Notes under the pieces: generated by a model
What the model saw: only the letters and a program-made list of their open reading frames with translations
What the model was told of the DNA's origin: nothing
Database searches by the model: none
Translations under genes and position numbers: made by a program
Assembly: GCA_920105625.2 (NCBI GenBank)
Contig: OV050030.1
Span: forward strand, 162,015,863-162,079,862
Length of the DNA stretch: 64,000 nucleotides
Source: Clusia tigrina
Taxonomy: Eukaryota; Arthropoda; Insecta; Diptera; Clusiidae
Reading direction: 5' to 3'
In this document: in pieces, positions 1 through 64,000 of the stretch
How positions within the stretch are numbered: position 1 is the stretch's first letter
Layout: each line of letters begins with the position of its first letter

Positions 1-903
1 TACAAATGGCTTCTATTGATGTCTTCTCTTCTAAGTTTACGCTTGGGTCTAACTTCAGTGATTCTAGTACCCTCTCCATCCTTTTTCTTATCTCTAGCTG
101 CTTAATCTGATTAACCGATCTATAAATAGGTTCTTTAAAATGATCATAGCTAGGCCTAAAATCCTTATCCATATAGTCTTCTTCTAATGCATTCAGTACG
201 CAAGCGTACACCTTACCTTTGTCCACTTGCGGTACAGTCTCTCCCTTATATACGCCCTCCGCCAACTGCTGCTTGTGCAAAACACCAGTCCTGAGCCTAC
301 TGTTTACATGCATAGTAACTACTCTGGTCGATCTTCTGTTTACTACATCCATACCACACTTCTTTACCCTATTCAAGGTTCCTTCCTGCCACGACTTTAA
401 TGGAAGAGTACGGATTCTACTCTTATTATTATCATAAAATGATAACTGTTTCTCGAGCGCATCCAGTATGCTGCGGCCCCAAAAATTATCGCGGCCAATT
501 ATTCCATCAGCCGGGATAACTTTCCTATCCACTTCCACTGCGTGCACTCTAAAACTCATGCTCTTAATATCACTGTGTCCTATTCTGAGCGACCCCAATG
601 TCCTGATGCAACCCTCCAAACGCTCTGCGTTCTTACGTCCATTTGATTAATATCTAACGCTTTCCGTAAAACACTAGATCTTATGAGGCTCGTGTCCGCC
701 GCTGAATCTACCAAAAGCACTAGCTTTCCACAAGCTGCTTCTTTGCAGGGTATTTCGATGAAGGCATCACCTATCCTACTCATAACGAAGCAATGTCCTT
801 TTGTTCCCAACATGGACGCGTATCCACTTCTTAACTCTTTGTGATATTGGAGAGCCTCTTGCTGCTCCTTCTCCTGGACTGTAGTTTCTACATTACTACT
901 CAC
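1..903 (-). pseudogene. Gypsy-type aspartic protease and pol N-terminus
   Basis: The upper part (580-903) carries an active-site-like stretch LVLLVDSAADTSLI. Retroviral-type proteases normally have D-S/T-G-A, so the glycine appears to be alanine here. A frameshift near 580-600 moves the reading to another minus frame, which stays open to base 1. That frame carries GIIGRD, the typical second conserved block (I-L/I-G-R-D) of Ty3/Gypsy proteases, followed by a charged spacer. The reverse transcriptase would lie beyond the left edge. It follows the gag piece in the same orientation. Confidence 0.6.
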
Positions 904-1170
904 ACGTACTTCTGGCGAAATTATTACTTTTTTTTTTGGCTTTCCAGTCTACTTGCCTCGACTGGGCCGCTGGAAGTTTCCCTGGTTCCTTTGTTGGGAA
1001 TGTCTATCCCTGCATTCCGCTGCCCGATGTCCTATTCGCCCACATGAGAAGCATCTCAACCCCTGTTTGGTGTTGCCTATCCTTGGTTCACTTCTGGAAT
1101 CCCATCGCTGCTGACCACTCCCAGTTTTGAAAGGATTTCTTCCTTGGATAATTCCTTCCGTTGAATTAAC

Positions 1171-2200
1171 TCACGGACTACTACCCCTGTTGTCCCTCAA
1201 GGATGGATCCGGGCGCCTCGTACCTGGCTGCCTTCTACTTTGATCCCATTTAGTGTCTCCTCGGCACTGCCTACTTGCCTGATGACCATATGTTTGGCGC
1301 TCCATACAGTAGGGCGTGTTTTTGCGTGTAATGCACTCATCCCTTGTATGACCTTGCTTACGGCAGAACGAACATGTGAGTGACCTCTGTACAAACCCCC
1401 TGTACGGATTTGTCGGCTTCGCGGCTCTGCTGTCGGAGACACCGGGATTATACGCTCCTCTGTATATGTTTGGGACGTATTTACATCCCTCTCTATCCGT
1501 GACAACGGCAGTGAAACTCTCCTGTCTGTTTTCGAACATCTGTACCTCTCCCAAACCGGCCGTACTCTGTTCCACGAGGTCTTGTGCTCTAAATGCTTAT
1601 TCTACTAACTCCTCCAGATTTCCAGTTCTGCTATTCAGCATATGAATCTTTAGAGCGGAGTTGCGGAGGCCCACCACGAAAGTGGTTAACACCGACTTGT
1701 CAACTTCGTATAATAATGCTGTATCTCCAACACCATTGTACTTGTTTTTTATTATTTAAGGGGCCATCATCTGAAGTGACTCTAAACGCCTGGCAAAGGG
1801 GCGTATGTCTTCACCTGCCAGCTGCTTCCCGATTCTGATCTCTTGGGATATGTCTTCCAGAGATCTTTCCTTTAAATAGGTTCTCTTTAGTAGGCCGTAA
1901 AGCTCGTTCACGCTGGCGAATTGCTTTGGCAGCACAAGATTTTACTCCAAATAACCTTGGCTTAACACAGGTGAAAAAGTCCTGCGACTCATCAGGGCTT
2001 ATGCTTTGCTTTGCCAGTTCACAACCTTGTATGAACCTGTTGAGTTCTGACCGCAAGTCTTCCGAAGCAGCACCAGTAAACATAGGCACTAGCCTGGCCA
2101 CTGCCTTTGAAATCTTCTCTATACCCATTTTACTTATTTTTATTTTACTTATGGCTGGTAAACCTTGAGCGTTATCTTTTTGGGTGTTTTCCAAATTCAC
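1171..2200 (-). pseudogene. Gypsy-type gag, frameshifted
   Basis: Two minus-strand pieces make one gag-like protein. The first (1811-2200) has the capsid-like stretch VPMFTGAASEDLRSEL followed by FIQGCELAKQ. The second (1171-1575) has a zinc knuckle at residues 68-81, C-x2-C-x4-H-x4-C (about 1333-1374), in a basic Arg- and Gln-rich tail. The interval 1576-1810 is out of frame with both. In-frame codons also run upstream to about 2390, so the true start is not fixed. Gag would package the element RNA into cytoplasmic particles. The family call rests on motif resemblance only. Confidence 0.65.
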
Positions 2201-2400
2201 TTCTCCCGGATCTGAGATCTACTTGACCAGTGACGGAATCAAACTGATTAATCTTCTACCGCTTGCTCGTACAGGTGAAAGACTGTCCACAGTATTGGGG
2301 CTTTGCTGCACTGCTACTGCTTCTGGCTCTGTTTGCGGAAATCCCTGATTTTTATTATTTATCGGACTTCCTGGAGAAAATAATAAATTCATGGGCAAGA

Positions 2401-4499
<2,099 letters not shown>

Positions 4500-4760
4500 T
4501 ATAAGAATTAGTATTTTAAGAATAAAGCTTCTTGTTGTTTTTAACTAAAGTGATGTAGTGTTTATTTCTAAAGAGTGAGTTTAGGTTTTCAGATACACGA
4601 AGCGCCCAGGACAAGCCGCAAGAGGACCTCCCGCAGGACAAACAAATACGGTCCCAAACACTAATAATTATCCTGGCTCTACCACGCGACTTATCCCTTC
4701 CGGTGTTAAATATTCCCGCAAGCGAACTTCCGGAGACAATGTTGTTATTAGTAAACTCCA
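4500..4760. other. Unclassified insert, possibly an LTR or leader fragment
   Basis: On the plus strand a TATATAAG-like box (about 4499-4506) is followed by AATAAAG (about 4521) and a GC-richer tract. That order is common in LTRs. It abuts the truncated Copia gag at 4760 with no spacer. On the minus strand the Copia frame reads through into it for about 80 codons, but that protein is unlike Copia gag. No LTR termini or target duplication could be defined, so the class is open. Confidence 0.25.
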
Positions 4761-4848
4761 TCGTTATTAGTAAACTCTTCATCTGGAGTGACCACGATGA
4801 ATAATTCTCACCACTTAATTTGTCAATTGACGCTAAATTCATATTCAT
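4761..4848 (-). pseudogene. Copia-1 gag N-terminal stub (unit B)
   Basis: Reads MNMNLASIDKLSGENYSSW, the same gag start as unit A. It breaks after about 28 residues, where a 15-bp piece (GTTATTAGTAAACTC) is duplicated at 4744-4758 and 4763-4777 and unrelated DNA follows. Confidence 0.85.
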
Positions 4849-4955
4849 TTTTTTTCAATCCACACAAATAAAAACAAACTACTAGTTAAACCGTTCGACC
4901 TTTGCGTATACCCTTCGACCAACGAGGTAGTATATTATTTCTAATTATTGGCTGC

Positions 4956-4969
4956 CTGGGCCCATAACC
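4956..4969 (-). promoter_or_regulatory. Primer-binding site, initiator tRNA-Met half (unit B)
   Basis: Plus strand CTGGGCCCATAACC, two bases from the LTR. This string is the anticodon-arm region of eukaryotic initiator tRNA-Met. Drosophila copia primes minus-strand DNA from a cleaved tRNA-iMet at this internal site, not at the CCA end. Here it belongs to the truncated second unit. Confidence 0.9.
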
Positions 4970-4971
4970 TT

Positions 4972-5146
4972 TGTTAGCGAAATTAAAAGAACACGTCCGT
5001 TCAATTCAATAGCTTTAATGCAAGTAATAGGAAAGAAGAGTACATACATATATATTATGTTGCTTAGTCTAAATATAATCATTATATCGTAATATACCTT
5101 ATATTAATGCAAAGTAGGTAGGGTTGCATTTGTTAGTATTCTGACA
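4972..5146 (-). repeat. Copia-1 LTR (shared by units A and B)
   Basis: 175 bp. In element sense it begins TGTCAGAATA and ends GCTAACA, a TG...CA-type terminus. Matches the 9293-9463 LTR apart from four extra bases (CCGT in plus-strand reading) and a few substitutions. It lies directly next to unit A's purine-rich 3' end on one side and unit B's primer-binding site on the other. Confidence 0.92.
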
Positions 5147-5231
5147 AACTCCACCTCAAAATGACTACTTTCATTTAGAATAAATTACATATGAGGTTGA
5201 GGAAAGATTAATTCAAATGTTAAGTCAAATG

Positions 5232-6825
5232 TTAGGTTTTTACAATAAATTTCAATTTCATATCATTACATAGTTTTTCATTACGCTCCTTAGGTAAACT
5301 TTTAGTTAAAATATCAGCCACATTATCTGGAGATGGGACGTAGTGGATATCAATCTCGTTGTTCATATATTTGTCCCGCAGGTAGTGGTACCGAATGTCT
5401 ATATGTTTACTTCGCTTGGTTACCATTGGATTTTTAACTGCAAATTGAGCGCTCTGATTGTCACAAAAAACTATTGTAGCTTCGCTCCACAGGTCTCGAA
5501 ACCCTATCTCCAGCAGTAAACTTCGGTGGAATGTCACCTCTCTAACTCCCGAGCACATAGCGACATATTCGGCCTCCATCGTACTGAGAGCCGCGATACT
5601 TTGCTTTTTGGATTCCCATGTTACTAAATTTTCACCCATCGATACACATCGACACAGTGAACCCACTATATGATCTACGGTCAGTGTTGTCGTAAGCCCA
5701 ATCCGAATCTGTAAAACAAATTAAACTATTGCAGTTAGCGTTATAAGTTAACACACCTTTGGGTCTCGCTCGAAGTTATCTGAGCACTCGTTTCGCTGCC
5801 ATAAAATGTTCTCTATGCGGATGTGAGTTAAATTGCGCTTATTTTGCTACAACATGTGCTATGTCTGGTCTCGACACTATCGCTAAATAGGTAAGGCTTC
5901 CGATGAGCGACTGATATTGTAAAATGTCACATCCAAAACATTTCGTAGGGTCAGTGCATTTCTCTAATACTGTGCCACTGGCGAAAGGGGTAGACGCGCC
6001 TTTACAATCTTGCATATTCCATTTTGTCAAAAGTTGTGTTGTATACCGGTGTTGATGAATTATCATTTCACCTCTTCGTCCTTCCCTCTCAATCTCCATG
6101 CCTAAATAATAGTTAATAGGACCTTTATTCACCACTTTGATCTTTTCTTCCAGCTTTGTGATTATTTTTTGTATCATTTCATCGGTTGTGCAAGCTAATA
6201 TAATATCATCGACATACACACACATGATGTTAATCTGTTCATCGGTCTTCAAAATGTAAATACAGTTGTCTGACTTGCTTCGATAGAAACCAATGTTGCA
6301 AAGTATTTCATTTAATTTATCATTCCATTTCTGCCGGCTTGTTTTAATCCATACAAGGCTTTGTTTAATTTGCATACGTGATTTTGTTTATCTTTGTCCA
6401 CGAATCCCTCCGGTTGGCGCATATACACTTCTTCTTTAAGATTTCCATTTAAATATGCTGAAATCACATCGATGTGATACACCAGAAGCTCATATTTCAC
6501 CGCAATTGACAATATCATCCTAATCGACGTATGTCTTACGACAGGCGCATAAGTATCTACGTAGCCCACGCCTGCCCGCTGTGTACACCCTTGCGCCACC
6601 AATCTAGCCTTGAATTTTGCTACCGTTCCATCTGGATTATATTTTGTATTGAACACCCATCTCGATCCGACAATGTTTTTTTTTTTTTGGAGGTTCAACT
6701 AACACCCAGGTTCCACTTTCTAATGCGTCATATTCTGTTTCCATAGCGTTTTTCCACTCCGCTGCGTTGTTAGAACAAAGTGCTGCTGTCACCGTACCAG
6801 GGTTTTCCAAAAACGCATTTAACAC
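5232..6825 (-). pseudogene. Copia-1 reverse transcriptase and RNase H (unit A)
   Basis: RVT_2-type reverse transcriptase: WKNAMETEYDAL, then KARLVAQGCTQ, then YGLKQA, and the active site CVYVDDIILA (Y-V-D-D). RNase H follows with DSDWA near 5700, STMEAEYVAM and FCDNQSAQFA, and the domain's final block IDIHYVPSPDNVADILTKSL. Frames break at a 13-T run (6676-6688), near 6334 and between 5666 and 5839. The catalytic residues that can be seen are kept, so decay is by small indels rather than loss of the active site. Confidence 0.9.
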
Positions 6826-7049
6826 TTCATTATTTCCGTTCGGTTTATTCGCTCTCTTCTAGACACCTGCTGTCCGCGTGAGTCTAGCTCCACCTATGTT
6901 GTATCCACTTTCCGCTTTCTGAACTTCTGGTTCGCTGTCCTCACTTGCGCTTTCGAATACTTCGATCTCATTTTCCGAATTTACAGTGGTCTTCTATTCT
7001 CTATTATCTTCCGACCTTCCTTCTATTTTGTTCTCTATTGAGCCCGTGT

Positions 7050-7976
7050 CTATAATAGAAAATTGCCCTTCAGGCTCTGCTTTTTGGTTTTTACCTTTTC
7101 TTTATAGAATTCATTTTCTAGGAATACCACATCCCGAGTTAGAGTGATTTTTCTATTTCCACTGTTGTAAAATCTATATGCTTTAGATATATTAGAGTAA
7201 CCCACAAAGTATAGCACAACTCCTCTGGGCTCAAACTTTGACTTTCGTAATTGCTTATCAAGCACAACTGCCTTGCAACCAAAAGTTTTAAAATGTTTGA
7301 TCCATGGTTTCCTATCAAACCAGCACTCGAACGGAGTTCTTTCTTTAATTACGCTGGTGATGGACTGATTTCTTATATAAACTGCTGTATTCAGGGCTTC
7401 AGCCCACACACTTTGAGGGAGATTAGTTGAATTCATTAAACACCGTGCCATTTCAACTAACGTACGATTTGCCCTTTCTGCGACCCCGTTTTGTTGAGGT
7501 GTATAAGTTACAGTATTTTGATGTATTATGCCACGAGACTCAAAAAAAACGTCAAAATCTTGATTCACGTATTCCAACCCGTTGTGTGACCGAAACCGCT
7601 TGATTTTCTTTCCCGTTTGATTTTCGACCTGATTAATGAACTTTTTGTATGAATTAAATGCATCCGATTTCTTTGCAATAAAATCTATATGCATGTATCG
7701 AGAATAGTCATCTATAAATGTTATAAAATATTTCCCACCACCTTGTGACGCTATACGCATTGGGCCACTTACGTCGCTGTGTATCAAATTTAAAATACCC
7801 GCACTCTGTACTTCTGAATAGCTTTTAAACGGCTTTCGATGTATTTTTTCGATTGCACACGTTTCAGATTTAAAACCGTCTGGCATACTCTTGACATTAA
7901 CCGTCAGGCCAAGTACCATATTTTTACGAGACATTTTTATTATAGAATTATAATTGAGATGACCGAATCTTTGATG
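7050..7976 (-). pseudogene. Copia-1 integrase, catalytic residue changed
   Basis: After the stop, the zinc motif continues (H-Q-R-F-G-H-L-N then C-x2-C partly lost), followed by the rve core. The first acidic residue is in HSDVSGP and the glutamate in NGVAERANRT. The middle aspartate, normally in R-S-D-N-G, reads R-S-H-N-G. The GKIDY-like C-terminal region (FGCKAVVLDK, VGYSNISKAYRF) is present. The D-to-H change alone should abolish strand transfer. Confidence 0.88.
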
Positions 7977-8387
7977 TCAACGCTCTATTTCACTAGACTT
8001 AGCTGTCATTGCATACTCGCATTTTTTAAAGTTTACGTTAAACACGCCGTTTTCCAAACTCGCGATACACACTAGTTGGTTATCTTTAGTTTTCACTTCT
8101 GCCATGTCTTTGAAAAAATTTACCTTATTTTCATTTTCAATTATTTTACTAACCGATAAGATGTTTGTATACAAACTTGGTACATACAACACATTACTTA
8201 ACACAATTTTTATACTTTTGTATTTGACATTAATCGTGCCAATACCTTCTGCCTTTCCCGTTTCACTTGATGCTAAAACAATATTTTTTTCATATGGCTT
8301 AAGCGCAGAAAAGCTATTTTTTTCAATACACATGTGTGATGAAGCGCCACTGTCTAAGATCCAGCCGGTTTCATTCGGATTAGTCAC
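7977..8387 (-). pseudogene. Copia-1 protease and start of integrase
   Basis: WILDSGASSHM is the Copia-type aspartic protease active site (D-S-G-A) with the usual following H-M. The family's next landmarks follow (VLYVPSLYTNILSVSK). It continues into the pre-integrase domain and stops at EIER, where the next codon is TGA. In copy C the same codon is TGG (Trp), so a single base change ends the frame here, at the start of the integrase HHCC zinc motif. Confidence 0.88.
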
Positions 8388-8426
8388 GCAGCTGAGGGCA
8401 ATCGTTGTTTCCTTTCTATGCGTTCC

Positions 8427-9163
8427 GCACTGAGAACGTATGTGCCCCCTTCTTCCACACCCGTAACACTTTACGTTGCTATTTAGTTTTCCGCTATTCT
8501 GCGCACTTCGATTGCGGTACTGTTGTTGTTGTTGTGAATAATTGGTTGTTATTCCTATTTTTTTTCGTTATTTCGGTGATTAAATGCAAAAACCTTTTCG
8601 CAACTGATGTCGACCTTGTGACCTCTACGATGTTCTTCTCCCAATAATTTTGCCTTTAAGGACTCAAGTGACGGCAAATTGTCTCTACTTTCAATTGCAA
8701 CTACAAAGTTTTCCATAGCTGGCGGCAAACTGCATAATAGTAATATTGTAGTTAAATCATTTTCAAGTTTTACACCAATTTCAGCCAGACTTTCGACCAA
8801 CGAACAAAACTCATTGATTTGCGGTGCAAATTTTTCGCTGTTTGAAAACTCAAAGTTTACCAAGCTTTTAAAGAGGTTTACCTTTCCTGCGGGTCTCCTT
8901 GGGTTCTATAGGCTTTCAAGTGTATCCCACGCTGCCCTTGCCGTTAAGCATCCTTTAATGTTTAGCAATTCAGCTGTTTTTACACAGAGAGTCATGGTTG
9001 CCAGCGCTTTCTGGTCGCAAATTTTCCAGGCCTCCTTCACTTCATTCGGAACCTCTTCCGCAATTACTTTCCATAAGTCCATCGTTATTAGTAAACTCTT
9101 CATCTGGAGTGACCACGATGAATAGTTCTCACCACTTAATTTGTCGATTGACGCTAAATTCAT
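8427..9163 (-). pseudogene. Copia-1 gag (unit A)
   Basis: Starts MNLASIDKLSGENYSSW at 9163, the usual Copia gag opening (a G-x-N-Y-x-x-W motif), and runs through a helical UBN2/Retrotran_gag-like domain (8555-8863, with LLLCSLPPAMENFV). It ends with a zinc knuckle C-x2-C-x4-H-x4-C at 8427-8468 (KCYGCGRRGHIRSQC). A frameshift near 8870-8905 and another between 8480 and 8555 break it. Gag forms the particle and binds element RNA; in Copia, gag and pol are one frame. Confidence 0.88.
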
Positions 9164-9276
9164 ATTAATTTTTTTTCAATCCACACAAATAAAAACAAAC
9201 TACTAGTTAAACCGTTCGACCTTTGCGTATACTCTTCGACCAACGAGGTAGTATATTATTTCTAATTATTGGCTGC

Positions 9277-9290
9277 CTGGGCCCATAACC
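9277..9290 (-). promoter_or_regulatory. Primer-binding site, initiator tRNA-Met half (unit A)
   Basis: Identical 14-base match to the tRNA-iMet anticodon arm (CTGGGCCCATAACC on plus), two bases inside the 5' LTR, as in copia. Confidence 0.92.
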
Positions 9291-9292
9291 TT

Positions 9293-9463
9293 TGTTAGCG
9301 AAATTAAAAGAACACGTTCAATTCAATAGCTTTAATGCAAGTAATAGGAAAGAAGAGTACATACATATATATTCTGTTGCTTAGTCTAAATATAATGATA
9401 ATATCGTAATATACCTTATATTAATGCAAAGTAGGTAGGGTTGCATTTGTTAGTATTCTGACA
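9293..9463 (-). repeat. Copia-1 5' LTR of unit A
   Basis: 171 bp, same TGTCAG...CTAACA termini in element sense. Preceded on the element's inner side by the primer-binding site at 9277-9290. No target duplication can be checked, because the other end of the tandem is truncated. Confidence 0.92.
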
Positions 9464-9529
9464 AATGTCAATACTGTCTGTTAATATCCATCCGAGTTAC
9501 TATTTGTCGCCCTTCCTCTTTTAAATTAT

Positions 9530-10111
9530 GCACCCTCCTTCTCTAACCGCGATGCTACTTCCTCTGTTTCTGCCAATTTTTGAGAAAGTTCCTTCACCTT
9601 GTTCTCAAGGTACTCCTTTTGTGGCTTCAAATCTTCTGTTTCTTAATGAAATTTTAACAATTTCTTCTCTGTCCTGTTTTGGATTGCTGTCCAGGCATGA
9701 TCCGCTACCTCTAGTGGCGACACAGCTCCTCCAGTATTTGCCTGTTTCCGCAATTCCTGAGTTTCTTCCCTGCTCGTAGTCGCTTCGAACTGGTCATCGA
9801 TTATCCCAGTATACAGTTCTACCTCTGACTGTACCGATTTCAATTGGTTTCTTATTTCCTCGTCCGGCGAAACTAAAGTTTTCTGTCCTAATCCCTCTAA
9901 ACCAACATTAAATTCTCTCCCCAGATTTTGCAACTGTGATAATACGCGTTGTCCTTACGTAACTTGCCGTCTTTCCTAAAGTTACGAACCAATTTTTGGA
10001 TTGTTTCGCAATTTGCTCCTGTATCAATAGTAAGCCCTGCGCTTCCTTTTTCATATCGAAAAGCCAGAACAGATGGCGAATTCTCAAAAATGATTTACAA
10101 ATAGAACCCAA
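9530..10111 (-). pseudogene. Gag-like coiled-coil relic, unclassified
   Basis: Two overlapping minus frames (9643-9933 and 9908-10111), plus an in-frame tail to about 9530, give a Glu/Lys/Gln-rich, heptad-like protein with no zinc knuckle. They join by a frameshift near 9920-9933. It resembles the N-terminal gag of some LTR elements in composition only. It lies between the Copia-1 5' LTR and the LOA LINE. It could belong to the same old Gypsy-type element as 1-2400, but no shared motif shows this. Confidence 0.35.
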
Positions 10112-10544
10112 TTATTGTTAAAACTAGTTTTATTGATTATAATCTTATCTCAATTTTTATTTACATTTAGTAACTTTTTTTTTATTTTGGTCGCTGTGTC
10201 GGCACTCAAGGGGACTAACATGTATTTGAGTACATGCCGTAATTGAGTTCTGTCGGAAGTTGGGTCTATCACCTCCACTTGGTAACGGCTGGTAACAATT
10301 GTGCCCTGGGTGTGATGTCCGATCAATTCCTGGCAATGGATCCCACAGCGTATCCAGTGTACAGTTGGCTAAGATAGGTCGGGCGGAGGGACTAAACCCT
10401 GGCAAAAAGGCCCCCCTAACTAAATGTGTTATGCGACCCGTGCCTATTGGTTGGTTTGCAACCAAGGGGTAATACCAGCTGTATTCCTACGGAGCTACCT
10501 CGATACCGGGTCACCTCGAGGTATATTCACGACCTTTCTGTGGT

Positions 10545-11905
10545 ATGGGGCGCTGCCACGGTCGACCACTATGCTTCCTCTTAAAAATTAAGAACAAGAA
10601 GGATCACAATATACAAACAAACACAATTTCTTTGGAGAAGCAGTCCATAAATGCAACGGGGGCTATTGCCCCCATTTCTGAATCTGGCTCAGGTCAGAAA
10701 AAAATTCGTACAGCGGAAGCTGGGGCTACAGAACCTGGTGGAAGTGGCTGTACTAATAAGCCAAGTACGGCTGGCCCACCTCGTACGGCGGAATCTGGCA
10801 CCGGGGACAAACCTGGTTCCGGTGGAAGTGGCAGTTCAAAGAAAGAGAAAGAGTCTACCTTTCATACGGCGGATACCAGGATTGGCCCTGGTAGACGTTT
10901 CGGTACGTCCATGTCTAAAACGACTATGGTCTCCTCGGTGCCTACACGGCATAATCACAAGGAGAGACGCGCTGCCTTGAAGTTGCTGGAACGTGTCAGA
11001 AGTGTCCCGGAGGGCGAGAGGTCAGAAAAACAAGTCCTCCATTAGCTGTGCCGAACCCGCCGCCAAAATGTCAGGTGTCCGACGACCCGCCCAGAAACCC
11101 CAGCAGCATCAAGAGGCCAAGACGTCATGAGACTACTCCCGCACCAAAGACCTTCAGCGAAGCTGTGCGAGGTCAACAACTATGGGCCGTTGTGGACAGA
11201 AGCAACATTGATGGCACAATTTCTATTGACAACTGGAAGAAAATAGAAGCCAGGCTCTCCAGCACTTTCTTCCAGAAGGAAAATCCTGGCCCAGCTCCTT
11301 TTTGCCGCTATTGTGGATGGCATCAGAAACAAGTGAAGCTCATCGCATGTGCCGATAAGAGATCAACTGATCTGTACAAAATAGAATCGGTGAATTTTGG
11401 TCTGTGTCTAAGCTCGAGGTAATCTCCAGGAAGATATCCCAAGCCTGCCAAGAGCAAGGGCCTGGCTACCAGCTGAACCATCTGACCCTAAAATGGTTCT
11501 GGAGTTGTTACGGGTATGTAATCCGGAACTCCCGATGGTGTCGTGAGCTATGGATTCTCGTCCATTACACTACGGGTCTACAAAAAGGACGTGAATGTCT
11601 CCAATGCAATGGACCATATTGGGGTTGTGGTAGACCCTGACGCCTCATCTCAGCTGAAAGAAGAGGCCAACACCACTTCTGCTCGTGGAGATGGAACGTC
11701 AGTGGTGAAACCTGGCTCTGGTTGTGACACAGCGGTTGCACTAAGCAGGGCATCCGATGGCAGTGTCTCTTACTTATTGGATAGGGTGGCGCAAGCCACT
11801 CTGACTGACGAGGAGAAGCTACTGGCATCGGACCAAGAAGATGCTGATAAGACGGTGGTTGAGGTGGAGACCAGTAACCATGATGTTACGGGTACTTCAG
11901 ATTAA
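10545..11905 (+). pseudogene. LINE D ORF1 (RNA-binding, DUF4780-type)
   Basis: The first part (to 11045) is low-complexity, rich in Gly, Ser, Thr and Lys, as is usual for the N-terminus of these proteins. The second part (from 11048) holds the conserved core: FSEAVRG, then WAVVDRSNIDGTISIDNWKK, then a Trp/aromatic block. After a frameshift near 11415 it ends with YGFSSITLRVYKKDV and an acidic tail (11543-11905). The same core appears in the ORF1 of LINE I at the right of the window (VALIDRSNPLGQMTQERWK). The protein would coat element RNA. The start codon is not certain. Confidence 0.75.
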
Positions 11906-14900
11906 TCTACACCACTCAAAGGTTGCGTACGCCAATCTTGTACTGCATCTGTCAAAGGACAGATAGCATATTGTCCTGATTCACGAAACATGGGTTGTAC
12001 ATGGTCTTGTGTGCGGACTAGGGACTGCAAAATAAAAACTGATGTATACACGCAATACAGGTAAACCTAGAGCGTGTGTACTAATACGTTGAGGGATAAA
12101 TGCTTTTATGCTCTCTAATTACAGCGATGCCGATCAAACGACTATCAGCCTGGATCGGGTGACGAGCGGATATGGCTATCGTCATGCAACCTGGCCCACG
12201 ATCACGAAGAGCTACCAAGATCAATTTTTAACGATCTGGTAGCGCACTCCCGAAGGCAAGGCGCAAAAATGATAATTGGTGCAGACATAAATGCATCACA
12301 TCGTTTGGGGTAGCACTTACAGTAATATGAGAGGTGAGTTCCCTTTTGTTTATTTGCTTGGAACTAACCTGCAAATCTGTACTAGGGGTGCTAAAACTAT
12401 TTTTGTCATAAGCAATAGGCAGGTGGTAATAGACGCCACCTTTGCCTCTGACTCTGTTGTAGGAAGAATACGGAAGTGGGGGTGGTAGAAGAATATTCCT
12501 TCTCTGACCATTGATACATCTCGTTTGAGATTAAGAAAACTCTACTTAAAACTAAGCCTTGTAGGAATATCAGGAACACAGACTGGGGTAAATATGTAGA
12601 CCTAGTTGGGAATACCTTAAATGTCTGTCCATCTAGCGAACCAAGAAGCATAGAAGGGATAGAGGAAATGGTAGGCTCTGTTACTGCGAGCCTGAACGCG
12701 GCCTTGGCAGAAGCCTGTCCACTTATGAAGTTGAGGGGAAAGCCGAAACCTCGGTGGTGCACGGAAGAGCTAAGCAAGCTTCGGCTAGACAGTAGGACAG
12801 CTTTTAATGACGCGAAGTATACACGTCTTGAAAATGACTCGAAAGCATGCAGAGAGGCTCTTTAGGTCTTTAAGAAGAAGGTTAGAACTGCTCAAAGGCA
12901 ATCTTCGAAATCCTTTTGTGAAGAAGTAGAGGGAACGACTGAAGCTTCTAGACTACGGAAAATATTGGCGGGAAGTTCTCAGAACTGGGAGCTTTTACAG
13001 CAGGTGGATAGAACATTCACTATTACTAGTAAGGAGTCTCTGGAGCTTCTACTCAGCTGCTATTCAGATATTACTGGGCACGAGAGGGAATATACGTCAA
13101 ATAGTCGGGAAGTTTGGATAGACGCTCTATCTGAGGATCGACTCTTATAGGCTATTGAGAGTTTTACACATTTAACCAGTGGAATTACATTTATCCAGTG
13201 GAATTACATAAAACCGCTGGATACGTGAAAGGCTGGCTGTTGGCTATCTTTGAAGAATGCTTTAAGTTTGGGTATATACCGCTTCAGCGGAGACCGGCCA
13301 GAGTGGTCTTTATTCCGAAAGCGGGAATAAAAACCACTCTGGCCTGCCGATATCTCTCTCATCTTTTCTTTTGAAGACTTTAGAGAGAGTGATAGAAATC
13401 CACTTAAGCTTAACTTTAGACAAGAATCTAATCTCATCGGTGGAGACAGCTCTACATAACCTTATTTCCATTGCAGAAGGGTCATTGCACAAGCAGGAAT
13501 TTACCCTGGCTGCCTTTCTTGATATTGAGGGGGACTTTAATAATTTCAAAGGGGAGGCCAGCGCTGCATCACTTGCTGAACTTGGTGTGGAAACGGGTCT
13601 GGTAGGCCTCATTGTTAAAATGCTGAATAGCAGAATCATTGAGGCGAATCTAGGAGAATCGGTCCTACGTAAGTTGGTAAGCAGGGGTACACCTCAGGGA
13701 GGTGTACTCTGACCGTTTCTATGGAACACAGTTGTTAATAAACTCCTGATAAGGGATGTAAGGTGGTGGCTTATGCCGATGATGTTGTCACAGCTGTCTC
13801 TGAAAAATTCACATCTACACTGAGAGATTTGTTGCAAAATGCTCTAGATATTCTTTCAAAGTGGGCGGAGGTCTGTGGTCTTGGAGAAAATCCGGATAAG
13901 ACTAAGGTCATTATTCTGTTTACTAGGAAACATAAAATGCCTCAATTAGACCCAATTACTCTTAAAGGGAAAGCTCTAGGGATTTCAGAAGAGACGAAAT
14001 ACTTGGGTCTTATAATCGATACTTGGAAGTCAAACACCATAGAAAGAGCTAGGAAAGCTGGGGTGGCATTTTATGCCTGCAAAAGAGCTATAAAAAAAAC
14101 CTGGGGAATTAAGCCCAGGGTAGCTCACTGGCTTTACAATGCGGTAGTCAGGCCCATTCTCCTATATGGAAATGTGGTCTGGTGGACTGCAATGCTGAAA
14201 AGGACATACCACGAAACACCCGGTAAGGCACAGATATTGAGCACCTTCCTTCTTCCCTCTGTTTCCAAAGGAATTTTTGGTTTAGAAATCCTTCCAGAGA
14301 GGAATGGCTCGAGGATTCGTCACCAGATACTCACATCAAGATATACACAGACGGATCAAAAATAAAAACCGGTGTAGGATCAGGAGTTTATTGCGAAATG
14401 CCATCAATCAATGAATCCATTAAACTAATGGATCACTGCAATATTTTTCAAGTGGAAATAACCGCTATTCATAAAGAGCCTTATATTGGCTGAGGATACA
14501 CGAGGTAACCGTTAAGGATATCTGTATTTTATGAGTCAGCCAAGCTGCACTACGGGCTTTGAATGTATTCCAAATAACTTCAAGGAGTGTCTTAAACTGT
14601 CGTCGTTCTCTAAATTAGATGGCTAAACAATTCCATGTCCATTTGTGCTGGGTACCAGGACCAGGGAACTGCAAGGCTGATCAACTTGCGAGAGATGGCA
14701 CTTGAATGCCAAATGTCGGTAGGCATAGGGGTGTACCTCTCGCGACTTGTAAGCTTCTCATAAGAGAGACACTAATTAATTCTACCAATCAAAGTTGGAT
14801 CTGTGCCACTACCTGTGAAATTGCCAGGCAAACATGAGCGAGGCTAAATCTGAGTCTATCTAGGAATATCATTAGACTCAATAGATTACAAATTAGGACT

Positions 14901-15146
14901 TTAATAGGATCCCTTACGGGACATTGTCTAATAGGAAATCATACAAGAAGAATGGGAGTTTACACACATGATTTCTGCCGCAGCTGCAGGAACGAGGAGG
15001 AGCTGGAAACGGTCCAACATCTCTTCTGTCCATGTCCAGCTTTTGCAAGAAATAGGGAGCGTTTGCTGGGATCCCACTTCCTAACAAGCATTGATGGTCT
15101 ATGTCAGTCAGGTGTTAACAACCTTCTTCGCTTTGTAAAAGGCTAA
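11880..15146 (+). pseudogene. LINE D ORF2 (endonuclease, reverse transcriptase, RNase H)
   Basis: ATG at 11880 (MMLRVLQINLHHSK) overlaps the ORF1 stop by about 25 nt in another frame, typical of this group. Endonuclease: IGADINA near 12280 and FSDH near 12500. Reverse transcriptase: FLDIEGDF, GTPQGGVL (13689-13712, followed at once by a stop) and YADD (13772-13783). RNase H: IYTDGSK near 14340 and VPGPGNCKADQLARDG near 14650. C-terminal C-x2-C...H...C cluster at 14950-15050. At least eight stops or frameshifts make it inactive. It would act by target-primed reverse transcription. Confidence 0.85.
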
Positions 15147-15271
15147 GGGTGGTTCAATCTGGAGGGGGAAGCGTAGCCATGCCTCGCATCCGCGGCTCAC
15201 AACGGACCCAACTGGTGGTCTAAGTGGCATCACTGGTTATTGCTGATGCGGCTGCCCTACCTACCTACCTA

Positions 15272-17020
15272 AGTCCTCTTTTACTTATTTTCAGCATTTT
15301 TTTATTACTGAACGATTTAATACAAATTAAAATAGTCTCATTTTGAGGCGTCCGGCCCTTGTTCCTCCAATTATCCTCATGGAAACCAATCCAGGGTTAC
15401 ATTCATATCAAAAGTCGAATAAATGCATAAAGCAAAAATGCACTTCAACTAAAAAAAAAAATTTTTTTTAATTAATGCTGGTTTCAAATAAAATTACCAA
15501 AATTATCAGACTTCTTAATCTCATGACAAATTCATTAGACAAAATTCCACTGTAAATCCTCTCTTATATATATTCTTCTTTTACTTGTTCTCCATTATAA
15601 GTTCCCCATCCGCTATCTACTAACGTCCATTAAGTCCTTCCGTCAATGCAAATTGGTCCTTGACTTCCTCAAATGTATCCTCAAACGTTCGCCCAACTCC
15701 AATTGTCCTTTTGCGTGTATAAAAGTGATAAATGTGTAAAAGTAAAAGTAAAAAATATTCCTAACAGCAAACAAACACAGCTATGACTTGGATGTGATTA
15801 CGGATGTGCATTCAGTTAAAATGTCTACGACTGATGAGGCGTTTCCACAAAGCGACAATGTTGTGGGTGGGTTCCTAATAGCTGATGCACGTGAATAAGC
15901 TGGGTGTGCCATATCCGTAGTCGAACAAATATAGTTGTTTGATTATATAATACACTGTACGGGTGGTTAATTTTTGTGCAATTGGCGTCAATTGTAGCGC
16001 ACTGTTGTTTAAACCCGGACCATTCGATTCTTTTTTTTCACTCAGATGATTCTTTATCAGTGTCTATAGATCTTTTTTATATGATGTATGGAACGAGAGA
16101 CACGGAATTGTTGCAGCAAAATTTGCCATGTAGGCAAAGATTTTTTATTTTACTAACAATTTGGTGGCAGTTATATATATTAACTATATCTTCTCTGTTG
16201 GACATGCTGTCGGTGCAATTGAGTAACTTGCCCCTACTACGTTGTGCATAATGAATAGTTCAATGTCACCAAAATAACAGCTGGTATGTGAAAGGACTTG
16301 TAGTATTTTTTTTTGTATTTGTATTGGAAGATTTTTGATTTCGTAGCTATGGGAGTTGTGCCCGCGTTTTGTTTCAAATTGATGAAGATTTAATATCAAT
16401 CATCTGGTAGAAAGCAATGCAACGGTGTATTCTAGATTTTAGTTTATATATTTTATTGTGCCACGCTGCAATGATGAAATCCTTGTGAAAAATTTTATTT
16501 TAGTGTAGAAAAGTTTTGGGAAAAGTTTCCTTCTAGTTTTGTGTTAACCTTTGTTTGATTGAAAGTAGTCCACCTTTTAGCTTTTAAAATTAAGTTTATG
16601 TCAAGTGGTCGTGCGAGGTTTGAGCTCAGTGGAAATCTGCAAATATTAACAATAAGATAGCGTAAACAAAAAACATATATCTGGAAGCAGCTGGAAGTCC
16701 ATTGGTGCCGGTGTTTTGCATATGGTGCCTGTAATGTACGAAAAAGAAAAAAATAAAGAGAAGGCGAATTTTGGAGGTCAATGTGGAGAAGTGACAGCAA
16801 AAACAGTCCTTCAACTTACAATCGAAATGGCATGTACAGCAGCTGTTTGTATCACACGAAATATTAGGCAGGAGTTTGCCACCTATGTCAGTACTCTAGG
16901 TTTCTTGGTGTTATCACTTAATTTTAATTTAAAATTTTTATATTCGCAAATAAAATTAAATTAATAAATTAAATTAATATAAAATTGAACAGCAGTTTAA
17001 GTATTGTGAGGACTAAGATC
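15272..17020. other. Non-coding stretch
   Basis: Nothing recognisable beyond short open frames of 60-100 codons on both strands. A TATAAAAG box at 15718-15725 is followed by AGTAAAAGTAAAA repeats, but no gene or LTR could be tied to it. Confidence 0.4.
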
Positions 17021-17358
17021 TTCTGTGAGAAATTTTGGCCCACACTACAGGTGACAGAGTCGCTACGCAACTATATCCACCCACACATCACGATAAAATA
17101 CCCGAACCGAAGCAACTGCATTCGAAATTTAGCGAAAAACTACATACGTTGTAAAAAATCAGCGCAGCAGTGGCAGGAGCACAGATCACCAGCAGCATAT
17201 TAGACCAGTTGGAATAATAGCAATTACAACAAAAACGACCACCACAACCAACAATCTTGCCAACCAGCACTACGCTTGCGAAGAAAGAAAAACCACAGCG
17301 ACGAAGAATACAACAAATACGTGCAGGACAAGAGAAGGTGAGTGCACGAACTCAAGCG

Positions 17359-17396
17359 GTGGAATTTGCCGAGTACGCTCGCTCGGTAAATTTTAC
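17359..17396 (+). other. 15-bp RNA-type hairpin with G-U pairs
   Basis: Arms 17359-17373 and 17382-17396 pair over 15 positions around an 8-nt loop (TACGCTCG). Three positions are G-T on DNA and would be G-U wobbles in plus-strand RNA. It lies in a CAA/ACA-rich non-coding block upstream of the stem-loop array. Confidence 0.6.
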
Positions 17397-17896
17397 ACTA
17401 ACAACACGCAGACACGAGAGCAAAGCCCAAGAGGGACAACGACAGAGCGACCACCACGCCAACAGCCAACGAGTACATAGCAGAAGGAGGAATAAGAACG
17501 AATATGCTAACTCCAAGTTAAATTGAAATATAATAATATTTAACAACAACAGCACTACAGGATTTCGGACAGCGCTGCTTGCAGCCAACAATACTGCGGG
17601 CAAACCAGAAACCGCTGGAGTGAGATGGCTGACCGACAGTATTTGAAGGTGGCCCAAAGGCAAAATGCTACAAAAACAACAAGCCTGGCCACAACAACAA
17701 CAAGCGTGGCGATTAGCAGAAAGCGAGGCCGGCCAACGGAAGGGAAATTAGACAACGGTGGCCCGTCAACAACAACATGCACCAACCGCTGTGACCAATT
17801 GGGCTATATAAGCCATGTGGCCCAGGCAGCAGTCTCTTCTTCAGGGAATAACTTCCGAGCCGACAAGAGCTTCACGAGAACCATACGCCGTCGAGA

Positions 17897-18088
17897 CTCA
17901 GTAAGAACATCAGGTTTCCAATCGGTTTCTTACTGAGACACATACTTTACTAAGACCAACACGATACAGAGCCGTCGCGACTTAGTGGGAACATCAGGTT
18001 TCCAATCGATTTTTTACTAAGTCACGTGCAAAACCAGAACATAGCAACTCAGTAAGAATATCAGGTTTCCAATCGGTTTCTTACTGGG
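17897..18088 (+). repeat. Array of three conserved stem-loops
   Basis: Units at 17897-17937, 17979-18023 and 18048-18088. Unit 1: 11-bp perfect stem (CTCAGTAAGAA with its complement). Unit 2: GACTTAGT with ACTAAGTC, then three G-U-type pairs and two A-U, 13 pairs in all. Unit 3: 11 pairs with one U-G. All three loops contain ATCAGGTTTCCAATCG unchanged. Stem positions that differ between units do so in matched pairs or as wobbles. Spacer sequences between units are unrelated to each other. Confidence 0.85.
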
Positions 18089-18146
18089 GTACCTGTGTCA
18101 CTGGACCATACACTTGCCGAGGAGGAAGTAGATCTGTTTTGAGTTA

Positions 18147-18164
18147 GGACTAACAACAGTCCTC
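18147..18164 (+). other. Small hairpin before the AATAAA signal
   Basis: AGGACT (18147-18152) and AGTCCT (18159-18164) around the loop AACAAC, 15 nt before AATAAA. Its loop is not related to those of the array. Confidence 0.5.
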
Positions 18165-18353
18165 AATCAGTATTTTGAATAAACACACTAAAACTAATCT
18201 AACTCGTCGGATTTTTATATTTTCTGTATACGACCCCTGGAAGCCACTGAGTTTAGCCCAGCTAAAGAAAACAGTCGTTACAGTAGAATAAAGAAATCAA
18301 CTAGAGAAAGCATACAACGAAAATATGTCAAACTTGTAGCATTCAACGCTGAA

Positions 18354-18551
18354 ATGGAGTCTAAAGAAATGGAAGCAAGTATCTTAAAAAATTTGGAGCA
18401 ACTGGCAGGTGCTGCCATATATATGGAAAAAGATGTGGGCGAGCAAAGACAAAAACACAATGCAGCACTCCTGCAACTGGGGAAGAACCTCACGCCTTTG
18501 GACAACACTCGTAAGGTAAACAACGACCGCATGCGAATTTGTCACCAGTGA
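18354..18551 (+). CDS. Short hypothetical ORF, possibly an ORF1 or gag remnant
   Basis: 65 codons from an ATG, rich in Glu, Lys and Gln, with a likely amphipathic helix. In-frame codons extend upstream to about 18300 before a stop. It sits between the TATA/AATAAA block and the endonuclease of LINE L. It could be the end of that LINE's first ORF or a decayed gag. I do not recognise it. Confidence 0.25.
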   Translation: MESKEMEASILKNLEQLAGAAIYMEKDVGEQRQKHNAALLQLGKNLTPLDNTRKVNNDRMRICHQ

Positions 18552-18759
18552 ATGGGTTTTAATGATCTCGACTACCTAATTTGCGGAACCTAAAAAGCTA
18601 AATTTATATTACTTGAAATGTTCGGTTCAAAAGTGAACAAAATAGACTTAAGATATCATAATTTATACTAAATAAAGTAAATTCTAAAAAATTAATAAAC
18701 ATTATTAACATCAAAATGTAATCAAAACTGCAAATCAAAATATATTAGAAAATATTAAC

Positions 18760-19432
18760 ATTACTATACTAACCTATAACATGCATGGTTTGCAAAACAA
18801 ATTCCTCTTCCCAGAATTGTTCTCATTTTTAAAACAGTTCGAGGTATTTGGACTACTGGAAACACATATCACAGAGGACAAAATATGTCAGTCGAATAAA
18901 TATTTCAAGAATTTTTACACCTATTCGAAACCAGTCACTACGGTCGAGCGAGTGCAGGAATGTTGTCTGGTGCAAAGCAAGATCTTGCTAAAAAGAGACT
19001 CAGCCAAACAAATGCAATGAAAAAGTCAAGCACATATTTTTTATTTCACAAACATATACACTAACATTGTTTCCAATTTACATAAGAGGGCCGACTGGAA
19101 AACGTAGTTATCGAACCTAAAAGAATATTTGAAACAAAATGCACTCATAAATTCAGTAATTATGGGAGAAGTGAATGTAAGAATAGGGCTGCTACAAAAT
19201 CCAATAGATGGCTTTTACAATGATTTATTCGCAGCTAGACTAGATAGGCGGAACTCTAAGGACTCAATAGTATTCTTAATGGCAGAACAGTCGGATACAC
19301 GCATGATAATATACAGGGAATTTCTGTTAACTGTGTTTGCACCATATCCCAAATCTGCTTGAATGTTGTCTGGAAGTTTAAGGTGGAAAGCAGAGTATGG
19401 TCGGACCATATGCCAATATGAGTCGAGATACT
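18760..19432 (+). pseudogene. LINE L endonuclease (APE-type)
   Basis: Starts at ITILTYNMHGLQNKF (about 18760) with LLETHI as the metal-binding glutamate block. After stops, SVIMGEVNVRIG near 19160 matches the G-D-x-N block of APE nucleases, with D changed to E. VWSDHMPI near 19400 is the S-D-H catalytic motif. Several stops and a frameshift near 19370 are present. Copia C begins 38 bp downstream. Confidence 0.7.
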
Positions 19433-19469
19433 AATATATGCTGGAGGAAATAAAGCTAATTGTGCATAC

Positions 19470-19613
19470 TGTCAGAATTAATATAAGGTATATTACGATA
19501 TTATGCTTTTTATTTAGACTAAGCAACATACGAGTATATATATTCTCTTCTTTTCTATTACTTGCATTAAAACTATTAAAATGAACGGACGTGTTCTTTT
19601 AATTTAGCTAACT
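19470..19613 (+). repeat. Copia-1 C 5' LTR
   Basis: Begins TGTCAGAAT and ends near GCTAAC. A 31-bp or so internal deletion just after the start removes the stretch containing CTAACAAATGCAACC found in the other LTRs. Confidence 0.88.
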
Positions 19614-19615
19614 AA

Positions 19616-19629
19616 GGATATGGGCCCAG
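19616..19629 (+). promoter_or_regulatory. Primer-binding site of copy C
   Basis: GGATATGGGCCCAG, one mismatch from the tRNA-iMet-complementary GGTTATGGGCCCAG of the other copies. Confidence 0.85.
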
Positions 19630-19747
19630 GCCGCCAATAATTAGAAATAATATACTACCTCGTTCGTCGAAGGGTATATGCAAAGGTCGATCGGTTAAAC
19701 TGGTAGTTTGTTTTTGCAGATTAAATAAAAATAAAAAAAAAACAAAA

Positions 19748-20149
19748 ATTAATTTGAATCTAAGTTCAATCGGCAACTTAAGTGGTGATAATTATTAATC
19801 ATGGTCACTCCAGATGAAGAGTTGGCTAATAACGAAGGACTTACGGAAAGTAATTGCGGAAGAGGTTCCGAATGAAGTGAAGGAGGTCTGGAAAATTTGC
19901 AACCAGAAAGCGCTGGCAACCATGACTCTCTGTGTAAAAACATCTGAATAGCTAAACATTAAAGGATGCTTAACGACAAAGGCAGCGTGGGATACACTTG
20001 AAAGCCTATATAATGCAAGGGGACCCGCAAGAAAGGCAAACCTCTTTAAAAGCTTGGTCAAATTCGAGTTTTGAAGCAGCGAAAAATTTGCACCGCAAAT
20101 TAATGAGTTTCGTTGGTCGAAAGTCTGATGGAAATTGGTGTAAAAATTG
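19748..20149 (+). pseudogene. Copia-1 C gag, plus-strand part
   Basis: Same gag as unit A but the ATG is lost and several codons have changed to stops. It runs to the region around the G-V-K-L-E-N block and then meets the inverted segment. Confidence 0.82.
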
Positions 20150-20155
20150 TGTTGT

Positions 20156-21531
20156 CATTAAACACCGTGCCATTTCAACTAACGTACGGTTTGCCCTTTC
20201 TGCGACCCCGCTTTGTTGAGGTGTATAAGTCACAGTAGTTTTATGTATTATGCCACGAGACTAAAAAAACCTCAAAATCTTGATTCACGTATTCCAACCC
20301 GTTGTCTCAACGAAATCGCTTGATTTTCTTTCCCGTTTGGTGTTCAACCTGATTAATGAACTTTTTGTATGAATTAAATGCTTTCGATTTTTTTGCAATA
20401 AAATCTATATGCATGTATCGAAAATAGTCATCTATAAATGTTATAAAATATTTGGCACCACCTTGTGACGCTATATGCATTGGGCCGCATACGTCGCTGT
20501 GTATCAAATTGAAAATGCCCGCACTCTGTACTTCTGAATAGCTTTTAAACGGCTTTTGATGTATTTTCTCGATTGTACACGTATCACATTTAAAACCGTC
20601 TGGCATACTCTTGACATTAACCGTCAGGCCAAGTACCTTATTTTTACGAGACTTTTGTATTATATAATTATGATTGAGATGACCGAATCTTTGATGCCAA
20701 CGCTCTATTTCACTAGACTTAGCTGTCATTGCATACTCGCAGTTTTTAAAGTTTACGTTAAACACGCCGTTTTCCATACTCGCAACACACACTAGTTGGT
20801 TATCTTTAGTTTTCACTTCTGCCCTATCTTTGAAAAAATTTACCTTTTTTACATTTTCAATTATTTTACTAACCGATAAGATGTTTGTATACAAACTTCG
20901 TACATACAACACGTTACTAGACAGAATTTTCGTAGATTTATTTTTAACAGTAATCATGCCAATACCTTTAGCCTTTACAGTTTCACTTGATGCTAAACCA
21001 ACATTTTTTTAATATGGCTTGAGCGCAGAAAAGCTATTATTTTCAATACACATGTGTGATGAAGCGCCACTGTCTAATATCCAGCTGGTTTCATTCGGAT
21101 TAGTCACGCAGCTGAGGGCAATCGTTGTTTCCTTTCTATTATTTCCGCACTGAGAACGTATGTGCCCCCTTCTTCCACACCCGTAACACTTTACGTTGCT
21201 ATTTTGTTTTCCGCCATTCTGCGCACTTCGATTGCGGTGCTGTTGTTATTTTTGTTGTGAATAATTGGTTGATCATTCATTCATTTCATTTTTTCGTTAT
21301 TTCGGTGACTAAATGCAAAAATTTTTTCGCAGCTGTTGTCGACCTTGTGACCTCTACAATGTTCTTCTTACAATAATTTTGCCTTTAAAGATTCAAGTGA
21401 CGGCAAATTGTCTCTACTTTCTATTGCAACTACAAAGTTTTCCATAGCTGGCGGCAAACTGCATAATAGTAATATTGTTATTAAATCATTTTCAATTGTT
21501 ACACCAATTTCAGCTAGACTTCCGACCAACG
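20156..21531 (-). pseudogene. Inverted Copia-1 segment: gag end, protease, integrase
   Basis: Reads on the minus strand. From the right: gag (LPPAMENFVVAIES region), a zinc knuckle near 21145-21190, protease, then pre-integrase and integrase (20307-20957) with WHQRFGHLNH intact and CDTCTIEK completing the HHCC motif. The middle catalytic aspartate is kept (D-N-G) but the codon before it is TGA, and the frame closes there. NGVAERANRT lies at 20160-20230. Unit A has the mirror situation: no stop before the codon but the aspartate changed. Confidence 0.85.
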
Positions 21532-21549
21532 CAGTGAAAATAAAATACA

Positions 21550-23341
21550 GTAATTAAAGAAAGAGCTCCGTTCGAGTGCTGGTTTGATAGGAAACCATGG
21601 ATCAAATATTTTAAAACTTTTGGTTGCAAGGCAGTTGTACTTGATAAGCGTTTACGAAAGTCAAAGTTTGACCCCAGATGAGTTGTGCTATACTTTGTGG
21701 GTTACTCTAATACATCTAAAGCATATACTCGTAGATTTTACAACAGTGAAAATAGAAAAATCACTCTAGCTCGGGATGTGGTATTCCTAGAAAATGAATT
21801 CTATAAAGGAAAAGGTGAAAACGAAACGGCAGACCCAAAAGGGCAGTAGACACGGGCTCAAAAGAGAACAAAAGCCGGAAGATAATAGAGAAGAGAAGAC
21901 CACTGTAAATTCGGAAAATGAGATCGAAGTATTCGAAAGCGTAAGTGAGAACGGCGAGCCGGAAGTTCAGAAAGCGGAAAGTGGATAAAACACAGGTGCA
22001 GCTAGACTCACGCGGACAGCAGGTGTCTGGCAGAGAACGAATAAACCGAACGGAGATAATGAAGTGTTAAATGCGTTTTTGGAAAACCCTGGTACGGTGA
22101 CAGCAGCACTTTGTTCTAACAACGCCGCGGAGTGGAAAAACGCTATGGAAACAGAATATGACGCATTAATAGAAAGTGGAACATTGTCGGGTCGAGATGG
22201 GTGTTCAATACGAAATATAATTCATTTGCAACGGTAGAAAAATACAAGGCTAGATTGGTGGCGCAAGGGTGTACACAGCGGGCATGCGTGGACTACGTAG
22301 ACACTTATGCGCCTGTCGTAAGACATACGTCGATTAGGATGATATTGTCAATTGCGGTGAAATATGAGCTTTTGGTGTATCACATCCACGTGATTTCAGC
22401 ATATTTAAACGGAAATCTTAAAGAAGAAGTGTATATGCGCCAACCGAGGGGATTCGTGAGCAAAGATAAACAAAATCAGGTATGCAAATTAAATAAAGCT
22501 TTGTATGGACTAAAACAAGCCGTCAGAAATTGGAATGATAAATTAAATGAAACACTTTGCAACATTGGTTTCTATCGAAGAAAATCAGATAATTGTATTT
22601 ACATTTTGAAGACCGATGAACAGATTAACATCATGTGTGTATATGTGGATGATTTTATATATTCTTGTACAACAGATGAACTGATATAACAAATCTGGAA
22701 GAAAAAACTTAAGGTGGTGAAAAAAGGTCCTATTAACTATTATTTGGGTATGGAGATTGAGAGGCAAGGACGAAGAGGTGAAATGATAATTCATCAACAT
22801 CGATACACAACACAACTTTTGACAAAATGGAATATGCAAGATTTTAAAGGCGCGTCTACCCCTTTCGCCAGTGGCACAGTATTAGAGAAATGCACTGACC
22901 CTACGAAATGTTCCGGATGTGACTTTTTACAATATCAGTCGCTCATCGGAAGCCTTACCTATTTAGCGATAGTGTCGAGACCAGACATAGCACATGTTGT
23001 AGCAAAATTAGCGCAATTTACAGATTTAGGTGACATTCCACCAAAGTTTACTGTTGGAGATAGGATTTCGGGACCTGGTGAGCGAACCTACAATAGTTTT
23101 TTGTGACACTCAGAGCGCTCAATTTGCCGTTAACAATCCCATGGTAACCAATCGAAGTAAACATATAGACATTCGGTACAACTGCCTCCGAGAAAAATAT
23201 ATGAACAACGAGATTGATATCCACTACGTCCCGTCAGCAGATAATGTGGCTGATATTTTAACTAAAAGTTTATCTAAGGAACGTCATGAAAAACTATGTA
23301 ATGATATGAAATTGAAATTTATTGTAAAAGCTAACATTTGA
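21550..23341 (+). pseudogene. Copia-1 C integrase end, reverse transcriptase, RNase H
   Basis: Integrase C-terminus (21550-21840), a spacer rich in Glu and Lys, then reverse transcriptase with KARLVAQGCTQ, YGLKQA and VYVDDF (Y-V-D-D kept). A stop follows at 22687, then NYYLGMEIERQG and FASGTVLEKC. A deletion of about 290 bp, with its junction near 23015-23027, removes the first RNase H aspartate. The remainder (FCDTQSAQFA, ADNVADILTKSL) runs to 23341. Confidence 0.87.
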
Positions 23342-23419
23342 CTTAACATTTGATTTAATCTTTCCACAACCACATATGTAATTTATTCTAAATGAAAGTA
23401 GTCGTGTTGTGATGGAGTT

Positions 23420-23483
23420 TGTCAGAATCCTAACAAATGAAACCCTACCTACTTTGCATTAATATAAGGTATATTACGATATT
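23420..23483 (+). repeat. Copia-1 C 3' LTR, truncated
   Basis: Starts TGTCAGAATC after the purine-rich GATGGAGTT and stops after ATTACGATAT, so only the first 64 bp or so remain. Unlike the 5' LTR it keeps the CTAACAAATG stretch. Confidence 0.85.
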
Positions 23484-23844
23484 TGGCCTAATGCATAAAA
23501 TGGAGTAAATGCGCTGAGTTGAGTCATGTCAGCCATTGCTTATAGTTTGAGTTCAAGCAAGCAGCAACAGCTTTTGGTCATTTTGGTATGCATAAAAACA
23601 CTAGTTTACACCGAAAATATACATTTGATGAGAGGTGACTTTTCTTATGTATTTTCATCTGCTGAATTCGAAAATCAAGGAAAATTTTTTTTTCATGGGA
23701 CAGTTTTTGAGATATTGTCATTTTTGTATTTTTTCGACCTTTTTTCACGTGACAAATCATATCTCGAGCTAGAAATGGCCAAAACTGTCGGGCTTGCCAG
23801 AAATTGTTAAAATCTCGGCACTAAAGTCTGCAAAAAGAAAAAAA
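23484..23844. other. Unexplained 360-bp stretch
   Basis: Lies between the truncated Copia LTR and the resumed LINE L. It has one plus-strand open frame (23526-23810) rich in Phe, Ser and Leu with no known motif. It may be filler from the event that cut the LTR. Confidence 0.35.
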
Positions 23845-25850
23845 ATACCTATAAGCAAAAATGGTTTAACTATGAATTCCAAAGAGCAAGACATGATGAC
23901 TTCACTGCTTTAGCAGTGTTTAGAATACCGAACCAAAAACAGAGCAAACTTGAGAACATTAGTAGCAATAAGGGATTCAAATTTATGTGCGAACAAGCTA
24001 AACAGCAGTATGAACAATCGCTAACAAGCTAAACAGCAATATGAACAATAAGCGCAGTTCACAATGCTAAGGACTTGTGGAACGCTGCAAAGGAGATACG
24101 TGGGGAAAATCTACCGATGGGATCTGATGTCAACTTAAAGAAATTGAAAAACTATTTTGAAATCCTACTAACTACACCAAAAATATCAAACAATATTCTT
24201 TACGCACCATTGCTAGACGGAAGTATACAGTTGGACAGAGCTAAATTAAAACACAAAAATAAAAAAATGCTGAAAAATGCTAAAGCAAACAAAATATCTA
24301 GATTAGATAGAATTGCATATGAACACATCAAGAATTCTAGTGAAAGTTTTTTAAATGAACTCGTTGGTGTATATAATATTATAGTGAAAACTGTCAAAGT
24401 GGATCACATATTCATAGAAAGTACCCTATTTCCAATCTTCAAAAGGCTTTAGACTGCAATACTCAACGATCGATAACTTATATAAACTTAAGAGCACAGT
24501 GCAGCTAAAATGTGAGGAGGAGAGGAAATTTTATACCTTTTTCGTAGACTTCAGGGCGGCATTTGATAAAATACCAAGAAGTCTACCAATTTATAAACTA
24601 TGGATCTATCAACAAAGATTATGAACTTGATTGCGAGTATATACGAAACAACAAAATCCGCAGTATGGACTGGTCAGGAATTATCAGAGTGAGAGAGAGA
24701 AACTTATACAGGTGTAAAGTAGGGTTGCCAACTATCCCCGCTGCTATTTATATTATATAAAACGATTTGCATGATTATGTTGGAGAGGGTGTCCACGTTT
24801 GTAACAGAAATTTAAGACTAAGATGTATGCAGAGGACATAGTGTTGTTAAGCTGAAATTATGATGTTTCGCAATGGTGGCAGGCTATCGGCCAATAAAAA
24901 CTGGACCTTCAATAGAGAGCCAGTTAGAATTACTCAACAATACTTCTATTTACGCGTAACGCTAACACCCAGAATGACATTTGGGAAATACATCAATGTA
25001 AAAAATATGGCAAAAAATGGCATAAATGCAACGTGTAGAATCTAAAAATAAATTACCGCTAAGAGCTAATTGGAAAATATTTCAAGCAGTGTATCGATCT
25101 ACACAAGCATATGCAGAGTAGGTTGGGAATTATACATTACATGAGGAATTTAACAAATTGCAAAGATATTTTTTAAAGAGAGTGCTAAACTCCCAGACCT
25201 TGCACCAAGTTATGCATTAATACTTGGTGTGGAAGAAGCCACGCTGTACACACTTGAGCTGCACTTGCAATATATCTACAATACATTGTACTTATATGAG
25301 GAGGAGAGACACACAGACTGTCGAAAGCATTACTAAGCAAAAATTGGATGTGGGCAAGAGAAGTAAACAAATTAAGCCCTGAATCCAATTTAAGATTTCA
25401 GGACAATATGAGAGAAGAAGTATGGCATGGGCAAGCAAATCTATTACATCATAGGCTGAAATCACAATTTATTGAAGAAGCACACCGGAAAGCTGGTGCA
25501 AGTAAGTCTAGATTTTAGAAATCCTTGATTCCCTCTGGAGGAAATATTTTTCGCACAATCTGCCACTGCACTATATAACAACAATATTCAAAGCTCGCTG
25601 TGATGTGATACCCTTAAACTCTAACCACCTGGGAACCATTAGTACCTCAACGTATATTATGTGCAATATGGGAGAAGATGAAAACTTGCTTCATTTTATT
25701 GGAAGATGACCAATACTAAAAGAATTTCGAGGAGTATATTTAAGAAATAAATAGTTAAATGCAGAAGAAATCATTGGAATTTTAAACGGAGATAGCTCTA
25801 TAAGCTGGAGGAGTGTGGCAAGCTCATTAAGTTCATTATAGTATCGAAAA
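23845..25850 (+). pseudogene. LINE L reverse transcriptase and C-terminus
   Basis: Opens with KWFNYEFQRARHDDFTALA, the region between endonuclease and reverse transcriptase. Then RT blocks: ESFLNELVGVYN, the catalytic FFVDFRAAFDK (block A, about 24540) and NLIASIYETTKSAVWTGQ. A damaged active site follows near 24820-24845, where YADD has become unclear (CMQRT). The C-terminal Cys/His block (C-A-I-W-E..., FIGRC) lies near 25650-25710. Stops are frequent. Confidence 0.7.
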
Positions 25851-26022
25851 TATATTTTTGTTGATTTCGTATAAAGAACTCTTATTATTTAACATATACA
25901 AATATTATGGTACAAAAAATGATCTATGGCGGACGGCTTGAAGCTATGCCGATCTCAGGCTCTCTATAATAGATACATTTTTTGAAATTTTTTTTAGAAA
26001 TTTATAAATAAAGAAGATATTC

Positions 26023-26040
26023 CTACTACTACTACTACTA
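26023..26040 (+). repeat. (CTA)n tail of LINE L
   Basis: Six CTA units after an AATAAAG. Many LINEs of this group end in a short microsatellite made during target-primed reverse transcription. Confidence 0.75.
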
Positions 26041-27490
26041 AAGTAGTCCAGCTCCCGTTAAAACATTTGTGATTGGTTAGGTTGGGTAGGTGTTGATGCT
26101 GCGACGAACTGCGGCTTGGTGTAGATTAATAGATTGATATTAAATTAATTATGAAATAGTTCTTCGATGTTAAATATTTTACAATATATAGCCTGGCAGC
26201 AAAGTTTTTTCTAATGTTTGGAAAATGTTGTTTAAAAGTGAATTTCTTACCAAACGTAGTACCTATGATATGGATGGTTGACCCATTGAACATTTATATT
26301 ATTATAATTTAAGTTTGGATAATAACAAATTGGTATTTCAATCCATTTTTCGGCTGAAAGGGGGGAATGCATGCAATCCCCTTTCTTCTAAATCGGACAG
26401 CAACTTTGAGAAAGTATGGTTCACAATCGAAATATGTTTGGTTTCAGTAAAAAAAGATTTAATCATCTGCGCATATGGATAAATTAGTTTTTTTATTTTA
26501 GTATGATTTTGTTTAGTTGTTCAAAGACTATTATAAATAAAATTCCAATAACGGAGACCCCTGAGGGAATCCATTAAAAAGCGGATAAGAACGAGAATTT
26601 TTACTATTAATTCCAATCCGAAATGTACGGCCGGTCATAAAGGTCTTAACCATTCGAAAGATATTCGAACCTACCCCCACATCCCCAGATTCAACACCGC
26701 ATGAACCCCCATGACAGAGCGTCTAATATGCAATGTTAATTTTAAATGCAACTTGGATATGACTAATGGACTTAACTTTTCTTTTGGAGTCTTTTGAATA
26801 AACAGACCGATTGGAAGCAAAGACTGCGGCAATCTCTAGAGCAGATGTTATTAACATCTGATCAAACATTTGGATTTGATTGGAGGATGCGGTATACCAG
26901 AGAGAGAGTTAATACAGGCGCATATTTTTGTTTGGTGTTGAGAGGAGAGAAATTTCGATTTTTTAACTAATTTCTTAACTAAGGCCTTGGCGTTTTTAAA
27001 AGCTATTATATTTACTAAATATCTAACATGTTTGTATTCGTACCAGGTATTTTTTGCTTACGGAGTTTCCTTAAATCATTACTCCACCAATGGGTACAAG
27101 TTCTACCAATTTGGGAATTGGTATATTTGCGGCAGTACTAATAGCTCTATTAATTTTTAACAGTTTCTTGATGTATATATTATTGAATAGCCAATTTTCA
27201 AAATAAATTAGGTATTCTGTTTGATAGACACATCAGTCAGCAAGGTCCGTTAAAAATGGTGGTAGTTTTCTGTTTTTTTTAACTTAAATAGTGTCGTCTA
27301 CCCAGTAATTATTGGATAATGGTCGCTTCCATATAGGCAATAAGAAATTTTCCAAGAGCATATATTGCTAAATTGGGGTGAAGCTAAAGTCAGATCAATA
27401 TGGGTGAAGGAGTTGTGTGTTCAAAAATGTGTGGATGAACCGTCATTTGGGAGTATCAGATTTTCTGAAAAAATTATGTTTTAGATTTTA

Positions 27491-27555
27491 CTTCTCCTAG
27501 TACTAGCTTGGGCTTCCCCTAGTACTAGCATGGACTTCCCCTAGTACTAAGTGGA
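27491..27555. repeat. Three tandem 22-bp units
   Basis: CTTCYCCTAGTACTAG followed by six variable bases, three times head to tail (27491-27512, 27513-27534, 27535-27555). The core contains the palindrome CTAGTACTAG. It lies within the endonuclease relic of LINE M. Confidence 0.85.
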
Positions 27556-27724
27556 CTCCAAGAGTTAATGTTACCAGTTAAATAGAATGGATATTGGATT
27601 TGATGAAGATATGTTATTTTTTCTTGCTCTGAAAAACGTTGTTGGTATGAAATATACTTATTGATTATTGTAATGTTGAAATTCTTGTCAATTTCTATTG
27701 CAAGCGATTATAAATTGATATATT

Positions 27725-28397
27725 AATTTTAGTGTGGATTTTATGGGGATAAGTCGTGTGACATTGAAGTTGTCAAGGAGTTCACATACCGTGGCATTGC
27801 CGTTAATACGGAGAACGATGTTAGCATGGAGATTCAGCAAAGAATCACTCTTGCTAATAGGTGCGGTTATGAGCTCAATAAGCAAATGCGTAGTAGAGGT
27901 CTCTTTCGACCGACAAAACTGGCACTCTTCAAGACCCTCATCCTACCCAATGCTTCTGTTCCACGCAGAGTCATGCGTCGCGTCGTAAACCATTGCAGCT
28001 GCACTTGGGGTGTTTGAGAGAAAAAATTCTCATAAAATCTTCGGTCCTGTTCGTGCTGGCGATGACAACCGGATTCGAATGAACCACGAGCTGTATGATC
28101 TTTACGCTGACATCGACATAGTCAAGCGCATCACCATTCAGCGTCAGCGCTGGTTAGGCTATGTGGTGCATATGGACGAAGAAGCTCCAGCGAAAATGGT
28201 GTTTGAAGCAGAAGCCTCCGGAAGACTACGAAGAGGAAGGCGTTGCCTCCGATAGAAGGACCAAATAGAGATAATCCGAACCATGCTTGTTGAAACGAAT
28301 TGGATAAAGCACACGCAATGCATCGGCGCCTGGCGATAGCTATTGAGATCGGCTGTAATCCGGTAACGGATTGTTAAGGCCACATAAGTAAGTAAGT
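27725..28397 (+). mobile_element. RTE-type LINE 3' fragment
   Basis: Plus-strand frames match the C-terminal part of RTE-like reverse transcriptases: FTYRGIAVNTENDV (the YLG block), RSRGLFRPTKLALFKTLILP, NRIRMNHELYDLYADIDIVKRI, QRQRWLGYVVHMDEEAPAK. It ends in TAAGTAAGTAAG, a tail of the kind RTE elements carry. 5' truncated, with frameshifts near 27990 and a stop near 28253. It splits LINE M. Confidence 0.78.
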
Positions 28398-28699
28398 CGT
28401 TTGACTAAGGTCCCAATGCTTTTTTTAGACTTTATATATATCCAGCATATGATTTAGTTGTGATTGTAATGATATTTTGAGAAATAATATGAGTTTCTTC
28501 ATTGCAAATAACATCTGGCTGCTTGTCTTCAATCCTTTCATATTCCACTGTATTACTGTAAGAGACATAGGGAGGTATATAAATAGTAGAGAATTTGAAT
28601 GCATATATTAATTACAATTTATTTCATCGGGTGATGTGTCTGAGATATTAGTAGTTTTATCTATTTTAAAGTTTTTTTAGTGTGATGATTTGTTTGGTT

Positions 28700-31125
28700 A
28701 ACATTACATACTATTTTTAGTAACTGGTTTTGAGAAATAGAATTAGCATCTATCCTAATATGTTCAGGGTCAATGAGTACTCTCGAATGCCGAATGCCTT
28801 TTTGGGCTCTCCAGTAATTCAGCAAACGTCGTTTTTCCTGTTCGCACAACAAGTTATTTACAAAGCTGCTGTTTGCCCAACAGAAAGGTTCTGGACCTAC
28901 AAAGGGAGTGCCTGCGCCCCTTTGTGCCAGGGAGTCCGCCATTTCATACCCTTCATGCTACCCACATTAGCGGAACAGAGTTTCTCTCTGCTAAGGTATT
29001 GAAGAGTTTAGATTTGATTGGAATGGGGAGTTTATTAGTAATTTAGAGCTGCCTGGCTATCCGAAAGAATGCATATTTTGGTGCTGCGTGTACCCCTTCG
29101 TAGACATTATCTAGCACATATCTCTAATGCGTGGACCTTTGCCTGAAAAATGGAAGCTTCTTTTCCCATTGCAATTGCTTTTGGAAATTTGGCATTACAA
29201 TTCCCGCTCTAGCACTGCCATCTTCCATTTTGAACTCCAGCACTGCCATCTTCCATTTGGACTCCACTACCACATCTGAGAGTCCTGTTTTATTATTATT
29301 TCATTCTTTCTCCACGCTAAACGGTCACTGGTGACCACTTTGAAGTGCTTTGACAAGTCTAGTTTTCTCTGCATCTTGTCGAAGAGCTTGAGGCACGGAC
29401 AATTCCAGATAGTGTCCAGAATCTAGAGGAATGAGTTCAGTGATCATTCCAAAAGCTAGTGTGGGCCACGTTCTCATTGCTCCCGATATACTGAAACAGG
29501 CTTTTGAATCCTGTTGAGGATCAACTGAGCCTTTGTTTGATTTACTTTTGACCACCATACCAGAGAAGCATAGGTAGGCGAAGCTTGCTCTTAAAGCTTT
29601 ACTAGTTATGTAAGATAAATGGTTTTTTCAAGCTAGAGTTTTGTCTAGAATTACTCCCAGATATTACATTTCGTTGGACATATTAAAGTTCGTGGCCCCT
29701 AAACTTAAGGACCCCAGATTCAGTTTCCTTCTTCTGGTGAAGGGTACCACGTTTGTGTTGTTCGGATTTGTCGATAGTCCTTTATCCTGACACCAGTTTT
29801 GCGTGATATCAAGAGGTAGTTGCATGCGATCTGTTATGGTAGAGTTGAACTTGACTCTGACCATAATTACCAAATCATCCGCAAAGCCCTGAACTTCGTA
29901 TCCGAGGTCATTGAGAGTTTGTAAGAGCTAGTCGATAACCAATAACCATAGGAGTGGCGATAGGACGCCCCACTGGGGACATCATTTGGTTGACCTGACA
30001 ATTAGCTTTGCTGTCCCTGTTTCAGAGATTGTTGTTCTGTTTTTCAGCATATTGAGAACCTATGTTATGATCAGTCTTTATATACCTTTCTTGCTCATCC
30101 CCTCCTCAATTGATGTGAAAGTAGCATTACCAAAAGCCCCCGTAATGTCAACCGATTTACAGGGACCTATTGCGTTACCTTCAAACGCCCTTTTAACTTT
30201 ACTCGTTTAGCTATGTATGGCTGTCTCAGTCGATTTGTCTGATTGGTAAGCATATTGTGCAATATGAAGTGGAGAATCTTTAAGATAAGTTTTCTTGATA
30301 TATTGATCCAGAACTTTTTCCATAACTTTTAGCAGGAATGACGATAGGCTAATGGGCCGATAGGCTTTTGGCGTGTGGTCCGCCTTTTTGTCTGCTTTCG
30401 GTATGAAAGCCATCCCAGCCTTCGTCCAAGGTTTAGGCACTATGCCTAGTTCCAGGCTTATCCTGAAAATTTTTGTTAGCACAGGTGCCTAAACATTAAC
30501 ACCTTGCGGAAGGAGGCACGGTTTTATATTATCGGCACCTTGAATGGTCTAAAAATAGAGATAGCCCATTTGGTTTTGTTGACCGTAAAGATTTTGCGAG
30601 CCTGGAAAGTGTGTGTCCAACTAAAGCTGTCCCGTCTCTTCCAGACTCTCCGTGAAATTTCCGTCAGGCTTTTTGAGTGTAGAAAGGCCATTTGAGTCGG
30701 GTAGCTGCTGGGAGAGTTTCAATCTCCTCACAGTTCTTTTTCCATGAGTCTTAGATCTTCTCAACACTTTACTATAGGCCGTTAAGGTACTTCTAAAGGA
30801 TGCCCAGTCACCATTAGACTTGGCTCTATTAAAGAGTTGGCGGGCTTTTTTGCGCAAAATGTGTAGCTCCCCACTCCACCAGGGTACGTTTCTAGAACGT
30901 TTCTTCATAACTAGATTGCAACTACTTTCAAAAGCCTCAATTATTATATTATTTAATTTGTTAACTTCAAGATCTAGTTCTTGAGAGTTACGTATTTTAA
31001 AGGCACGCAATATTTTGCTCTAAGTAAAAGTTAAATATGGACAAGTTGGTCTTCCAAACATTTCCTATTTCGAAGGTGCGCTGCTTTAGCCCTGTGGAGA
31101 TTCATATGGAGACAGTTAAGCTGTT
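28700..31125 (-). pseudogene. LINE K ORF2
   Basis: ORF2 opens with LNCLHMNLHRAKAA near 31110, an endonuclease start. After about 30 codons it jumps to the end of the domain (PWWSGELHILRKKA, 30621-31010), so the nuclease core is deleted. RT: KAYRPISLSSFLLKVMEK (30207-30482), PQWGVLSPLLW near 29970 (canonical PQGG has become PQWG) and FADD at 29874-29885. RNase H: MEDGSARAGI and ILSDSQAALN. A 29-bp direct repeat near 29209-29268 disrupts the RNase H start. Confidence 0.78.
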
Positions 31126-31139
31126 TCCAAGATAATTTT

Positions 31140-31700
31140 TGCCTTTGTGTCCTCGTGCTCCGCAAAGTTTTCACAGCCTCCGGGTCTTTTCGTTTCCATT
31201 TTTTAGGCCTACCAGAGAAAGCAGAGGGTTTTGGACGTTGGGCAAAAGTGTTGCCTGCCTCAGCACTCGGTACTGGCTTTATGAACTTGGGTCTCGTTTT
31301 GGAGTCTTCTTCTCTGGAGCAGGCTCAAGAAGATTTCTCTCTTGTTCCGAGTAGATAGGCATCCCAGCCGACACCTGGCTAAGTGAGATATCCATCTTCT
31401 CCCTCCTGTTGGACAAGGGACCGAGTGCCCTTCAATAGGTCAGTTCCTTACTTTCATCGGCGATGGGACTAATTGCCCCTCGCCCAATGATGGCTGATGG
31501 TTATTTGTAGCCACATTTTTCACATTTGAAGGTGTGCAGTCCATATTTTTATATATGAATTTCATTTTTTCCATATACATTTTGAATTTTTTTTACATTT
31601 TCTTCACAGGATCAGGTTTGTGGGAACTCTTACGGACTTCGCTATTAAGCTTGACTCTACCTCGTCAAGCAAGCTCACTGGCATAGCTGTTCCATAGTGA
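31140..31700 (-). pseudogene. LINE K ORF1 remnant
   Basis: Basic and Pro-rich pieces read on the minus strand just upstream of ORF2 (KPSALSGRPKKWKRKD near 31200, SLLDEVESSLIAKSVR near 31660). No DUF4780 core was found; the assignment rests mainly on position. Confidence 0.4.
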
Positions 31701-32245
31701 GTTTAGTAGGTTTTTTGGCTCAATAGGTCTGGCAAACTCTGCCCCAGGGAATTTTCCTTCTTCTCCGCCCAACTCTCAGCGACCCAAATCCAGCAGAGAG
31801 ATGACCGTTGACCGATTAGTTAGTGTGTAGGCGATCCGGTATTCTCAACGAGACGTTCGATGTGGGCCAGTAGGACTACTAACTAGCCTTAACTATTGAA
31901 CAGGAAACGTAGAAAAGCAAATTTCAATTGTGCGTTGGAGGTAGTTCTTAGTTTGTGTACTAGACAATGTTACCGTCTTTCATGTGCCATTTTCTAGTCC
32001 ACAGTAAGCCCCTACACCGCAATAAGGTGACTAACGTGGGGGTTTTTGATTGATAATTTACTTTGAGTGTTATTTAGTATTAATTTTCTTTGGGACTAAC
32101 TAATTGTTATACAAGCTGCTGAAGTTTCAGTCTAAATTTTTATTATTAATAACTATTAGTGTTCATAAAAATGATTGTTGCAGGAGAATTAGTTGTTGAG
32201 TTGCTTTCAAATACCCTTGAGATTGAGTTTTTTTTCAACAGTATT

Positions 32246-32369
<124 letters not shown>

Positions 32370-32749
32370 TTATTTATTGTATGTCGCACCTACGCCGGTA
32401 GAAAATCCATCGATTGAACCCTCCCCGAGGGTACTGACTGGCAAGAGGTCTGCAATGGCATCATTTGTTTAATGGTGCTGGATCTAGCACAGGTCAGGAT
32501 GTAGCGCTCAGTGTTTGATACTCCTCAATAGTACAGCAATGAGAAATACACCTTGACTATGGTTCGAAGGTAAGGGCTGGGTCAAGGTGTCACGCGGCCC
32601 CTGCTGATGATCTGGCAGACTAGAGGCCCTGGTAAATAGTCTATCAGTGAATGGAGTTCCCGAACAAATGGCGCCCTTCGGTGGTAATAGCCTAGCTCGG
32701 ATACTGCGGATCTCTGTCCGAGTGGTCTTTATATTCTCCGCAAAAAAGA

Positions 32750-33813
32750 ATGTTCATGAAGAAACAAAAATTAAAGCAAAAAATTTCGCGGGATATCACA
32801 GCAATTCAATTGACAAATCAGATGGAGCAAAAAATCCTTGATGAACCAACGCTTAGTGTGGCAAAATCACCCGCTAAGCCCAATTCACACGTTGATTATG
32901 TCAATGAATCGAAAACTTCATCCGTGACGAAAGCAGTGAGTGGACCTATGGGATCCCCAATGGCGGTAGACGGAGTGGATGGTGCAGGAATTCAGAAACT
33001 TTATTCCGATGATGTGCCATCCACTTCTGCTGCTGCCAGGGAAATTGGACCAACTAAAGGAACTCCCACTTCCACTAAGGACAGACTGTCGACACTGGGG
33101 GTAAAACCTGGGGGCAAAGGGACTAATTCATCCCGACCTACCAGCTCGGAGAAGACCTCTAGGATAACCAAGAAAGGAATCCCTCTTCCTGATCGTGGTC
33201 AAATTGGGGGTTTGGATGAACCGAGAAGAAAGCAGCTAAGATGAGCTGCAGTGACATGGTATTTCACCTAGCTGGCTGAGAGTTTGCAACCAGATGATGC
33301 TCTTGCCAATGCAAAAGAGCACAGGGTTGTAAAGGATTCGGCTGGCACAACTTCATAACCGAGCAGATGTTGTTTGAGAGGCTGGTTGGAGAGTGAACCA
33401 AAGAATTCTCATTCGATGGTATCCACTTCAAGCCTGGCTTCCTGAACATTGACTGTTGTTCGACGCACTCGGTAGAATGGCTGAAAGGGGTCGTGACGCA
33501 GCTTTCCATGCAACTCATCAAGAGCTCGGGGTATACGTTAAATTACCAATTTGGCAAGATCATGGTCGGTTGTTCCAAACGTACTCAAGAACACGCCAAG
33601 GCAGAGGAAGTGGGGGAGAAAAACGTCCCACCTCTGTCAAAAGTAATTACGAGTGGTAGCCTTCCCCCAGGTGAGGCTGAGCCGAAGACAGTGGCCCCGG
33701 AAATCTGTTTCAGGTCCCCCAGTCTTGAGATAGTGGCCGAGCCCCTACTTCCCTTCAATGGCACACTGTCTGGAGGATGTCTCTATGGACGAGGAGGACG
33801 AAGATGGGAATAA
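32750..33813 (+). pseudogene. LINE E ORF1
   Basis: Lys-, Ser- and Thr-rich N-terminus (32750-33244), then after a stop the DUF4780-type end (FDGIHFKPGFLNIDCC, SVEWLKGVV, near 33410-33500) and a Pro/Glu tail to 33813. Broken by a stop and frameshifts at 33242-33480. The middle block (V-D-R-S-N type) is not clearly seen. Confidence 0.65.
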
Positions 33814-33842
33814 CACCATCCCGTCACAACCTGTATCATGAG

Positions 33843-35660
33843 ATGACGAGATTGAAAGTGGCTCAGGCAAACATCCATCATGCCAGAGCAGCCTCGGCTG
33901 TCATTGTGAGGGAGTTTGCCAATAACAGCATGGGGCTGGCCCTCATTCAAGAGCCATGGTGTTACAAAGGTCAAATTAGGGGCTTTTCTAGTAAGTTTAA
34001 AGGTAATATGGGCTGCCAATGCTGACATTCCCCGCATCTGTATCCTGATTTGAAATGATATTAATTACATTTGTTTCTCAGAATTCAGGTCGCGAGATCT
34101 CACACCAATCATGGTAAAGTATAAAGATGATGGGGACTCTCGCGATATAGGCGTTGCATCGGCCTACTTTCCGGGAGGTATGAATAGAGGCAGAATAAGT
34201 CGTTAAGCTGGCGAGGTATTGTTTATCCAAAAATATTCCACTAGGTAGGCTGTGACTCCAACGCACACAATACCATCTGGGGAAGCAGTGAAACCAGTAA
34301 ACGGGGTGAGTCAGTTCTGGAATATTTCTTATCAGTTAATTTATATATATTGAATAAGGGGAACACACCCACTTTTAGATATGTGATTAGGGAGGAAGTT
34401 CTTGATATGACTTTCTGTAGTCCATAGCAATTGGAAACTTTTGGACGAATCCTCTCTTTCGGACCACAGTATAATCGAGTTCGATATTGGAGGTATCGTC
34501 ACAAAAACGGTCGTTTTTATAAATCCTAGGTATAGTAACTTGGAGTCCTTCGATAATTCAGTGTATTCACTACTCTCATCCTCAAACATCCAACTAATAT
34601 ATAAAAATCCAGTGGAGTTAGAAGAGGTTGTCAATGAGCTGAATGAAATTATTTCCGAATCCTATGTTTTATCTTGTCCTCTAAGAACAAACAAAAACAG
34701 CTGGATGTATACCATGATGGTGAGACCAATAATCACCTATGGTTCTATAGCCTGGTCAAATAGAATCAGACTTAAGACAGCGAAATCTGCATTAAATGTA
34801 CTATATTTAATGCAGATTTCGCCATGCCTGCCTTATCTTCACTGGAGCTATGCACACCTGTCCCTCGGCAGCAATGGAAGTTATATTAGATCTAACACCG
34901 TTACATCTAATAACACAAGAGTCTGCTAGAAAAAAAAATGGAAAGGCGTATACAATTAGAGAAAAATCCCTCTTATGGTAAACAGACAGTTCTAAGACAA
35001 TGGACGGAACTGGGGCAGGAGTATTTGGGCCTGGAACCAACTACTGGGAACCAATAGTTCCCAACCATTTTTAAAGCTGACTACATACTATTGAAAGATG
35101 TGCCCAGATCAACTTTGACGGGAAATATAGGTGGGAAATCATCGTGATACTATCTGATAGTCAAGCAGCACTCAAGAGTTTGAGATCACCATTGGTTAGG
35201 TAAAATCTTGTATGGGACTGTATTGGGAAGCTAAACTCCCTAGGCTGTATAAACAAGTTATCTCGAATGTGGGTACCAGGCCACATAGGAGTAGAGGGAA
35301 ATGAGAAGGCAGATAGCTTAACTAGAAAAGGTGCGGCCTCTCCTTTCAACGGCCCTGAACCTTTCTGTGGTTATCATCCAATTCCATTGGAGGTGTGCTG
35401 AAGGAATGTACAGATGCAAAAAAAAGTCAAATCTGAAAAACTCTTCCGGGATTAAGACAGTCCAAAGCTCTTCTGGGAGATTTTAATCCTAAAAGAGCTG
35501 AGGAGTTAATAAGTAAGCCTCGGAGTAAATTAAGAATCATCACACGCATTTTAAGCGGACATTGTAGACACAAATACCATAAGAATAAGTTGGGTATATC
35601 TTTCGATTCTGTGGAGAAAGTAACGAAACATCACTGCACCTGATCACAGACTGCGTATCA
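33843..35660 (+). pseudogene. LINE E ORF2, reverse transcriptase core deleted
   Basis: ATG at 33843 opens an endonuclease (TRLKVAQANIHHARAAS, ALIQEPWC, then SLSDHSIIEF near 34450). At about 34705 the protein jumps from the end of the endonuclease linker (RTNKNSW) straight to the RT-to-RNase H connection (MMVRPIITYGSIAW), so the whole palm with YADD is gone. A palindrome at 34780-34822 then shifts the frame. RNase H keeps TDSSKTMDGTGAGV, SDSQAALKSL and VPGHIGVEGNEKAD. The C-terminal block ends near 35650. Confidence 0.8.
34780..34822. repeat. 18-bp perfect inverted repeat, 7-nt loop
   Basis: Arms 34780-34797 and 34805-34822 are exact reverse complements around GTACTAT. Only the left arm fits the ORF2 protein. 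The right arm is a copy of the left in reverse and shifts the frame. Confidence 0.95.
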
Positions 35661-35670
35661 TTGGTATACA

Positions 35671-36082
35671 AGTTAATGAAATGCACGTTTTGAAGTGTGA
35701 ATTATTAATGAATCTCTTTATTGGTTATTACGCTTTTTTATAGTATTTTTGTCATTACATAAATTTGCTTAATACTAAAATTATTTGGAAACAAGTGCAA
35801 AAAAGGAAAAGTTAAAATTAAAGGTAAATGGCATAGACATAGCGTCAGCACCTTTGGGGTATGAAGCTTGGCTTGTGTGGGCATTTCCTGGTTTCGTGGA
35901 AATACACCAAAAGTAAATGAAATAACACACTTGCATGTGCACTGAGTTGGGGCATAGCTACTGTGGGAAATGCAATGTAAGCTTTGCGAAGATATTTCGA
36001 AATGTTAAAATAACATTTCCTGAATTCTGAGAAATATTCAGTAGCTGTAGAAAAATAAATTTAAATATTTGGAATGTTAACT
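35671..36082 (-). repeat. Errantivirus H 3' LTR
   Basis: 412 bp. In element sense it begins AGTTAAC and ends ATTAACT, the AGT...ACT termini common in this group. It holds TATAAAAAAG and AATAAAG in its second half. The flank on the LINE E side is TACA, a plausible 4-bp target, but the second copy cannot be checked. Confidence 0.85.
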
Positions 36083-36093
36083 CCTCCCCCTTT
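36083..36093 (-). promoter_or_regulatory. Polypurine tract of H
   Basis: AAGGGGGAGG in element sense, directly before the LTR start and just after the env stop. It is the expected plus-strand primer site. Confidence 0.88.
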
Positions 36094-37565
36094 AAATTCC
36101 AACGTCCACGTTGGATGAGTCATGATTTTGGTAATCAATGGAATGGACATGTACTGTTTCTATTTTTAAGGTTTGCTTTCTGGCCAAAATTTTCTTTGCC
36201 AAAAGGAAAATTAATCCCAGTATAATGACAGTAGGAAAGGTAAGGCTAGTAACGAGGGCTGCCTTATTCTTATGGGTCAAATCACGTATCTCTTCTAGAT
36301 TTTTGACGTGTAAGTCTTTTAAAGCTTTTAAGGAAAGTACTTCTTCGTATGAAGATACGTTGTTCATAGATTGTACTATGGCAGGCATTGGGCGAGCCAT
36401 TGTTTTTTCTTTGCTGAAGTAAGTTTTATCACCTATAGTTAAGGTAGTATTATGAAACTTTACAAAGAATGTTCCGTTAAGGGAAACTTCCTTTTTATCT
36501 AGTGAAATTATGCCCCTATATCCGTTTAATAGCATTAGACCAGGCATAACCTCTTCAATTGTTGGTAAATGATGATGGTTTGTTGTCGGACAGACGGACG
36601 GCGTTCCGGACAGAAGATTAGGTAAGCATTCGGTATCTGTAATGTTGTCAACGTTTTCTCTTTTGCACAAGGATATTTCGTTAATTAATTTACAATTAGT
36701 TTTTATTTCTAATATTGAATCTTTGCATAGAATAAAATTTACCTTTTTTATATTAATTACAAAATTGCCTTTTTTTACAGGTCTTATAAATAGGTTTTTA
36801 CAAATAATATTCTCGGTCTTAGGCAAGTTTACAATAAAAATTAATGTGTTTTTGCTAGAACTTATTTTAACCTCTGCAAACTCGAGGGCTTCGATAAGAT
36901 TAATATAAGGCAAACTTTGATTTGTAAAAAAATCCCTTATGGTTGTCAGTTCTGAGTTCGATAATATAAATGAATTTACGATGCCGCTTTTGGCCCATTG
37001 TATCGCGTAATTAATGTTTATAAGTTCCTCAGTTAAGATTTTTAATTTACGTTCGACGTCTTTAACTATTAAAGTCCTTAGTGAGTCCGAAGTTTTAATG
37101 GAATTAAGTACAGTGTTCGTCATGTTCGTAATGATTTGCAGCCTTTCTTCAATGGCTTTATTGATTACTATTTGATTTTGGTTATTTTTTAGCAGATTTT
37201 TAGTTTGGTCTGAAATAATTTGGAAATCTTCGTGGTCGGGTGTTCCAGCAATCCATTTCCAGGCAGTGCCTAGTGCGTCTATGGATCTTGCAGAGCGTTT
37301 AGGTCTCAATTCGTCAAGGATTTTTAGTGATGAGTTTAGTTCATGTAGTAGGAAGGTATAGCTAGCGTCTTTTCTCGTGATGTCCTTTTTAATTGTTTCT
37401 TCAATAGTGGTCAGTATTTTGTTGTATTGTTCCAAGTCGATAACGTGTAAAATTTTGAAAGTTCCGATGACTAATTTTGATTGTCCTGTCTCAGTAGCTA
37501 TTACTTGTGAATTTGAATAGTCCAGGATTTGAGTTTCTGGTCTGATTGACGCAATCAGGGTCCTG
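36092..37565 (-). CDS. env: Errantivirus envelope (baculovirus F-like), open frame
   Basis: Uninterrupted frame of about 490 codons. No ATG opens it: in-frame codons run up to a splice-acceptor-like TTTGCAG at about 37563-37569, matching the spliced env mRNA of gypsy-class elements; the signal peptide would come from an upstream exon. A furin-type R-P-K-R lies at about 37295-37306, followed by SIDALGTAWKWIAG, the F-like fusion-peptide region. Several Asn glycosylation sites, conserved Cys and one membrane helix (VTSLTFPTVIILGLIFLL) near the end precede a short cytoplasmic tail. The upstream exon was not found, so product formation is doubtful. Confidence 0.85.
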
Positions 37566-37578
37566 CAAATAGCGTAAA

Positions 37579-40500
37579 TTAATTTCTTATTAAATTCTTG
37601 TGAACAATTTTTTTGGATTCTGTTATAATAATTCCTCCCTTGTCTTCTTTAACTATTTCTTGTTTGTACCTCGGGGTCAATTTATTTCCTAATCGTTTAT
37701 TGCCTTTTACAAAAACAATATCTCCTGGAAGATACGTCCTAATTTCTGTTCTCTTTCTGTTGTGCGTCTTAAGGTCCTTATCTTGTTTTTCTGATATTTT
37801 TTGAGTGGTCAAAAGTCTGTCCTTTTTTAGTTGAGAGGGGTCTGCATAGTCTCTTCCAAAAAATGCTTCTATTGGTTTTTTATTTATGGTAGAATGTATG
37901 GAATAGTTATATTTATTAAGGGAGTTATTTAAAAGGTCCTTGAAAGAATCGTAAATTTTTTCGGCGTTAAGGCACCTCATTATTTCTGTGAGTGTAGAAT
38001 GAAAACGCTCTACCTGACCGTTTACTGTACTAGTATACGGAGGAGTGCGGTAAATTTTTATTCCCAGTTGAACATAAATGTGATCACTGAGGAATTTAGA
38101 GATTTCTCATTATCTATTACGATATTTTCGGGAGTGCCGAAAGAAATCAATAATTCCTGTAAGGGTGCTTTAATGTCCTCAGTTGCCCTGGATTTAATTA
38201 TTTTGGCTTGGGCGTATTTTGAAAATTTATCTATTGCCGTTAGGATGACTCTATTGTTTGTGTGGTATATGTCAAGGTGAATAAAATGTCCTGGATATTC
38301 TGGTAATGGGGTGTGTTTTAATATTGATTTACTTGGGTGTCGTTCGTACTTATTTTCTCTGCAAATTTTACATTGTTTGACTATTTTAGATATTTTTGCT
38401 TGCATTTGCGGAAAATAGTATTTTTGGAGAAGTTGGACCTTGTTCTCTTGCGTATGTCTGTGAGCTCTCTTATGTTCGTTAACAATTTCTGTCTGTTGTT
38501 CTGTGTCCGATGTCAAGTCAGTTACCATTGTCCTGGTGTACCTGATTCTATATTTTCCGAAATGGCTTGAGTAGATGTCTTGAATTTTCCCTAAGATACT
38601 GTCCTCTGTTTTGATAGCGTTTGTCACAGATGGGTTTAAATATTTTGTTAATAGCAATTTTAATTTGTCCTTTGTAAAGTGTATGTCCGTAATGGTGTGT
38701 CTGTGGTAGGTTGGGAAAATTACTTCAAATTTGTAAGAAGGGTCTCCAGTTGAAACTATTATTTGGTTCTTAAAAACATTAATTGGTACGTCTGTAAAAG
38801 GTATTAAATTTTGATATGAGCTTTCGTCACTGTGCCGGGTCGGAGTCATTGAGTTTACTTCGGTTTCTTTTAGTGTAGGTCTAGAAAGTGCATCGGCTAC
38901 AATATTTGTACTACCGGGTTTGTACTTCATTTCGTAATTGTACTCCTCTAAGATAGCCTTCCAGCGTTTAAGTTTGCTATTCGTGTTTTTGTTACTGAGG
39001 GCATAAGTTAAGGGCTGGTGATCCGTAAAAATCTTTACTGCAGATGCTCCGTAAAGATAGTTTCTTAGCGATTTTAAGGCCCAAATTATGGCAAGCATTT
39101 CTTTTTCGTTAGTGGCGTAATGCTCTTCACTCTGATTAAGTGTTCTTGATATAAACGTGATGGGTTTACCATCTTGCTCCAGAACGGCACCAATCGCAAA
39201 ATTGGAGCTATCGGTTGTCAGATGGAATGGTCTATCAAATGATGGAAACGAAAGCATAACGTCTTCTGATGAAAGCGTGTTTTTTATTTTTTTAAAAGCT
39301 TCTACTGCTTCACTGTTTAAAGTTATGGAAATTTTCGCTGACATTTTTTTGGACATGCGTCCCTCTTCCCCTCTTAAAAGTAAGGTAAGGGGTTTTGCGA
39401 TTTTTGCATAATCTTTAATAAATCGTCTATAAAATCCTGATATCCCTAGAAATGATCGTAACTCTTTTATTGTAGTTGGTGGTTTTAATTCTTGTATGGC
39501 CGCTACCTTGGCAGGATTAGTTTTTATACCCTTTGTTGATATAATGAAGCCCAAATACTCTACTTCCTTTTTAAGAAATTCGCACTTATTGAGTTGAACC
39601 TTCATGTTGGCTTTTTGGAGAGTGTCAAAAATGGTTTCTATATTTTTAAGATGAGTCTGTTCATCTGGACCAAAAATTATGATATCATCTATGTAAACAT
39701 AGCAGATTCTGCCAATGTGTTCCCTAAGGATATCGTCTAAGGCTCTTTGAAAAATGGCAGGCCCATTCTTTATCCCGAACGGGACCCTCGTAAATTCGTA
39801 TTTTGCGTTATTGATCGAGAAAGATGTTTTCTCCATGTCCTTTTCTCTTAAAGGAATTTGGTGAAAACCACTTTTTAAATCAATTACAGAAAAATATTCA
39901 TTTTTGCCAAGTTGTGCCAAAACTTCATTTATTTCAGGTATTGGATACCTGTCAGGGATGGTGATTTCGTTTAGTTTTCTAAAGTCTATGACCATTCTGT
40001 CTTCTCTAATGCCTGAGGCATTTAATTTTTTTGGGACTGCCCACACTGGAGCGTTATAAGGTGATTTAGATCGTCTGATAATGCCATGATCGAGTAATTT
40101 GAAAATTTCTTTTTCTATTGAGTCTTTCATTGCCATCGGATATGGGTAGTATCTTGAATATACTGGGGCGTCCGTGGTTGTTCTTATTTCCGCTACTACG
40201 GTTGTAGTAAATGTTAGTTTTTCGTCCGGATCCAAAAAAAGTTTTGGATATTTATGGCACAGAAGGTATAGTTTGTTTGCTTGTTCGTTTGTCATGTGGT
40301 CTGTCCTAATGTCTATATTGTTCACTGACTGTGACAATTGTTGTTTTATAGGAATTTTTATTACGTTGTCGATAAGCATAAAATTTTTGGATGTAAAAAT
40401 TATGGCTTTAAGTTGTTTAAGGGTGTCGTTGCCCAGAATTCCACAAAACGATTTTAGTTTAGGCAAAAGGAAAAATTTTAGGTTTTTGGATTTTATACCA

Positions 40501-40700
40501 AATAGGTTGATAAACGTATGGTGAGTAATTGGCACTTGGCCTCCTACAGAATTGGCTTTAAATATAGTTTTATTTTGTATTGGGTTTTTGACTAATGACG
40601 ACTGTATGTAGTTTTTGTTGGAACCGGTGTCTATTAGAAATTTTAGGATCTGTCCGTTGCCTGTCTTACATTGAAAATATGGCAACGTGGAGTTTGTTAT
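37579..40700 (-). pseudogene. pol: Errantivirus H pol (one frameshift in integrase)
   Basis: The 875-codon part (38058-40685) has protease FLIDTGSNKNYI; reverse transcriptase with DFRKLNEIT, FSVIDLKSGFHQIPL, FGIKNGPAIFQ and VYIDDIII (Y-I-D-D); RNase H with TTDSSNFAIGA, NEKEMLAI and FTDHQPL; and integrase with its HHCC finger (H-x-R-x-H, C-x2-C), first Asp (HLDIYH) and second Asp (IVIDNEKS). A frameshift near 38055 separates the third residue (NGQVERFHS) and the C-terminal domain (37579-37980). All visible catalytic residues are canonical. The single slip is recent or a sequencing matter. Confidence 0.9.
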
Positions 40701-41700
40701 TCTAAAAAATGAACATCCGAAAATTCATTTTCTTGTGAGCTATCTTCCTGTCCAAAATATTGCTCGAGGTATGCTGTCAAGTCTTCGTCAGGTTCATTTT
40801 CCTGTTGGGGTTCTGTACTATTGTCCGTTACTTCGTCGGGAAAATTTTCATTTTCGTTATTAGTTTCAATATGGTTTACTCTTTGAAATTTAGCTGGCTG
40901 GTGTATTTGTGACGACTGTGGTGGAGGTCTTGCTCCTGAAAACCTATTGTTGTTTGGAGCTGGTCTATTCATATAGTTGACCATTTTTGATCTTATGGAT
41001 GGGTCTATCTCCATTGGAACTGGAGGTTTCTGTTGGGTTGGTCTAGGTGGTGGCTGAAAATTATGTCTTGTCGGGTATGAAAACTGATTTTGAGGCATTT
41101 GGTGACTATAGTGCCTAGTGGCGTTCATATTGTTTGATTGTGGATTGAATCTTTGAACGAATTGTGGTACTTGTGGGCGCATATTGTTTTGTGTGGTATA
41201 GTTGGGTCTCGGAAAGTTTGGCATTTGAGGATAGTATGCTAATTGTGGAAAAAAATGTTGGTTGTGGTTTTGGTTATTTTGTTTGCGTTGAGGAATAGAG
41301 GGTATTTTACTATTGTTATTTGCATATTGCGTCCTAAATTGCTGATTGTCTAATTTAAGGCATAAATGTAAGGCTTCGTTCAAATCTGATGGTTCTCTTA
41401 TTCCTAAAAGTCTTGGCAAGTCGCCTCTGAGGCCCCTTACAAAGGTGTCCAAGGCCTTGTTGCGGTAATTTTTTGTTAATAAATGTATGGCTTCCTCGGT
41501 TTCTTCCATACATGCAATTTTATTTAAGATCAAAGAAAGGTGGGCGTAGACTTCTTTGTAGAAGTCCTGTACCGAACTATTACCCTGTGTCATAGATGAC
41601 ATTTGATATTCTAATGTTCCTAGATCCCTTTTGTCCGCATAGTGTGTTGTGAGACATTTAATTATACAATCCCAATTTAGTGGGGTATTGTAGGATTCTA
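40697..41700 (-). pseudogene. gag: Errantivirus H gag, 5' truncated
   Basis: Errantivirus-type gag without a zinc knuckle: capsid part ([33 protein letters not shown]), a Gln/Asn/Pro-rich basic stretch, and an acidic end ([19 protein letters not shown]). The frame stays open to 41761, but the first 20 or so residues are only the antisense reading of LTR sequence. Real gag begins inside the truncation near 41700, so the N-terminal third is lost. Confidence 0.85.
40703..40709 (-). promoter_or_regulatory. Slippery heptamer for gag-pol -1 frameshift
   Basis: TTTTTTA in element sense lies at the gag stop (F-L-E-stop). A -1 shift there enters the pol frame (R-I-T-N-S) without any stop. This fits the X-XXY-YYZ rule and the known gypsy gag-pol arrangement. 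Confidence 0.75.
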
Positions 41701-41875
41701 ACGCTATGTCTATGCCATTTACCTTTAATTTTAACTTTTCCTTTTTTGCACTTGTTTCCAAATAATTTTAGTATTAAGCAAATTTATGTAATGACAAAAA
41801 TACTATAAAAAAGCGTAATAACCAATAAAGAGATTCATTAATAATTCACACTTCAAAACGTGCATTTCATTAACT
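41700..41875 (+). repeat. Inverted LTR fragment of H
   Basis: Matches the last 176 bp of the 3' LTR but in plus orientation, opposite to the rest of H. Starts at the gag break and ends ATTAACT. Confidence 0.88.
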
Positions 41876-41888
41876 GGCGCCCAACGTG
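41875..41888 (+). promoter_or_regulatory. Errantivirus primer-binding site in plus orientation
   Basis: TGGCGCCCAACGTG directly follows the LTR end, the tRNA-Lys-type site of gypsy-class elements. Its orientation shows that the 5' end of H, LTR plus leader, is inverted relative to pol and env. Confidence 0.88.
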
Positions 41889-42001
41889 TAAATGGTCTGG
41901 CCCTTAAGTAGTGCCACAGTACCATCGATCGATAAGACTCAGGTGTTTTAGATAATATATCTTATGATCTTAGATATGAGGAAGATCCCTCAACTTGATT
42001 C

Positions 42002-42006
42002 CCCTA
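42002..42006. repeat. Target-site duplication of Copia G, left
   Basis: CCCTA, repeated at 48757-48761. Five base pairs is the normal Copia duplication. Confidence 0.85.
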
Positions 42007-42170
42007 TATTAAACAAAACCGCGTGTTTCTAATTTTAATAAGAATTTAATGCATTCAATATATGTATGTAGTTAGGAGAGCAAGGTTAAGAACAAAACTG
42101 AGTTTACTGAGACAGAAGGTCCAAAGAAGACAATAAAAAGGTGTAACTTTAAATATACAATTATTCAACA
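42007..42170 (-). repeat. Copia G 3' LTR
   Basis: 164 bp; in element sense starts TGTTGAATAATTG and ends TTTGTTTAATA. The end is TA, not CA, in both LTRs; the 5-bp duplication supports this boundary. Confidence 0.88.
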
Positions 42171-42279
42171 CTCCCACTTTTTAATTACATTGCAAAACAT
42201 TAATAGTTCAAAATCAAAATGTAGTTAAATCAAATCTATGCTAATACAAAGGTTTCAACCCTATCTCATCCCTAAGTTT

Positions 42280-44220
42280 TCAAAAACTTTGCTTCGGTAA
42301 TGCCTTTGTTAAACCATCAGCCAGTTGATCAGATGATGCAGCATATTCCAATTCAAATACATGGTCTTCATACTTCTCTCTTATAAAGTGGTAACGAACG
42401 TCGATATGTTTCGTTCGTTTATGAAACTCAGGATTCTTTATAAGACGTATAGCGCTTTGGTTGTCAACATAAAATTTCACCATCTCTGGATTCCCAAGAT
42501 CTGTCCAGAAATTTTTGAGCCAAACCAGTTCCTTTACGGCATTTGAAGCTGCAATATACTCGGCCTCTGTGGTTGAAAGAGAAACACATTTTTGCAGTTC
42601 AGAGCACCAGCTTACAACACTCTTGCCAACCATGAAAACAAAACCAGATGTAGATTTCCGAGTTTGCACATCGCCAGCGTAGTCTGCATCGCTGTAGCCA
42701 CGAATATTAAGGCTGCCTTCACTGTTGTAGTGTATTCCCACGTTAGTTGTCCCGTTGACATATCTAAGGATTATTTTTATTGCATTTACATGTGCTGTCG
42801 TAGGATTTTCCATATACCGACTCGCATTTGATACTGCAAATGCTATATCTGGCCTTGTGGCTACTGCCAAATACATAAGACTTCCAACTGCCTCTCTATA
42901 TGGAAAGTTGGCAACATTACCAGTCTTCTCGACAAAATCGCTCAAATTGGTGGAGCCATCTGCAGGTGTTGCTGTAAAAGAGGAACTTTCCATATTAAAC
43001 CTAGCAATTACCTTTTTGGCGTAACCTTCCTGACCAATAAAAATCGAACCATCAGCTTTGCGCTGAATTTCAAGTCCCAGAAACAGTTTCGCCTCGGAAA
43101 ATGTAACTCTAAATTGTGCTTGTAGATGTTCCATCAAGTCCGAAATGAGCTCACGCGAGGTAGACACAACTAGCCCATCATCAATGTAGATAGCCAAAAT
43201 GATGCAACCACTTTCAGTGATACGTGTAAAGACACACGAATCATGGTTTGAGGATACAAAATTAAAAAGCTCCAGAAACTTAGTGAACTTTTTGTTCCAA
43301 CACCTTGATGCTTGCTTAAGCCCGTATAAACTCTTCATCAATTTGCATATGCGACCGCTTCCATCATCATACCCGAATGGTTGCTTTATATAAATGTCTT
43401 CCGATAAATCGCCATACAAAAACGCTGTTTTCACATCGAACTGCAGAATGTGCATTTTTCGTGCTGCTGCCATGGCCAATATACACCGAATAGACGTAAA
43501 TCTTGCTACTGGACTAAATGTTTCTTCATAGTCTACTCCATACTCTTGACTAGAACCTCTGACAACTAAACGCGCCTTGTATCGATCAATATTTCCTTTG
43601 GCATCTCGCTTTATTTTGAAAATCCATCTATTGTCAATAAGCTTTTGGTTTACAGTCGGTTCAACCATTTCCCACGTACCATTTTCAATCAATGAATGAT
43701 ACTCATCCTCCATAGCTAGCTGCCACTCTTTACGATCTTTAGATTTTAAAGCTTCTGCATAAGACTTAGGTTCTTCGCATGTCATTATATCTGCCAAGTG
43801 TGTTGAAGTAGTTTTGCTACGTAAACGACGAGCAATACAGCTTTTGTCCTTGTCATCTACGTCCTCAGCGATATCATTCACACTATCATAGAACACACCA
43901 TCTTCCGAGTCCTCGACCTTGACATCATATGTGTGGTCCTTATGATTTGCCGTGTTGTCCGAAATATTTTCAGCAATTTCTTCTGCCAAGATATTCGTTT
44001 GACTTTGTGTCTTCAAAGTCAGTGCTTCCTGGACAAATTTTACGTCACACGCAATTTCGATCTTTCGCTGATCCCGGTTCCAAATCCTGAAAGCTCTGCT
44101 GTTACCAGCATAACCAACAAATACACCTTTGCATGACTTTGCATCCAATTTTCTTCGCTTTTCCTTCGGTATGTGTACATAGACTTCTTCGCCGAAGCTT
44201 CGAAAATTATCAAAATTTGC
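42280..44220 (-). CDS. Copia G integrase end, reverse transcriptase and RNase H
   Basis: 622 uninterrupted codons (from 44148; homology extends upstream). Integrase C-terminus (GVFVGYAGNSRAFRIWN), then RVT_2 reverse transcriptase: WQLAMEDEYHSL, KARLVVRGSSQ, FDVKTAFLYGDL, YGLKQASRCWN and AIYIDDGLV (Y-I-D-D). RNase H: IRGYSDADYAGD, LSTTEAEYIAAS, FYVDNQSAIRL and the final ASSDQLADGLTKAL. All catalytic acids are present, so this is the best preserved enzyme in the window. It is not a separate gene; it would be released from the polyprotein. Confidence 0.9.
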   Translation of the reverse strand, partial: ANFDNFRSFGEEVYVHIPKEKRRKLDAKSCKGVFVGYAGNSRAFRIWNRDQRKIEIACDVKFVQEALTLKTQSQTNILAEEIAENISDNTANHKDHTYDVKVEDSEDGVFYDSVNDIAEDVDDKDKSCIARRLRSKTTSTHLADIMTCEEPKSYAEALKSKDRKEWQLAMEDEYHSLIENGTWEMVEPTVNQKLIDNRWIFKIKRDAKGNIDRYKARLVVRGSSQEYGVDYEETFSPVARFTSIRCILAMAAARKMHILQFDVKTAFLYGDLSEDIYIKQPFGYDDGSGRICKLMKSLYGLKQASRCWNKKFTKFLELFNFVSSNHDSCVFTRITESGCIILAIYIDDGLVVSTSRELISDLMEHLQAQFRVTFSEAKLFLGLEIQRKADGSIFIGQEGYAKKVIARFNMESSSFTATPADGSTNLSDFVEKTGNVANFPYREAVGSLMYLAVATRPDIAFAVSNASRYMENPTTAHVNAIKIILRYVNGTTNVGIHYNSEGSLNIRGYSDADYAGDVQTRKSTSGFVFMVGKSVVSWCSELQKCVSLSTTEAEYIAASNAVKELVWLKNFWTDLGNPEMVKFYVDNQSAIRLIKNPEFHKRTKHIDVRYHFIREKYEDHVFELEYAASSDQLADGLTKALPKQSF

Positions 44221-44560
44221 CGGTTGTCCATACCATAACTCATGCCGTGTTTTTGTGCCACTGTGCTAGTACCAGTTCGATTTAAAACATATACTGCTGT
44301 GTTTGTAGCTTCTGCCCAAAACTTTTTGTCCGTGCTTTTTGCATGCAACATCGCTCGGGATAGTTCCATCACTGTTCTCATTTCTCGTTCTGCACCGCCA
44401 TTTTGTTGGGGAGTATACGGCACCGTACGCTCATGCTTGACTCCAAATTCATTAAAAATTTTTATCACACCTTCGTTGACAAACTCAAGCCCATTGTCTG
44501 TACGAATCCGCCTTATTTTCTGATGACCAACTTTCTCAGCTTGAAATTTTTAATAGCATT
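44040..44560 (-). pseudogene. Copia G integrase middle
   Basis: Holds the second Asp (R-T-D-N-G-L-E-F, near 44490) and the Glu (PQQNGGAEREMRT). A frameshift near 44220-44230 moves reading to the reverse transcriptase frame. The integrase cannot be made whole. Confidence 0.87.
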
Positions 44561-46015
44561 TGTTACATCAGATTTTTCTCCATATGATTTTACTTGCATT
44601 GGGCCGCATACATCTGCAAAACACAGCTCTCCACAGCTTGAGGATCTTGCTTCGCGCGATTTAAAGCTGATTCTGTGCTGTTTGCCTAAAATGCATCCTT
44701 CACATGTAAATTCCTCCTCAATGAAATCCACATTGACTCTCTTGAGGAACTGCCTAACATGTCCCACATTTTGATGCCCCATTCTTTCATGCCATGTTCG
44801 CAGAGATAGCTTTTCTGTTGTCAGTATATTTGCCTTGCCATATTCTTGAGTTTTTATTAGCATTTGGAAAAGCTTTTCCCGACGAACTCCCACTGCCACA
44901 GTGCTTCTATCTGTTCTTATGAATCTACAGCTCCTGCTGTCAGATTCAAACCCAAACCCTCTATTCAATGCCTTTGTTTGAGAAAATAGATTGTAGTGGA
45001 TGTCCGGTACATACAGCACATTTGTCAGCACTTTCTGCACCCATTCATGACCGTCGTTTACTACCACCGCAATATCACCTTTTCCTACAGCCTTGATAGC
45101 ACGTCCATCGCCTACCCTGACGATTTCATTACAGTTGGTAAAGGTAACAAACCAATCGCGTTGATTACTCATGTGGTCCGTTGCGCCTGAATCGAGAACC
45201 CACGTTTCCAATTTGCTGCTGACATTCGCTCCACATACCAACGCCTCAACGTTTTTACCATGAGTCTCATTCTTAAACGATTTACACAACTGCGGAAAAT
45301 CCCGTTTAAAATGGCCTTTTTCACCACATTTAAAACATCCGCCTCTTTTTATTGTTTTACCGCTTTTCCTTTGCTGTTCTTTCCCACCTTGTCGACTTCG
45401 CACCCTTGCTATAAAAGCTTCGGTCTTAGCTTTTTCTTGGGCACCCAAACGAATTTCTTCAGCCATTAGCCTTGCCAGTAAGTTGTTTAAGCTCTGATCC
45501 TCTGACCGTACGGACTCCCAGGCACTATAGAAGTGATTATATTCTGGTGGCAGTGACATCAAGACTTTTGTCATGATCATTTTATCTGATATGGTTTCAC
45601 CTTGGTCACGTAGATGCTGCACAGTCTCCATTAACTTTGACAGGTAGGTAGTAATGTCGTCATCTGGATCTTTTGAAAAGCTGTAGTACTTTTGCATTAA
45701 AAACAACACGTTTGACTTTGATGTCTGCTCGTAAACACTTTTTAATGTGTCCCACATGCTTTTAGCAGTAACACAGTTCAGAATTTGTAGCAAAGGTTGC
45801 TTTCCTAATGCGATACTAATTGTTCGTCGAGCTTTCGCATCAATTTTTCGCCAAGTTTTTTGCTCCTTTTCTCCCTGACTAGGTAACACCTGCTCCCCTG
45901 TGACCACATCGCACATGTCATCAGCTTCCAAAATTTGAACCATTGGGAATTTCCACGTCAGCCACTGCGAGCCATCTTGGAGCTTGTCAAGTTTTATATC
46001 ACCGCCTGATGCCAT
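44513..46015 (-). pseudogene. Copia G gag, protease and integrase start
   Basis: Begins MASGGDIKLDKLQDGSQW with an ATG just after the leader. A UBN2-type gag domain (W-D-T-L-K-S-V-Y, MSLPPEYNHF) is followed by a zinc knuckle whose last ligand is lost: C-F-K-C-G-E-K-G-H-F-K-R-D-F, Phe for Cys. Protease WVLDSGATDHM; pre-integrase with W-H-E-R-M-G-H and C-E-G-C; first integrase Asp in FADVCGPM. About 30-40 residues of the integrase core are missing after SYGE, and a frameshift near 44550 ends the frame. Confidence 0.88.
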
Positions 46016-46136
46016 TATTAAATTAAATAAAAGTCCACTCTTTTCTTTTATTTACTGAACGACTTGAAGGAATAAAAAGCAGTAACAAAAAATCCCACTA
46101 AAAACACTTAATTTTCATACCAGAACACATGTTATT

Positions 46137-46150
46137 CTGGGCCCATAACC
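46137..46150 (-). promoter_or_regulatory. Primer-binding site, initiator tRNA-Met half (G)
   Basis: CTGGGCCCATAACC on plus, abutting the LTR. Same internal tRNA-iMet match as Copia family 1. Confidence 0.93.
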
Positions 46151-46210
46151 TATTAAACAAAAACGCGTGTTTCTAATTTTAATAAGAATTTAATGCATTC
46201 AATATATGTA
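46151..46210 (-). repeat. Copia G 5' LTR, inner part
   Basis: Last 60 bp of the LTR next to the primer-binding site, ending in TATGTA, where F inserted. Confidence 0.88.
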
Positions 46211-46324
46211 TTAGGGCGGTGTGAAAATATTATTTTCTAAATATCGAAATGTAATACCTGGCAAAATATGACCATTGGCTTCATAAATCACCATGCAAAA
46301 AATGAATCATCTGTATTGAGTTTT

Positions 46325-46720
46325 TGAGGTGCCTCAACGGGGTCAAAGTTGATAGTGTAGGTGTAAAACTCTACAAAAAGTCACACAACTGCCACGGAGT
46401 CGCCCGTAGAGGAGTACAATGTAAGACTAACCCCCATTAATTTTCCTCAGTAAAGATTTTCCTAGGACATATCTGCCCCTATCTCCACTCCATATGGGGG
46501 CTCCCATACAAATTTGAAGATTTTACGAAATTGTTAAAAATGGGCCGCCACAGTTTCCAGGTTGCAACTAGGGGTATAAAATGTATGACTCACTTCCATT
46601 ATTTTTTCACCACAAATCTTTTTTCAAAACATACCTGCCCCTTATCTCCACTCCATATGGGGGCTCCCATACAAAATTTATATCACAGACTGGAAAATTA
46701 TAGGATTAATATATTAATTT
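46325..46720. repeat. Subterminal inverted repeat of F, left
   Basis: Pairs with 48122-48520. Contains repeated blocks about 160 bp apart, each with CCTATCTCCACTCCATATGG or a near copy, at about 46475, 46635 and a partial one at 46750. They are candidate transposase-binding sites. Confidence 0.85.
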
Positions 46721-46933
46721 CCCCCATTAAACATTTTATAAGCACATACCTACCCCTATCTCCTTACTAAGATAATATTAGAAAACACAGCGTTTGTCTT
46801 CAGTCAGGTAAAATAACATAGATGAAGTTTGCTTTAAATAAATTTTTATTCCATTAAATTAATTATTAAAAGGATTTTAAAAAAAATAGCATAAATTAAT
46901 TCTTATTAAAATTAATAAAAAAAAATATCAAAT

Positions 46934-48115
46934 TCAAGAAAAATTATACAAGGAAAAGTCAGATTTTGTTTCAAATGTTGGCATATTTTTTCTGGATTGA
47001 ATCCTTGCTCTTATAAATCCATCTCTGGCCTCCTCTCCATATACCGACTGCGATGCTTCAGTAACCAACTTAACGCAACGTTCAACTGCTTGCGTGTGAC
47101 AGGGCAATTTAAGTATTGTTTCACTAAGACCACAACCAGATTCAACTACTTCTTTGAATTTATCCTCCAACAAATTTTTAGTTAAAGGAGGTTCAGTCAC
47201 TTCTTCACTTTCCCAGCTAACAAGATCAATGTAGTCTTCAGCTTCAAAATTTATTTTAGGTAAAATAAACCTTCGAATGCCAGCTCGTGCTTCTGTTCTA
47301 GCTTTTAAAATTTTTGAGCAGGCAAATTGACGAATTTCCTTCCTTTCATCAGCAAGCCTACACAATAAAATATTTTCCACATGGCCAAAATATCCATTTC
47401 TTTGGATAACAGGACTTACAATTTTTCTCAAATCTTCGTTAAGACCGCGAATCAATTTGATTTGCAACCAAAGATGAAATGATCCTTTGGTACATGACGT
47501 ATTTGATTTTTTTTCAAACCACATTCTGCCGTATACTTTCATTATAAAATTTGTCAGTATTTGCAAACCTTCTGTCATTTCTTGCGTTGACACATAAAGT
47601 CGTAAAATTCTATTTGCTGTTGTGAGCCATCTAGAGTGAGTTAATTGACCAGGACTCTTGTTCGCTAAGTCAGTGGAAATATGCTATTTTTAATGCTGAT
47701 GGCAGTTCCTGAATCGCACGTTACATGTCCATAATAGGTGCTATTTGGTTCCGAAATAAGAGAATAATGCTCTTCCACTTGGGTGCTTTGGTAATGTTTC
47801 TTTCCCTTTTTTGAAACTGTCAAAGTTCTGTCTTTTCTTCCATCAAAGTATAAAGCGACTAGAGATGTTGAATTTTGTGCTTCCTGCAGTCGTTGACGAC
47901 TTTTTATACGTTCATGTCGAACTTTTGACCGATCAACAACAAGCTTTGTATTTTCGGGGAGAATTAATCCAACATCCTGTAGCACAGCACATGCTATAAT
48001 TGCAGCCGACCTATCAGAAACTCCTGTTCGATCACATGCGACAGCTAGTGATGGTAATTTTGTTCGCATTGGATATGATGCGGGTTTCATTGTAGACTTT
48101 GATAATGAAGCTATA
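46934..48115 (-). pseudogene. Transposase-like protein of F, N-truncated and frameshifted
   Basis: Two frames joined by a slip near 47660. First: KLPSLAVACDRTGVSDRSAA, KLVVDRSKVRHER, VALYFDGRKDRTL and GHVTCDSGTAI. Second, read on from the slip: GQLTHSRWLTTANRILRLYV, then CHTQAVERCVKLVTEAS and FIRARIQSRKNMPTFETK. I know similar uncharacterised proteins from multicopy insect elements. YFDGRKD could hold the first catalytic Asp and C-H-T-Q a C/D-x-H-like motif, but this is inference. An expected N-terminal region is absent. Confidence 0.7.
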
Positions 48116-48121
48116 TTTTGA

Positions 48122-48520
48122 TTTTTAATTATATTAATCCTATAATTTTTCAGTCTGTGATATAAATTTTGTATGGGAGCCCCCATATGGAGTGGAGATA
48201 AGGGGCAGGTATGTTCTGAAAGATTTGTGGTGAAAAAATAATGGGAGTCTGTCATACATCGTATACCCCTAGTTGCAACCTGGAAACTGTGACGGCCCAT
48301 TTTTAACAATTCGTAAAATCTTCAAATTTGTATGGGAGCCCCCATATGGAGTGGAGATAGGGGGTAGGTATGTCCGAGGAAAATGTTTATTGTGGCAAAT
48401 TAGTGGGGGTCAGTCTTTCATTAAACTCCTCTACGAGCGACTCCGTGGCAGTTGTGTGACTTTTTATAGAGTTTTACCCATTTACCCTCAACTTTGACCC
48501 CGTTGAGGGACCTCAGAACG
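48122..48520. repeat. Subterminal inverted repeat of F, right
   Basis: Mirror of the left repeat, with the CCATATGGAGTGGAGAT block at about 48185 and 48343. The first 70 or so codons of the long minus-strand frame here are only repeat sequence, not transposase. Confidence 0.85.
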
Positions 48521-48646
48521 TTATGCTAGAAACTCCTATTTTTGTACAAGTTTATATGTACTATCAGGTCATCTTTTGGTAACTATTCCATTTTAAAATG
48601 CTGAAAAAAAATTACCCCATACAAGTTCACTCCGCCCTAATATGTA

Positions 48647-48756
48647 TGTTGTTAGCAGAGCAAGGTTAAGGACAAAACTGAGTTTACTGAGACAGAAGGT
48701 CCAAAGAAGACAATAAAAAGGTTGCCATGTAACTTTAAATATACAATTATTCAACA
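48647..48756 (-). repeat. Copia G 5' LTR, outer part
   Basis: Together with 46151-46210 it makes the 5' LTR; F and one TATGTA copy lie between. It differs from the 3' LTR by six extra bases (TGCCAT) and a few substitutions. Confidence 0.88.
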
Positions 48757-48761
48757 CCCTA
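48757..48761. repeat. Target-site duplication of Copia G, right
   Basis: CCCTA, identical to 42002-42006. Confidence 0.85.
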
Positions 48762-50680
48762 AAACAGGAATTCCTGCCGAAAATTAGCCTGACAGAAGAT
48801 TTGTAGATGGCACTATCCTCGTCTTTCAAATAAACAGGGGCATCACTATAAATCTTTCAGTTCGCAGTCTATAACACCCTTAAATAAATCTAATCTAATC
48901 TAATATAATCTATGTCGCACCTAGCTAGTGTGGTTTTTGTGATCTAGTTTAAAAGAGAAAAATGCATTTTTTTATACACTTTATAAAATTGGGAATCAAC
49001 AAACAATTTTTTAATTCTGCAATAGCTAGAATAAAACTAAACATATTAACACACTAAGTAGTTAATGTATAGACCAAATCCGTTTCTCTTGCGAATTTCA
49101 ATACAATTCGCATATTGGGTGTATTTTAAATACGAAAAATCGTTTATTTGTCTAGATCACCAGACATAAATTTGTACAAACTTATGCTGAGAGAGATTTT
49201 CGTAAGTCAACAGATATTCAATATTATTTCTAAATTATTATATTTTTTTTGCACAAATTTCTGATTTTCTAATTAAGTAATTTGGGATAAAATCATTTTA
49301 TATGTGATCACAAGTTAATATCCAAATACATCAATTATGGACCTCGGAATACTTAGATTCCGTTTTTCGATAACTTGAATTAATAAATTTCCAAAAAACC
49401 ACTAATTGGATTTCACCGTAGGGAATAGGGTTTAAATATATAATAATCTCCACAACTCAAGTGTTGTCGTATAAAAAGTGCGTCTAATATGGACCAAATT
49501 TCTCAAGAGGCGCATATGATTAATATATTATCGACTTAGGGTATTAAATTTTTTTATTTTATTTTAACTCTAAGAAATCTATAATTCATCATCTGTACCA
49601 GGACAAAGAAAGCATAAATATGTGGTTGATCCTAATTGGGTGCAGACGGAGGTGCAGGTTGCTATAACAAGTGTTTAATTCTAGACACGCATTTGCAAAT
49701 TGGTTAGAATATTCCAATTGTCAACATCAGATATGTACAATATTGTTTTAAGCTCAAATACTAGAAGTGGCTTTATACTGAAAAAAAATTTAACAAAATA
49801 CTTTGGGCCGAATATGGTTTGCAAAAAACCATTGTCGCTTTTCTCTATGCTGAGGTCACGCTTGTCATTGTCCAGGTTTCTAACAACATTTATTTTTTTC
49901 ACTTATTGAATAAAACATAAAAGCAATTCTTTAATACTTAATTGTAGAAAATTCGTTATATTCCAAAATTACGGCCATGGTTTAGAGAATCTTTTCAGAC
50001 TGTAACCTTTACAGTTTTTCTAGGTTTTGTAGATGCGGCGAATTATTATTATTCTTTCGCTTTTTCGACAATATATCACACGAGCTGTTTGACGTAGCTG
50101 TTTTCTTCACCTTCACCTTAAAAGCCGTCCTGCGTCGGCAGGAGACGTGAAGTCTTGAGCCACACTTTTCTGTACGCCTTCTGCAGTAAAATCCACAAAA
50201 CTAATTGTGGGAAGCGCGGTCTGGGTGAGGAGAACACTTTATGTGACCCACTGGTTCACCTGCCACGATCCAACGCAATAAGAGATCTGAGGTCCTGTTA
50301 TACCGCCCAGCTAACCCCCAGAGTATCGCCTGATCTGTTCGTCGGGTCATACTTACTTTAAGGTTCCTCGCTCAAAGTTACGACACCACTTACCACTTAA
50401 GTATTTATGACTTTGGTCATAAAGCAAATTTATAGAACACAATATCTTGTAAAATAGTATTTGATTTATTGAATGGAATCTTAAGACATTGTAAGCCATT
50501 ATTGCGAATTTATTATATTTCATTTTATCTTTTCCAAATCAATTGTTTCGAACTGACTTACATTTTCTATTCTATTTGTGACGAATTTTTGCCTAATATT
50601 CACTTTTACTGGTGGTGGTATATCTAATGTTTAGTAACGTAAACAAACCGCTTCTTGGACAACAGCAATCTCTATATGTA
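48762..50680. other. Mostly AT-rich non-coding stretch
   Basis: 48762-48930 may be further leader of H or old repeat, ending in ATCTAATCTAATCTAAT (a short TAATC tandem). 48930-50030 is AT-rich with nothing recognised. 50100-50370 is a GC-richer island with a TCCTGC/GCAGGA hairpin but no coding frame above 70 codons. Confidence 0.4.
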
Positions 50681-50684
50681 CACT

Positions 50685-51470
50685 TTACAATTTGAAGTAA
50701 GTACTAGCTTTCGCGCACATGTTCTGCATACCATTTAATATCTGGTAATTCAGGAACGTCAGGTTCACCGGTCCAAAAATATTTCGCAGAAAAAGATAAT
50801 CATCAATCTCCATCGAGCTCCATACTTCTGCTAATACAATTCCGGCAAATTCAAAATTAGATCTTTCTAAATTCTCATTAATTGTAACGCCACAGTCATC
50901 CAAATGAGATCCAATATGGCCATGAGGTAACATATAACCAGCTAGTTTCCGACAAGAGGATTCATTCTGCGCTCTAAGCGGTGATACGCACTTCTGCAAG
51001 GAACATTCGTAGCTTTAAACACTGCATCGAGATTATGTCGCTTAAAGTGTTGTATAACAAACGTTATTACTTTTTTGTTTACTTTTTATGTTCGTCTGGC
51101 CCTCCAGCAACCGTCAAAATCGCCTTTAGTTTTACAGATTCATGGTCAGATTATTTAACTCTTCAAGGCTGAGAAGCGTCTCAAAATCTTGAGCATGAAC
51201 ATTAGCAGTGAATGAACTATGCCTTCCACTTCCAATAGCGATGTAAATATAATAATAATATATCCAACGGCATCCGGTTGTTTTAGTATACTAGGAATTA
51301 TTTTAATACCAGCATAAACAGAGGGTATCAATTTATGACGCTCTGCAATTACCCAGTCGTGATCAGGAAATTTGACTCTATATTCCATATGCATTAGAAG
51401 AGGTGCTTGTTTATTTGCTGCAGTTACCAATAGAGTTGTTGGCTGAAATTATAACTTTTTTGGGTCTAAT
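50685..51470 (-). pseudogene. Decayed transposase-like ORF of unknown family
   Basis: Minus-strand pieces in order: YRVKFPDHDWVIAERHKLIP (51155-51430), ESVKLKAILTVAGGPDEHK near 51110, ITFVIQHFKRHNLDAVFKAT near 51040, then RKLAGYMLPHGHIGSHLDDC and FEFAGIVLAEVWSSMEIDDY (50685-50960). They shift frame at least three times. The order resembles a large uncharacterised protein found in many copies in arthropod genomes. I take it as transposon-derived, but I cannot name the superfamily. No terminal repeats found. Confidence 0.5.
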
Positions 51471-51533
51471 TACAAAATCATTCGGAAAATTGCCTTATTT
51501 TTGGTGTAAATTATTATTTGATTTCCTTTCATT

Positions 51534-52732
51534 CACCACAATTCTCAATAACTTTCCGCAGTGAATTTTTTCACTTTCCGCATATTCTAAACAAAATCCG
51601 CATGCGATTTTTCACATTTCAATTTTCGAACTTGCGAAAAAATCAGCAAAAGAATTCAGCATCCGCAATCCACGGTATTCTAAAGAACATAAATTCGCGG
51701 AAATTTTTCACGTTTCACATAATTTTCTTCGCCAACATTTTTGATGTAAAATTAGTGGAATGTTGTAAGTATTTAATTAAAACTTCTTAAAAATCCAATT
51801 CATTTAATAAAATGGGTTTATAAATTAAGTTGATGAATTAAAATATGTTTATCTGTGAATTTTTTTTTGGAAAATTAAAAAAAATTAGGAAATTTATTTG
51901 CGGGCAAGCACAAGAAAAATTTAAGTTTTTATATGTGTAAATTGTGAATCCTTTTTTAAGGACGAAGACAACCAACAAGCTTCAGATGGAAAGTCTATTG
52001 GAAACAATGATTGCAAACCGCGACATTGCCAGTGGATTCCACAAGAGGTTGAAGGAAGAAGTATCCAAGTTCTGGGATGAAGAAATGCGGAAACTGGACT
52101 GAGCTATCGCTACATCGTGGTCCTTTCCAACTCCAGTTTGGTAACCTCCTTCTGCAAAGAAGCGCAAACATGCACTTAGCTTCACTATTGGAGCAATTGC
52201 AAATTTCTTCCTCTGTTGCAAAGCACCCATTAATATTTGAAGTAAATATAGAATAGCATCCTTATTTACTCTGTAGTATTTATGAAATCTTAAAATGCAA
52301 GAACATTGTATATTGTTGCTAAAAGTACCAAGATTAATTTACACTTACAGTGATTCAGGTAATTCAAGAGGGTTGGAACTGTCCCTCAGATTTCTCCTTC
52401 TAAATGCTACCACTGCTTCTGCTTCCTCTGCAACCAATCTAAACGCAATACTATGCACATTTATTATTAATAACAATAATATAACAATCCACTGAAACAT
52501 ATATTTTTAACCCCTTTATGTTTTTATTAAACTTTTTGCGATTTAATTATAAAACCAAATCACATAAAGAAACTCTGTGATTTGGTTTTGTGCTGTTTGT
52601 AAGTTCGAAGTGTGGTTTGAAACTTCACAACGATATTCGAATCCGCATAAATTTAGAATAGGAGGAAAAAATCCGCACGGAAAATAAAATCCGCGTGAAA
52701 AAGAATCCGCATGCGTATTTAGAATTGGGGTG
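51534..52732. mobile_element. TIR element 'N', Harbinger-like, 1.2 kb
   Basis: Ends CACC-x-CAATTCT in inverted order at 51534 and 52732, flanked by ATT on both sides (51531-51533 and 52733-52735). Both end regions are dense in TCCGC motifs. A minus-strand exon (51982-52230) reads LRFFAEGGYQTGVGKDHDVAIAQSSF, like the N-terminal helix-turn-helix of PIF/Harbinger transposases. The 3-bp duplication fits that group, although TTA/TAA is more usual. No catalytic domain remains, so it is non-autonomous. Confidence 0.65.
51982..52230 (-). pseudogene. Harbinger-like transposase exon fragment
   Basis: 82 codons. Residues 20-47 or so resemble the L-R-F-(L/Y)-A-x-G-x-(F/Y)-Q-x-x-V-G...Q-S-x-x-S pattern of HARBI1-like proteins. 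The DDE part is absent. Confidence 0.5.
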
Positions 52733-52735
52733 ATT

Positions 52736-53265
52736 ATCTACAATATTTTTTTAATTTTTTCCAGATTTCTAGCAGTTTTAATTTAAAATAAATGTTGTAT
52801 ATTTCAGTCGAACTAGCTGATTTGTTTAAATGTGTTCGAAAGTTTCCGTCGATCTTTTCTAAGAGAATATCTTTCAGCTCTGTCACTATCTCTCAACATT
52901 TTCTGCTTTATATATAATTGGCTTTGCATCTAGAAACTCAAAAATTTCGTTAATTTTATAGCTTGCTTTTAGAAACACATAAAATAATTCTTTAAGGTTA
53001 CTGACCTTGTTATCGCTACCCTTGTCATACGAGTATATTTCAGCATACGTTGTGTATGACTGGAATGGCTGCCTTAACCTTCCTTTTATATCCTCATATT
53101 TGTTTCACTACGATTTGAATAGCGAACTCTAACAGTTATAGATTATTTTCCCATAAGAGTAATGCTCTTTGAACGGATTTTATGAAGGCGAGGAGATTTT
53201 CTTAACTTGTTCCTCCGAAAGGTTTTAAATGCCGAAGTGGTTGATTACTGTATGAAAAGTTTTAT
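52736..53265. other. Non-coding stretch
   Basis: AT-rich, no frame above 60 codons and no repeat recognised. Confidence 0.4.
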
Positions 53266-53700
53266 GATTGCTGTTGGTGGCGGTACTGTGGCTGCTGTTA
53301 TTGGATCTGTGATAATTTTAGCTGTTCTTGTTGGTTCTGTTGCTGTTGTAGCTGTTGTTGCAATTGCAGTACTTGTTGCTGCTGCATTTCATTTTGTTGT
53401 TGCGTTTGTTTCTCTTGACACAATTTGTAGTTCTTGTTGCTGCTACCGCAATGACTAGTTTTCTTACTCTATTTTTCTTTATAATTCTTCCACTGAGATT
53501 TCTAAAGTGCTGTACTGGTCGAATATTATTTTCGGATTTACGAGTAGCATACATCCATTGTACTGCACTTAAGGTTCCCTTTTACTCTGCTTTAAATCTT
53601 GGACTGATATCCCAGCCACAGTTTTTTCCTTTTTTTGGAACTCCATATTTGTTTTTCCTTCAGGGGCCATAGCCGTAGCGTTTTATAACTACTGCCAGAC
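53266..53700 (-). other. CAA/CAG-rich tract with adjoining short open frame
   Basis: Read on minus, about 53270-53440 encodes a Gln-rich run in one frame (QQQNEMQQQQVLQLQQQL) with one stop. An overlapping frame (53318-53554) gives a basic protein (VQHFRNLSGRIIKKNRVRK). Could be an opa-type repeat, an exon of an unrecognised gene, or simple-sequence drift. No splice model or homology could be tested. Confidence 0.35.
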
Positions 53701-53879
53701 ACCTCCTAACATTAATTGGAATATGCTAACGTAAATTCTGCCAATCAATCTAATCATTTAATTTAACGGCAGCACAAGGAATTCTTAGAATTTGGGAATG
53801 CACCAAACTGCGTAATTTCTCAGCACACTGAGCTATTTTGGAGAAAATTGACAAAAATCTCTGTCATCTGCCACCGATT

Positions 53880-54893
53880 ATAGAACACCTAATATATATT
53901 TTAACACAACCCATAACATTAAATTACAACAAGGCGGGAATGGGAAGCAGGGACAACACTTGACCATTTTCACTAACGGGTCAAAGATGGACAAGTGCGG
54001 GAGTCTATTCGGACAAACTAGAAATTGAATGGTTCTTTCGACTATTAAGTTTGTATAGCGTATTTCCGGCTGAGGTCTATGCCATTGACAAAGTTGCACA
54101 AACGGCAACAGCTGGGAAGCTTAATCTTTCGACTATAATCACATGTGTAGACAGCAAGCACTGAAAAAAAACTCTAAACGATAACATTGTAAAATCTAAG
54201 TGTTAGATAAAGCTATGCGGGGTCCCTGGACATCAGGATATCCCTGGCAACGAAAATGCTGACGAACTTTTAGACTCGGGTGGGCACTGTCGGAACAGGG
54301 GCAGGTGGAAGACATCCTTCTATCTCTCGTGGAGTTCACAAACAAGTTCGAAACAAATGTGAAAAGATTAACGAATGAACGGTGGTACTTAACCACCGAC
54401 TGGTGAACTTCCCGATACATGTGGCCAAAACTGAGCCAAAATATGACTGACATCCTTCTTCGGCTCAGTAGAAGAGAACTCAGGACTACCATGGGGGTTC
54501 TGACAAGGCACTGCATCATAGGCCGATTGGCAGCCAGGTACGGTACTCTTTTCAGAGATTTTTGTAAGTGTAGGTGAGATGAGGAGAAATAATCGGTGAA
54601 ACATCTGCTTTGTGATTGCCCGGATCTTCAGAAGGGGCGACCCCGGTATATGGGCTCGGCCTTCTTTGAAGAACCACAAGAATTAGCCGAGCTGAAACTA
54701 ATTGATATTCTCAAATTCACGAAAGCTTCTGGGTGGTTTAAAATCTAGGGGAGATAATGGCTTTTTGAGAGAGAGAGGGGAAGTGGTTTTTCTCTAAAAA
54801 CAAGTATCACAATGGGTCAATGGGCCTCCGAGTGTAACTTGCGTAGCTCGCAAGCTGCCTCCTTAACCTAGCCTAACCTAGCAGGTAATGGTA
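53880..54893 (+). mobile_element. LINE 3' fragment 'J'
   Basis: Plus-strand RNase H and C-terminus only. FTNGSKM near 53975 (D to N at the first catalytic residue), FPAEVYAIDKVAQTA near 54065, TCVDSKH near 54150, CGVPGHQDIPGNENADELL near 54215-54275, then a Cys-rich end near 54560-54640. Ends in TAACCTAGCCTAACCTAGC, a tail of the kind these LINEs carry. Strongly 5' truncated, many stops. Belongs to the I/LOA group because RNase H is present. Confidence 0.7.
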
Positions 54894-56805
54894 ACTATGA
54901 AAAACTGGTCAAGCCTCTACTAGATTTGGTAAACAAAGTGGAAAGATTACAGAGTGCACTCAACATCTCCCTTAACCCCAAGTTCACGAAACTATAAACG
55001 ACTGTCCGGCTGTTAGAGATAAAAGATGATTCTAAACGCTATATGCTATAAATTTTGTCGTAACAATGTAACGAACTCGATATTATTAAACGCTCTTTTA
55101 TTGAGTCCATTTATTATTAGCCCAAAATATTGTAGTGTATCATGGAAGTCATGCATAACATACGAATGCAAAGAAATATGTAGTGCACGCGCACCATGAT
55201 CACACACACACTCACTCCACACTTTCAAACCTTTCCTCTATCCCAAAGCAAGGCGCTCAAAATAGGTCATGTGCAATTCGAAGCTCAAAGGTCTGCAGTA
55301 GGCAGGAATTGCACATTCATATTTTATTGCTTGCATATGTTGCATATGTGAATTTGATGACACATGGGATATTGGAAATATGGAATGGAAATTGAACTTG
55401 GTTGAAACGAATTTGTAAAGTTGAAATAGGTAGGTGAAATAAGAGCGTAGTTTTAAGAATAAAGATTCAGTTCAGAAACACAACTCAAAATTGTTTGAAC
55501 TCTAAGGAGCAGACTTAAGTCGCTTCAATAACTAAACATTTGGCAGTAAGGCGCCGAGAACCAAGTGCGCAAGCTCTCGCGCAATACAAAATATTTTTAT
55601 ATAAATTTTTTTGTCGGAACAATGTAGTAAGCGCAGCACTCAGACATACTCGTATATACATTTTTTTTTATATAAAGATTATCATAAAATGCGATATATA
55701 TTAAAATATTTAGAATTAAACACAAATTATCACATTTCTCTCACAAAAATGTATGTGTTTTGGCTGTTCTCTCATTTCGTATGTACCTTGTGACAAGATT
55801 CGCAGAAGGAGGAAATTTTCGTACCAGCATTGGCGCAGTCTTCTATTCTATCATTCTTGCTCACAGAGCATGGAATAATTCTATTCTCATTCTATACGCT
55901 CTGTGATTCATCGTGTGTACAAAGAACATATAGAATAGACAGTTTAATGTATTTGTGCGAGTTCTGCTAGTGTGAGGAGGTTTTAAAATTGATGTATGTA
56001 GAGGTAAAAATACAGTGCACCCCCTTTAACTCTAACTATCGTAATTCCTCAATTCACTTAACTTCTCAAAACAACTGAAAACGTACAATTTTTTTGATAA
56101 TTTTCATTGTCAATGAACTCTCAAGATCCACAAGTCGAAATATTGCAGTTGTGTTTAAGTAAAAAAATTAATATGATAAATTAAAAAATTATTTTCGTCA
56201 TTATTAAGGAAAGAAATACTACCTCTGTTTATTTAAAAGCATAAAGCTGTTAACTTAATTCGTTTAGCTGCATTTTTGACCTATTATGAATATTTTTCTG
56301 AGATTCTTGAAACTGTTGTTATATGTGAGAATACTGTAAAAAGGTTTAATTCTCTTTTGACGTGCAATTTCTTAATCTTGGCCTCCTTCTGTTCCAAATT
56401 CTAATTCTTTAGTGTCCCCTGTGCTCTTTCATTCGTTCATGGCCATAGTGGAATATACACGCGAGGGGTTTTACTGAGGTAGTCGGACCCCATTTTAATA
56501 TAAATGAATTTTTATTCATTATTTTAGTTAATAGTAGTATAATATTATGCCAAAAACCAAATAATTATTATTCTACAACTTATGATTACTGCGGTGTGTT
56601 TACAGTGAACAAAAGTGTAAATGGAAGGCAATTGGATAAGATTTTACATTAAGAATAGTTATAATTTATTAAATGAACTTGTTAACATTTGAGTTTTCAA
56701 CTCCAAATTAATTAATACAATTTTTTGGATTTATTATCATCTTTTTTTAGAAGTTTCGCAGTTCGTTTTAAAATACAAATGAAGTGCTCCCTATAAGTTT
56801 CATTT
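54894..56805. other. Non-coding stretch with one LTR-like end
   Basis: Mostly AT-rich. At 55458-55545, AATAAAG is followed by about 70 bp and then AAACATTTGGCAG. This resembles the end of a BEL/Pao-type LTR and its TTTGGC junction, but no LTR start, partner or coding sequence was found. The remainder shows nothing recognisable. Confidence 0.35.
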
Positions 56806-56825
56806 AAGGTTAGGTTAGGTTAACC
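56806..56825 (-). repeat. AACCT-type tail of LINE I
   Basis: Plus strand AAGGTTAGGTTAGGTTAAC; in element sense a short (TAACC)n. Position at the exact 3' end of the LINE marks it as the element's tail. Confidence 0.75.
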
Positions 56826-56940
56826 TGGCTGGCCTAAAGCCACACATAGAACGATGGGTCCCTAGCGATACCAGATGGGGTCTGACCTTTATGCAGATTT
56901 CCAGTAGACGTCTCGTAGGATGCCAACGCTTTTCGCGAAT

Positions 56941-59875
56941 TTAAGCAGTGCTGTCAGCTCCATTCCTGAGATGTCTTCCAATCTCACAAATTGTGGGACT
57001 TCTAAGCATTAACGCAGCACATGTACAAAGGAGATGTTCCAGAATTTCCCTTACTCCCACCTCTTTACACTTCCTACATTCGTCATTGTGCGTAATTCCT
57101 ATATTGTATGGATGTGCCGCCAATAAATTATAACCTGTCATTACCTGCAGACCTATGATAGTTCTGCAGTCTTTTCGTGAGAGCGCGAGTATAAATCTCG
57201 TTTGTTTCCTATCGTTGACCTTACACATAACTTTTGCAATTTTGCAGGTGCTTAAACTGTGCCACCTTGCTTTCACCTGCCTACTCATGTGTCCGTCCCT
57301 TTCATTGAATAGTTCTTTAAGGGATTTCTGTATGTCGTTTTCTAGTTCAAGTGGTAAGTAGACAGCGTAGAACGCTGTCTACGTTCTTTGCAATCTAATC
57401 TGCTATTTCATTCCCTTCTATGCCCTTATGACCAGGTACCCAATAGATATGCAGTCTTCTATTTGTGACTAGCCTATCTATGGCTTCCCTGCTCTGTAGG
57501 ACATTTTTCGACTTTATACTATATGAGTTAATGGCCTTTATCGCTGCCTGGCTGTCCACGTATATGTTTATTTTTGAGTCATTTCCTGTCTTCGTGTATG
57601 CTAGCTCTGCGGCTTTCCTGACAGCGAACACTTCCGCTTGAAAGATACAGCTCTGGTCAGGCAGCTTTATAGGCTGCCTAATTCCCAACTCTGAGCAGTA
57701 GATGCCCGCACCCACACCATCCATCGTTTTTGAGCCGTCCGTGTAAAAGTTAAGGGTGTCTCGGCTGGGCCTCATGCCCTTACGCCACCCCTCCTCTTCG
57801 ACTATACTACGATACCCTCTTTCCCAATTAAGTGAAGCGAGGCGCTGGAGTCTTCTCATTGGCATTAGGTATGTAGCCTTCTTTGTTACAGTCCACCACA
57901 CTAAAGCACAATACAGTAACATTGGTCTAACTATTGCGGTGTAGCACCAGTGCATCTGCGAGGGAGAAAGACCCTAAATAACGCCCAGCATTCTTTTACA
58001 TGCATATAGCGCGTTACTGGCCTTCTTCGACCTTTCCTCAACATTGCGCCTCCACATAAGCTTATTGTCCAAAATTACTCCAAGGTACTTTGTGTGGTAT
58101 TTGGGAGTAAGTTCACTGTCACCTAGCTTCGGGAAGTTCCACGCGGGGACCTTGTACTTTCTGGAAGGCTCCGGATATATCTAGGAATACCCCAAGGGCA
58201 TATTCCTTATATTCCAAGGCCTTTTCAATTCAGTACTAGCGAATGTAGTGCAGTCTCCGTGGATCTGTCCTTAGTATAAGCGTGTTGCGCTTTTGACATA
58301 TTGTCTGGCGCAATTGTGTCCCTGATAGATGTGTCTAGTATCTTCTCTAACGTCTTCAGGAGGAATGAGGTCAAACTGATGGGCCTGTATTCCTTTGAGT
58401 AGAGAGGGTTGCTTTACCCGCTTTCGGTATAAACACAATCCTCGCCTGTCTCCACGCAGCAGGCACATAGCCGAACCCCAAACACCCCTTATATATCGTT
58501 TTTAGCCATGGTACCAAAAGATAGCTAACCCTTTGGAGCATGGCTAGGAAGATTCCATCCAGACCTGGTGATTTATATGGGTCAAATGAATTTATTGCCC
58601 ACTCTATTCTATCTGCTGTAATGATATCCGTTGGAATATCGTTCGCAGTATCTCTTGTAGGTTCGAGATCTCCAGTGTCTGTACAGCCTGGGAAATGTGT
58701 ACTGACAAGGTCCTCGAGGGATTCCTCACAGCTGTCAGTCCAGTCTCCATTGCTTTTACGTATTAAATTGGGCATGGTCGGATTCTTAGAAATCAGTTTC
58801 CTGAGCCTAGCCGTTTCGTTTGTGTTTTCTATATTGATACAGAAGTCTTTCCAAGATTCCCTCTTTGCTACGCGCACTTCCCTTTTGTAATCCCTTAATA
58901 GTTCCCATTACTCAATCCAACTTAACTCATAGTCAGTTGCTTTGGCCAAGTTAAAGAATTGAAGTACCTTTCGCCTTTGCAACCCTAGCTCCTTGTTCCA
59001 CCAGGGAAGTTTCGACTTACGATTTGTACGTGTTGGAGGACAAGACCTATGATGAGCTTTAATAAGAGTAATTGTGAGTGAATTTACCCCTTTTTGAAGT
59101 TCAACGTGCGAGTTGTACCTTCTTGGTCTCATTCGTTTATTTTCTAGTATCTTCCTGTACAACTCCCCGTTCGTGTTTCTGGGATTCCTGAAGTTTAACT
59201 TTTTATATTTAGTCGAGAATGTAACAGAGAAACTTATATATTTGTGGTCAGAAAGTGATGGTGCACTAAGCACTTTCCAGTCTTCTACCATAATACAATT
59301 ATTTGTGTAAAGTGTTACGTCTAGTACGTTCTTCGAGGTTGGTCCAACGTATGTTGGTTCCTCCCCCCTATTGGCTACTTCTAGACTACTTTGGAGAATC
59401 AAGTTGAGTACTGACTCACCTCTTTCATTTATATCGGCACTTCCCCATACCGTGTGGTGCGCGTTTGCGTCGGATCCCAACACCAGAGCCTGCTTTCTTT
59501 TGCTGGCTGCTTCCGCTAGCATTTGAAGTCCACTCGGCGGCGCCACGTCCTCGTGTGGCATGTAGCAAGACGCAAGGAGTAGTAGCTCATCCTTGCCGCC
59601 TTTTACGACCACCACCGTTAGATCATCTGTGGACAGATTGAGATTAATATGAGAATTTATACATTTCTTCACCAGAATCGCTGTTCTTACCTTATCTGTC
59701 ACATTTGGAATATAGGTATTATAATTTTGTGACTTTAGGCCGAAACCACGTTACCCGAGGCCATCCATGGTTCTTGGACCAACACCACATCGTAGCCGAC
59801 TTCCTGCATCCTGAGGAGAAGTTCAGCTGAAGCGAGTTTACTTTTGTGGAGATTGATCTGAAGAGCTTTCAGCAT
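56941..59875 (-). pseudogene. LINE I ORF2, reverse transcriptase palm deleted
   Basis: ATG at about 59875 opens LKALQINLHKSKLASAE, then VLVQEPWM, SDANAHHTVWGSADINERGE and SLSDHKYISF, a near-complete APE endonuclease. RT starts normally (SPGLDGIFLAML, IVFIPKAGK, block A FLDISGAF near 58180), then jumps to KYLGVILDNKL (about 58090). Block B and YADD are therefore missing. RNase H is intact in sequence (FYTDGSKTMDGVGAG, EVFAVRKAAE, VDSQAAIKAI, VPGHKGIEGNEIAD). The C-terminal C-x2-C...H...C block lies at 56980-57080. Confidence 0.85.
57358..57382. repeat. 11-bp perfect inverted repeat, 3-nt loop
   Basis: GTAGACAGCGT and ACGCTGTCTAC around AGA, in ORF2 of LINE I just after the RNase H motif, where the reading frame breaks. 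Confidence 0.92.
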
Positions 59876-61187
59876 GCGGCACCGGCTCCCTCCCGGGGTT
59901 GGATGTCTCCTCCAACTCACCCTTCTCCACATCCCGTAAGTTCAGAGAGGCTTTCAAGACCTCTTCCAGGCCAAGATCTTTTTCCACCTCCCCTGTCTCG
60001 AGCGAGTTTTGGTTATCATCACCCGGGTTCCGTTTTTTGGGGCAAGGCACACGCTACCAACTCCCCACGCCATCTTCCGAAACCGCGGATAAAGTATGGC
60101 TTCTGCCGTCTTATTGATCTGTAGGATGTAGTTTTGGCCTCCCCACTATTCGCTGGTTTAGCCACACTTAGCACCTTCCAGTCGCTCGTCGGCACGTCCG
60201 GATTCTGTCGTTGTAGTAGTAACAGAGCATCCTCAGCTTTCACCAGGCGCGGTATGAGCACCTTCTGCTTTGGCACCGACGAAATGCAGCTGCGAATCGA
60301 CAATTTCAAGCAAAGCCTCCTCCCACAGGATTTGAAGCGTTTTTATGGCTTCCTTTATCCACTTATAGAAGGATCGTCTTTGCATTTAATGATTTTGATG
60401 CTGCCAAACCATCCTGCTCCGTCAAATGCTGGCATAGGTGCGCTGGGGTCTGCGTACATTTTTGCAAATAGGGCTTCAAACAGCTTCATCTCCACCACTT
60501 TCCACCGTTCCTGCGTCATTTGTCCCAGCGGATTACTGCGGTCTATGAGCGCCACGATTAAGTGTTTCTTGGCAATCTCATTGGCCGCCGTCGCTGCTTT
60601 GGAGGTTGTAGGTCGTTCTGTATCATGCTTGACGCTTGGCTTCACAGCACCGCCATTGCACTTCCTTTTCCTGGTGGGCATCTTTCCTTCGCTTTCGGTA
60701 GAGCGTTGCCTCTTTTGACAATTTGCTCCTCTAACCTATTCGCGAATGTCGGATGCGATGCTGCACACCCTGGGAGATTTGAAAAATGTGCCGATACTTT
60801 TTCAACTTCCTCCTTTGCCCAAGCCAATCGTTCCTTCTCTTGCTGAGTCAGGTCGTTTTTGGTGCTAAGTCGGTCGCGTACTCGTACCGCGGCCTTGTAT
60901 CGCGCTTTCGCTTTCATCCCCTCCTTACTTGGCTTAGCTCTAGGGCCTTTCTTGCGATCAGAATTAACACCTTCGAGTTTGGCCGGAGAACGAAGTAGCA
61001 CGACTTCTGTCGTCGTTGTGCTGGCAGTAGCTGTACGACTCCTGTAAACTGCTCCCTTTACAACAGAAGTGTGGCCGCTGGCGACACAGCTTATAGCTTC
61101 ACTGTGCCCGCCGGTGGTAGAAGCCACTTCTCCCACCGACGTTTGGGCTGATATCCCAGCCCGCTTCTTTCCATCGTTGACCTCCAT
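59838..61187 (-). pseudogene. LINE I ORF1
   Basis: Starts MEVNDGKKRAGISAQTSVGE at 61187. Ser/Thr-rich N-terminus, a charged helical region (NDLTQQEKERLAWAKEEVEK), then the DUF4780-type core (KKHLIVALIDRSNPLGQM, GWFGSIKII) and its end (60019-60309), and an acidic Glu-rich C-terminus (59838-60050). Frameshifts near 60650, 60340 and 60040 break it. Confidence 0.82.
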
Positions 61188-61490
61188 TATGAGTTTTTGT
61201 TTCGGGAAGAGTCTATCCCTAACATTTTATACTTGCCGTCAGGTACCTTTTTAGCAATGATCTTTATACTAGCTCCTCCGTCACCTATTGGGGCACAACA
61301 TATTGCCCTCCGCCAAGAGGGAAGGGGGGAGTTCATATATTGATCTTGGCTAGGCACCAACAGTTTGCAATGCTGCAACAGCACTGCAAACCGTGATGCC
61401 CATTGCCCGGTGGGCACCCGCGTGGAGGGTACAGCTAAGAGGATTTCCGCCGATTCATTTAAACGTAGCGCTGATTTCTTCTGTTTTTTT

Positions 61491-64000
61491 TCTCCGAATA
61501 TTCGCTATTTTAGACAACATCCCAGCAGTGAAACCAACTATGTAGTTAAAATTGTAGTAAAACTCATGTTATATGTAAAATCCATATATAAATAATATAA
61601 AAATGTGAACTCAACATTTAAAATAATTTTTGTGCATAAATGAGCAGTGCATTAATTCAGCATGTTAATTGATAGAGCCGCATTTCAACCTCTTCTTTGC
61701 GAACACTTTACGGATATTTTAAAACACGCGTTAACTTGAATATTTATCTCTACAATGAGGAATTACAAAAAGTGGTTGAAATTATAAAAATAACTGTTTT
61801 TCTTCAAATTCCAATGTTTGTCTTTACTTCCTTTTTTATTAAATTGACAATAAAGGAAAAATGAAGTGCCGCAGAAGTCAGTAACTGGTTAACTTGTAGA
61901 TAAGTTTTGAACTAGTAAATTAACCACTTGATATTTTACTATTAAATTTAGTACTATATTTTGAAGATAATTTTCACTATAGGGATATGGAATATTTTTA
62001 CAACAAACACAATAAATTCACATACACTATACGTGTGACCAAAAAAAATGGTCGAAGCGGTAAATACAAATGGAGGGAATTGAGTGTCTTTTCTTATTCT
62101 TCTGTGGTGTGTACCTGGAGAAAGTTGTCAATTTCTCTCTTTCGTTACAATTCAAAGCAGCGCTGCAGTGCGGCTTCTGAGAGGATTTGTTGTCTTTACC
62201 GCGGAACCTAATATCTGATAAACGATCTCCTATTACTTCTAGTGCAAATTCAGTTAATAAGATTATATTTCTAACGCACATATTGACACAAATGAGATTA
62301 GTGAAGATTTATTAGCAATAAGTTAATTTCGGAATTTCTTACTATTAAGTACCTACTGAAATTAAAACAATTAAAAATTAATATATTCGGATGCTAAGGT
62401 AGAAATTTATTTTGTTAAATTTTTCTACATTATTGACATATAGGTATGTATGTATGTATGTATGTATATATGTATACATATATTTTCTTTTTACATAAAT
62501 AAAAAAAATCAAATTGTGCATTTTTTATTCTTTTTCACAACTGTGCGATGATATGCACATACGAGTACATACATAGATGCCGTGCAAATGTGGGTATGAG
62601 TCACTTCGTACGCATAATTGCTGATATACGAGTATATTGCCCATTTTTACTAGCTTTTTTGTTTGAAGTGTTTCTATTCTCATTCTTTTCCATTCCCACT
62701 CATTCATTTTGGCAGCAAAGGTTGTACTGAAGTAAGTAATGTGTTGAAATATGTTTCACCACCATTCCTATAGACCTTTAGTATGTACAATGTGCATTGT
62801 GCACACAGATATTCATTCGCACTGTATCTTATATTCGTTCATATTTATTTATAAGCACAAGAATACATATTCTCATTTATATGAAATCCGTGAATAAAAT
62901 ATGCCAAATTAAATAGTGATTTCATAAGCAGATTTTGGAGGGAAACGAATAAGTGGAATTAACATGGGGTGTCGAGTTGCATTTAAGAACGTAACTTGCG
63001 TGCAATTAACATTACAAAGAATACATCATTGAATTGTTCAAAGCCTATTTATACTTAATTCTAGTTACATTTCTGCTTACTTGCTATATCAGCGAGCTGA
63101 CCCAATTTGGGTGCTTTGGTTACATAAATACCCATACACCGGCTGGTCTAGTCAACTCACAATACATATCTCAGCATTGTGCTTATTGCTCTTACTGGCT
63201 ATTGATACTAGCAATCTAAAAGTATGCCTGCTTTTTGCAATATTCAATAGTATTCCTATGACTATTTTGTGTTCAGGTGATATTGTTGCTATCAGTTGGT
63301 TTGGGCCTAAAACTGCCTCAGAACATTCCTCCGCTCTTTCTAGTGAGACAGTGGTTTTATTTCCTATTGTCCATTAACGAATTTTATTATCAATATGATT
63401 CAACGAAATAATTTGAATAATTTATATTAGAATTTATTTAGTTATTATTACCTTAACTTAGATATTTAATATATACATGAGATTTCATTTTAACCAATTA
63501 TTTTCAATACAAATATATTCTAAAATTTATACAAAAAATATATTTTTAAAAATTTACATTTCGTAGTAGGGTTACACCTATTTTAGAATTTTTTTTTAGA
63601 AAATGATCGGTTATTCATTATTTAAATCGAAATATTTAATTATTTATTGGTTTATTAATAGAAATAAAAGACTAATTAATTTTTTTTTATATATAAATCT
63701 ATTTTATTTATTATCATTTTATCAGATTATTTCTTTAATTAATTGCAAACTTACTTTTTTCTTTTTGAAAGTTGTTGTTTTTTTAAAAATAATTTGGGTT
63801 TTATATGTACCTTTTTTCGTCTTTTTTAAACGTTAAACTATGCTACTAAGTTACATTTATCATTATTTATGTTGTGTCATTATGTACTTATTTCTCACCG
63901 TTCTCTGCTCTCTGCTGGTGCCCGAATAGACTATTACCGAGATTTTATGGGATCTGACGTGGTCTATTCCAGGCTATTGTCCCGGATATTGGCACCCGCT
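61491..64000. other. AT-rich stretch to the window edge
   Basis: No gene recognised; short open frames of 60-98 codons occur by chance in both strands. Holds a (TATG)n microsatellite at 62444-62468. The last 120 bp are GC-richer (CTGCTCTCTGCTGGTGCCCG) and may be the start of another element cut by the edge. Confidence 0.45.
62444..62468. repeat. (TATG)n microsatellite
   Basis: Six TATG units followed by TATATATGTATACATATA. Confidence 0.9.

Follow-up and report, generated by a model that had tools for sequence, protein, structure and literature searches.

A Widespread Tandem Array of Bulged Hairpins in the Predicted R Region of a Ty3/gypsy Solo LTR

Described Systems and the Carrier LTR

The cis-acting signals for packaging, dimerisation and export in insect LTR retrotransposons have, to our knowledge, been little described. 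In gypsy, the Su(Hw) array is a tandemly repeated element located downstream of the LTR promoter, but it is composed of linear DNA sites without paired arms; the motif of these sites contains TGCATA. In murine leukaemia virus, SL-C and SL-D are two hairpins that lie downstream of the LTR and have letters different from those considered here. According to the available part of PMC7599994, this GACG hairpin pair of the viral packaging signal represents tandem hairpins in an RNA leader, which is its likeness to the array reported below. Structured elements in R are exemplified by the murine leukaemia virus R stem-loop and HIV TAR (PMC2664473, available sections), and the array reported below is likewise predicted to be located in R; however, these elements do not form arrays of like hairpins, whereas the family of the element studied here mostly contains two to four hairpins with the spacing kept. 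LTRs of the Osvaldo lineage are about 1 to 2 kb long (997–2055 bp in the new Culex members), and the lineage mostly has 4-bp target duplications and a tRNA-Lys primer site; the accessible portion of the survey mentions no hairpin array in this lineage (PMC3286476), whereas the element studied here has one. No description of a tandem hairpin array in R was found in the available parts of PMC10886601, PMC3601003, PMC3286476, PMC10309623, PMC7599994 and PMC2664473; one may still have been published.

The window analyzed here is a stretch of 64,000 nucleotides of Clusia tigrina DNA. Its plus strand contains, at positions 17005–18282, a solo LTR of 1278 bp with TG...CA ends and Osvaldo-like features, the boundaries of which were taken from its copies, since these have sharp common ends corresponding to 17005 (TGTGAGG) and 18282 (GTTACA). 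Identical 4-bp flanks were found in 10 of the 16 copies with both ends present and no primer site (L001, L003, L013, L014, L017 twice, L025, L026, L027 and L028), those of L017 and L027 lying within TA repeats and hence being hardly informative; in 5 of the 16 copies (L011 twice, L016, L019 and L021), the flanks disagreed. The flanks of the window LTR, GTAT and GTAG, agree in three of four positions and may represent a decayed 4-bp target duplication. A primer binding site (at most 3 mismatches) followed 7 of the 37 arrays with at least 400 nt of downstream sequence and was absent from the window copy; this 18-mer is one that we take to be of the tRNA-Lys type. In L020, a copy with a primer site, open pieces matched the aspartic protease, RNase H and integrase families, and the named relatives of its pol piece were mainly insect proteins. 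When relatives of the L020 pol piece were sought in public viral contigs, one stretch fitted a peptide pattern and none was confirmed. Thus, the common ends, target duplications, primer sites and protein families of L020 show that the hairpins are carried by a Ty3/gypsy retrotransposon LTR, of which the window contains a solo copy. The element resembles the Osvaldo lineage in LTR length, TG...CA ends, primer type and 4-bp duplications, an assignment based on these features. Copies of the LTR were also observed beside or within TA-rich or TA microsatellite DNA (L011, L017, L027, L028, L033 and L090), and TA-rich stretches are a possible insertion target preference of this LTR.

TATATAA and AATAAA each occurred once in 17005–18282, both strands counted. 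The former lies in the TATA box TATATAAG (17805–17812, plus strand), with transcription predicted to start near 17831, and the latter is the poly(A) signal at 18178–18183 (plus strand), which was taken as the 3′ limit of the predicted R. Since the hairpin array lies between these sole signals, it was placed in the predicted R region, in agreement with the original prediction, which had compared its position to that of R in an LTR. A TATA-like match was present no more than 140 nt upstream of the array in 45 of the 49 arrays with enough sequence, and AATAAA was present no more than 480 nt downstream in 27 of the 37 arrays with at least 400 nt fetched (duplicates included in both counts). Directly upstream of AATAAA, a small inverted repeat with 6-bp arms and a 6-nt loop was read from the sequence at 18146–18163 (plus strand); it is also present in L090, which belongs to the second subfamily described below.

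Hairpin Units and Their Copies in the Genome

Three hairpin units were identified on the plus strand of the window, namely, unit 1 at 17895–17939, unit 2 (A type) at 17979–18023 and unit 3 (B type) at 18046–18090, with covariance model scores of 69.8, 63.8 and 63.5 bits, respectively. The 45-nt unit consists of 13 outer pairs, a bulged base, three pairs, a second bulged base, a tip of four pairs and a 3-nt loop, which gives 20 possible pairs and two single-base bulges; in units 1 and 3, it is two bases longer at each end than originally proposed, and its second pair is a mismatch in these two units. The 16-nt core is identical in all three units (17909–17924, 17993–18008 and 18060–18075), and the hairpins as a whole are 76–89% identical to one another. 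Excised with short flanks, units 1, 2 and 3 folded at −16.1, −18.0 and −15.7 kcal/mol (z = −3.1, −5.2 and −4.6, respectively), with stems exactly where they had been predicted; the stem changes noted at that time, a C-G to T-A swap and G.U wobbles, were also present. Folded as a whole, the predicted R region had a z of −3.35, with 0 of 100 shuffles as good; its centroid contained all three hairpins, and its minimum-energy structure contained only units 2 and 3. RNAalifold applied to 27 units predicted 13 of the 20 pairs of the unit unaided. A scan of the window with the covariance model (E up to 5) revealed the three sense-strand sites, weaker antisense shadows of them and nothing else, and Rfam gave no covariance-model match over the array (positions 16500–19500, E up to 5).

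A search of the 1.2-Gb genome for the core, which had been suggested together with the prediction, revealed further copies: the exact 16-nt core occurred 415 times, and a looser hairpin pattern, in which parts of the inner arms and the tip were fixed, gave 841 matches, the two sets partly overlapping. The backward-pattern control gave 0 in both cases, and chance duplication of the window units was thus ruled out. Among the exact-core units of this genome, segmental duplicates included, 86 of 92 had at least 9 of the 13 outer pairs in an ungapped count; five of the remaining six were read as an arm indel or deletion, which depresses the count because it is ungapped, and the sixth, L007, was joined to other repeats. 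Loss of the stems with the loop kept, which would favor a DNA site, was therefore not the pattern found. In public viral contigs, used as an outside control, 21 exact cores had 2–7 of the 13 outer pairs; they were rejected as true relatives, since the arms were absent and the matches chance-like. The possibility that L007 and L008 represent a second, unrelated LTR family with one unit was also rejected: the L007 flank matched different repeats across the genome, one of which has opposite-strand copies nearby. Both loci were left out of the unit, pairing, strand and array counts (220 and 203 units; 101 arrays).

Array form was examined in 101 loci of this genome, a non-random sample composed of the heads of contig-ordered pattern lists and the best-scoring matches, with 40 candidates scored each, in which contig C1 predominates and segmental duplicates are included. 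The arrays contained one (5 arrays), two (36), three (16), four (37), five (2), six (3), seven (1) or nine (1) units, and two to four units were thus present in 89 of the 101; this count was made without L007, L008, L047, L082, L086 and the viral contigs, and some arrays were clipped by the fetched stretch. The most frequent unit-to-unit spacing was 67 nt (125 of the 216 intervals of up to 260 nt), followed by 101 and 68 nt (29 each). A and B hairpins were 67–80% identical in L019 and L028, and the hairpins of L033 were 82–84% identical. As had been claimed for the window, spacers of different positions (A-to-B and B-to-A) appeared unrelated, being at or near the shuffled level, with 1 of 10 comparisons above its 10 shuffles; the claim did not extend to same-position spacers of repeated dyads, which were 86–95% alike, with A hairpins 89–98% and B hairpins 71–93% alike. 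In an array of the second subfamily, two of three spacer pairs were above their shuffles. The hairpin dyad was also observed in satellite-like rows with 168-nt steps (G000 C3:50482273-50485108 and C4:10882412-10883625), L122 being the beginning of one such row. In G000 C1:113092630-113154172, the hairpin unit recurred mostly every 2.86–2.89 kb among the matches listed, as if a larger repeat containing part of the LTR were arranged in tandem.

The arrays fall into subfamilies that differ in the loop. Of the 220 distinct units, 163 had an unmutated tip, with the apical loop TCC in 58, TTC in 48, TTT in 38 and rarer forms in the others; a 4-nt loop was found in 10 of the 163. The loop is therefore invariant, as originally described, within the window subfamily, and over all subfamilies it is TCC, TTC or TTT depending on the subfamily. 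Compared with the window LTR, the second subfamily (L090 and L092) had 85–87% identity over much of U3 and 85–90% near the LTR end, but only 67–72% over the leader and the array; in the first 195 bases of L090, identity was likewise only 70%. The array may have been exchanged between subfamilies, or it may evolve faster than U3 and the LTR end. In units of the second subfamily, which were 67 or 68 nt apart, the loop was mostly TTT and the bulge T, and the TTC loop marked further subfamilies. Thus, between subfamilies, the loop letters and the second bulge change, whereas the tip pairs and the arms persist, which is the opposite of what is expected if the loop is kept while the stems are lost. 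The tip GGTT-NNN-AATC, a near inverted repeat, is among the most constant parts of the unit, and its G.U pair was found in 31 of the 32 unit types recurring at two or more loci. CCAAT is present in the core of the window subfamily and missing where the loop is TTC or TTT; the reading of the core as an NF-Y (CCAAT) site was rejected for this reason.

Conservation of Base Pairing and Strand Preference

Base pairing was evaluated against a tree-based null, in which the tree and substitution types were retained and the columns moved, for 203 distinct units (obtained from 313 unit matches, 5 of them skipped); the structure tested was read from the window units, which were themselves within the test. 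At least 10 of the 13 outer pairs were present in 182 of the 203 units. In the 32 types found at two or more loci, some of which recur solely via segmental duplication, 90.3% of cells were paired (null mean 81.9%, maximum 87.5%, 400 runs), and in the 203 units this value was 85.5% (null maximum 77.9%, 80 runs). Cells with a two-sided change numbered 43 in the 32 types and 232 in the 203 units, against null maxima of 32 and 154, respectively. Pairs with a two-sided change were not remarkable in number, with 7 in the 32 types (null maximum 7) and 10 in the 203 units (null mean 13.9). Among the 20 pairs tested individually for covariation, only pair 5 reached E < 0.05, and pairs 1, 8, 9 and 13 had P < 0.05 singly in the recurrent set, in which 17 of the 32 types lacked pairing at pair 2 and 17 at pair 16-28. 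Covariation as strong as that of paired columns was also found at unpaired columns that distinguish the subfamilies. The covariation expected from the original prediction was thus recovered for overall pairing and, with the exception of pair 5, was mostly not significant for single pairs.

Shuffle and slid-partner controls, which leave kinship in, whereas the tree-based null takes it out, were applied to two further sets. In 27 representatives chosen by the analyst (24 distinct), 90.4% of cells were paired, and 28 cells had a two-sided change, compared with at most 8 when the partner was slid and a mean of 10.1 in shuffles; a two-sided change was present in 6 pairs, a count reached in 35 of 500 shuffles, and 197 of the 500 reached the observed count of further pair types. 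In 133 distinct rows, 88.0% of cells were paired, with 178 two-sided cells (at most 109 in 200 shuffles and at most 60 when slid) and 9 pairs with a two-sided change (7–12 when slid). The first covariation test, performed on these 133 rows, gave one significant pair, and stronger signals were found at unpaired subfamily-marking columns. Thus, pairing as a whole is kept beyond the tree-based null, and the evidence for each pair is thin. That several subfamilies retained pairing although their letters had changed suggests a working structure. In unit 3 of L026, a change of both partners of stem pair 9 by transversion, from G.U to C-G, was observed, which L025, L030 and L031 lack.

On terminal branches of the tree, which was built from 45-nt units and is noisy, 43 of 120 changes kept pairs (36%; null 35%), and inserted copies therefore appear to decay freely, the two-sided change in L026 standing apart; on internal branches, pairs were kept in 25 of 59 cases, a slight excess (42%; null mean 37%, maximum 45%). 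It thus appears that constraint operates prior to insertion, which fits a function borne by the element rather than a co-opted host site.

If a hairpin is maintained as sense RNA, G.U should be better tolerated than A.C. The ten central pairs of the 32 recurrent types contained A.C 7 times against 35 in the null (P = 0.004), other mismatches 6 times against 37 (P = 0.002) and G.U 20 times against 35 (P = 0.12), the depletion of the latter being not significant. For these types, the excess of G.U over A.C was not significant in the central stem (P = 0.22) and was absent when 19 pairs were considered (P = 0.79). When 85 distinct whole arrays were folded, unit hairpins formed in 165 of 286 cases in sense and 160 of 286 in antisense, and arms of different units were able to pair with each other. 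Single units folded lower in sense in 92 of 133 cases and in antisense in 41 of 133; of 12 unit types, 9 folded better in sense and 3 in antisense, two of these three having fixed A.C pairs. The original description of the array as a working RNA element is thus supported in part, in that stem pairing is kept beyond the tree-based null, and it gains no significant strand excess; since the strand tests are indecisive, we hold the RNA reading in even balance.

Possible Function and Alternative Explanations

The array is real, widespread and structured, and it lies within an otherwise ordinary retrotransposon LTR. It may well be a cis-acting RNA element of the retrotransposon for genome packaging, dimerisation or export, a reading to which we give about as much credence as doubt. 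Being in R, the array would occur twice in every genomic RNA, once in the 5′ leader and once at the 3′ end. A row of like bulged heads could provide avidity for a protein, such as the Gag nucleocapsid or an export factor; alternatively, interchangeable arms could let two genomic RNAs pair. In this way, the hairpin row would serve packaging, dimerisation or export, and the number of units within R could be altered by template switching. We infer transcription of R as predicted, RNA as the working form, and the partner. More specifically, and only as a tentative proposal, this group of LTR retrotransposons could use the R array of variable dose as its genome-handling signal, by which Gag or an export factor grips, pairs or circularises genomes, the tandem form of the array being renewed by template switching during reverse transcription. 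The 841 pattern matches, with their natural variation in arm letters, loop and unit number, could serve directly in tests of such a signal.

A different origin of the same features, which we consider unlikely, would require no selected function: template switching would resize the tandem repeats, and snap-back copying between arms would match the inverted repeats and thereby mimic covariation. Such a process would fit the variable unit number (1 to 9, with four units in 37 and two in 36 of the 101 arrays), the satellite-like rows of 168-nt dyads on C3 and C4, the similar folding of sense and antisense arrays and the two-sided change in L026, which is absent from its close relatives, including L025 with the same flanks. 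However, snap-back correction should erase bulges and wobbles too, whereas 163 of the 220 distinct units combine an unmutated tip with the exact two-bulge spacing (the other 57 were unsorted, and unit 1 of L070 lacks one bulge), and the G.U of the tip persists in all but one of the recurrent types. The lack of a pair-keeping excess on terminal branches and the fact that hairpins are kept while spacers of different positions are not also argue against it. If this explanation were true, the array would clearly illustrate how reverse transcription keeps inverted repeats matched without selection.

We regard as rather improbable that the array acts at the DNA level, either as protein sites of an enhancer or insulator or as cruciform-forming inverted repeats just downstream of the promoter. 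The strand preference, which was not significant, and the constancy of the near inverted repeat at the tip are compatible with this possibility, and gypsy is known to have an array of binding sites in its transcribed leader. At the same time, a site defined by its letters needs no arms that change in matched pairs, the CCAAT of the core is missing from units with TTC and TTT loops, and A.C and other mismatches in the central stem are depleted while G.U is not significantly so. The specific comparison with the Su(Hw) array, which had been put forward as the main alternative, fails, since the TGCATA core is absent from both strands of 17005–18282. Very unlikely, finally, is a role in which the array, like the R stem-loop of murine leukaemia virus, regulates the use of the poly(A) site, the stability of the RNA or its translation rather than packaging or export. 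The stem-loops predicted in R of beta-, gamma- and lentiviral LTRs (PMC2664473) and the second, small inverted repeat ahead of AATAAA would agree with such a role, but the R stem-loops described in the available sections of PMC2664473 are not tandem arrays of like hairpins.

Two other groups of ORFs were observed on the minus strand of the window. Judging by the ORF list, consecutive ORFs of 354, 875, 133 and 447 aa at 36092–41761 seem to encode gag, pol, the tail of an integrase and an envelope-like protein, as in a gypsy-type element. Copia-type ORFs were found at 42280–46015; the best public match of the 622-aa Copia-type ORF was an unnamed record, 54% identical over 99% of the length.
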